Assembly: GCA_022072255.1 (NCBI GenBank)
Contig: JAJVHZ010000046.1
Span: forward strand, 1 to 39,371
DNA: 39,371 nt
Reading direction: 5' to 3'
Source of the DNA: Gammaproteobacteria bacterium
GTDB taxonomy: Bacteria; Pseudomonadota; Gammaproteobacteria; JAJPIJ01
A program made the translations under genes and the position numbers. Shown piece after piece: positions 1 through 39,371 of this stretch. Each line of letters begins with the position of its first letter. The first letter of the stretch is position 1. Below the pieces are notes generated by a model. The model ran no database searches. It saw nothing but the letters and a program-made list of their open reading frames with translations, and was not told the origin of the DNA.

Positions 1-1415
1 GCCGGGATGTCGGGGATGAAGACCTCGGGCACCGAGGCCGGGGTCTGCATCAGCAGGTCCTGCGTGCGCCGGTGCTTCACCAGCGTCATGAAGGCGCTGA
101 CCGCCGCCTTCGGTGTGGGATAACACGGGATTTTCTGCGCCGAGAGCAGCGCGCGCGCGGGCTCGGCGCTCGCCCCGCCCATCCAGCAGGACAGCATCGG
201 AGTGCGGCTCGCCGCCATCGGGGCGACGAGCGCGCGCGCTGCCTCCTCGCTGGACAGCAGTGCCGTGGGCACGTGCATGACCAGCACGGCGTCCACGCCC
301 GGCGCGCCGTCCAGTACGCGCAGCGCCTGCAGGTAGCGATCCGCGATGCAGTCGCCGACGATGTCCACGGGGTTGGAGCGCGACCAGTTGGCGGGCAGCA
401 CCCCGTCCAGCGCCGCGATCGTCTCCGGCGCGAGGGTGGCGAGCGTGCCGCCCTTGGTGGTCACCGAGTCGGCGGCCAGCACACCGGGACCGCCGCCGTT
501 GGTCAGGATCGCCAGCCGATCGCCGCCGAGCGCACGCCGCGACAGCGCCAGCGTCTCCGCTGCGTCGAACAGCGCCTCCACCGAGTCCACCAGCACGATG
601 CCGGCGCGCTGCAGGGCGCTCTCGTAGACGGAATAGCTGCCGGCCAGCGCGCCGGTGTGCGAGCGCGCGGCGCGCACGCCCGCCTCGTGCCGCCCGGCCT
701 TGATGGCGATGACGGGCTTGTTGCGGCTCACCGCCCGCGCCGCCGACAGGAACTTGCGCGGCGCGGTGATGCCCTCCACGTACAACAGCACGCCGCGGGT
801 GTGGCTGTCCGAGCCCAGGTAATCCAGCACGTCGCCGAAATCGACGTCCAGCATGTCGCCCAGCGACACCACCTGGGTGAAGCCGATGCCGTTGGTGCCG
901 GCCCAGTCGATGACCGCGGTGCACAGGGCGCCGGACTGCGCCACGAAGGCGAGCGAACCGGGCTGCGCGGCCATGTGCGCGAAGCTCGCATTCATGCGGA
1001 TGCCGGGACTGAGCAGGCCGACGCAGTTCGGGCCGAGGATCCGCAGGCCGTGCGGGCGGGCGGCGTCGAGCAGGGCCTGGCGCGGGGTCGCACCGGACTC
1101 GCCGAAGCCGGCGCTGATGACGATGGCCGCCCTGGTGCCGTGGCGGCCGAGTGCGTCGATGAGGCCGGCGACGGTGGCGGCCGGGGTGCAGATGACTGCG
1201 AGGTCCGGGCTGTCCGGCAGGCTCGCGACGTCGGGCCAGGCCTTCAGCCCCTGGATCTCCTCGTGCTTCGGATTGACCGGAAAGATGGCGCCCGCGTAAC
1301 CGGCGGCGACGAGATTGCGCAGCACCACCTGGCCCACGGCGTGCGGCCGCCCGGTGGCGCCGATCACGGCCACCGAGCGGGGCGCGAACAGCCGATCGAG
1401 GTTCAGCGTGCTCAT
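1..1415 (-). CDS. ADP-forming acyl-CoA synthetase / Pat-like protein, 3' end cut by window edge
   Basis: Reads from ATG at 1415 to the left edge without a stop, so at least 471 residues are present and the C-terminus is missing. The N-terminus (LFAPRSVAVIGATGRP) is the CoA-binding Rossmann domain of NDP-forming acyl-CoA synthetases. It is followed by a succinyl-CoA-synthetase-like ligase region with the conserved phosphohistidine motif RSHTGALAG. The reading is still open after the ligase region (QDLLMQTPASVP), as in long forms that continue into ATP-grasp and often a GNAT domain (PatZ/Pat type), rather than in the short alpha subunit. Family role: acyl-CoA plus ADP and phosphate interconversion, or CoA-dependent protein lysine acetylation when GNAT is present. 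Whether GNAT is present cannot be seen. No clear Shine-Dalgarno precedes the start. It lies 92 nt downstream of the AcuB-like gene, same strand, probably same transcript. Confidence 0.85.
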   Translation of the reverse strand, partial: MSTLNLDRLFAPRSVAVIGATGRPHAVGQVVLRNLVAAGYAGAIFPVNPKHEEIQGLKAWPDVASLPDSPDLAVICTPAATVAGLIDALGRHGTRAAIVISAGFGESGATPRQALLDAARPHGLRILGPNCVGLLSPGIRMNASFAHMAAQPGSLAFVAQSGALCTAVIDWAGTNGIGFTQVVSLGDMLDVDFGDVLDYLGSDSHTRGVLLYVEGITAPRKFLSAARAVSRNKPVIAIKAGRHEAGVRAARSHTGALAGSYSVYESALQRAGIVLVDSVEALFDAAETLALSRRALGGDRLAILTNGGGPGVLAADSVTTKGGTLATLAPETIAALDGVLPANWSRSNPVDIVGDCIADRYLQALRVLDGAPGVDAVLVMHVPTALLSSEEAARALVAPMAASRTPMLSCWMGGASAEPARALLSAQKIPCYPTPKAAVSAFMTLVKHRRTQDLLMQTPASVPEVFIPDIP

Positions 1416-1507
1416 GACGGTCGCGTGTCCACGTCCGAAATCTGACAGTCATCCATGACCGTCGCCGATCCGGATGCCGTCGTGGCCGCGGAGACCGTCG
1501 CCGGACG

Positions 1508-1960
1508 TTACGCGGGCGTCCAGGCGTCGACCAGTGCGCGCAGGATGTCGGTCTCGGTCAGCAGGCCGCGCAGCTTGCGGTTCTCGTCGACCACCGGCAG
1601 GCAGCCGATCTTTTGATCGAGCATCAGGCGCGCCGCATCCACCAGCGTCGTCGCGGCGGTGACGGTCACGGGCTGCAGGGTCATGATCTGCTGCACGGTC
1701 AGCTTCTCGAGCAGGTGCTGCTGCTCCCAGACCTTCAGCGCGATCGCCTCCGAGGGCTCCGCCTCGAGGAGGTCCGTGCGGGTGACCACACCGACCAGCT
1801 CGCCGCCGACGAGCACCGGAAGGTGGCGGATGCGCTGCTTGTTCATCAGGTAGCGCGCATCCGACAGGGTCGCATCGGGCGCCAGCGAGAAGGGGAAGGG
1901 CGCCATGCAGTCGCTGACTCGCAGCGTGGTGGGATCCGTCGTATTCTTCGACTTGAACAT
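1508..1960 (-). CDS. Tandem CBS-domain protein (AcuB-like)
   Basis: A 150-residue soluble protein made almost wholly of two CBS motifs: one around RIRHLPVLVGGELVGVVTRTD and one around QKIGCLPVVDENRKLRGLL. Such pairs (Bateman modules) bind adenine nucleotides or related ligands and act as energy sensors. I start at the ATG at 1960 (MFKSKN). An upstream in-frame ATG at 2050 would add 30 basic residues that lie inside the preceding gene. The start falls 5 nt after the stop of the CoA-disulfide reductase gene, so translation is probably coupled. In Bacillus, AcuB (CBS) is encoded with AcuA (acetyltransferase) and AcuC (deacetylase); here a Pat-like ligase and an AcuC-like protein lie in the same run of genes. 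The ligand and partner are not shown by the sequence. Confidence 0.88.
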   Translation of the reverse strand: MFKSKNTTDPTTLRVSDCMAPFPFSLAPDATLSDARYLMNKQRIRHLPVLVGGELVGVVTRTDLLEAEPSEAIALKVWEQQHLLEKLTVQQIMTLQPVTVTAATTLVDAARLMLDQKIGCLPVVDENRKLRGLLTETDILRALVDAWTPA

Positions 1961-1965
1961 GATGC

Positions 1966-3696
1966 TCAGGCGGCGCAGCCGGGATCGGCGCTTGCCGCGA
2001 GTCTCTCCTCGGCGTGTGGAACGAATGGTACACCAGGCCGGCCGGTGCACAGCGGTGTGCGGTGGTAGCTGCAGAAGGTCTTCGAGCCGCCCGCCAGGGT
2101 CCTGACCCCCCCGTATCCGGACTGCACCAGCACGCGGTGCGCGAGGTAGCTGCGAAAGCCGACGCGGCAGTAGAGGAATACGGATCTCCCGGCGGGGATC
2201 TCGCGCAAGCGCTGGCGCAGCTCCCCGAGAGGGATGTTGGTGGCCTCCGGGATGTGCCAGGCCCGGTACTCGATCGGGCTGCGCAGGTCGATGATCGTGC
2301 CGCCCTGGGTCACCTGCGGATAGTCCTCCGCGTACCAGAGATCGACATCGCCGCGCAGCAGGTTGCTGCCGATGAATCCGGCCATGTTGACCGGATCCTT
2401 GGCCGCGCCGTATGGCGGCGCATAGGCGAGCTCGAGCTCCTCGAGATCGAAGATGGTCATGCCCGCGCGCAGCGCGGTGGCCAGCACGTCGATGCGCTTG
2501 TCCACGCCGTCGAAGCCGACGACCTGCGCGCCGAGCAGCCTGCCTTCCCCGGGCGAGAACAGCACCTTCATGTGCATCGGCGCGGTCCCGGGATAGTAGC
2601 TGGCGTGGCCGGAGGGGTGCAGATAGACCTTGCGATAGGGCGTGCCGCGGCGCTTCAGCGCCTTCTCCGAGGCGCCGGTGCCGCCGCCCGTCATCTCGAA
2701 CACCTTGAGGATCGCGGTGCCCTGGGTGCCGCCGTAGCGGGTATCGCGGCCGAAGATGTGATCGGCGACGATGCGGCCCTGGCGGTTGCCGGGGCCGGCG
2801 AGCGGCACCACGGTCATCTCGCCGCTCACGGTGTCCACCACCTCGACGGCGTCGCCGGCGGCGTAGATGTTCTGATCGGAGGTGCGCATCCGATCGTCGA
2901 CCTTGATGCCGCCGTGCGCGCCGAGGTCCAGGCCGGCGGCCAGTGCGAGCTGCGTGTCGGGCCGCACCCCCGCGGCCATGACGACGATGTCCGCGTGCAG
3001 GACCGCCCCGTTGGCGAGCGTCACCGCGACGCGGCCGTTGGCGTCCGCGAAGGCGGCGGCGGCCGTGCCCAGGTGCAGCCGCACGCCGTGGTACTCCAGG
3101 TGGTACTGGAGATCCCGCGCCATCTCCGCGTCGAGCGGCGGCATGATCTGGTTCGCCATCTCCACCAGGTCGATCTCCAGGCCGCCGTGGCGCAGGTTCT
3201 CGGCCATCTCCACACCGATGTAGCCGCCGCCGATGACCACCGCGCGGCGCGCCTGCACCTGGAGATCGCGGATGATGGCATCCATGTCCTCGATGTTGCG
3301 CAGGGTGTGGATGCGCGGATGGTCTATCCCGGGCAGCGGCGGGCGGATGGGATGCGCGCCCGGGCAGAGCACGAGGCGGTCGTAGGCCTCGGTGTACCTG
3401 CGGCCGGTCTGCAGTTCGGTGACCTCGACGGTCCGCCGCGCGCGGTCGATCGCCGTCACCTCGTGACCGATGCGCACATCGAGGTTGAGGGTCTCGGCCA
3501 GCGTCTGCGGGGTCTGCAGCAGCAGTGCCTCGCGATGCTCGATCTCACCGCCGATGTGATACGGCAGGCCGCAGTTGGCGAAAGAGACGTGCTGCGTGCG
3601 CTCGATGACGACGATCTCCGCGGCTTCCGACAGACGCCGCGACCTCGCCGCCGCCGACATGCCCGCGGCGACGCCGCCCACCACGACCACCTTCAT
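1966..3696 (-). CDS. CoA-disulfide reductase / rhodanese fusion (NAD(P)H:FAD oxidoreductase)
   Basis: A 576-residue cytoplasmic flavoprotein. Residues 1-30 carry the FAD Rossmann motif (VVVGGVAAGMSAA). The single redox cysteine of the CoA-disulfide reductase family is Cys42 in SFANCGLPYHIGG. A second Rossmann motif (VVIGGGYIGVEMAE) binds NAD(P)H, the FAD-closing motif is IYAAGDAVEV, and the paired tyrosines of the family occur in LAYAPPYGAAKDPVN. The C-terminal ~110 residues form a rhodanese domain with active-site Cys near residue 510 (YCRVGFRSYLAHR). Fusions of this type reduce CoA-disulfide, CoA-persulfide or polysulfide and can deliver sulfane sulfur. The tail after the rhodanese domain adds three cysteines (TFCSYHRTPLCTG, PGCAA) that I cannot assign. 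The gene sits 4 nt after the DUF2892 gene; persulfide handling fits the sulfide dehydrogenase genes next door. Confidence 0.92.
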   Translation of the reverse strand: MKVVVVGGVAAGMSAAARSRRLSEAAEIVVIERTQHVSFANCGLPYHIGGEIEHREALLLQTPQTLAETLNLDVRIGHEVTAIDRARRTVEVTELQTGRRYTEAYDRLVLCPGAHPIRPPLPGIDHPRIHTLRNIEDMDAIIRDLQVQARRAVVIGGGYIGVEMAENLRHGGLEIDLVEMANQIMPPLDAEMARDLQYHLEYHGVRLHLGTAAAAFADANGRVAVTLANGAVLHADIVVMAAGVRPDTQLALAAGLDLGAHGGIKVDDRMRTSDQNIYAAGDAVEVVDTVSGEMTVVPLAGPGNRQGRIVADHIFGRDTRYGGTQGTAILKVFEMTGGGTGASEKALKRRGTPYRKVYLHPSGHASYYPGTAPMHMKVLFSPGEGRLLGAQVVGFDGVDKRIDVLATALRAGMTIFDLEELELAYAPPYGAAKDPVNMAGFIGSNLLRGDVDLWYAEDYPQVTQGGTIIDLRSPIEYRAWHIPEATNIPLGELRQRLREIPAGRSVFLYCRVGFRSYLAHRVLVQSGYGGVRTLAGGSKTFCSYHRTPLCTGRPGVPFVPHAEERLAASADPGCAA

Positions 3697-3700
3697 GGGG

Positions 3701-3886
3701 TCAGGAGGACTTGGCCGTGTTGATGCCCAGCATCGACCACGCCGGGCACCATCGTATCAGGCCGGTGGCGAGCGGTATCAGGCCGATGACGCCCCACCAG
3801 CTGCCGAGCAGGAAGCCGGCGGCGATGATGAGGACACCGGCGACGATGCGAACGATGCGTTCGGTCTGCCCCACGTTGCATTGCAT
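3701..3886 (-). CDS. DUF2892 (YgaP-like) small inner-membrane protein
   Basis: A 61-residue protein with two hydrophobic helices (IVRIVAGVLIIAAGFLLGSW and VIGLIPLATGLIRWCPAW). It matches the DUF2892 family, which occurs as the membrane half of the rhodanese YgaP and as stand-alone genes near rhodaneses. The conserved Cys of the terminal segment (RWCPAWSMLGI) is present. An excellent Shine-Dalgarno (AGGAGGGG) precedes the ATG. The stop lies 4 nt before the CoA-disulfide-reductase/rhodanese start. Inference: it is the separated membrane partner of the rhodanese domain encoded next, giving a split YgaP-like arrangement. No enzymatic function is evident. Confidence 0.9.
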   Translation of the reverse strand: MQCNVGQTERIVRIVAGVLIIAAGFLLGSWWGVIGLIPLATGLIRWCPAWSMLGINTAKSS

Positions 3887-3942
3887 GGCTGCCCCTCCTC
3901 CACGACGATGGAGATCGCTCGCGGTGCGAGCGGACCGGGACG

Positions 3943-3984
3943 ATTATCGATGCGCCGCGGCGCTGCGGCCTTGATCAGGGTCAT
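3943..3984 (-). promoter_or_regulatory. Candidate class II FNR/ANR-type promoter for the DUF2892-CoA reductase genes
   Basis: On the minus strand, ATGAC-CCTG-ATCAA (3971-3984) matches 8 of 10 defined bases of the FNR consensus TTGAT-N4-ATCAA. If its centre (3977.5) is at -41.5, the -10 hexamer should occupy 3943-3948, and that hexamer is GATAAT (5 of 6 to TATAAT). The site overlaps the stop codon of the deacetylase gene and lies 85 nt upstream of the DUF2892 start. A short hairpin (CGCTCGC/GCGAGCG) near 3915-3931 would fall in the leader. Inferred from pattern only. Confidence 0.4.
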
Positions 3985-4904
3985 TCCAGTCCCAGCAGGG
4001 TGCGGACGTGGGTGGTGGCGCTGCGGCCGAGCGCGGACAGGGCATAACCGCCTTCCAGGGTCGAGACGACGCGATCGGCGGCGAATTCGCCCGCCAGATG
4101 CATGATTGCCTTGGTCACCCAGAGGTAGTCGGACTCCACCAGGTTGAGGTTGGCCAGCGGGTCCTCGCGATGCGCGTCGAAGCCGGCGGAGATGTAGATC
4201 ATCTGCGGCTCGAAGGCCGTGATCGCGGGGAACCACTGCTCGCTCAGCGCGGTGCGGAACTCCCGCCCGCCGGCGCCCGCGGGCAGCGGCACGTTGACGC
4301 GCTGGCCGGGGATCGAGGGCCCGGCCCGGTAGGGATACAAGGGATGCTGGAAGGAGGAGCAGAGCAGAACGCGCGGATCGCCGTTGAAGATGTCCTCGCT
4401 GCCGTTGCCGTGGTGGACGTCGAAATCGACCAGCGCGACGCGCTCCAGGCCGTGCGCGTCGAGGGCGTGCAGGATGCCGACGGCGACGTTGTTGAAGAAA
4501 CAGAAGCCCATCGCGCGGTCGCGCTCCGCGTGATGTCCCGGCGGGCGCACGCTGCAGAAGGCGTTCCTTTCCCTGCCCGCCAGCACCAGGTCGGTGGCCA
4601 GCACCAGCGCGCCGGCGGCATGCAGCGCAGCATCGAGCGTGTGCGGGTCCATGGCCGTGTCCGGATCGATGCGCACCAGTCCCGACTGCGGTGCGGCGGC
4701 GATGATCTCCTCCACGTGCCGCATGGAATGCGCTCGCGCCAGTTGCTCGGCGGTGGCCTTCGGCGCGCTGTATTGATGGAGATAATCCATGATCCCGGCG
4801 GCCTTCAGCCGGTCCTCGATGGCATGCAGGCGGCCGGGACACTCCGGGTGATCCGGCAGCATCTCGTGCTTCAGGCAGTCGCTGTGGCTGATGAAGGCCG
4901 TCAT
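3981..4904 (-). CDS. Histone-deacetylase-family protein (AcuC / acetylpolyamine amidohydrolase-like)
   Basis: A 307-residue zinc hydrolase of the class I/II deacetylase superfamily, full length and apparently active. Visible catalytic residues are the His pair at 124-125 (RPPGHHAERD), zinc ligands Asp162 and His164 (VDFDVHHGNG), Asp243 (SAGFDAHRED) and the transition-state Tyr287 (EGGYALSALG). Bacterial members remove acetyl groups from lysines (AcuC acting on acetyl-CoA synthetase) or polyamines; the sequence alone does not choose between these. I start at ATG 4904 because MTAFISHSDC matches the usual N-terminus; no clear ribosome-binding site precedes it. It is divergent from fccA and is the first of a minus-strand run that includes an ADP-forming acyl-CoA synthetase, suggesting a role in reversible acylation. 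Confidence 0.93.
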   Translation of the reverse strand: MTAFISHSDCLKHEMLPDHPECPGRLHAIEDRLKAAGIMDYLHQYSAPKATAEQLARAHSMRHVEEIIAAAPQSGLVRIDPDTAMDPHTLDAALHAAGALVLATDLVLAGRERNAFCSVRPPGHHAERDRAMGFCFFNNVAVGILHALDAHGLERVALVDFDVHHGNGSEDIFNGDPRVLLCSSFQHPLYPYRAGPSIPGQRVNVPLPAGAGGREFRTALSEQWFPAITAFEPQMIYISAGFDAHREDPLANLNLVESDYLWVTKAIMHLAGEFAADRVVSTLEGGYALSALGRSATTHVRTLLGLE

Positions 4905-4943
4905 CGGTCGGCGCGGGAACCTCGGTCGGCGGAGCGACTCCAA

Positions 4944-4970
4944 TTGGTGCGGGGCCGGAGGAAGTATAAT
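4944..4970 (+). promoter_or_regulatory. Candidate promoter of fccAB with a perfect TATAAT -10
   Basis: TATAAT at 4965-4970 is preceded by TTGGTG at 4944-4949 with a short 15-nt spacer. The -10 lies only 18 nt before the GTG start of fccA, and the Shine-Dalgarno (GGGGGAG, 4975-4981) begins 4 nt after it, so the transcript would have a leader of about 12 nt. The weak -35 suggests an activator or a different true start. Confidence 0.35.
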
Positions 4971-4988
4971 CCGCGGGGGAGACCGACC

Positions 4989-5339
4989 GTGACAGGATCC
5001 CGAGGAAAATTGTTCGCACGAGCGCTGGCGGCAGCGGCCGGCCTGTCGCTGATGGCGGGCGTCGATGCGGCCGAACCGGCGCCGGCGGGTCCGTCGGTCG
5101 AGGCATTGTCCTTCAATTGTTATACCTGCCACGGGCCCGACGGGCGCAGCCCTGCCGCGATGCCCAGCCTGCAGGGCAAGCATGCGGACTACCTCCTGCG
5201 GCGGCTGCTCGAGTTCAAGCAGGGCAAGGGACACCCCACCATCATGGACCGCATTGCGCGCGGCTACAGCGACGAGGAGCTGGCGGATATCGCCGCGTAC
5301 ATCGCGGCGCAGACTCCTTCCACGGGTGAGCGCCGGTGA
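4989..5339 (+). CDS. fccA: Sulfide dehydrogenase cytochrome c subunit (flavocytochrome c, monoheme)
   Basis: A 116-residue periplasmic cytochrome c. The start is GTG at 4989, placed 7 nt after GGGGGAG; the long upstream open frame is a shadow of the deacetylase gene. Residues 1-26 form a signal peptide (LFARALAAAAGLSLMAG then VDAAEP). A single haem site CYTCH follows, with a likely axial Met in the segment HPTIMDRIA and a C-terminal helix (ELADIAAYIAAQ) typical of class I cytochromes c. The Allochromatium FccA is diheme, whereas short monoheme forms occur in green sulfur bacteria and many other sulfur oxidisers. It accepts electrons from the FAD of FccB as sulfide is oxidised in the periplasm. 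The stop overlaps the GTG of fccB by 4 nt (GTGA). Confidence 0.92.
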   Translation: MTGSRGKLFARALAAAAGLSLMAGVDAAEPAPAGPSVEALSFNCYTCHGPDGRSPAAMPSLQGKHADYLLRRLLEFKQGKGHPTIMDRIARGYSDEELADIAAYIAAQTPSTGERR

Positions 5340-6613
5340 GCCGGGAGCCGATGCACCGCCGGCGGTTCCTGCGCAGTCTCGGCGCACTCGCGGCACTGCC
5401 GTCGGCCGTGCGCGCGGGCGGCACGCGGGGCAGGGTGCTCATCGCCGGCGGCGGGTTCGCCGGCGCCACCTGCGCGCGTTATCTGCGTCGCATCGCGCCG
5501 GACCTGCGGGTGACGGTGGTCGACCCGGAGCAGAACTACGTGACCTGCCCGATGAGCAACTGGGTCCTGGACGGCCTGCGGAGCGTGGAGGATCTGACCT
5601 TGCGGCGCGACGCGCTGGCCGGCTCGGGCGTGGAGATCGTCCAGGACGCGGTGGTGGAGATCGACGGCAACCGGCGCCAGGCGCGGCTGCGCGGCGGGAA
5701 GGCGCTCGATTACGACCGCGCGGTGGTGGCACCGGGCGTGCAGCTCCGGTGGGGCATGCCCGAGGGCTACGACGAGGCGGCTGCCGAGAAGATGCCGCAC
5801 GCCTGGCTGGCGGGCCCGCAGACGGCACTGCTGCACCGGCAGCTTCTATCGATGGACGACGGCGGCGTGGTCGTCATCAGCGTGCCGGCCGCACCGTTCC
5901 GCTGCCCGCCGGGACCTTACGAGCGCGCCAGTCTCATCGCGCATTACCTCAGGCAGAACAAGCCCGCATCGAAGGTCCTCATCCTCGACGGCAACGAGAA
6001 GTTCTCCAAGCAGGCGTTGTTCGAGGAGGCGTGGCGGGCGCTGTACCCGGGGTTGATCGAGTGGGTGCCGATCACGGAAGACGGCGCCGTCATACGCGTG
6101 GATCCCGCCACGATGACGCTGCACACGAACCTCGAGGAGCACGCCGCCGCCGTCGCCAACGTGATCCCCGCGCAGCGCGCCGGCCAGCTCGCCATCGACG
6201 CCGGGCTGGCCGACAAGTCGGGCTGGTGCCCGGTGGATCCGCACACTTTCGAGTCGCGGCACATGCCCGGCGTGCACGTCATCGGCGATGCCGCCATCGC
6301 CAATCCGATGCCGAAGTCGGCCTCGTCTGCCAACAGCCAGGCGAAGAACTGCGCCCTGGCTATACGTGCCTTGCTCCGGGGCGAAGTCCCCGGCGAACCG
6401 TCGCTGCACAACACCTGCTACAGCCTGGTCGCGCCCGGCTACGCCATCTCGGTCAACGACATCTATCGTCTCCGGGAAGGCAGGATCGCCACCGTCGAGG
6501 GCAGCGGCGGCGTGAGCCCGCTCGCCGCCAGCGAGGAATTCCGCGCCAGGGAGGCGGAGTACGACCAGGGCTGGTACGAGAGCATCGTCGCCGATTCGTT
6601 CGGCGCGGCCTGA
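5336..6613 (+). CDS. fccB: Sulfide dehydrogenase flavoprotein subunit (flavocytochrome c)
   Basis: A 425-residue exported flavoprotein of the sulfide:quinone reductase superfamily. It begins with a twin-arginine-like signal (MHRRRFLRSLGALAAL), consistent with folding around FAD before export. The FAD-binding motif is VLIAGGGFAGATCARY. Cys71 in YVTCPMSNW corresponds to the covalent FAD cysteine (Cys42 of Allochromatium). Cys190 (FRCPPGPYER) and Cys361 (HNTCYSLVAP) correspond to the catalytic disulfide pair Cys161/Cys337; the 119-residue spacing between the first two is the same as in that protein. It oxidises sulfide to sulfur or polysulfide and passes electrons to FccA. The GTG start overlaps the fccA stop, implying translational coupling. 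No sox genes are adjacent. Confidence 0.95.
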   Translation: MSREPMHRRRFLRSLGALAALPSAVRAGGTRGRVLIAGGGFAGATCARYLRRIAPDLRVTVVDPEQNYVTCPMSNWVLDGLRSVEDLTLRRDALAGSGVEIVQDAVVEIDGNRRQARLRGGKALDYDRAVVAPGVQLRWGMPEGYDEAAAEKMPHAWLAGPQTALLHRQLLSMDDGGVVVISVPAAPFRCPPGPYERASLIAHYLRQNKPASKVLILDGNEKFSKQALFEEAWRALYPGLIEWVPITEDGAVIRVDPATMTLHTNLEEHAAAVANVIPAQRAGQLAIDAGLADKSGWCPVDPHTFESRHMPGVHVIGDAAIANPMPKSASSANSQAKNCALAIRALLRGEVPGEPSLHNTCYSLVAPGYAISVNDIYRLREGRIATVEGSGGVSPLAASEEFRAREAEYDQGWYESIVADSFGAA

Positions 6614-6762
6614 ACGTCCCGGCCGGTTTGCCGACCGGGCGCGGGCTTCGTGCGCGGCGTGCGGACGGCGATTGCCCGTACGAGTCGCCAGAATGCGGCG
6701 CGGCAACGGCGGCGCATCTGCGGAAGAGACGAGGCTTTCATCCACCACGGAGACGACGATCT

Positions 6763-7125
6763 ATGAGCGACGGTGAGCGGATGCGGCGTGCGGTCATGGG
6801 GGATGAATTCGTCGATCGCGCGCTCGCCGGCGCCGACGATTTCTCGCGGCCGCTGCAGGACTACATCAACGATCACTGCTGGGGCGCGGTGTGGACCCGG
6901 GAGGGGCTCGATCACCGTACCCGCAGTCTCGTCACTCTCGCCATCCTGGTCGCCCTGCGCGCGCCGCAGGAGCTGAAGGGTCATGTGCGCGGCGCGCTGC
7001 ACAACGGTGCCACGCGCCAGGAGATACGGGAGACGCTGCTGCACGCGGCTGCCTACGCGGGCACGCCGGCGGCCGTCGAGGCATTTCGCGCCGCCCGCGA
7101 GGTGCTGGCGGACGCAGGCGCCTGA
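6763..7125 (+). CDS. Carboxymuconolactone decarboxylase / AhpD-superfamily protein (PcaC-like)
   Basis: A 120-residue, all-helical protein matching the PcaC branch of the carboxymuconolactone decarboxylase family. Typical segments are DHCWGAVWTREGLDHRTRSL and ELKGHVRGALHNGATRQEI, followed by LLHAAAYAGTPAAVEAF. The CXXC redox pair of AhpD is absent, so peroxidase-reductase activity is unlikely. Genuine PcaC acts in protocatechuate breakdown, but no other pca gene is visible here. Start ATG 6763 is preceded by GGAG about 10 nt upstream. It lies 149 nt downstream of fccB on the same strand; whether it shares that transcript is unclear. The substrate is unknown in this context. Confidence 0.85.
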   Translation: MSDGERMRRAVMGDEFVDRALAGADDFSRPLQDYINDHCWGAVWTREGLDHRTRSLVTLAILVALRAPQELKGHVRGALHNGATRQEIRETLLHAAAYAGTPAAVEAFRAAREVLADAGA

Positions 7126-7317
7126 GCCTGCAGCGGCGGCCGAACGCGCTGCCAGGCGCGCACTTCCGCAGGCAGGGCCGGCGATGAGGCTCATCGCACG
7201 GCGGTTCGGCGTCTTGACCGGCGGCAAGGCCGTCGTGCGCATTCCCGAATAGCATCGTCACCGGAACGCACGCGTAACCAGGCCGTTGCCCCCGCGACGC
7301 GCGCGTGGCGCACCTGC

Positions 7318-10035
7318 ATGAACGATATCCACGACACCGCCGCGTCGGGTGTAGGGTCGAGGTCCGCAGCAGCACCTCCGGAACCGTGGCGCCGCCCGAT
7401 CGCGGAGCTGCTGCGGCAGCTTGGCGTCGACGCGGAAGGCGGCCTCGGCGTCGAAGAGGCGCGGCGGCGACTGGCGGCGCACGGACCCAACCGGCTCCTC
7501 GAGGGCAAACGCCGCAGTCCGGTGCGCATGTTCGTCGGTCAGTTCGCCGATTTCATGATCGTGGTGCTGATCCTCGCCGCTGTCGTCGCCGGGATGGTGG
7601 GCGAGCCCCAGGACGCCATCGCCATCGTGGTCATCGTCGTCCTCAACGCCATCATAGGGTTCGTGCAGGAGTTTCGCGCCGAGCGCGCCATGGCGGCGCT
7701 GAAGCTGTTGGCCGCGCCGTCGGCGCAGGTTCGCCGCGCCGGAACGGTCTGCGTGGTGTCGGCCGAGGAGGTCGTCCCGGGAGACATCGTGCTGCTGGAG
7801 GCGGGCAGCGTCGTGCCTGCGGATCTGCGGATGTTCGAATCCATGCAGCTGAGGATCGACGAGGCGGCGCTGACCGGGGAGTCGCACCCGGCGGAAAAGA
7901 CGATCGATGTGCTGCACGAGGCCGATCTGCCCATCGGCGATCGCCGCAACATGGCCTACAAGGGCACGCTGGTCAGCTACGGCCGGGGGCGGGGATTGGT
8001 CGTCGCCACCGGGATGGCGACCGAAATCGGGCACATCGCCGTCCTGCTCAGCACGACCGAGCAGGTCAGGACGCCGTTGCAGAAGCGCCTCGCCGCATTC
8101 GGCAAGCGCCTGGCGCTCGTGGTCATCGCGGTGTGCGCCATCATCTTCACGATCGGACTGCTGCGCGGGGAACCGCCGGTCATGATGTTTCTCACCGCCA
8201 TCAGCCTGGCCGTGGCTGCCATCCCCGAGGCGCTGCCGGCGGTGGTCACCGTGTCGCTCGCCATCGGCGCGCGCAACATGGTGCGCAAGAACGCGCTGAT
8301 ACGTCATCTTCCGGCCGTGGAGACGCTGGGATCGGTCACCTACATCTGCACGGACAAGACCGGCACGCTGACGGAGAATCGCATGCGTGCCACGGAATTC
8401 CACGTTGGCGGCGTCACGCAGCGCGAGCCGTCGGACACCCTTCCGGCCGTGCTGCTGCGCGCACTGGCGCTGAACAACGACGCGCGCCGCGACGACAGCG
8501 GCGAGATCCTCGGCGATCCGACGGAGACGGCGCTGTATGCGGCGGCGGCGGCGGCGGGGCTCGAGGGCGCCGCGGCGGCGAAGGAGGCGCCGCGGCTCGC
8601 CGAGATCCCGTTCGACTCCGGCCGCGCGCTGATGACGACCGTGCATCGCGTGCCGGGCGGCGCGGTGGCATTTGCGAAGGGCGCCCCGGAGCGACTGCTG
8701 GAACGTTGCACGCGGCAGTGGACGCGGTCCGGACCGCTGCCCGTGCAGCGGCAGGAACTCGCACGCGTCTCCGAGGAGATGGCCGCGCGCGGGTTGCGCG
8801 TGCTTGCTTTCGCCTGCCGCGAACTGGGGCAGGCGGATGCGATCGACTCGGAGGCGATCGAAGGCGAGCTGTGCTTCATCGGCTTCGTGGGGCTCATCGA
8901 CCCGCCGCGCGCGGAGGCCGAGGAGGCCGTGCGCACCTGCCGTACCGCCGGCATCACGCCGGTGATGATCACCGGCGACCACCCCGCCACCGCGCGCGCC
9001 ATAGCGATGGATCTCGGCATCGCCACGGAGGACGACGAGATCCTCACCGGCAAGGGAATGGCGGCCATGCCCGAGGCGCAGTTGAGCAGGCGGGTGGACG
9101 CGCTCAGGGTGTACGCGCGGGTGGCGCCGGAGCAGAAGAACGCGATCGTCGGCGCGCTGCAGCGGCGCGGGGAGTTCGTCGCGATGACCGGCGACGGCGT
9201 CAACGATGCGCCTGCGCTCAAGCGTGCCGACATCGGTGTCGCCATGGGGCGGATAGGCACCGATGTCGCGCGCGAGGCCGCCGACATGGTCCTGCTCGAC
9301 GACAACTTCGCCACCATCGTGGCCGCGGTGCGCGAGGGCCGCCGGATCTTCGACAACATCCGCAAGTTCATCCGCTACGCCCTGACCGGCAACTCCGCGG
9401 AGATCTGGACGTTGTTCCTGGCCCCGTTCCTGTTCCTGCCGCTGCCCCTGCTGCCGATCCACATCCTGTGGATCAACCTGGTGACCGACGGCCTGCCGGG
9501 GCTCGCGCTGGCCGTCGAGCCTGCGGAGCGCAATGTCATGAAGAGGCCGCCGCGCCCGCCGCAGGAGAGCATCTTCGCGGGCGGGATGTGGCAGCACATG
9601 CTGTGGGTGGGTCTGCTGATGGCGGGAGTGTCGCTGGTGGCGCAGGCATGGGCGTACCACACCGGTTCGGCGCACTGGCAGAGCATGGTGTTCACGGTCC
9701 TGACGCTGGCGCAGATGGGGCACGTGCTGGCGATACGATCCGAGCGCGATTCCCTGTTCACGCTGGGCCTGTTCAGCAACGTGCCGCTGCTCGGCGCCGT
9801 GCTGCTGACGTTCGGCCTGCAAATGGCGATCCTGTACGTCCATCCGTTGCAGATGGTGTTCAGGACCGCGCCCCTCAGCGCGGAGGAGCTGCTCATCTGC
9901 TTCGGACTGTCGACGGTCGTGTTCGTCAGCGTGGAGATCGAAAAGTGGATGTTCAGACGTGGATGGATCTATCGGAATGACAATCAGGCCCGGAAGCCCG
10001 AGAATGTGCAATGGCATGAAGAGGGGGGATCATGA
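7318..10035 (+). CDS. P2-type cation-transporting ATPase (Ca2+-ATPase-like)
   Basis: A 905-residue integral membrane pump. The order is an N-terminal cation-ATPase domain (about residues 22-95), first membrane pair, actuator domain with TGES near residue 186, the membrane motif PEALPAVVT at about 303 (PEGLP in SERCA-type pumps), phosphorylation motif DKTGTLT with Asp346, nucleotide-binding domain, hinge GDGVNDAP near 625, and a C-terminal six-helix block (ILWINLVTDGLPGLALAVEP). These place it in P2, related to Ca2+/Mn2+ pumps and to Na+/K+ forms; there are no CPC or HMA metal motifs. Substrate is inferred as Ca2+ or Mn2+ and is not proven. The start has no obvious ribosome-binding site. Its stop overlaps the next start (ATGA), coupling it to a universal stress protein. 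Confidence 0.93.
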   Translation: MNDIHDTAASGVGSRSAAAPPEPWRRPIAELLRQLGVDAEGGLGVEEARRRLAAHGPNRLLEGKRRSPVRMFVGQFADFMIVVLILAAVVAGMVGEPQDAIAIVVIVVLNAIIGFVQEFRAERAMAALKLLAAPSAQVRRAGTVCVVSAEEVVPGDIVLLEAGSVVPADLRMFESMQLRIDEAALTGESHPAEKTIDVLHEADLPIGDRRNMAYKGTLVSYGRGRGLVVATGMATEIGHIAVLLSTTEQVRTPLQKRLAAFGKRLALVVIAVCAIIFTIGLLRGEPPVMMFLTAISLAVAAIPEALPAVVTVSLAIGARNMVRKNALIRHLPAVETLGSVTYICTDKTGTLTENRMRATEFHVGGVTQREPSDTLPAVLLRALALNNDARRDDSGEILGDPTETALYAAAAAAGLEGAAAAKEAPRLAEIPFDSGRALMTTVHRVPGGAVAFAKGAPERLLERCTRQWTRSGPLPVQRQELARVSEEMAARGLRVLAFACRELGQADAIDSEAIEGELCFIGFVGLIDPPRAEAEEAVRTCRTAGITPVMITGDHPATARAIAMDLGIATEDDEILTGKGMAAMPEAQLSRRVDALRVYARVAPEQKNAIVGALQRRGEFVAMTGDGVNDAPALKRADIGVAMGRIGTDVAREAADMVLLDDNFATIVAAVREGRRIFDNIRKFIRYALTGNSAEIWTLFLAPFLFLPLPLLPIHILWINLVTDGLPGLALAVEPAERNVMKRPPRPPQESIFAGGMWQHMLWVGLLMAGVSLVAQAWAYHTGSAHWQSMVFTVLTLAQMGHVLAIRSERDSLFTLGLFSNVPLLGAVLLTFGLQMAILYVHPLQMVFRTAPLSAEELLICFGLSTVVFVSVEIEKWMFRRGWIYRNDNQARKPENVQWHEEGGS

Positions 10036-10394
10036 AGATACTTTTGACGGTGGACGGCAGTTCGTTCGGATGGAAGGCGCTGGATTATCTGGTGAAGCAC
10101 AAGAACACGTTCGGGACGGATTGCGGGCTGACCGTGCTGCATGTCGATGAGGGCAGGGCCGCCAGGGTGCTGGCCAGGGTGAAGACGCAGCTTCGCCGCG
10201 CGCGCATGGGATACACGGAGGCCGTCATCAAGGGCAATCCGGGCAAGGAGATCGCGAAGTTCGCGCGCCGCGGCAAGTTCGACCTCGTCATCATGGGATC
10301 GCACGGCTACAGCGCCTTCGAGCAGCTGATGCTCGGATCGGTGGCGAGCAAGATCATCGCGCTGTGCAAGGTGCCCGTCCTGCTGGTGCGTTAG
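10032..10394 (+). CDS. Universal stress protein (UspA family)
   Basis: A 120-residue single-domain Usp protein. The N-terminus MKILLTVDGS is the first beta strand and Asp of the fold. The nucleotide-binding signature is GSHGYSAFEQLMLGSVAS, which resembles the ATP-binding G-2X-G-9X-G-S/T consensus, followed by the terminal strand KVPVLLVR. It has a strong ribosome-binding site (GAGGGGG) inside the end of the ATPase gene and overlaps its stop by 4 nt. The tight coupling suggests that this Usp regulates or is co-produced with the ion pump; direct interaction is inference. Confidence 0.93.
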   Translation: MKILLTVDGSSFGWKALDYLVKHKNTFGTDCGLTVLHVDEGRAARVLARVKTQLRRARMGYTEAVIKGNPGKEIAKFARRGKFDLVIMGSHGYSAFEQLMLGSVASKIIALCKVPVLLVR

Positions 10395-10398
10395 CCGA

Positions 10399-10445
10399 GC
10401 CGGCAGTTCGCACCCTGCCGGCCGGAGTCCGCCGCGGGGCGGCGG
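10399..10445 (+). terminator. Two adjacent GC-rich hairpins after the universal stress gene
   Basis: An 8-bp stem GCCGGCAG/CTGCCGGC (10399-10406 with 10415-10422, 8-nt loop) is followed by a 7-bp stem CCGCCGC/GCGGCGG (10429-10445, GGG loop). They lie just after the stop of the universal stress gene. No T-run follows, so intrinsic termination would be weak. Confidence 0.3.
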
Positions 10446-10523
10446 CGTTGAGCGGTTCTCCGCGGAGGCCGGTCTCGCCGAACGGGCGTGCCTCCGTGGC
10501 TGTCACCGGTCATTGATCGATCC

Positions 10524-11828
10524 ATGGGCTTCGGCTCGGACATCCTCATCATATTGGCGCTGGTGCTCCTGAACGGGCTCTTCGCCATGGCCGAGCTCGC
10601 ACTGGCCTCATCGCGGCGTACCCGGCTGCGGGCGATGGTGCGCAGGCGGGTGCCCGGCGCGGCTGCGGCGCTGGCATTGAACGAGAACCCGGCGCGTTAT
10701 CTCTCGACCGTGCAGGTCGGGATCACCGTGGTGGGCATCCTCGCCGGCGTGTTCGGCGGCGAGGCGTTCACGCCGTTGCTCGAGGCCCGCCTGCTCGCGG
10801 TGCCGGCGGTCGCCGGCTACGCCGGGGAGCTGTCGACCGTCATCGTGGTCTCCGCAATCACCTACGCCTCCATCGTCATCGGCGAGCTGGTGCCGAAGCA
10901 GCTCGCCATCCGTCACCCCGAACGCATCGCAGTCGTGGTCGCGCCTGTGCTTGCCCTGATCTCCCGCCTCGCCTCGCCGATCATCTTCATCCTGCAGGGC
11001 TCCTCGCGACTGCTGCTGGCCGCATTCGGCGCGCAGGCCCGGGCCGTCCCGCAGGTCATCGAGGAGGAGGTGAAGGCGCTGGTGGCCGAGGGCGTGAGCG
11101 AGGGCGAGTTCGCGCCGCAGGAGAAGGAGATGATCACCGGCGTGATGCGGCTGGCCGACTGGAAGGTTCGGGCCATAAAGACGCCAGTCATACACGTGGA
11201 ATGGCTGGATATCGGCGCGCCGGAGGCGCGGCAGCGCGAGGTCCTCGCGCGCTCGGTGTTCTCGCGGCTGGTCGTGGCGCAGGGCGGGTTGAACCGCCCG
11301 CTCGGGATCGTACAGAAGACCGACCTGTTCGAGCAGCTGCTCGCCGGCGGGCCGCTCGACGTGCGCGGCGCGATGCGCGACCCGCTCTACGTCGACGATC
11401 ACGCCTCCACGCTGCGCGTGCTGGATCAGTTGCGGCGCTCGCCGGTGCACATGGCCATCGTGCTCGACGCGAATGCCAGCGTCAGCGGCATCGTCACGAC
11501 CTTCGACATCCTGAAGGCCATCGTCGGCGGCTTCCCGGGCGCGGAGGAGGCCATACAGGCCGTTCAGCGTCACGACGGATCGTGGCTGATGGACGGGGAG
11601 ATGCATCTCGATGCGGTGCGCGACATCCTGACGCTGCCGCAACTGGCGGCCAATCCCGACTATCACACGCTCGCCGGCTTCATGCTCGCCCAGTTCGAGA
11701 AGGTGCCGATCGCCGGTGAACGGTTCGAATGGGGCGGCTATCGCTTCGAGGTGGCCGACATGGACGGGATCAAGATCGACAAGGTGCTGATGACGCGGCT
11801 CGACGTCCCGGATACGGAGATCTCCTGA
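10524..11828 (+). CDS. CNNM / CorC (HlyC) family transporter: DUF21, CBS pair, transporter-associated domain
   Basis: A 434-residue inner-membrane protein. The N-terminal DUF21 domain (about residues 1-190) begins with a hydrophobic helix running into AELALASSRRTRLR and has three or more membrane helices. A CBS pair follows (about 205-330, with HMAIVLDANASVSGIVTTFD), and the C-terminal CorC_HlyC domain ends near FEVADMDGIKIDKVL. This is the architecture of YfjD/YtfL/CorC-type proteins, linked to Mg2+/Co2+ efflux or polyamine export; older annotation calls it hemolysin. I prefer ATG 10524 because it starts directly at the membrane helix; GTG 10488 in frame would add 12 residues and cannot be excluded. 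It faces chrA convergently. Confidence 0.92.
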   Translation: MGFGSDILIILALVLLNGLFAMAELALASSRRTRLRAMVRRRVPGAAAALALNENPARYLSTVQVGITVVGILAGVFGGEAFTPLLEARLLAVPAVAGYAGELSTVIVVSAITYASIVIGELVPKQLAIRHPERIAVVVAPVLALISRLASPIIFILQGSSRLLLAAFGAQARAVPQVIEEEVKALVAEGVSEGEFAPQEKEMITGVMRLADWKVRAIKTPVIHVEWLDIGAPEARQREVLARSVFSRLVVAQGGLNRPLGIVQKTDLFEQLLAGGPLDVRGAMRDPLYVDDHASTLRVLDQLRRSPVHMAIVLDANASVSGIVTTFDILKAIVGGFPGAEEAIQAVQRHDGSWLMDGEMHLDAVRDILTLPQLAANPDYHTLAGFMLAQFEKVPIAGERFEWGGYRFEVADMDGIKIDKVLMTRLDVPDTEIS

Positions 11829-11849
11829 CCGGGAGGGCTTTGCGGCGTC

Positions 11850-11884
11850 CGGCGGCCGCGCGCGGCCCGCGCGCGAGGCCGCCG
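11850..11884. terminator. Bidirectional hairpin between convergent genes
   Basis: An 8-bp stem (CGGCGGCC/GGCCGCCG) continues after one G-A mismatch into a 6-bp CG-only stem with a 5-nt loop. It occupies the 70-nt gap between the CNNM-type gene and chrA, which converge. There is no T-tract on either side, so it may act with other factors. Confidence 0.5.
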
Positions 11885-11898
11885 TTCCCTGTCGCGGT

Positions 11899-13257
11899 CT
11901 AGAGGTCGGCGCCGCCGAGGAGCAGTCCCAGCAGGCCGCAGGTCGCGATCACCTCCATGACCGTGCGCCGGTATCGCAGCAGCGCGACGACGGCGGCCAG
12001 CGCGATGATCGCGGACATCCAGTCGAAGGCGCCGGCGAAACCCCGTGGCCACAGCACCTGATAGCCGAAGAACACGGCGAGGTTGACGATCACGCCCACG
12101 ACCGCGGCCGTGATCGCGGTCAACGGCGCCGTGAACTTCAGCTCGTCGTGGGTCGACTCCACCAGCGGCCCGCCGGCCAGGATGAAGACGAACGAGGGCA
12201 GGAAGGTGAACCAGGTGGCGACGATCGCGCCCGCCGCGCCGGCAAGGAACCGCAGGTCCGGTCCGAACGGCGCCTGTGCATGGCTGCCCAGGAACCCGAC
12301 GAAGGCCACCACCATGATGAGCGGACCGGGCGTCGTCTCGCCCAGCGCCAGGCCGTCGATCATCTGCGCGCCGGACAGCCACCCCTGGTGCACGACCGCG
12401 CCCTGGTAGACGTAGGGCAGCACCGCGTAGGCGCCGCCGAAGGTGAGCAGCGCCGCCTTGGTGAAGAACCAGCCCATCTGCGCCAGTGTCCCGTGCCATC
12501 CGTAGGCGACGACGAGCGTCGCCATCGGGGCCAGCCACAGCAGCACCCCGACCGTGAGCACGCGGGCGAGGCGCGCGGCGCGGAACCGGGCGTGTTCCGG
12601 CGGCGCCGTGCCGTCGTCGATGAACGCCGGCCCGTAGTCGGTCTGCGCCTGGCGGTGCGCGCCGCCGGGGCGAAAGATCTCCGGGGCGTATCGGCCGCCG
12701 ACGGCGCCGATCAGCGCCGCGGCGGCGACGATGGCCGGAAACGGAACATCCAGCGCGAAGATCGCGAGGAAGGCGGCGGCCGCGATCAGCCAGAGCACGT
12801 TGTTTCTCAGCGTGCGCGAACCGATGCGGTGCGCGGCCTGCAGCACTATCGCCGTCACGGCCGGCTTGATGCCGTAGAACAGGCCGGCCACCAGGGGTGT
12901 GCTGCCGAAGGCGACGTAGATCCATGAAAGCAGGATCAGCAGGATCAGCGAGGGCAATACGAACAGCGCACCGGCGACGATACCGCCGCGCGTGCGATGC
13001 ATCAGCCAGCCGACGTAGGTGGCCAGTTGCTGCGCCTCCGGCCCCGGAAGCAGCATGCAGTAGTTCAGCGCATGCAGGAACCGGCGTTCGGAGATCCATC
13101 GCCGCCGCTCCACCAGCTCCTGGTGCATGATGGCGATCTGTCCTGCCGGTCCACCGAAGCTGATGAAACCGAGTTTCAGCCAGAAGCGGACGGCCTCGGC
13201 AAAGGTGACGGGTGCTGGCGGCCTGGAGCCGGGGTGATGGGGTGAACCTGCGTCCAT
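11899..13257 (-). CDS. chrA: Chromate transporter, two-domain CHR family
   Basis: A 452-residue membrane protein with two homologous CHR halves. The first half carries the signature FGGPAGQIAIMHQELVERRR and LPGPEAQQLATYVGW; the second has LLTFGGAYAVLPYVYQ and ETTPGPLIMVVAFVGFLG. About ten hydrophobic helices are visible. ChrA proteins export chromate, probably by proton antiport. I start at ATG 13257 since GGAGGAG lies 6 nt upstream and the reading begins directly before the first CHR domain; the longer open frame (to 13440) is not conserved-looking. No chrB or other chromate regulator is adjacent. It ends the minus-strand group that starts with the EamA gene but is separated from its upstream neighbour by 262 nt, so it probably has its own promoter. 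Confidence 0.94.
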   Translation of the reverse strand: MDAGSPHHPGSRPPAPVTFAEAVRFWLKLGFISFGGPAGQIAIMHQELVERRRWISERRFLHALNYCMLLPGPEAQQLATYVGWLMHRTRGGIVAGALFVLPSLILLILLSWIYVAFGSTPLVAGLFYGIKPAVTAIVLQAAHRIGSRTLRNNVLWLIAAAAFLAIFALDVPFPAIVAAAALIGAVGGRYAPEIFRPGGAHRQAQTDYGPAFIDDGTAPPEHARFRAARLARVLTVGVLLWLAPMATLVVAYGWHGTLAQMGWFFTKAALLTFGGAYAVLPYVYQGAVVHQGWLSGAQMIDGLALGETTPGPLIMVVAFVGFLGSHAQAPFGPDLRFLAGAAGAIVATWFTFLPSFVFILAGGPLVESTHDELKFTAPLTAITAAVVGVIVNLAVFFGYQVLWPRGFAGAFDWMSAIIALAAVVALLRYRRTVMEVIATCGLLGLLLGGADL

Positions 13258-13519
13258 GGCGCTCCTCCAGGGGTTGCCACCCTGAATCGGGAGCAGAACT
13301 TGGACGCGCCTGCGTCTTCTCCGGGGGAGTCTGCATGATCCCCACGCCGCGCAGGCTAACACGGCGCCGGGAGCCGGTGAAGGCCCACGCCGGGGCGCCG
13401 CGAGGACGCGACGCTGGACGCAGACGACAGCCGCGCGCATGCCATGACTTCACGCCCGGCAGCGGCAACTGCCTGAAGGCTCGTCGTTGCGTCGGGTTGT
13501 TCCTCTAGGCCGCCGGTCG
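13258..13519 (-). other. Intergenic region upstream of chrA
   Basis: 262 nt without a supported gene. Apart from the chrA ribosome-binding site (GGAGGAG, about 13264-13270) I see no convincing -10/-35 pair, terminator with T-run, or small ORF with a start signal. Confidence 0.5.
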
Positions 13520-14713
13520 TCAGAACAGCCAGTCTGGCGCCAGGACGAGCAGAGCGCCCAGCGCGACCATGACTGCGCCGCTGAGGATCTGCAGAGAGCG
13601 ACCCGCGCCCGCCTGCAGCTTGCGGTGGCTGAGGGTGTAGACGGCGATGCCGACCATCAGTCCGTCGTCGGCGATATAGGCAAGGTTGTACAACAGCAGA
13701 TAACCGTAGTACGAAGATGCGGTCAGCGCGTGCTGGGCGAGGATGCCGGTGTAGAGCGCCGGCAGGCCGGCGGTACACAGCAGTTCCACGATGTTCACGG
13801 CGACGGCGAGCGTGATCGCCGCCGCGATCGCGGTGCCCAGGTTGCGCGCGTAAATGATCTCGCGCATGCGCGCATACAGTCCCGGCTTCGCGAAATCCGG
13901 GATGCTGAGGGCGACGCCGCCTCGCCCTGCAATCCCTTCCTTGAGATGCACGGCCCCTATGAGCGCCGCGGTCACGCCCAGGCCGATCTGCACCGCCCGC
14001 GAATACCCCGTTAGCAGGAAGACGTTGAGCCAGGCGGCCATCAGGGCGAAATACACGGCGCCACTGATCAGCACGAAGGTCGTCGCGATGAGCACCATCC
14101 GGGTGCGGCTGCGCAGATTGACCAGCAGCGCCAGCAGGAACAGCAGCACCCACATCGCGCACGGATTGAAGCCGTCGACCAGACCGATGCCGAGGGTGAA
14201 CAGCGGCAGGCCGAGCCGCTCCACCGTCACTGGCCCGATCCACGGCAATTCGACCGGCGCGGGCGAGGTGCCGGCCGGCGCGTCGCGCACGCCGAGGGCG
14301 GTCTCGATCGCCGCCGGGGTGGCCACCGGGTCGAAGCCGACGAGGAAGCGATCGCAGACCAGGAACGAGGGCACGCCGGGGCGATCGATTCCGAAGCGCA
14401 CATTGAGCTCCAGAAATCGATCCATGCTTTCCGAACCGGCTTGCACGTCCCGGGCGACGACGCGGATGGTGGGTTGCCCCTGGCGGAGTGTCTCGAGCCA
14501 GGCCTGGGCCTGCGCGCAATGCGGACAGCCCGCACGCGTGTAGACTTCGATGGTGCGGCATGGCGTCGCGGCGGGCTCGATTGCGGTTTGCGCATGCGCG
14601 ACAGTGGCTCCGATCCACAGTGCCAACGCACCGCCAGCGGCGAGCAGGCGGCTTCGAACATCCGCAGGCGCCGCCACGGCTGTCAACTGGATCGCCGCCT
14701 GCCGCAGGATCAC
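13520..14713 (-). CDS. Periplasmic thioredoxin/glutaredoxin domain fused to DsbD/CcdA-like membrane domain
   Basis: A 397-residue fusion. Residues 1-42 form a signal or anchor segment (LLAAGGALALWIGATVAHAQ). Residues 52-145 are a thioredoxin-fold domain with the redox motif CPHC at 63-66 and a cis-Pro motif GVPSFLV. From about 163 there is a six-helix membrane domain beginning GIGLVDGFNPCAMWVLLFLL; its Asn-Pro-Cys is characteristic of CcdA/DsbD-type thiol transporters, and a second Cys in VELLCTAGLPALYTG is the likely partner. Such proteins carry reducing power across the inner membrane to periplasmic thiols. The start is GTG 14713, whose first base is the last base of the upstream cytochrome b stop (TAGTG), so the two are translationally coupled. 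The natural partner substrate is not evident. Confidence 0.85.
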   Translation of the reverse strand: MILRQAAIQLTAVAAPADVRSRLLAAGGALALWIGATVAHAQTAIEPAATPCRTIEVYTRAGCPHCAQAQAWLETLRQGQPTIRVVARDVQAGSESMDRFLELNVRFGIDRPGVPSFLVCDRFLVGFDPVATPAAIETALGVRDAPAGTSPAPVELPWIGPVTVERLGLPLFTLGIGLVDGFNPCAMWVLLFLLALLVNLRSRTRMVLIATTFVLISGAVYFALMAAWLNVFLLTGYSRAVQIGLGVTAALIGAVHLKEGIAGRGGVALSIPDFAKPGLYARMREIIYARNLGTAIAAAITLAVAVNIVELLCTAGLPALYTGILAQHALTASSYYGYLLLYNLAYIADDGLMVGIAVYTLSHRKLQAGAGRSLQILSGAVMVALGALLVLAPDWLF

Positions 14714-15351
14714 TAATCCGGCTTCCCCTGCGCATCCGACGGTCGAAACGGCGGCGGCTGACGGATCGGGAAGATCCGGTAGCCGCTGATCATGGCCGAC
14801 ACGTCGGAGCCTTCGCCGCGCCAGTCCTGCAGGGCGACGGCAACGACGTGCGCCGCGGCGATGGCGGCGATCGCCTTCGCGCCCAGCCGATGCAGGTCCT
14901 CGAGCAGCAGCGTCTCGGCAAGGCCGGCCTGGATCGCCAGCCCCAGCGCCGCCTGCGCGGCGAGCAGCAGGATCCACGCGAGATAGACCGGCGCCCAGAG
15001 CGGGTTGTGCGCATACCAGCGCGGCAGCGACGAACGGCCGGGACTGAGATAGAAGCGCAGCATCGCGATCGCGCCGCGTGCGTAGCCAGCCGCGGGCAGC
15101 AGATCCCGCCAGCCATCGGCGCCGGTGCCCAGGCACAGCAGCCAGATACGAAGCGCGAGCGCGACGATCAATACGTAGCCGGCCACGAAATGGTAGTCGC
15201 GGGCCGCCGCGTACAGAACCGACACCCTGCCCATCAGCCAGCCGGTCAGGAGCAACGCGATGGTCGCCGCCGCCATCAGCCAGTGGGCGGCACGCAGGGG
15301 GGCGCTCCACACCGCCACGCGCTTGATGTCGCCAGTGGGCATAGGATTCAT
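14713..15351 (-). CDS. Di-haem cytochrome b (b561 / HupC-like)
   Basis: A 212-residue inner-membrane protein with four main hydrophobic helices. His23 (LRAAHWLMAA), His54 (DYHFVAGYVL), His154 (EDLHRLGAK) and His168 (AIAAAHVVAV) occupy the positions that bind two b haems in the Ni-Fe-hydrogenase/b561 family. The terminal motif GSDVSAMISGYRIF is also typical of b-type electron-transfer subunits that pair with periplasmic c cytochromes. It would move electrons between quinol and a periplasmic partner. The stop shares a base with the start of the thioredoxin-DsbD fusion. ATG 15351 is used; GTG 15363 would add four residues and neither has a strong ribosome-binding site. In many bacteria a related cytochrome b is encoded beside SHP and diheme cytochrome genes, which here are 12 kb away. 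Confidence 0.88.
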   Translation of the reverse strand: MNPMPTGDIKRVAVWSAPLRAAHWLMAAATIALLLTGWLMGRVSVLYAAARDYHFVAGYVLIVALALRIWLLCLGTGADGWRDLLPAAGYARGAIAMLRFYLSPGRSSLPRWYAHNPLWAPVYLAWILLLAAQAALGLAIQAGLAETLLLEDLHRLGAKAIAAIAAAHVVAVALQDWRGEGSDVSAMISGYRIFPIRQPPPFRPSDAQGKPD

Positions 15352-15394
15352 CGCGGGGGTCACGGCGCGGTCATCGGTCTGTCCGCCGGCGCCT

Positions 15395-15856
15395 TCACAG
15401 CCAGCGGCGGACGCTCGCCTGGTATGCCTGGTATTCCGTGCCGAACAGGCCGGCGAGCATCCGCTCCTCCGGGATGATCTGGAATCGATCGATATAGAGC
15501 ACGAAACCGGGAAGGAACAGCAACGCCAGGACATTGGCGAGCTGGGCGCCCCATCCGAGCAGGACGAGCAGCAGGCCGAGGTACATCGGATTGCGCGTAC
15601 GGCGGTAGATTCCGCCGGTGACCAGGGTACTCGCATCTGCCGGCCGCATCGGATTGGTCGTCGTGGCGGCGCGATGGAAAGTCACGACACCGCTGGCGCT
15701 GATGCACACGCCCAGCGCGGCGAGCGTCAGTGCGAGGACTCCCCGCCCCGCGACGGGCCAGCTGGCGAAGGGCGTTTCGCGGGCAAGGAACCACATCAGC
15801 GCGCCGCAGGCCAGCGCGACCACGGGAGGCGGGATTTTCAGTTCCAGGGAGCGCAT
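15395..15856 (-). CDS. Isoprenylcysteine carboxyl methyltransferase (ICMT)-like membrane protein
   Basis: A 153-residue protein with four hydrophobic segments and the family signature for the SAM site: LVTGGIYRRTRNPMYLGLLL, then IIPEERMLAGLFGTEYQAY near the C-terminus. Bacterial members (PEMT/MddA/ICMT group) methylate thiols or lipids in the membrane; the substrate of this one is unknown. MddA-type homologues methylate methanethiol, which would suit a sulfur-rich setting, but nothing in the sequence establishes this. It lies 43 nt upstream of the cytochrome b gene on the same strand. On the minus strand TTGCGC and TACGAT with a 17-nt spacer lie about 15 nt before the ATG and might be a weak promoter. 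Confidence 0.9.
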   Translation of the reverse strand: MRSLELKIPPPVVALACGALMWFLARETPFASWPVAGRGVLALTLAALGVCISASGVVTFHRAATTTNPMRPADASTLVTGGIYRRTRNPMYLGLLLVLLGWGAQLANVLALLFLPGFVLYIDRFQIIPEERMLAGLFGTEYQAYQASVRRWL

Positions 15857-16028
15857 CGTCGCGCGCTATCGTATCCATCGCGACATACCGGCGCAAAGTT
15901 GGCCTGCGGGGTGCCGCAGCCCGGAGCTCTCCCCCGGCTTCCTCGCGATGCCGCCGCGCCTCGCGCGCAACGACGGTGCGCTCGCGGATCGATCGGCGCG
16001 GTGGCGCATGCCGATCCGCGCATGCTTC

Positions 16029-16352
16029 TCAGGCCGCGATCCGCGTCCTCGGCAGCACCATCAGATATTCGTTGCTTACGTGATTGGCCCTCTGCACGCG
16101 GCGGTAGCACGTCGCCCCGGTGCCGGGATGCAGGTAATACGTGTAGCCCTCTTCCTGCCGCTCGCCAAGGGCGTACTCGGGGACCCAGACGTATTGATCG
16201 CAGGCGCCGGGGTCGGGCACGAAATGGGCGGGGAGTCGCACCGGCTCCGGGCCGCGCGCACTGCCTGGCAGCAGAGCATGCCGGACCGCCGTCGTCAACG
16301 CAGCGACGAACTGCCACAAGGACTGTGACAATCGGACGGGAAACGCTCTCAT
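16029..16352 (-). CDS. Hypothetical protein, 107 residues
   Basis: Not recognised. The ATG at 16352 has an excellent ribosome-binding site (GAGGAGG, 8 nt upstream) and codon use like its neighbours, so the gene is probably real. The N-terminal 30 residues are mildly hydrophobic and amphipathic (LSQSLWQFVAALTTAVRHAL) and could be a membrane-associated helix. The rest is rich in aromatic residues, with Tyr clusters (YVWVPEYALG, EEGYTYYLHPGTG) and only two cysteines (GACDQY, GATCYRR), which could form a disulfide. It ends NEYLMVLPRTRIAA. It lies between the ICMT-like and EamA genes on the same strand, with gaps of 172 and 241 nt, so it may be a monocistronic unit. Confidence 0.65.
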   Translation of the reverse strand: MRAFPVRLSQSLWQFVAALTTAVRHALLPGSARGPEPVRLPAHFVPDPGACDQYVWVPEYALGERQEEGYTYYLHPGTGATCYRRVQRANHVSNEYLMVLPRTRIAA

Positions 16353-16593
16353 CGCTTGAACCTCCTCGACTTGATTTTTCCCCGCGTGCCCCGATGGCGG
16401 TGCGCCTCGCGGGCAGCGGTTCGACGTTCCGGGAGTTGTGCGGCCGTCGCGCCGAGTTGCGGTTGGGGCCGACGCGCGTCGCGAGTTCAATGATTGCACA
16501 TTCTCGCGGCCGGAAGTACCCCCCTGGTCCGGACGGCACCGTGAGACGAACACGGCGCGCGCCGTGCGGTCCGGCAAGCTCCGGGCAGCGCGC

Positions 16594-17004
16594 TCAGGAG
16601 GCCATGAGGATCACGGAGACGATGGCCAGGGCGATGCCGCAGCCCTGCTTGATCGTGATGGTCTCTCCCAGCAGCAGCGCCGCCAGGATCAGCGTCACCA
16701 GCGGGTAGAGCGCCGAGACGGCGGACACCAGGGCGATCGGGCCGCGCGAGGCCGCGACCAGGTAGGTGAAGCCGGCCAGCACCAGGCAGAAGCCGGTGAG
16801 CAGGCTGAAGAACGCGCCCTTGGGATGGTACTGGAGATTGAAACCCATCAGCATTATCGCGATCGCGCCGAAGATCATGCTGCCGATCACCTCGTAGACG
16901 ACGGCGCTCGACGGGCTGAGGTACCTGACGGAGATCTTCGGGAAGTAGGACCACAGCCCGTAGAGCAGCACGGTGACGAGCGCCGGCAGCAGCCAGGACT
17001 TCAT
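16594..17004 (-). CDS. EamA-domain drug/metabolite transporter (single EamA unit)
   Basis: A 136-residue membrane protein with five hydrophobic helices and the EamA fold: LYGLWSYFPKISVRYLSP at the N-terminus and SALYPLVTLILAALLLGETI before the last helix (LAIVSVILM). One EamA repeat only, about half the length of typical DMT permeases, as in small EamA/SMR-like proteins that work as dimers. The transported substrate cannot be inferred. Start ATG 17004 follows GGGGAAGG. It is divergent from the copper operon, separated by a 577-nt intergenic region. Confidence 0.88.
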   Translation of the reverse strand: MKSWLLPALVTVLLYGLWSYFPKISVRYLSPSSAVVYEVIGSMIFGAIAIMLMGFNLQYHPKGAFFSLLTGFCLVLAGFTYLVAASRGPIALVSAVSALYPLVTLILAALLLGETITIKQGCGIALAIVSVILMAS

Positions 17005-17083
17005 GCCCGGCCTTCCCCGGTCATCGCGCGCGCCGACGCGGTGCGCCGGGCAGGCAGGTCGGTCGAGCGAGGCGACATGCGCA

Positions 17084-17266
17084 TCATGGCATCCCCGCGA
17101 GCGCACCGGTCCGCGCAGGCAGCGGGACCTGGGCATGGTCTCCACCGTTGCGATGGACACCGCCGCGGCCGGGCCGCGCGATGCCGGTGGGGGCCGTCGA
17201 TACGGCAGCGGTGGCCGGGTACGACGACCCCGGGGCCGCCATGCAGGACCGGCTGGTGTTGTTCAC
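17084..17266 (-). CDS. Possible small protein, 60 residues
   Basis: GTG-initiated ORF with a strong Shine-Dalgarno (GGAGGA, 17276-17281) 9 nt upstream, inside the divergent intergenic region. The product (MNNTSRSCMAAPGSSYP...) is low in hydrophobics, rich in Ala, Gly and Pro, without a signal or membrane segment, and matches nothing I know. The ribosome-binding site is the main reason to list it; the composition is also what random high-GC sequence gives. It ends 79 nt before the EamA start, so it could be the first gene of that transcript or a leader peptide. Confidence 0.3.
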   Translation of the reverse strand: MNNTSRSCMAAPGSSYPATAAVSTAPTGIARPGRGGVHRNGGDHAQVPLPARTGALAGMP

Positions 17267-17374
17267 GGTACGCGCTCCTCCGGGTGGGTAGAGGCCGGGC
17301 CGGGCCCCGAATGGTCGCGCAGGCCGCCCTCGTCAGGTCGCGAATATGGTCCCGGGCCAGAAAAAACGCCATTA

Positions 17375-17409
17375 CCACCGAGTGGATATTCCCCGCGGAA
17401 TACCATTCC
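17375..17409. promoter_or_regulatory. Nested inverted repeats, candidate operator
   Basis: In an AT-rich island: CCAC-CGA-GTGG (17375-17385), TATTCC-CCGC-GGAATA (17387-17402), and the overlapping GGAAT-ACC-ATTCC (17397-17409). The motif ATTCC/GGAAT therefore occurs three times in alternating orientation. It lies 173 nt before the first copper-operon gene and 108 nt upstream of the possible small ORF. No known regulator box is matched; the function is inferred from symmetry. Confidence 0.35.
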
Positions 17410-17581
17410 TTGCGCGGCGTCTGTACCTGGGGGCGATCGCCGCTTCATGATGACGCGACGTTGGCGGCCCGGCGTGCGCGGGGCTGGACAGCGCCGCCGG
17501 CGATGAACCAAAATTCCGGAGCAGGAGTCCCAAGACAGGACGGGCCGGGTCGCCCGTCGTGATCGACGTTCAGGATCGGAC

Positions 17582-17956
17582 ATGAAAGCGTTGCGCGTGA
17601 TCGTCGCGGTATTGCTCTGCCTGGCGCTGCCCCTGCAGGGGGCGGCGGCGCTGCGTATTGCGGCGGCGCCCTGTCCGGCCGGCCACGGCGATGCGGCCGC
17701 GGCGCACGGGAACCTTGCGCCGGCGAAGCACGACGGGTGCCGGCGGATGCCCTGCTGCCAGGACCACCAGAAGGGCCACTCTGTCATGGCTGGCTGCGAC
17801 AGTTGCGCGCAATGCATGCCCAGCCCCGCGTTTCTCTCGCTGCACGCCTTGCCCGCTGTGTCGCGCCACCGGCAGGATCTCCACCCGCAGCGGCGCGCTC
17901 CCGGATTGCATCCCCTCGCACCCTTCGCCATCTGGCGGCCTCCCGCCGCCTCCTAG
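17582..17956 (+). CDS. Small secreted Cys/His-rich protein, putative metal-binding leader of the copper operon
   Basis: A 124-residue protein with a clear signal peptide (MKALRVIVAVLLCLALPLQG, cleavage near AAA). The mature part carries a dense set of potential metal ligands over about 55 residues: CPAGHGD, AAHGN, KHDGC, PCCQDHQKGH, MAGCDSCAQCM. The C-terminal part is Pro/Arg/His-rich and ends IWRPPAAS. Small proteins of this design (CopL-like or DUF2946-like) are often encoded ahead of copper or heavy-metal efflux genes; I do not assign a specific family. AGGA lies 8 nt before the ATG. It is the first gene of a plus-strand run with cusC, cusB, cusA and copA, 107 nt before cusC. Likely role: periplasmic copper binding or sensing (inference). 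Confidence 0.78.
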   Translation: MKALRVIVAVLLCLALPLQGAAALRIAAAPCPAGHGDAAAAHGNLAPAKHDGCRRMPCCQDHQKGHSVMAGCDSCAQCMPSPAFLSLHALPAVSRHRQDLHPQRRAPGLHPLAPFAIWRPPAAS

Positions 17957-18063
17957 ATCCCTGCTGTCGTGCCGTCCCGGCCCGTGAGGGCGCGGGAGTT
18001 CGGCTGCGCCGTCGCACCGGGATGCCGCTGCGCCGGCGCGGCGCCAATGTCGGGAGCTAGACC

Positions 18064-19335
18064 ATGCGTACATCATCGATCCGGCACCGCCGCCGCCGGT
18101 CGGTCCGGGGCATTTCCATCGTCCTCTTCATCATCGCCGCGCCGCCGCCACTCGCCGCGGACGAACTGACGTTCGACCGTGCGCTGGCGCTGGCCGAAGA
18201 CAGCGCCCCCTCGCTGCAGGCGCAGGAGGAGGGCATCGAGTCGGCGCGGTCGTCGGCCGTGGCCGCCGGCCGCCTGCCGGATCCGAGGCTGTTCGCGGGT
18301 CTCGAGAATCTGCCCGTGTCCGGACCGCCCCGCTGGACCCTGGACGAGGAGCCGATGACGATGGCGCGCATCGGTCTCATGCAGGAGATCCCCAACGCCG
18401 CCAAGCGCCGGGCCGAAAAGGAACTCGCCGAGGCGGGGATCGCGCGGGCGGAGGCGACGCGCGCGGTCGAGCTCCAGCGCGTGCGCCGGGAGACCGCGGT
18501 CGGCTGGATCCGGCGCTATCACCTGGAGCGCAAGATCGCGCTGCTCGACGAGTTCGAACGCGAGAACCGGCTGCTCGCCGAGGGTGTGAACGCCCGGATC
18601 GCCGCCGGCGAGGCGAGCGCGCCCGACGCCGTGATGCCCAGGCAGGAGGCGGCCGCCCTCGAGGAGCGCCGCGACGAACTCGCCGCCGAGGTCGCGCGCA
18701 GCATCGCCGCGTTGCGGCGCTGGCTCGGGGATGCCGCCAGTGCGCCGCTGGCCGGGTCGCCGCCGTCGTTTGCCATCGAGCACCAGCCCCTGCGCCATCG
18801 TCTGCAAAGCCACCCGGAGCTCGCCGCGTACGCCTCCATGATGGCGGAGGCGGAGGCCGAGGTGCATGCCGCGGACGCCATGAAGTCCCCGGACTGGGGC
18901 GTGGAGCTCGCCTACGGCAGACGCGATCCGGACTTCGGCGACATGGTGTCGCTGCAGGTCAGCATCGATCTGCCGCTGTTCCCGTCCACGCGCCAGGGCC
19001 CGCTGATCGCCGCCAGCCAGGCGCGGCTGAGCCGCATCGAGGCCGAACGCGAGACCACGCTGCGCGAGCACGGCGAGGAGCTGGAGGGCCAGTTCGCGGA
19101 TCACGAGCGCCTGCAGCGGGCGGTCGCGCGCCAGCAGGGAACCGTGATTCCGCTGGCGCGCGAGAAGATCGAGCTCACGCTCACCGCCTACGGTGCCGGG
19201 CAGAGCGGTCTCGATGCGGTGCTGGCCGCGCGCCGCGAGCTCATCGAGGCGCGCTGGAGGGCCATCGAGCTGCAGTCCGAGCTGGCGCAACTGGAGGCGC
19301 GCCTGCATTACGCCTACGTGGAGGAGGGACGATGA
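18064..19335 (+). CDS. cusC: Outer-membrane efflux channel of the copper RND system (TolC family)
   Basis: A 423-residue protein of the outer-membrane efflux (OEP/TolC) family. After a basic signal segment (MRTSSIRHRRRRSVRGISIV, cleavage near PLAADE) it has the two helical coiled-coil repeats of the family (LTFDRALALAEDSAPSLQAQ near the start; a second repeat from about residue 235), with a beta segment at VSLQVSIDLPLF. It would form the trimeric channel joining the CusB adaptor and CusA pump. The length and the heavy-metal branch features (AADAMKSPDWGVELAYGRR-like region) resemble CusC/CzcC. The ATG at 18064 follows GGGAG by about 8 nt; the stop overlaps the cusB start by 4 nt (ATGA). Confidence 0.9.
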   Translation: MRTSSIRHRRRRSVRGISIVLFIIAAPPPLAADELTFDRALALAEDSAPSLQAQEEGIESARSSAVAAGRLPDPRLFAGLENLPVSGPPRWTLDEEPMTMARIGLMQEIPNAAKRRAEKELAEAGIARAEATRAVELQRVRRETAVGWIRRYHLERKIALLDEFERENRLLAEGVNARIAAGEASAPDAVMPRQEAAALEERRDELAAEVARSIAALRRWLGDAASAPLAGSPPSFAIEHQPLRHRLQSHPELAAYASMMAEAEAEVHAADAMKSPDWGVELAYGRRDPDFGDMVSLQVSIDLPLFPSTRQGPLIAASQARLSRIEAERETTLREHGEELEGQFADHERLQRAVARQQGTVIPLAREKIELTLTAYGAGQSGLDAVLAARRELIEARWRAIELQSELAQLEARLHYAYVEEGR

Positions 19336-20828
19336 AACGGCTGATGATTCTGGGGATGATAATCGCGGCTGCGGCCGCCGGGGCGGTGGGGGGATATCGC
19401 TGGGCACTGCGCCCCGAGGCGGCGGCGCCGGCGCAGGAGCACGCGGCGCACGCGCCCGATCACGGCAACGGCGATGCCGGCGGAGCGGCGGAGCGGCGCG
19501 TCCTGTACTGGTACGACCCCATGTCCCCGTCGCAGCACTTCGACAAGCCCGGCAAGTCGCCCTTCATGGACATGGAGCTCGTGCCGCGCTACGCGGATGC
19601 GGCGGAGGAGACGGCCACGGTGCGCATCGATCCTGCCATCGCCCAGAATCTCGGCATGCGCGTGGCGCGGATCGAGATGGGATCGCTGCCCAATCGCATC
19701 GATGTCGTCGGCACGCTTCGATACGACGCCCGCAAGGTCAGCGTGGTGCAGGCGCGGGCGGGTGGCTTCGTCGAGCGAGTCTACGCGCGCGCCCCCGGCG
19801 ACGTGATCGCGGCCGGCGCGCCGCTGGCCGATCTGCTGGTTCCGGAATGGGCCGGGGCGCAGACCGAGTTCCTCGCGCTGCTGCGTGTCGGTGACGAACG
19901 TCTGATCGCGGCCATGCGCGAGCGCCTGCGCCTGCTCGGCATGCCGGCGGATCTGATAGCCGCTGTCGAGCGCGGGCGAAAGCCCAGAACCACCTTCACG
20001 GTCCGTTCTCCGGCCGCCGGCGTCATCGATACGCTGGAGGTCCGCGCCGGCATGACCGTGACCGCCGCCCAGACGCTTGCGACCGTCTATGGGATCGACA
20101 CGGTGTGGCTCGAGGCGGCGGTGCCGGAGGCGCAGTCGGCCCAGATCGGCGTCGGCGATGCGGTCGATGTGACGCTCTCGGCCTATGCCGGGGAGAGCTT
20201 GCGCGGCAGCGTCACCGCCCTGCTCCCGGCCGCCAACACCGAGACGCGCACGATCACGGTGCGCGTGGAACTCGACAACAGGGACGACCGGCTGCGTCCG
20301 GGCATGTACGCCCGTGTCCACCTGCGCGGCGCCGAACGGCCGGCGCGTCCGCTCGTGCCGCTCGAGGCGTTGATCCGCACCGGCAAGCGCACGCTGGTGA
20401 TGAAGACGGAGGACGACCGGCATTATCGTCCCGTGGAGATCGAGGTGGGCCGCACGGCCGGCGGCCTCGCCGAGGTGCTGAGCGGACTGAAGGCCGGCGA
20501 CCAGGTCGTCGTCTCGGGCCAGTTCCTGATCGATTCGGAGGCCAGCCTGACCGGCGTCGTGGCACGCAGCGCCCCGGCGCCTGGCCCGGAGACGGAGACA
20601 CTGCACGCGACCGAAGGCACCGTCGTCAGCGTCTCCACGACGGAGATCGAGTTGGATCACGCGGCGTTCACGACCCTGGAGATGCCCGCGATGCGCATGA
20701 CGTATCGGCTGGCCGATGCCGGCCTCGCCGAGGGCATCGAGCCGGGTCAGCGCGTCCGCTTCGCCGTGCGTGAGACGGCAGAGGGGCTGGTCGTCGAGCG
20801 GATCGAGCGCATCGGAGAGACGCCGTGA
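19332..20828 (+). CDS. cusB: RND periplasmic adaptor fused to a C-terminal CusF-like copper-binding domain
   Basis: A 498-residue membrane-fusion protein, about 90 residues longer than E. coli CusB. An N-terminal membrane helix is followed by a His-rich linker and a heavy-metal-binding motif (about residues 57-90: [20 protein letters not shown] then MDMELVPRY). The barrel-sandwich, helical hairpin and beta-barrel domains of the HlyD/CusB family follow (for example [20 protein letters not shown]). The last ~70 residues form a small OB-like domain like the chaperone CusF, with ligands His443, Met454 and Met456 in the segment [19 protein letters not shown]. The position of the CusF tryptophan is Met451. 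The adaptor would hand Cu(I)/Ag(I) to CusA. It overlaps cusC and cusA by 4 nt each. Confidence 0.92.
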
Positions 20829-23800
20829 TCGCGGCCCTCATACGCTGGTCCGTCGACAACCGCTTCCTGGTGCTCCTCGCCGCGCTGTTCGCCACCGCCT
20901 GGGGGATCTGGGCGGTGCGGAGCACGCCCGTGGACGCGCTGCCGGATCTCTCGGACGTGCAGGTGATCGTGCGCACCGGGTTTCCCGGCCAGGCGCCGCA
21001 GATCGTGGAGAACCAGGTGACCTATCCGCTGGCGACCACGATGCTCTCGGTGCCGGGCGCGGTCACGGTGCGCGGCTATTCCTTCTTCGGCGATTCCTTC
21101 GTCTACGTGCTGTTCGAGGACGGCACGGACCTCTACTGGGCGCGCTCGCGGGTGCTGGAGTACCTGAGCCAGGTGCAGTCGCAACTGCCGGCCGGTGCAC
21201 GCCCCGCCCTCGGCCCGGACGCCACCGGCGTGGGCTGGATCTACACCTACGCGCTGGTGGATCGCAGCGGCAGGCACGACCTGGCTCAGCTGCGCGCCCT
21301 GCAGGACTGGTTCCTGCGGTTCGAGCTGAAGAGCCTGCCGGGCGTCGCCGAGGTCGCGACCGTGGGCGGCATGGTCCGGCAATACCAGGTCGTGCTCGAT
21401 CCGATCCGCCTGGCCGCCCTGGGCGTCACCCATGGCGAGGTGACCGAAGCGCTGCGCAAGGCGAACCAGGAGACGGGCGGTGCGGTGCTCGAGCTGGCGG
21501 AGACCGAGTTCATGGTGCGCGCCTCCGGATATCTTGCCTCGCTCGCGGACTTTCGCAGCATTCCGCTCAAGCTCGGCTCGGGCGGCGTGCCGGTGCTGCT
21601 GGGGGACGTCGCCGACGTGCAGCTCGGGCCGGAGATGCGCCGCGGCATCGCCGAGCTCGACGGCGAGGGGGAGGCGGTGGGCGGCGTCGTGGTGCTGCGC
21701 AGCGGCCGCAACGCGCGCACCACCATCGCCGCCGTCGAGCAGAAGCTGGAGGAGCTGAAGAAGAGTCTGCCGCCGGACGTGGAGGTGGTGACCGTCTACG
21801 ATCGCTCGCAGCTCATCGATCGCGCCATCGCGAACCTGCGCAGCAAGCTCGTCGAGGAATTCATCGTCGTGGCGCTGGTCTGCGTCGCCTTTCTCTGGCA
21901 CCTGCGTTCCTCGCTGGTGGCGATCGTCTCCCTGCCATTGGGGGTGCTCATCGCCTTCATCGTGATGCAGCGGCAGGGCATCAACGCCAACATCATGTCC
22001 CTGGGCGGCATCGCCATCGCTATCGGCGCGATGGTCGACGCGGCGGTGGTGATGATCGAGAACGCCCACAAGAAGATCGAGGCCTGGCAGCATGCCCATC
22101 CCGGCGAAACCCTGCGCGGGCCGGAACATTGGCAAACGGTGACGGCGGCGGCCTGCGAGGTCGGGCCGGCGCTGTTCTTCAGTCTGCTCATCATCACGCT
22201 GTCCTTCGTCCCGGTGTTCACGCTGCAGGCCCAGGAGGGGCGGCTGTTCGCGCCGCTCGCGTTCACCAAGACCTTCGCGATGGCCGCGGCGGCGGGACTG
22301 TCGGTGACGCTGGTGCCGGTGCTGATGGGCTACTGGATCCGCGGACGCATTCCGAACGAACGCAGCAATCCGCTCAATCGCCTGCTGATCGCCCTCTACC
22401 GTCCGTGCCTGGAGTTCGCGCTGCGCTGGCCGAAGACCGTGCTGCTGCTGGCGGTGGCCGTGTTCGCGACCACCTGGTGGCCGCTGTCGCGGATGGGAGG
22501 GGAGTTCCTGCCGCCCCTGGACGAGGGCGATCTGCTGTACATGCCCTCGGCGCTGCCCGGCCTGTCGGCGGCGAAGGCGGCGGAGTTGCTGCAGCAGACC
22601 GACCGGTTGATCCGGACGGTGCCGGAGGTGGAGCACGTGTTCGGCAAGGCCGGACGCGCCGAGACCGCCACCGATCCGGCGCCGCTGGAGATGTTCGAGA
22701 CCGCGATCAAGTTCAGGCCGCGCAGCGAGTGGCGCGCGGGGATGACGCCGGAGAAACTCGTGCAGGAGCTCGATCGCACGGTGCGCGTGCCGGGCCTGAG
22801 CAACATCTGGATACCGCCGATACGCAACCGCATCGACATGCTGGCCACCGGCATCAAGAGTCCGATAGGGATCAAGGTGGCCGGCTCCGATCTCGCCCAG
22901 ATCGACGCCGTCGCGCAGGCCGTGGAGCGGACCGTCAAGACGGTCGCGGGCGTCAGCTCGGCGCTGGCCGAACGGCTGAGCGGCGGCCGCTATATCGACG
23001 TCCGCATCGATCGCCACGCCGCGGCCCGCTACGGCATGAACATCGAGGACGTCCAGTCCGTGGTCTCCGGCGCCATCGGCGGCGAGAACGTCGGCGTCAC
23101 GGTCGAGGGACTGGCGCGGTTTCCGATCAACGTGCGCTACCCGCGCGAGTGGCGCGATACCGTGGAGAAGCTCCGGACGCTGCCCGTGCTGACGCCCGCC
23201 CGGCAGCAGATCACGCTGGGCACGATCGCCGACATCGCGATCGACGCCGGTCCGGCGATGCTCAAGAGCGAGAACGGCAGACTGAGCGGGTGGGTCTACG
23301 TGGACGTGCGCGGCCGCGACCTGGCATCGACGGTGGCGGATCTGCAGCGCGCGGTGCGACGCGAGGTGAAGCTGCCGGCGGGGATCAGCCTGAGCTACTC
23401 CGGCCAGTTCGAATTCCTGGAGCGGGCCGCCGCGCGGCTGAAGATCGTCGTGCCCGCGACGCTGGGCACCATCTTCATACTGCTGTACCTGACGTTCCGG
23501 CGGGTCGATGAGGCCGTGCTCATCATGCTGACCCTGCCCTTCGCGCTCACCGGGGGCGTGTGGCTGCTGGATCGACTCGGCTACGAGATGTCGGTAGCCA
23601 CCGGCGTGGGGTTCATCGCGCTCGCCGGTGTCGCCGCGGAGTTCGGCGTGGTCATGCTCATCTATCTCAAGCATGCCTGGGCCGAGCGCGGCGAGACGGC
23701 GGCCGCGCTCGACGAGGCGATACGGGAGGGCGCCGTGCAGCGCGTACGGCCCAAGGCCATGACCGTGGCCACCATCCTCGCCGGACTGCTGCCGATCCTG

Positions 23801-23980
23801 CTGGGCGCGGGAACTGGCTCGGAGATCATGAGCCGTATCGCCGCGCCCATGGTTGGTGGCATGATCACGGCGCCACTCATCTCGATGCTGGTGATCCCGG
23901 CCGCCTATCGCCTCATGCGTTCGGGATCCCCTTCCGGTTCACCCGAGAGATCCGCTTATGAAATCAGGGCATCCACCTGA
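20825..23980 (+). CDS. cusA: Heavy-metal RND efflux pump, Cu(I)/Ag(I) type
   Basis: A 1051-residue inner-membrane pump with the 12-helix RND layout and two large periplasmic loops; family landmarks are [14 protein letters not shown] near residue 35 and [20 protein letters not shown] near 400, which carries the proton-relay acidic residues of helix 4. The three methionines that bind Cu(I)/Ag(I) in E. coli CusA (573, 623, 672) are found at exactly those residue numbers here: [16 protein letters not shown] and [11 protein letters not shown]. This supports monovalent copper/silver rather than Zn/Co/Cd as substrate. GTG start 20825 overlaps the cusB stop (GTGA). Its 3' end overlaps copA by 23 nt. 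Confidence 0.95.
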
Positions 23981-26378
23981 TCGCCACCATGATCATGCCG
24001 GCGGCAGCCGGCAGTCGGGCTCACATGCATGCCATGGACACGGCCCATCCCCGCCCGCGGCCACGGACGCGGTGCCCGGCCTGACCGATCCGGTCTGTGG
24101 CATGGCGGTGAGCGATCGCTCCGAACACCGGCACCGGCACGATGGCCGCAGCTACTATTTCTGCAGCGCGCATTGCCAGGCGAGGTTCGCTGCCGACCCG
24201 CAGGGATATCTCGCGCCTGCCGATGCGCCATCGTCGGCGCCCGGCGACGGCCTCGCGCCGGGCACGATATATACCTGTCCCATGCACCCGGAGGTCCGGC
24301 AGGACCGGCCTGGCGACTGTCCGAAGTGCGGCATGGCACTGGAGCCCGAACTGCCGGTCGCGGAGGAAGGCGGGGATGCCGAGCTGCGCGACCTGAGCCG
24401 CCGTTTCTGGTACACGCTGCCCCTGACGGTGGCCGTCACGGTGCTGGCCATGTTCGGGCATCGGGCCGGGTGGCCGGAGATCCCGCGCCAGAGCTGGCTC
24501 GAGATGGCGCTCGCCACGCCGGTCGTGCTCTGGGCGGGATGGCCATTCTTCCGGCGCTGCTGGCAGTCGGTGCGGCACCGCAGTCCCAACATGTGGACCC
24601 TGATCGGCCTCGGGACGGGCGCGGCGTTCGTGTACAGCGTCGCCGCCGCCGCCGCGCCCTGGCTCTTCCCGCCCTCGTTCATGTCGATGGGCAGGGTCGC
24701 CGTCTACTTCGAGGCTGCGGCGGTCATCATCTCGCTGACCCTGCTGGGGCAGGTGCTCGAGCTGCGGGCGCGCTCGCAGACCTCCGCGGCCATCCGGGCC
24801 CTGCTTGGCCTCGCGCCGAAGACCGCGCGCCGCATCCGCGGCGACGGCAGCGAGGAGGACGTGCCGCTGACGCACGTTCACGTCGGCGATCTGCTGCGCG
24901 TGCGCCCCGGCGAGAAGGTGCCGGTCGACGGTGTCGTGACCGAGGGCAGCAGCGCGGTCGACGAGTCCATGCTCACCGGCGAGCCGATCCCGGTCGGCAA
25001 GCGCGCCGGCGACCGGCTGATCGGTGCGACGCTGAATACGAACGGCGCATTGATCATGCGCTCCGAGCGTGTGGGTGCCGCGACGATGCTCGCCCAGATC
25101 GTGCAGATGGTGGCTCAGGCGCAGCGCTCCAGGGCCCCGATGCAGCGTCTGGCCGACGTGGTCGCCGGCTATTTCGTCCTGGCCGTGGTCGGCATCGCGG
25201 TGCTCGCGTTCTTCGGCTGGGGATTGTTCGGGCCGGCGCCCAGCTGGGTTCACGGCCTGGTCAATGCCGTGGCCGTGCTGATCATCGCCTGCCCATGCGC
25301 GCTGGGCCTCGCCACGCCGATGTCGATCATGGTGGCCACCGGTCGCGGCGCGGCGCTGGGTGTGCTGTTCAAGGACGCCGCGGCCATCGAGCACCTGCGC
25401 CGGGTCGATACGCTGATCGTCGACAAGACCGGCACGCTGACCGCCGGCCGACCGGTGTTCGAGCGGGTGATCGCCGCCGGCGGTCACGATGAAAACGAGG
25501 TGCTGCGTCTCGCGGCCAGCGTCGATCAGGGCAGCGAGCATCCACTCGCCGCCGCGATCGTCGCCGCCGCACGGGAACGCGGCGTGCCGCTGCAGAAGGT
25601 CGAGGGCTTCGAGTCCGGCACGGGCATCGGCGTGCGCGGCACCGTCGGCGGTCACGCGGTGGCACTGGGCAGTCTCACCCTGATGGGACAGCTCGGGGTC
25701 GACGTCTCGGCCCTTGCGGCCGCGGCGGAGAGCGCGCGCGCGAGCGGTGCGAGCGTCATGTACCTGGCGCGCGATCGGCGTCTTGCCGGGCTGGTGGCAG
25801 TCTCCGATCCCATCAAGCAGAGCACACCCGAGGCCCTGGAGCTGTTGCGGCGCACCGGCATGCGGGTGGTCATGGCGACCGGCGATGGACTGGCGACGGC
25901 GCGGGCGGTCGGTCGGGCACTGCAGATCGAGGAGATCCACGGCGAGGTGAAGCCGGCCGACAAGCTGGCACTGGTGGAGCGGCTGCAGCGCGACGGCCGC
26001 GTGGTGGCCATGGCGGGCGACGGGATCAACGATGCGCCTGCACTGGCGAAGGCGGACGTCGGCATCGCCATGGGGACGGGGACCGACGTGGCCATGCACA
26101 GTGCGCAGGTCACGCTCGTGAAGGGCGATCTGCGGGCCATCGCCGTCGCGCGGGCCTTGTCGGTCGCAACGGTGGCGAACATGCGACAGAATCTTGCGTT
26201 CGCGTTTCTCTACAACGCGCTCGGCATCCCGATTGCGGCCGGCGTGCTGTACCCGCTGACCGGTTGGCTGCTCTCGCCGATGATCGCCGCCCTGGCGATG
26301 AGCCTGAGCTCGGTATCGGTGGTCGGCAATGCGCTGCGGCTGCGCGCGGTGAGGCTGGGCGGGCTGACCGGCGATTGA
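23958..26378 (+). CDS. copA: Copper-translocating P1B-type ATPase with His-rich, YHS and heavy-metal-binding N-terminus
   Basis: An 806-residue P1B ATPase. The cytoplasmic N-terminus lacks an HMA domain; instead it has a His-rich stretch (residues 5-29, with HHDHAGG and HACHGHG), a YHS domain (about 42-85, DPVCGMAVS and [10 protein letters not shown]) and a heavy-metal-binding motif (about 104-133, YTCPMHPEV then [10 protein letters not shown]). The metal site is CPC (about 444-446, [13 protein letters not shown]), the phosphorylation motif DKTGTLT is near 490, SEHPLAAAI follows, and GDGINDAPA is near 687. Eight helices are expected. CPC and the neighbouring cus genes indicate Cu(I) export to the periplasm, from which CusCBA would remove it. 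The start overlaps the end of cusA by 23 nt. It could alternatively be called an Ag/Cu SilP-type pump. Confidence 0.94.
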
Positions 26379-26403
26379 GTGGCCGTGCACGGGGAGCACC
26401 GGA

Positions 26404-26423
26404 CCGCGGCGTCGATGCCGCGG
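26404..26423. terminator. Hairpin between convergent copA and the exported-protein gene
   Basis: 7-bp stem CCGCGGC/GCCGCGG with a 6-nt loop, 25 nt after the copA stop, in a 98-nt convergent gap. No T-run on either strand, so this is a weak terminator call. Confidence 0.35.
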
Positions 26424-26476
26424 ATGATCGTCACGGGTGGGGCCCGACTCGTCGAGGTCGGCGCGAGCACTCCGCG

Positions 26477-27010
26477 CTAGGGCGCGGAGGTGAAGTCCGT
26501 TCCGGCAGGGCAGAGGCGCTGAAAACGCCGATCCGTGAATTCGGCGCCGTGGCCCTCCCCGGACCCGGACCCGGGCGCGCTCGCACGCTCGAAGACCTGC
26601 TGCTTGTGGAGCCGGCCGGCATCGTCGCGCACGTACCAGGCGAGCTGCCGGCCCTGCAGCACGAACAGGGCCGGCTCGGAGCGCTGGTCGGGAAACTCGC
26701 CGCTGCGGGTCCAGTAGATGTCCTCGCCGATGCGCGCTGTCATCCTCCGCCCGTCGATGCGACCGACGAGGTTGCCTCCCAGCAGTTTGCCGGCACCCAT
26801 ACCCTCGGACCACTCTCCGCAGACGATGCTGCCGTACTGCCGCAGGGCAAGGGTGGTCACGCCTTCCAGTTCGGTATCGCGAGCGACGGTGGCGATGCTG
26901 CGCCACACGCCTTCGAACCGGGAAGCGGCGGCCATCGCCGCCGGCGGCAGCAGCATCGCCACGATGCCCAGGCATGCCGTCGCGGCGGTCACTCGGAGGG
27001 CAAGGGGCAT
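26477..27010 (-). CDS. Exported hypothetical protein, 177 residues
   Basis: Not recognised. The ATG at 27010 begins a good signal peptide (LRVTAATACLGIVAMLLPPA, cleavage near MAAAS); an upstream in-frame ATG would spoil it. The mature part looks all-beta and lipocalin-like in rhythm: GVWRSIATVARDTELEGVTT, YGSIVCGEWSEGMGAGKLLG, GRIDGRRMTARIGEDIYW, FVLQGRQLAWYVRD. Two cysteines (SIVCGEW and QRLCPAG) could form a disulfide. The region after FERASAP is Gly/Ser-rich. It is divergent from the SHP/diheme cytochrome pair (226-nt shared region) and converges with copA. A periplasmic role next to these modules is inference. Confidence 0.75.
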   Translation of the reverse strand: MPLALRVTAATACLGIVAMLLPPAAMAAASRFEGVWRSIATVARDTELEGVTTLALRQYGSIVCGEWSEGMGAGKLLGGNLVGRIDGRRMTARIGEDIYWTRSGEFPDQRSEPALFVLQGRQLAWYVRDDAGRLHKQQVFERASAPGSGSGEGHGAEFTDRRFQRLCPAGTDFTSAP

Positions 27011-27156
27011 GTCGGCACAGTCCTGTGGCGGGATCCGTGGGCGTGATTTGCGCGTGGGCGAGAAACTCGATGGCAGGCGGCCTGCCGTTCGCCATGCCGC
27101 CGGCAATCTAGCCGGGCGGCCGCCCGGGTCGCAACGCCGCGGCGCGAGGAATGTGT

Positions 27157-27173
27157 TTTAAGGCTGGTTTCAT
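27157..27173 (+). promoter_or_regulatory. Possible response-regulator site upstream of the SHP gene
   Basis: TTTAAG-GCTGG-TTTCAT, two similar hexamers separated by 5 nt (11-nt period), in a short AT-rich patch of an otherwise GC-rich divergent region. The spacing and first half resemble PmrA/QseB-type boxes (YTTAAG repeats). The second half matches only in part. It is 63 nt before the ATG of the SHP gene; no regulator gene is visible nearby. Confidence 0.25.
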
Positions 27174-27236
27174 CCTCGCAGACTACGATTCGCGGCGCCG
27201 ATTGGGCATCGATGAATTCGCTGGAGGTGGTTCGAA

Positions 27237-27650
27237 ATGAAACACATCATCGCGATGGGCTTCTCCCTGATCCCGCTCGCCGCGCCGGCCGCGGAGTCCG
27301 GGAACGATCTGCTCGCGCGTTATGCGCAGCAGGCGGCCGAGGAGGATCCCGCCTTCAATGGCTTTTCCGCCGAGCGCGGGCGAACGCTGTTTGCGACCGA
27401 GCATCCGCACGGCAACGACCCGGCGATGGCCTGCATCTCCTGTCACACGGAGGACCCGCGCGGGGCGGGCGAACACCGGCGCACCGGCAAGCGGATCAAG
27501 CCGCTCGCCCCCAGTGCGAACCCCGAAAGGCTGAGCAACGCCTACAAGGTCGAGAAGTGGTTCACCCGAAATTGCCAGGATGTGCTGCAACGGCAGTGCA
27601 CGCCGCTCGAGAAGGGCGACGTCATCACCTGGCTGCTTTCCGTAAAGTGA
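27237..27650 (+). CDS. SHP-like monoheme cytochrome c (DUF1924)
   Basis: A 137-residue periplasmic cytochrome. A short signal peptide (IIAMGFSLIPLAAPAAES) precedes the haem motif CISCH (Cys66, Cys69, His70). The segments GKRIKPLAPSANPERL and KVEKWFTRNCQDV, then RQCTPLEKGDVITWLL, are the DUF1924 signature shared with the sphaeroides haem protein SHP, a high-spin c cytochrome that binds oxygen or NO at a site whose resting ligand is an asparagine. Cys113 and Cys121 could form the small disulfide of the family. The ATG follows GGAGGTG. The stop lies 7 nt before the diheme cytochrome gene; DHC is the known electron donor to SHP in Rhodobacter. A physiological substrate has not been settled for the family. 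Confidence 0.88.
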   Translation: MKHIIAMGFSLIPLAAPAAESGNDLLARYAQQAAEEDPAFNGFSAERGRTLFATEHPHGNDPAMACISCHTEDPRGAGEHRRTGKRIKPLAPSANPERLSNAYKVEKWFTRNCQDVLQRQCTPLEKGDVITWLLSVK

Positions 27651-27657
27651 GAACGCC

Positions 27658-28212
27658 ATGCGCAGGAAGATGCTGATTGGTTCATTGATCATCGGTGCCG
27701 GGCTCGGCCTGGGCTGGATCCTCACCGGTGCGGGCGAGCTGCGTGCCGAGGAGGACGATGAGCACGGGCGCAGGCACGAACGCGAACACGAAGAGGAGGG
27801 CCGGGGCTCGCGCGCCCCCGCGGCAGGGCCCGGCCAGGATTCATACATGAGCGAATGCGGCAGCTGTCACGTGCCCTATCCGCCGGGCCTGCTCGGCGCG
27901 AGGCAGTGGGCCGTCATCATGACACGCCTGAACGATCACTACGGCGAGAGCGCGACCATGACGCCGGAGACGGCGCGCACCCTGGCCGCCTACCTGCAGG
28001 CCAATGCCGGCAGGGATGGTGGTTCAGGTGCGGCGGCGGACGAGGAGTTGCCGCGCATCACCACGTCGGCCTGGTTCCGCGACGAGCACGACGAGATCGG
28101 GCCGGAGGTCTGGAGGCGCGAGTCGATCCGAAGCGCGGCGAATTGCGGGGCATGCCACGGCGGCGCCGAGCAGGGTGTCTACGACGAGGACGGGGTCCGC
28201 ATCCCCCGCTGA
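27658..28212 (+). CDS. Diheme cytochrome c (DHC family)
   Basis: A 184-residue protein. The N-terminal helix (MLIGSLIIGAGLGLGWILTG) is a signal peptide or anchor, followed by a charged linker rich in His, Glu and Arg (EEDDEHGRRHEREHEEEGRG). The first haem motif is CGSCH (67-71, SECGSCHVPYPPGLLGARQW) and the second is CGACH (163-167, ANCGACHGGAEQGVYDED). The order and the motifs PPGLLGARQW and ITTSAWFRDEHDE match the dihem family that pairs with SHP. The two genes form an operon. A membrane cytochrome b is usually the third member but is not adjacent here. It converges with fixH, with a hairpin in the 33-nt gap. Confidence 0.9.
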   Translation: MRRKMLIGSLIIGAGLGLGWILTGAGELRAEEDDEHGRRHEREHEEEGRGSRAPAAGPGQDSYMSECGSCHVPYPPGLLGARQWAVIMTRLNDHYGESATMTPETARTLAAYLQANAGRDGGSGAAADEELPRITTSAWFRDEHDEIGPEVWRRESIRSAANCGACHGGAEQGVYDEDGVRIPR

Positions 28213-28217
28213 GGGCG

Positions 28218-28246
28218 GCGCCGGTTGCCGTAACGACAGCCGGCGC
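28218..28246. terminator. Hairpin between convergent diheme cytochrome and fixH genes
   Basis: 7-bp stem GCGCCGG/CCGGCGC with a 15-nt loop in the convergent gap; its distal arm touches the fixH stop codon. On the plus strand it is followed by TATTTCCC, a very short T-run. Possible weak bidirectional terminator. Confidence 0.4.
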
Positions 28247-28731
28247 TATTTCCCGTGCAGGCCGACGGTGAAGGTCTCCAGCACCCGCCAGTCGCCGGAT
28301 TCGATCTGCATGTACCAGTGGCCGGGGGGCAGCTCCGGCAGGGCGGCGAAGTACGCGCCGCCGGCGGCGCGCTCGAGCACGACATCGCGATCGAAGCCGG
28401 CGCGGGTCGAGTGCATCAGCCGCGCGCGCAGCGAGGCCGGCAGGGCGCCCGCGTCGCGGGCGTGCATCCGCACGGTGGCGGTGCGGGCGGCCGGATCGAC
28501 CTCGACGTCCGCACTGATGGCCAGCGAGGCGGCGCGCTCGTCGCGCTCCAGCACGCGATTTATCTCCAGACCCTTCCTGTAATAATCGTCGGTGACCAGT
28601 CCGTCGTCGGAGACGATGGCCAGGCGCAGCGTGTAGAAGCCGGCGACCACGGCCGCGGCGGGCAACAGAGCCACCAGCCAGGCATAGGGTTCCCGGTACC
28701 AGCGCGTCACGGTCGTATCCTTCTGCTGCAT
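28246..28731 (-). CDS. ccoH: FixH/CcoH family cbb3 oxidase assembly protein
   Basis: A 161-residue single-pass membrane protein. A cytoplasmic N-terminus ends WYREPYAWLV, followed by the helix LLPAAAVVAGFYTLRLAI and the conserved periplasmic start DDGLVTDDYYRKGLEINRVL, which is the FixH signature. The remaining ~110 residues are an Ig-like beta domain ending PPGHWYMQIESGDWRVLETF. FixH/CcoH is needed for cbb3 oxidase assembly or stability. It lies 4 nt after ccoG and is the last gene of the cco run. No ccoI (copper ATPase) or ccoS gene follows, although both often do. Confidence 0.92.
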   Translation of the reverse strand: MQQKDTTVTRWYREPYAWLVALLPAAAVVAGFYTLRLAIVSDDGLVTDDYYRKGLEINRVLERDERAASLAISADVEVDPAARTATVRMHARDAGALPASLRARLMHSTRAGFDRDVVLERAAGGAYFAALPELPPGHWYMQIESGDWRVLETFTVGLHGK

Positions 28732-28735
28732 GGCT

Positions 28736-30193
28736 CTATCGCTGCGGCGACGGTCCGAGGAAGCGGGCTTCCGCCTCGTCGTGCAGCTCCGGCTTGTCGG
28801 CCGCCGTAATCCGGAATGTGACCTTCGAACTGCGATGCTCCAGGTCGTCCTCCGCGGCGCGCAGGCGCACCACCACGCTCTGCACCGCCCCGGCCTCCAC
28901 GCCGATGCGCCCGGACTCCATGTCCAGCTGCAGGCCGTCGATGCCGTCCGCGCTGACGGTGAAGGTGTGGCCGGCGTTGTCCATGTTGATGATGTTCAGG
29001 GTATAGACGTTCTCGATGAGGCCTTCGTTGGTCTCGCGGAAGAGCTGGTTGCGATCGCGGACGACATCCAGTTCCAGCGGCACGCGAACGGCCACGGCGT
29101 AGACGAGGGCGGCGATGATGCCGAGAAGGATCGCCCCGTAGATGTAGATCCTGGGCCGCAGGATCTGCGTGGGCTCCCCCGCAAGCGCGTTCTGGGTGGT
29201 GTAGCGGATGAGGCCCGGGGCGTAGCCCATCCTGTCCATGACGTCGTTGCAGACATCGATGCAGGCGGCGCAGCCTATGCATTCGTACTGCAGGCCATGG
29301 CGTATGTCGATGCCGGTGGGGCAGACCTGAACGCACATGGTGCAGTCGATACAGTCGCCCAGCCCCTCGCGCAGGGCGTCGATCCCGCGTTTGCGCGCAC
29401 CGCGCGGCTCGCCGCGTTTCTCGTCGTAGGAGATGGTGAGCGTGTCGCCGTCGTACATGGCGCTCTGGAAGCGCGCATAGGGGCACATGTACATGCAGAC
29501 CTGCTCGCGCAGGAAACCGGCGTTGCCCCAGGTGGCGAAGCTGTAGAACAGCATCCAGAAGGTCTCCCAGGGGCCGAGATCGAAGGTGATCAGCCGCTGG
29601 TAGAGATCCCTCGCCGGCGTGAAGTAGGCGACGAACGTGAAGCCGGTGAACAGTGCGAACGCCACCCACAGGAAATGCTTGATGAACTTGATGCGGAACT
29701 TGCGCGCCGACATCGGCGCGCGATCCAGTTTCATCTGCTGCAGGCGGTCGCCCTCTATCCAGTGCTCGATCCAGAGGAAGGTCTCCGTCCACACCGTCTG
29801 CGGGCAGGCGAATCCGCACCACAGGCGTCCGGCCAGGGCGGTGAAGAAGAACAGGCTCAGGCCCGCGATGATGAGCAGGGCGGCGAGGAAGATGAAATCC
29901 TGCGGCCACAGCGTCAGCCCGAAGAGGTAGAACTTGCGCGCCGGCATGTCCAGCAATACCGCCTGCCGGCCGTCCCAGGTGAGCCAGGGCAGCACGTAAT
30001 AGATACCGAGCAGCAGGAACACCGTGGCGACCCGCAGGCCGGCGAACAGGCCGTGCACCTCGCGCGGATAGATCTTCTGCCGCTTTTCGTAGAGTGACTG
30101 CTGGACCTCGTCGACTGAAACCGCTGCCGTGGGTTTCAACTGTCCGTCGTCAAGAGGCTTGTTCACGGCTCGGGGTACTCGCGGCGGGCGCAT
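28736..30193 (-). CDS. ccoG: Cytochrome cbb3 oxidase accessory ferredoxin-type protein
   Basis: A 485-residue membrane protein of the FixG/CcoG family. It has the N-terminal family motif LYEKRQKIYPREVHGLFA, several helices, a conserved CGFACPQTVW motif, and two 4Fe-4S motifs (CIDCTMCVQVCPTG and CIGCAACIDVCND). A C-terminal Ig-like domain follows (NIINMDNAGHTFTVSADG). CcoG reduces Cu(II) to Cu(I) during CuB insertion in Rhodobacter. ATG 30193 is used. It overlaps the upstream small membrane gene by 44 nt; an in-frame GTG at 30166 (VNKPLDDG) would reduce the overlap to 17 nt and fits the family's usual N-terminus as well. No strong ribosome-binding site decides it. Confidence 0.94.
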   Translation of the reverse strand: MRPPRVPRAVNKPLDDGQLKPTAAVSVDEVQQSLYEKRQKIYPREVHGLFAGLRVATVFLLLGIYYVLPWLTWDGRQAVLLDMPARKFYLFGLTLWPQDFIFLAALLIIAGLSLFFFTALAGRLWCGFACPQTVWTETFLWIEHWIEGDRLQQMKLDRAPMSARKFRIKFIKHFLWVAFALFTGFTFVAYFTPARDLYQRLITFDLGPWETFWMLFYSFATWGNAGFLREQVCMYMCPYARFQSAMYDGDTLTISYDEKRGEPRGARKRGIDALREGLGDCIDCTMCVQVCPTGIDIRHGLQYECIGCAACIDVCNDVMDRMGYAPGLIRYTTQNALAGEPTQILRPRIYIYGAILLGIIAALVYAVAVRVPLELDVVRDRNQLFRETNEGLIENVYTLNIINMDNAGHTFTVSADGIDGLQLDMESGRIGVEAGAVQSVVVRLRAAEDDLEHRSSKVTFRITAADKPELHDEAEARFLGPSPQR

Positions 30194-30458
30194 CCACGTC
30201 GCGCCGTCGTGGGTATAGGAAGAACAGACACAGCATGCCGGACGAGGCGGTCAGCAGCCAGAACAGGAAGAATCCCACCGTGTAGGCTGCAATGCGGCTG
30301 ACCTCGGGGAAATCCACGCAGGCCCTCAGCTCCATCGGATCGATGGCGGCGAAAAACACCATGGTCGCCACGCCGGCCATCAGGAAGGTGAGCCACAGCG
30401 TCGCCAGCAGCCGATACGGCCCCGGCACATAGCCAATCTCTTCCATCACCGGTTTCAT
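30150..30458 (-). CDS. Small two-helix membrane protein between ccoP and ccoG
   Basis: A 102-residue protein with two strong hydrophobic segments (LATLWLTFLMAGVATMVFFA and TVGFFLFWLLTASSGMLCLF) separated by a short loop (DPMELRACVDFPEVSRIA) that carries one Cys, and a charged tail (YPRRRDVDAPAAST). I do not recognise a named family. Its 3' end overlaps ccoG, and it is 172 nt downstream of ccoP on the same strand, so it is part of the cco transcript or of a second unit with ccoG and fixH. Inference: an assembly factor or accessory subunit of the cbb3 oxidase. ATG 30458 has a GGA about 9 nt upstream. Confidence 0.8.
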   Translation of the reverse strand: MKPVMEEIGYVPGPYRLLATLWLTFLMAGVATMVFFAAIDPMELRACVDFPEVSRIAAYTVGFFLFWLLTASSGMLCLFFLYPRRRDVDAPAASTPSREQAS

Positions 30459-30543
30459 CGGTACGTTCCAGTAGCCGTCCCCCGGCCAAAATACACCTCC
30501 TCCACGGCTATGAAAACCGCAGCGGAACGAGGGCAGCGCGCGG

Positions 30544-30581
30544 GCGCCGCCGGTCGAAGCGAGGACCCGGCGGGGCGGCGC
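30544..30581 (-). other. Composite hairpin between ccoP and the small membrane gene
   Basis: An 8-bp stem GCGCCGCC/GGCGGCGC (30544-30551 with 30574-30581) encloses a second 4-bp stem GGTC/GACC (30552-30555 with 30564-30567) directly stacked on it. It lies within the 172-nt gap after ccoP. There is no T-run downstream on the minus strand. Possible mRNA 3' stabiliser or partial terminator separating ccoNOQP from the assembly genes. Confidence 0.4.
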
Positions 30582-30630
30582 ACCCCGCAGGGCAGGGCAA
30601 GACCTCCATGGGGAGTGGCTGGACGCAACC

Positions 30631-31566
30631 TCAGGGACTTGCCGTCTGGGCGCCGCCCTGGTGCGTCAGGCTGTAGACGTACGCTGCGAGCAGATGCACC
30701 TTGGCCTCGCCCAGGAACTCCTTGTGCGCGGGCATGCGACCCTGGCGGCCGCCGGCGATCGTCTCGCGCACGCGCTCCTGAGAGCCTCCATACAACCAGA
30801 CGTCGTCGGTGAGATTCGCCGCACCCAGCGCCGGGTTGCCCTTGCCGTCCGGACCATGGCAGGCGACGCAGTTCTGCGTGAACACCTCCTTGCCGCGTGC
30901 AGCCACCGCCGCGTCGACCGGTCGGCCGCTCAGGCCGAGGACGTACTCGGCCACCTCGTTGACCTTCTCCTTGCCGAGCAGCTCGCCCCAGGGCGGCATG
31001 ACGCCCTGGCGGCCGTTGAGGATGGTTTCCTGGATCTGATCCGGTGCGCCTCCCCACAGCCAGTCGCCGTCGGCCAGGTTCGGGTAGCCGCGTGCGCCGC
31101 GCGCATCCGCGCCGTGACACTGGATGCAGTAGGTCGCGAACAGGCGCTTGCCGACCGTGATCGCCTCGGGATTCGCAGCCAGCGCAGGGATGTCCTGCCC
31201 GGCGAATTTCTGGAAGATGGGGCCGTACCTGGCGTCCGCGGCCGCGATCTCCGCGTCGTACTGCCTGTACTGCGTCCACTTCTTCAGGCCTTCGAACACC
31301 GGCAGGCCGGGGTAGAAGACCAGGAACACCGCGCCCCACGCCACGGTGAGATAGAACATGTTGAGCCACCAGCGCGGCAGCGGGTTGTTGTATTCCTCGA
31401 GATCCCCGTCCCAGACGTGGCCCATGGTCTCGACCTTCTGCCCGGCGGAACGCCCGGAGTAGCGCCATGCGAAATAGCCGCACCACAGCACGCCGATCAC
31501 CGAGGGCACGGTGATGAACCACTTCCAGAACTCGGAAGTAAAATCGAAACCGCTTAAATCAGGCAT
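30631..31566 (-). CDS. ccoP: Cytochrome cbb3 oxidase diheme c subunit III
   Basis: A 311-residue subunit. Two N-terminal membrane helices (WFITVPSVIGVLWCGYFAW and LNMFYLTVAWGAVFLVFY) flank the conserved motif HVWDGDLEEYNNPLPRWW. Two cytochrome c domains follow, with haem motifs CIQCH and CVACH. Their probable axial methionines are in QGVMPPWGELL and QGRMPAHKEFL. The subunit carries electrons from soluble cytochromes c to CcoO. I start at ATG 31566 (MPDLSGFD), which is 2 nt after the ccoQ stop; the longer frame upstream is ccoQ's shadow. The length is normal for CcoP. Confidence 0.96.
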   Translation of the reverse strand: MPDLSGFDFTSEFWKWFITVPSVIGVLWCGYFAWRYSGRSAGQKVETMGHVWDGDLEEYNNPLPRWWLNMFYLTVAWGAVFLVFYPGLPVFEGLKKWTQYRQYDAEIAAADARYGPIFQKFAGQDIPALAANPEAITVGKRLFATYCIQCHGADARGARGYPNLADGDWLWGGAPDQIQETILNGRQGVMPPWGELLGKEKVNEVAEYVLGLSGRPVDAAVAARGKEVFTQNCVACHGPDGKGNPALGAANLTDDVWLYGGSQERVRETIAGGRQGRMPAHKEFLGEAKVHLLAAYVYSLTHQGGAQTASP

Positions 31567-31744
31567 TGTTCTTCTCCTTGCCGGGCGTCGCACTCGCGGG
31601 CGGCGCGTCGTCGTCGTCGAGCGGGATGCGGGCGGCGGCATCGAAGCGGGCCTTGCTGCGGGAATCATAGGCCCACAGCACGATGCCCACGAAGATGACC
31701 AGCACCGCGACGGTGAATACGGAGTGTATGGTCGAGAAGTCCAT
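31559..31744 (-). CDS. ccoQ: Cytochrome cbb3 oxidase subunit CcoQ
   Basis: A 61-residue protein with a single membrane helix (TIHSVFTVAVLVIFVGIVLW) followed by AYDSRSKARFDAAARIPLDD, the usual CcoQ pattern, and a charged tail. I start at ATG 31744 rather than the in-frame GTG 31753 because an almost perfect Shine-Dalgarno (GGAGGTGA) sits 5 nt upstream of the ATG and contains the ccoO stop codon. Its 3' end overlaps the start of ccoP by 8 nt. CcoQ stabilises the oxidase complex. Confidence 0.9.
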   Translation of the reverse strand: MDFSTIHSVFTVAVLVIFVGIVLWAYDSRSKARFDAAARIPLDDDDAPPASATPGKEKNNA

Positions 31745-31749
31745 GGCCG

Positions 31750-32364
31750 TCACCTCCGGGTCTTCACCGCCGTGCCCAGCGATTGCAGGTAGGCGATGAG
31801 GGCGTCCATCTCGGTCTTGCCTTCCAGCCCGGTCTTCGCGGCGGCGAAATCCTCATCGGTGTAGGGATGACCGAACGCGTCCTTCAGCACCGTCATCTTC
31901 CTGACCACGAGCTGCGGATCGACCTTCGCGTCGGCCAGCCACGGGTAGCCCGGCATGATCGATTCCGGGACCACGTCGCGCGGGTTGGTCAGGTGAGCGC
32001 GATGCCAATCATCGGAATAGCGCCCGCCGACCCGCTGCAGGTCGGGCCCGGTGCGCTTGGAGCCCCACTGGAACGGGCGGTCGTAGACGAACTCCCCGGC
32101 CAGCGAATAGTGACCGTAACGCTCCGTCTCCGCGCGGAAGGGGCGGATCATCTGCGAGTGGCACAGATAGCAGCCCTCGCGGACATAGACGTCGCGCCCG
32201 GCGAGCTCGAGGCCGGAGTACGGCTTCAGGCCCTGCACCGGCTCGGTGGTGGAGTGCATGAAGAACAGCGGCACGATCTGCACCAGGCCGCCTATGCTGA
32301 CTGTAAAGATAATCAGCGCGATCATCAGGCCGATGTTCTTCTCGATTTTTTCATGAGCAATCAT
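31750..32364 (-). CDS. ccoO: Cytochrome cbb3 oxidase monoheme c subunit II
   Basis: A 204-residue subunit. One N-terminal membrane helix ([19 protein letters not shown]) anchors it; the periplasmic domain has the haem motif CYLCH in [17 protein letters not shown] and the very conserved stretch [20 protein letters not shown]. The axial Met is probably in [11 protein letters not shown]. It receives electrons from CcoP and passes them to the haem b of CcoN. It lies 15 nt downstream of ccoN. The length is normal. Confidence 0.97.
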
Positions 32365-32379
32365 GATTCGCCAGTCTCC

Positions 32380-33801
32380 TCAGTGCGCCATCGACGGGGC
32401 CAGCACGGGCGCTTCCACCGGTTTGGCGCCCGCTATGGTGCGCCACAGGTTGTAGGTCATCACCAGCATCCCGGCCAGGAACAGCGCGCCGCCGAGGAAG
32501 CGGATGACATAGAACGGATGCATCGCCTCGACCGTCTCGATGAAGCTGTAGGTGAGCGTGCCGTCATCGTTGACCGCGCGCCACATCAGGCCCTGCATGA
32601 TGCCGGATACCCACATCGAGGCTATGTACAGCACGATGCCGATGGTGGAGGTCCAGAAGTGCAGCTCGACCAGCTTCAGGCTGTACAGCTCGCGGCCGAA
32701 CAGGCGCGGGATGAGGTAGTACATGCAGCCCATGGTCACCAGGGCGACCCAGCCGAGCGCGCCGGAGTGCACGTGGCCGATGGTCCAGTCCGTGTAATGC
32801 GACAGCGCATTGACGGTGCGGATGGACATCATCGGACCCTCGAACGTCGACATGCCGTAGAACGACACCGACACGATCATCAGGCGCATCACCGGGTCGG
32901 TGCGCAGTTTGTGCCAGGCCCCGGACAGGGTCATGATGCCGTTGATCATGCCGCCCCAGGAAGGCGCGAGCAGAATGACCGACATCACCATGCCGAGCGA
33001 CTGCGTCCAGCCCGGCAGCGCGGAATAGTGCAGGTGATGCGGGCCGGCCCAGATGTAGGTGAAGATGAGCGCCCAGAAGTGGACGATCGAGAGGCGGTAG
33101 GAGTACACGGGCCGGCCGGCCTGCTTGGGGATGAAGTAGTACATCATTCCGAGGAACGCGGCGGTCAGGAAGAAGCCCACGGCGTTGTGGCCGTACCACC
33201 ACTGCACCATCGCATCCTGCACGCCGGCATAAGCCGAGTAGGACTTCAACAGCGTTACCGGCACGACGGCGTTGTTGAAGATGTGCAGCATGGCGATGGT
33301 GATGATGTAGGCGCCGAAGAACCAGTTGGCGACGTAGATGTGCTGGACCTTGCGCTTCACTATGGTGCCGAAAAAGACGATGGCATAGGAAATCCACACC
33401 ACCGCGATCAGCAGATCGACGGGCCATTCGAGCTCCGCGTACTCCTTGGACTGCGTGATGCCCAGGGGCAGGGTGACCGCCGCCAGCACGATGACCAGCT
33501 GCCATCCCCAGAAGGTGAAGGCGGCGAGCCTGTCGGAGATGAGCCGCACGTGGCAGGTACGCTGCACCACGTAGTACGAAGTCGCAAACAGGGCGCAGCC
33601 GCCGAAGGCGAAGATGACGGCGTTGGTGTGCAGCGGCCGCAGCCGGCCGAAGGTGAGCCAGGGCAGGTCGAAGTTCAGCGCCGGCCAGGCGAGTTGCGCG
33701 GCGATGAACACGCCCACCAGCATGCCGACGATCCCCCAGACGATCGTCATGATGGCGAACTGCCGCACCACCGTGTAGTTGTAGGTTTCGTTAGTGGCCA
33801 T
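32380..33801 (-). CDS. ccoN: Cytochrome cbb3 oxidase catalytic subunit I
   Basis: A 473-residue haem-copper oxidase of the C family with about 12 helices. Haem and CuB ligands are visible in [41 protein letters not shown] and [12 protein letters not shown]. The tyrosine that is cross-linked to a CuB histidine in this family is in [11 protein letters not shown], and the conserved Glu is in [15 protein letters not shown]. It reduces oxygen with high affinity and pumps protons. ATG 33801 follows AGGAGGG. It heads ccoNOQP; a strong hairpin lies between it and the upstream outer-membrane gene. Confidence 0.98.
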
Positions 33802-33844
33802 TCGGCCCTCCTGTGATCAGATAGCTAGCTCTTCGAGCACAGCG

Positions 33845-33876
33845 GGACAGGGGCGGCATCGCTGCCGCCCCTGTCC
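33845..33876 (-). other. Perfect 14-bp hairpin between the barrel-protein gene and ccoN
   Basis: GGACAGGGGCGGCA (33845-33858) pairs without mismatch with TGCCGCCCCTGTCC (33863-33876) across a TCGC tetraloop. It lies 34 nt after the outer-membrane gene and 43 nt before ccoN on the minus strand. No T-run follows in either direction, so it may be an attenuator, a 3' end stabiliser or a processing site rather than a full terminator. Confidence 0.6.
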
Positions 33877-33910
33877 GTGCAACTCCGCCCGAATCGTAAC
33901 GCGGTCGGCG

Positions 33911-34885
33911 TCAGAAGCCGATACCCAGGTAGCCGCCGATGGTCCAGTAGTCGTTGGACGGCTCCTGCACCTGCAGCCCCAGGCCGCGGATCGCCGCGAC
34001 GGTGGCGTCGCTGTAGTCGGGATTCGTGAAGTCGGCGGCGAAGTGATAGCGCGCATCGGCGCCGAGCTTGATGCCCGGGATGAGCTCGTACTCGGCGCCG
34101 GCGGCCACCTGGCCGCCGACGTCGAGGTAGGAGGTGGTGTCGGAGGTCGGGCTGATGACGCGGAAATCCAGGCCGATCGGGATGAGCCAGGGACGCAGCT
34201 TGCTGCCCTCCATGAACTTGATCTTCGGCGCGGCGCTGACCGTCAGCATGGTCAGGTTGTTGGTGCCGGTGATGAGACAGTTGCCGAGCGCCGGACCGAC
34301 GTTGCCGGTGGCCAGGGCGCACTCCGCCGTCGGCACCGGCAGTATCGTCTCCGCGGAATCGATGTGGCTGAATTCCACGCCCAGCTCGGCGAGCGCCCAG
34401 GTGCCGGGCATCAGTCCCCACACGTCCGGCGTGAGCAGGAAGTCGAAGCCGGCGCCGACGTTCCAGCCGGAGTCGCCGTCGTTATCGTTGCCCAGACCGT
34501 AGACGTCCGTGACGGCGCCGAAGGCGCGGTCATCCATCAGGCCGGTGTAGCCGCCGCGGAAGAAGATCATGTTGCCGGTCCGCGTGGCCGGATGACGCGT
34601 GAAGTACGGCGAGCCCTTGGTCTCCATGTCCGACACCCTTTGCTCGAGATTCTGCACCGGCGCCTCGACGGCGTCGACGCGCGTCTCGAGCTGCTGCACC
34701 TGCTGCGTCTGCGCGGGCTCTGCGGCCTGCGTGGCCTTCAGTTCCTGGCGCAGCGCGGCCATCTCGGCCTCGAGCTGCATGAGTTTCCTTTCCAGGTCCG
34801 CGGTGGACACGGCCCCTGCCGTCGTGCTTGCCGCAATCAGCGCGGATGCGACGGCCATGGTCAGCGTGTTCTTTTTGAATTGCAT
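33911..34885 (-). CDS. Outer-membrane beta-barrel protein with N-terminal coiled coil
   Basis: A 324-residue exported protein. The signal peptide (LTMAVASALIAASTTAGAVS) is followed by a predicted coiled coil with heptads (LERKLMQLEAEMAALRQELK, then VQQLETRVDAVEAPVQNLEQ), then a series of alternating beta strands with aromatic girdles, ending YWTIGGYLGIGF. A terminal Phe is the usual signal for outer-membrane barrel insertion. An extracellular-loop-like segment holds two cysteines (AECALATG and LGNCLITG). I start at ATG 34885 because AAGGGGG lies just before it; the in-frame ATG at 34900 has none. A coiled coil plus a small barrel recalls porins that trimerise, but the function is not known. 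Its position just upstream of ccoN suggests co-expression. Confidence 0.8.
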   Translation of the reverse strand: MQFKKNTLTMAVASALIAASTTAGAVSTADLERKLMQLEAEMAALRQELKATQAAEPAQTQQVQQLETRVDAVEAPVQNLEQRVSDMETKGSPYFTRHPATRTGNMIFFRGGYTGLMDDRAFGAVTDVYGLGNDNDGDSGWNVGAGFDFLLTPDVWGLMPGTWALAELGVEFSHIDSAETILPVPTAECALATGNVGPALGNCLITGTNNLTMLTVSAAPKIKFMEGSKLRPWLIPIGLDFRVISPTSDTTSYLDVGGQVAAGAEYELIPGIKLGADARYHFAADFTNPDYSDATVAAIRGLGLQVQEPSNDYWTIGGYLGIGF

Positions 34886-34958
34886 GAGAGCCCCCTTCAT
34901 GGTTGCGAATGTTTACGTCGAATTTCAGCTGGGTGTCGAGGAGATCGGAAACCGGCAA

Positions 34959-35357
34959 TCAATGGTCCGCCGCATCCCGCTCCGGCGCCGCCGGGGGGAC
35001 GGGAACGACGGGCTTGATCGCGTTCAACGGGGCGTCGTTCCGGCAGAAGCTCAGGTCGACCTGCGGGGCGCGCGAGCCGAGAGCCTTTTCGCAGACGGCG
35101 GTCTCGCCGCAGCCCTCGCAGGCGCGGATATGCCTTTCTATGTCGACGACCGGGTGGCGGTGCAGATATTCCTGCGCGTCGATGCCCCGGCGCTCGAGCA
35201 TCCGGTACAGGCGCAGCCGCTTGACGCGCCCGCCGAGGGCCTTGCGGAACTGGCGGCCGGTGTGAAAGTTGGTGAGGATGGCGTAGGTCATCCGGGAGGC
35301 GACGTATGCCGCCAGCAGGGCGATGGCGGCGATGACGACGACGCTCAATACGTTCAT
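34959..35357 (-). CDS. Single-pass membrane protein, DUF6455-like
   Basis: A 132-residue protein with one N-terminal membrane helix (VLSVVVIAAIALLAAYVASR) and a cytoplasmic domain. The domain has the pattern RMLERRGIDAQEYLHRHPVV, then a cysteine cluster CEGCGETAVCEKAL, and a later Cys in DLSFCRNDAPL. This resembles DUF6455-type proteins (helix, MLERLG-like motif, CxxC...C). The four cysteines could bind a metal or act in redox sensing; that is inference. It is divergent from nrdJa and precedes the barrel gene by 73 nt. ATG 35357 is used; the longer open frame upstream lacks a start signal and would run through the FNR-like and NrdR-like sites. Confidence 0.72.
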   Translation of the reverse strand: MNVLSVVVIAAIALLAAYVASRMTYAILTNFHTGRQFRKALGGRVKRLRLYRMLERRGIDAQEYLHRHPVVDIERHIRACEGCGETAVCEKALGSRAPQVDLSFCRNDAPLNAIKPVVPVPPAAPERDAADH

Positions 35358-35401
35358 ATCGGATGAGGCCCGGGCTTCTTGGAGTTTTTTCCTTGGCCGC
35401 A

Positions 35402-35443
35402 ACTGTATGCAGCGGGGGTGCCGAGCGGCTTGATCTGGATCAA
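35402..35443 (-). promoter_or_regulatory. FNR/ANR box with a correctly placed -10 on the minus strand
   Basis: TTGATCTGGATCAA (35430-35443) is a perfect match to TTGAT-N4-ATCAA. If it is centred at -41.5 of a minus-strand promoter, the -10 hexamer falls at 35402-35407 and reads TACAGT (4 of 6 to TATAAT). In the plus direction the equivalent hexamer is CGGCCG, so a class II promoter is favoured only towards the DUF6455/barrel/cco genes. Its transcript would start near 35395, 38 nt before the DUF6455-like start. An effect on nrdJa (112 nt away) is still possible. Confidence 0.65.
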
Positions 35444-35508
35444 CGCCGGCCGGGCGGTGAATTTGCGGCCGGCCACAGGCGACTTGCGTGCAGGCCGCAA
35501 TCGTCGCA

Positions 35509-35532
35509 GGATGCACAAAATATTGCGCATCC
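35509..35532 (+). promoter_or_regulatory. NrdR-box-like palindrome upstream of nrdJa
   Basis: A 24-nt near-perfect palindrome (20 of 24 positions symmetric) with core CACAAAATATTGCG. The core CAAAATATTG agrees with 9 of 10 positions of the NrdR-box core CWATATATWG. It ends 22 nt before the nrdJa ATG, where a bound repressor would block initiation. NrdR usually binds two boxes about 31 nt apart; I do not see a convincing second copy. Confidence 0.55.
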
Positions 35533-35554
35533 CGGGGGAGACGGACGCAACGCC

Positions 35555-37702
35555 ATGAGCACCGCCGCCGACGCACTCACTGAAGACACCCGCATCGTGG
35601 CCCAGCCCGCCGCGCTGGACATCTGGGACAAGAAATACCGGCTCAAGGACCGGCAGGGAGTCGCCGTCGACAAGAACGTCGACGACACCTGGCGGCGGAT
35701 CGCCCGCGCGCTGGCCGAGGTGGAGGCGACCCCGGCGCTGCGGGAGAAATGGTACGAGCGGTTCCTGTGGGCGCTGCGTCATGGCGCGATCCCGGCCGGA
35801 CGGATCACCTCCAACGCCGGGGCCGAACAGTACAAGCCCTCCACGTCGACCATCAACTGTACGGTATCCGGGACCATCCACGACTCCATGGATGACATCC
35901 TGTGCAAGGTCCACGAGGCGGGTCTTACACTCAAGGCGGGTTGCGGGATCGGCTACGACTTCTCGACGCTGCGCCCCAGGGGCGCCTACGTGACCGGCGC
36001 CGGGGCGCACACCTCCGGTCCGTTGTCGTTCATGGACATCTACGACCGCATGTGCTTCACGGTCTCATCCGCCGGCGGCCGGCGCGGCGCGCAGATGGCG
36101 ACCTTCGACATCGGCCATCCCGACGTGCTCGACTTCATACGCGCCAAGCGCGAGCACGGGCGCCTGCGCCAGTTCAACCTGTCGCTGCTCATCACCGATG
36201 CCTTCATGCGCGCCGTGAAGGAGGACGCCGAGTGGCCGCTCGCGTTTCCGCTGACGGAGGCGGAGGTCAGGGGCGAGCGCATCGACGTGCACGACAGCCG
36301 CGACGTCCTGTGGCGGGAATGGCCGGTCAGCGACAACTACGTCGTCGACGCCCGCGGCCTGGTGGCCTGCCGCATCCACCGCCGCATACGGGCCCGGGCG
36401 CTGTGGGACCTGATCATGCGGTCCACCTTCGACTATGCCGAGCCGGGGTTCATCCTCATCGACCGGGTCAACGAGGAGAACAACAACTGGTTCTGCGAGG
36501 ACATCCGCGCGACCAACCCGTGCGGCGAACAGCCGCTGCCGCCGTACGGCTCCTGCCTGCTCGGCTCGGTGAACCTGACGCGCTTCGTGCGCGATCCGTT
36601 CACCGACAAGGCGAGCTTCGACTGGCCGCAGTATCGCGAGCTGGTCAAGGTGTTCACACGCATGCTCGACAACGTCGTGGAGCTGCACGGGCTGCCGCTC
36701 GAGCCACAGGCCGAGGAGATCCGGCGCAAGCGCCGGCACGGCATGGGCTACCTCGGCCTGGGCTCCACGCTGGCCATGCTGCGGATGAAATACGGGGACG
36801 CCGACTCGCTGGCGTTCACCGAACGGGTCACGCGCGAGATGGCGGCGGCCGGCTGGGAGGTCGGTGTGGAACTGGCCGAGGAGAAGGGTCCGGCTCCGAT
36901 CATGAACGAGCATTTCGCCATCACCGCCGCGATGCTGCGGCAGCGGCCCGAGCTGGCGCGCGACGGCTACCGGGAGGGCGACAGTCTGCCGGGCCGTGTC
37001 CTGCACGCACGCTACAGCCGCTACATGCAGCGGCTCGCGGGCGTTGCGCCCGAGCTGGTCGACAGGATCGCGCAGGCCGGGGCGCGCTTCACGCACCACA
37101 CCTCCATCGCGCCCACCGGGACCATCTCCCTGTCGCTGGCGAACAATGCCAGCAACGGCATCGAGCCGAGCTTTGCCCATCACTACGTGCGCAACGTGAT
37201 CCGCGCCGGCAAGAAGAGCAAGGACACGCTCGACGTGTATTCCTACGAGCTGCTCGCCTACCGCGCGCTGGTCAATCCCAGGGCGATGCCCGACAGCGGC
37301 GAGCCGGACGCGCAGTTGCCGCCGTATTTCGTCACGGCCAACGACATCACGCCCATGCAGCACGTGGAGATCCAGGCGGCGGCGCAGAAATGGGTCGATT
37401 CCTCGATCTCCAAGACCGCGAACGTGCCCACGGACTTCCCGTTCGCGGACTTCAAGGACATCTATCTCTTCGCCTACGAGAACGGGCTGAAGGGATGCAC
37501 GACCTTCCGTTTCAATCCCGAGGTCTTCCAGGGCGTGCTGGTGAAGACCGCCGATCTCGAGAACACGCTCTACCGCTTCGTGCTCGAGGACGGCAGCGTG
37601 GTGGAGGCGCGCGGCAACGAGGAGGTCGAATACGACGGCGAGACGCACACCGCCGCCAATCTCCACGACGCCCTGAAGGAAGGCTATTACGGCAGATTCT
37701 GA
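35555..37702 (+). CDS. nrdJa: Adenosylcobalamin-dependent ribonucleotide reductase, catalytic component (split class II)
   Basis: A 715-residue class II ribonucleotide reductase. Cys102 (TINCTVSGT) and Cys334 (GSCLLGSVNL) correspond to the redox-active pair. Cys323 in the finger loop TNPCGEQPLP, with Asn321 and Glu325, is the thiyl-radical site. The phosphate-binding region HHTSIAPTGTISLSLANNAS is present. The protein ends EGYYGRF, before the TSCPD and Cys-rich tail of full-length NrdJ, which is encoded separately by the next gene. It makes deoxyribonucleotides using adenosylcobalamin and needs no oxygen. Start ATG 35555 gives the usual N-terminus; GGGGGAG lies 14 nt upstream, rather far. The open frame from 35363 crosses regulatory sites and is not used. 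I see no B12 riboswitch upstream. Confidence 0.95.
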   Translation: MSTAADALTEDTRIVAQPAALDIWDKKYRLKDRQGVAVDKNVDDTWRRIARALAEVEATPALREKWYERFLWALRHGAIPAGRITSNAGAEQYKPSTSTINCTVSGTIHDSMDDILCKVHEAGLTLKAGCGIGYDFSTLRPRGAYVTGAGAHTSGPLSFMDIYDRMCFTVSSAGGRRGAQMATFDIGHPDVLDFIRAKREHGRLRQFNLSLLITDAFMRAVKEDAEWPLAFPLTEAEVRGERIDVHDSRDVLWREWPVSDNYVVDARGLVACRIHRRIRARALWDLIMRSTFDYAEPGFILIDRVNEENNNWFCEDIRATNPCGEQPLPPYGSCLLGSVNLTRFVRDPFTDKASFDWPQYRELVKVFTRMLDNVVELHGLPLEPQAEEIRRKRRHGMGYLGLGSTLAMLRMKYGDADSLAFTERVTREMAAAGWEVGVELAEEKGPAPIMNEHFAITAAMLRQRPELARDGYREGDSLPGRVLHARYSRYMQRLAGVAPELVDRIAQAGARFTHHTSIAPTGTISLSLANNASNGIEPSFAHHYVRNVIRAGKKSKDTLDVYSYELLAYRALVNPRAMPDSGEPDAQLPPYFVTANDITPMQHVEIQAAAQKWVDSSISKTANVPTDFPFADFKDIYLFAYENGLKGCTTFRFNPEVFQGVLVKTADLENTLYRFVLEDGSVVEARGNEEVEYDGETHTAANLHDALKEGYYGRF

Positions 37703-37711
37703 GCAAGCATC

Positions 37712-38410
37712 ATGGCCAAGAAGATCGACAAGCGGATCATCGACGTGAGCGTGGTGAAGAACGCGCTGCCGGCGGAGCCGGCCAGGGCGGAGGCCGCGGC
37801 CGAATCGGCGCCGAAGGTCGTGCACATGCACGAGAAGGTCGCGAGGCCGGAGATGCTGATCGGCTCGACCTACAAGATCAAGACGCCGCATTCCGACCAC
37901 GCGCTGTACGTCACCATCAACGACATCGTGCTCAACCCCGGCACGCCGCACGAGCTGCGGCGCCCGTTCGAGATGTTCGTCAACTCCAAGAGCATGGAGC
38001 ACTTCCAGTGGATCGTGGCGCTGACGCGTATCATCTCCGCCGTGTTCCGCAAGGGCGGGGACGTCACCTTCCTGGTCGAGGAGATGCGCTCGGTCTTCGA
38101 TCCGAAGGGCGGCTATTTCAAGAAGGGCGGGCGCTTCATCCCGTCGCTGGTGGCGGAGATCGGCGACGTGCTGGACAGCCACCTGCGCATGATCGGATTG
38201 CTGCGCGACGACCCGAGCGACGCGGCGCTGCGCCAGCAGCTCGTCGCCAAGCGCGCCGAGTACGAGAAGACGCTGCAGCAGGCCGAGGCCCACGCCCCGG
38301 ACGAATTCCCCGACGGCGCCGTGCTCTGCCAGAAGTGCCTGACCAAGGCGATGATCCGCATGGACAACTGCCTGACCTGCCTGAACTGCGGCGAGTCCAA
38401 ATGCGGCTGA
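37712..38410 (+). CDS. nrdJb: NrdJ C-terminal component with TSCPD domain and Cys-rich tail
   Basis: A 232-residue protein matching the second half of split class II reductases (NrdJb in Pseudomonas aeruginosa). After a variable basic N-terminus comes a TSCPD domain starting MLIGSTYKIKTPHSDHALYV and containing RPFEMFVNSKSMEHFQWIV. The C-terminal 27 residues carry six cysteines (CQKC, NCLTC, NC, SKC), the swinging redox tail that re-reduces the active-site disulfide or a zinc site. It begins 9 nt after the nrdJa stop and is surely co-transcribed. It is needed with NrdJa for activity in Pseudomonas. Confidence 0.92.
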   Translation: MAKKIDKRIIDVSVVKNALPAEPARAEAAAESAPKVVHMHEKVARPEMLIGSTYKIKTPHSDHALYVTINDIVLNPGTPHELRRPFEMFVNSKSMEHFQWIVALTRIISAVFRKGGDVTFLVEEMRSVFDPKGGYFKKGGRFIPSLVAEIGDVLDSHLRMIGLLRDDPSDAALRQQLVAKRAEYEKTLQQAEAHAPDEFPDGAVLCQKCLTKAMIRMDNCLTCLNCGESKCG

Positions 38411-38450
38411 GCCGCGCGTGGTAGTAATTCCGCCGGCCCCGCCGCCGGGC

Positions 38451-38840
38451 TCAGAGCTCGCCGGTGAGGAACTGCGCGCGGCCGTAGCCGAACGACCAGT
38501 CCTCATCCGTCGAGGTGACGAGGTTGATCATGACGTCCGAGGGCGCGATGCCGCAGCGCTTCTCGATCTCCTCCACGACCAGGCGGTAGAAGAGCTCCTT
38601 CATCTCGCGCGTGCGCGGCCGCGTGGTCACCTGGATGAAGACGAACCTCGGCGTGCGCGGTATGTCCAGCCCCGTGTCCTCCATGATCATGCGCGTGGCC
38701 GGGTGCCGATGGACGATCTGGTAGCGATCGCGCTCCGGTACCTTGAAGGCCGTCACCATGGCGCGATGCACGGCGTCGAGCATGGTCTTCACCTCGGCAT
38801 CGGACCAGCCATCGTAGATATCGAACCTGAGTAACGGCAT
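38451..38840 (-). CDS. Tautomerase-family protein
   Basis: A 129-residue protein of the tautomerase superfamily (Tautomerase_2 type). After the initiator Met, Pro is residue 2 (MPLLRFDIYDG), the catalytic base of the family. The segment SDAEVKTMLDAVHRAMVTAF and the conserved RDRYQIVHRH are also characteristic, as is FVFIQVTTRPRTREMKELFY. The physiological substrate is unknown; family members act on 2-oxo-dienoates or dehalogenate small acids. ATG 38840 has GAGGA about 10 nt upstream; the longer open frame would bury the catalytic Pro, so it is rejected. It converges with nrdJb, 40 nt apart. Confidence 0.9.
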   Translation of the reverse strand: MPLLRFDIYDGWSDAEVKTMLDAVHRAMVTAFKVPERDRYQIVHRHPATRMIMEDTGLDIPRTPRFVFIQVTTRPRTREMKELFYRLVVEEIEKRCGIAPSDVMINLVTSTDEDWSFGYGRAQFLTGEL

Positions 38841-39028
38841 GGGTGCCTGTCCTCGTTGCTGCAATGTCCGGCGGCTCTGCGGAAGTCGCCCCGGGCGGGC
38901 TCGCCTGGCGCGTCGCCCCGGTTGGAGGCGGTGCGCCGCGGTCGGGATGGCTAGCGTAATACAAGCCGCGACGGCTTGCGACTTCCCAGCCCGCACCCTT
39001 TGGAATCCGCAGACGTCATCAGCCGGGC

Positions 39029-39061
39029 AAAAAAACCGCGGGCAGGTTTCCCTGCCCGCGG
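39029..39061 (-). terminator. Rho-independent terminator of the cytochrome-c-peroxidase-like gene
   Basis: On the minus strand: an 11-bp perfect stem CCGCGGGCAGG/CCTGCCCGCGG with a GAAA loop, followed directly by seven T residues. It lies 26 nt downstream of the stop at 39088. This is the clearest intrinsic terminator in the window. Confidence 0.92.
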
Positions 39062-39087
39062 CGTGGTACGAACAGACGATACGGCGC

Positions 39088-39371
39088 CTACGGGAGAACG
39101 ACCTTCGGTCCGCCGAGGCGGCCCTGCATGCCCGGGGCGAAGAAATCGCCGCCATTGGGCAGGCACAGGCCGGAGCTCTTGGCGTACCCGGCGGCGCCGA
39201 CGGCCGGCAGCAGGAAGGCGAGGTCATCGGCCTTCTTGTCCCGGTTCCTGTCCATGGCGAGGTGGCCGTTGCGCAGCGTCAGCGACGGGTGATCGAAGGG
39301 TCCCGCGTCGCACTGCACGCGCGGATCGGTCATCGTCAGCATGAACGCCACGATCGCGCCGATCTGGTCGA
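39088..39371 (-). CDS. Cytochrome-c-peroxidase-like protein, C-terminal end only
   Basis: The reading frame is open to the right edge, so this is the last 94 residues of a longer gene. The segments IGAIVAFMLTMTDPRV, AGPFDHPSLTLRNGH and RDKKADDLAFLLPAVGAAGY correspond to the C-terminal region of diheme cytochrome c peroxidase/MauG-type proteins, where a helix ending in LTDPRV is followed by FDHP and a Pro/Gly-rich tail. No haem motif lies in the visible part. A short GTG-initiated version (from 39351) would be incomplete and is not preferred. It is followed by a strong terminator. Confidence 0.7.
   Translation of the reverse strand, partial: DQIGAIVAFMLTMTDPRVQCDAGPFDHPSLTLRNGHLAMDRNRDKKADDLAFLLPAVGAAGYAKSSGLCLPNGGDFFAPGMQGRLGGPKVVLP

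Follow-up and report, generated by a model that had tools for sequence, protein, structure and literature searches.

A palindromic FNR-type box between a DUF6455 gene and a divergent nrdJ-type gene of a gammaproteobacterium very probably belongs to a class II FNR-dependent promoter that faces the minus strand. From this promoter, FNR would activate DUF6455, a gene for a beta-barrel-like protein and the cbb3 oxidase (cco) genes at low oxygen. The observed facts are the box, its spacing to a -10-like hexamer, its conservation, its recurrence before DUF6455 genes and the presence of a gene for an FNR-like regulator. We infer that FNR rather than a DNR-like protein binds, that binding activates transcription, where exactly the transcript starts and that it reads through into cco. 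The relevant features of the window, which is the whole stretch of 39,371 nt analysed here, are:

28246..28731, minus strand: FixH-like gene, a tentative name based on its position
28736..30193, minus strand: ccoG
30150..30458, minus strand: small ORF between ccoP and ccoG, conserved (conserved gene order)
30631..31668, minus strand: ccoP
31750..32364, minus strand: ccoO
32380..33801, minus strand: ccoN, encoding subunit I of the cbb3 oxidase, with a COX1 domain
33845..33876, minus strand: strong hairpin without a T tail in the gap between the barrel gene and ccoN (folding)
33911..34885, minus strand: gene for a beta-barrel-like protein, which scores below the cut-off of the outer-membrane barrel model OMP_b-brl
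34959..35357, minus strand: DUF6455 gene, first gene of the cluster, encoding 132 aa with four invariant cysteines (PF20056 match)
35407-35402, minus strand: -10-like hexamer TACAGT, at a gap of 22 nt from the box
35430..35443, minus strand (read toward it): palindromic FNR-type box TTGATCCAGATCAA (pattern match, family recurrence, sister-species alignment)
35555..37702, plus strand: nrdJ-type ribonucleotide reductase gene on the divergent side, followed by another gene and unlikely to be a target of the box

A consensus box and its -10-like hexamer

A pattern scan of the window places TTGATCTGGATCAA at 35430-35443 with 0 mismatches to TTGATNNNNATCAA, and no other site in the window matches this pattern perfectly. 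The preliminary description had proposed a full-consensus FNR/ANR box, and these exact coordinates bear it out. Base composition predicts ~0.002 perfect boxes per window and 0.19 per genome by chance; the genome (4.27 Mb in 128 contigs) holds four, and the reversed pattern, used as a control, has none. The other three perfect boxes lack a good hexamer at a gap of 22 nt. Another perfect box (L018, around 3345) is located between a molybdopterin-oxidoreductase-like gene and a radical-SAM-like gene pair, named by eye. A one-mismatch FNR-like site within the DUF6455 gene (35014-35027) was rejected as a candidate because a -10 at 22 nt is missing and the site does not recur in the sister species G003; it is probably a chance product of the coding sequence.

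TACAGT matches TATAAT at 4/6 positions and is a weak -10. With the box set at -41.5, simple arithmetic puts the predicted +1 near 35395 on the minus strand, the same figure as in the preliminary description. Relative to this predicted start, the gap to TACAGT and the conservation fit a class II FNR site near -41.5. Toward the plus strand, gap 22 is occupied by CGGCCG, with 0/6 matches to TATAAT, in agreement with the earlier claim that a -10-like hexamer exists only toward the minus strand. A scan of 33780-35700 for plain sigma-70 promoter-like sites gave no match.

Of 23 E. coli promoters that FNR activates directly and whose start is known, 19 have their site at -41.5 within 4 nt (excerpts of PMC3688515). 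The class II promoters of dmsABC, narGHJI and nirBDC, with TTGATNNNNATCAA near -41.5, a -10 and no good -35, resemble the arrangement predicted here; the target genes differ.

Conservation of this layout is seen in G003, a member of the same genus that keeps the whole block, including nrdJ. Aligning the two species shows the 14-nt box and CTGCATACAGT unchanged, TACAGT being identical in both. Drift has affected the spacer and the sequence that borders the box on its nrdJ side; next to nrdJ, another block is conserved. Beside nrdJ lies an imperfect palindrome, GGATGCACAAAATATTGCGCATCC (35509-35532), unchanged in the sister species, which we take to bear a vague resemblance to an NrdR box; a search of the window with the NrdR consensus, allowing up to 3 mismatches, returned nothing. 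An nrdR gene exists in the genome.

The box and its spacing recur before DUF6455 genes

The DUF6455 protein was found at 35 places, spread over 32 of the 369 gammaproteobacterial genomes searched. Alignments served to estimate the start codons, and 300 bp upstream of each place (less for L033) were scanned. Perfect boxes occur at 12/35 places but in 0/285 control segments, taken from elsewhere in the same loci. When one mismatch is allowed, 16/35 places have a box, against 9/285 controls with a one-mismatch site; at the remaining 19 of 35 loci, no box within one mismatch was found in the 300 bp upstream.

We aligned the 16 loci on their boxes and counted -10-like hexamers, defined by A2, T6 and at least 4/6 matches to TATAAT. 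Such a hexamer is present at gap 22 in 12/16 loci, while every other gap from 8 to 39 yields 0-2, and gap 22 in the reverse direction yields 0/16. A second sample covered the phylum. DUF6455 was found in 29/398 genomes, and 30 of the 44 places were examined, one of them the window's own. A box lies within 300 bp at 22/29 of the non-own loci, and 15/22 boxed loci have A2 and T6 at gap 22, compared with a mean of 1.2 per gap. Within 440 bp the count rises to 23/29, or to 22/28 if the box that L116 shares with L092 on the same contig is counted once, and 6/149 controls have a box. Our P-values take no account of relatedness, and we place no weight on them. In this sample (L087-L116), DUF6455 genes often stand in tandem, with 2-4 copies per genome and FNR-like boxes upstream.

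The box follows DUF6455 and cco

DUF6455 precedes cco genes in five genomes: the window's own, G003, G001 (same family), and G122 and G237 (other families). All five loci have one perfect box before DUF6455 and none near ccoN. Between DUF6455 and cco, G001 encodes a relative of the barrel protein and G122 a different ORF of 241 aa. At G237, the hexamer at gap 22 (ATAATA) fits poorly, with 1/6 matches. A second DUF6455 copy in G001 (L017:5314-8616) has a perfect box and heads a CoxB/CtaD (aa3-type) oxidase operon.

Among the five cco-linked genomes, nrdJ is the divergent neighbour only in the window's genus. In G001, G122 and G237, the divergent gene instead encodes a metal P-type ATPase, which was assigned in G122 and G001 by matches to heavy-metal and copper models and in G237 from its sequence; these ATPases presumably resemble CcoI. 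The perfect box is retained in all three genomes. Its retention next to a P-type ATPase gene and the box-free state of the other interpretable nrdJ loci (see below) argue that the box follows DUF6455/cco. Several comparisons support the minus-strand orientation assigned in the preliminary description: the -10 spacing is conserved, the box recurs upstream of DUF6455 homologues, and it persists where nrdJ is not the neighbour.

Proposed transcription of the barrel and cco genes

On the minus strand, no terminator-like site was found between DUF6455 and ccoN. Together with the lack of a second box at ccoN and the conserved gene order, this makes it a reasonable inference from the sequence that the box controls the barrel gene and cco as well. 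The hairpin at 33845-33876 has a 14-bp perfect stem, the folding z-score of the barrel-ccoN gap is -3.4, and the hairpin is partly retained in G003. It is perhaps an RNA stability or processing element and could lower read-through into ccoN. An Rfam search of 32000-39371 gave no match. The genome has a second ccoN (G000:C19:34195-35604), 60% identical to that of the window.

As expected for an FNR target, 10 of 27 interpretable ccoN loci have a box within one mismatch directly upstream (30 loci were listed; L153, L165 and L166 were left out as their flanks end at a contig end). The ccoN genes preceded by DUF6455 (own, G122, G001) have no box directly upstream, and apart from the one ahead of DUF6455, no strong candidate was seen in these three genomes. 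An FNR-type box controls the cbb3 operon in Rhodobacter and Pseudomonas (excerpts of PMC4634722, PMC2908626 and PMC6588701). According to these excerpts, ccoNOQP under FnrL or Anr is likewise preceded by such a box; there, however, it lies near ccoN itself (100 bp upstream in R. capsulatus), whereas here it lies ~1.6 kb upstream of ccoN, before DUF6455 and the barrel gene.

In the proposed mechanism, FNR carrying its iron-sulphur cluster would dimerise as oxygen falls, and the dimer would bind 35430-35443 at about -41.5. FNR would then bring in sigma-70 polymerase at TACAGT, the weak -10. Starting near 35395, the transcript would cover DUF6455 and the barrel gene and would then probably extend over ccoNO(Q)P, the small ORF, ccoG and the FixH-like gene.

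Alternative readings

The box could be a chance palindrome without function: at up to one mismatch, the genome contains 114 sites for the pattern and 15 for its reverse, so near-matches by themselves prove little. The probability of this explanation is close to negligible, as the box in the window is conserved across species at a fixed distance from the -10 and recurs before the same gene family. It is also improbable that the box acts both ways and also, or mainly, activates nrdJ, an influence that the preliminary description had raised cautiously and that our comparison of nrdJ loci does not support. Precedents exist. In P. aeruginosa, nrdJ is Anr/Dnr-dependent; its upstream region holds a similar box, which has its centre at -84 relative to the start codon and was tested by mutation (excerpts of PMC4860495). 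Single boxes serve two promoters in Dinoroseobacter (excerpts of PMC5398030). The box in the window is centred ~118 bp before nrdJ, where a class I position is possible. However, in contrast to the P. aeruginosa box as excerpted, it faces the other gene and has no equivalent at other nrdJ loci. Class II geometry is lacking toward nrdJ, with CGGCCG at gap 22. From a longer list we took 30 nrdJ loci, set the window's own aside and dropped L129, whose flank ends at a contig end; none of the 28 interpretable others carries a box with at most one mismatch in the 300 bp upstream, so that among the 30 loci listed only the window's own has one. We therefore rejected a bidirectional role at nrdJ as the main reading. 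The P-type ATPase neighbours in three genomes, where the box is retained, and the lack of any other interpretable boxed nrdJ locus argue that the switch belongs to DUF6455/cco.

The same promoter and geometry might also be read, instead of or besides FNR, by a DNR/NnrR-like Crp/Fnr protein responding to nitric oxide, a reading to which we assign a small but appreciable likelihood. The Crp-type helix-turn-helix model has ten hits in the genome, some of which are not true Crp/Fnr proteins. One, L001, has C-x2-C-x5-C near its N-terminus, a VETVSR helix and a further cysteine that lines up with one in a solved FNR. It thus combines an N-terminal cysteine cluster, a fourth cysteine and an E..SR recognition helix, which we take to be the features that mark FNR. 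Its closest solved relative is FNR (5cvr), and its best model is the NCBIfam FNR model NF008365, which it matches at 195.7 bits, under the cut-off of 228. In L003 and L004, the N-terminal cysteine cluster is missing and the helices are of the E..SR type (PESYSR and PETLSR); L006 is FNR-like, also without the cluster, and has a similar helix. These similar helices, as well as the boxes that Anr and Dnr share in P. aeruginosa (excerpts of PMC4860495), favour a DNR-like reader. On the other hand, the cbb3 oxidase serves a low-oxygen function, and the four one-mismatch sites that flank L004 carry G/C at the inner base (TTGAC/GTCAA forms), which sets them apart from the box in the window. Specificity for FNR or for a DNR-like protein cannot be told from sequence.

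DUF6455 as a possible member of FNR-type regulons

The DUF6455 product scores 31.9 bits against PF20056, above the cut-off of 23.7. C80, C83, C89, C105 and N107 are invariant among the 24 class sequences aligned, out of the 35 places. The predicted structure is poor (mean pLDDT 57.3, pTM 0.30). DUF6455 adjoins hemN in L074, with FNR-like genes near, and ubiU/ubiV in L068.

A search of the available papers returned one passing table entry for DUF6455 and none for PF20056. FnrL studies list unnamed hypothetical targets (excerpts of PMC4634722, PMC4263372 and PMC2908626), which may include DUF6455. The link between this family and FNR may therefore be new, a point that we put forward only tentatively given those unnamed targets.

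The FNR-type switch and FNR control of cbb3 genes are textbook knowledge; the recurrent boxes before DUF6455 are less expected. The frequent FNR-type promoter of fixed geometry and the oxidase, haem and quinone neighbours hint at a role for DUF6455 in low-oxygen respiration. We tentatively suggest, as a possibility with somewhat less than even chances, that DUF6455 is a widespread unnamed member of Pseudomonadota FNR-type regulons: a small C-x2-C-x5-C...C protein, probably membrane-anchored in the window's class, that is made when oxygen falls and serves terminal oxidases or cofactor supply. If so, DUF6455 would act in oxidase assembly or oxygen feedback, in a metal-, haem- or redox-binding role.
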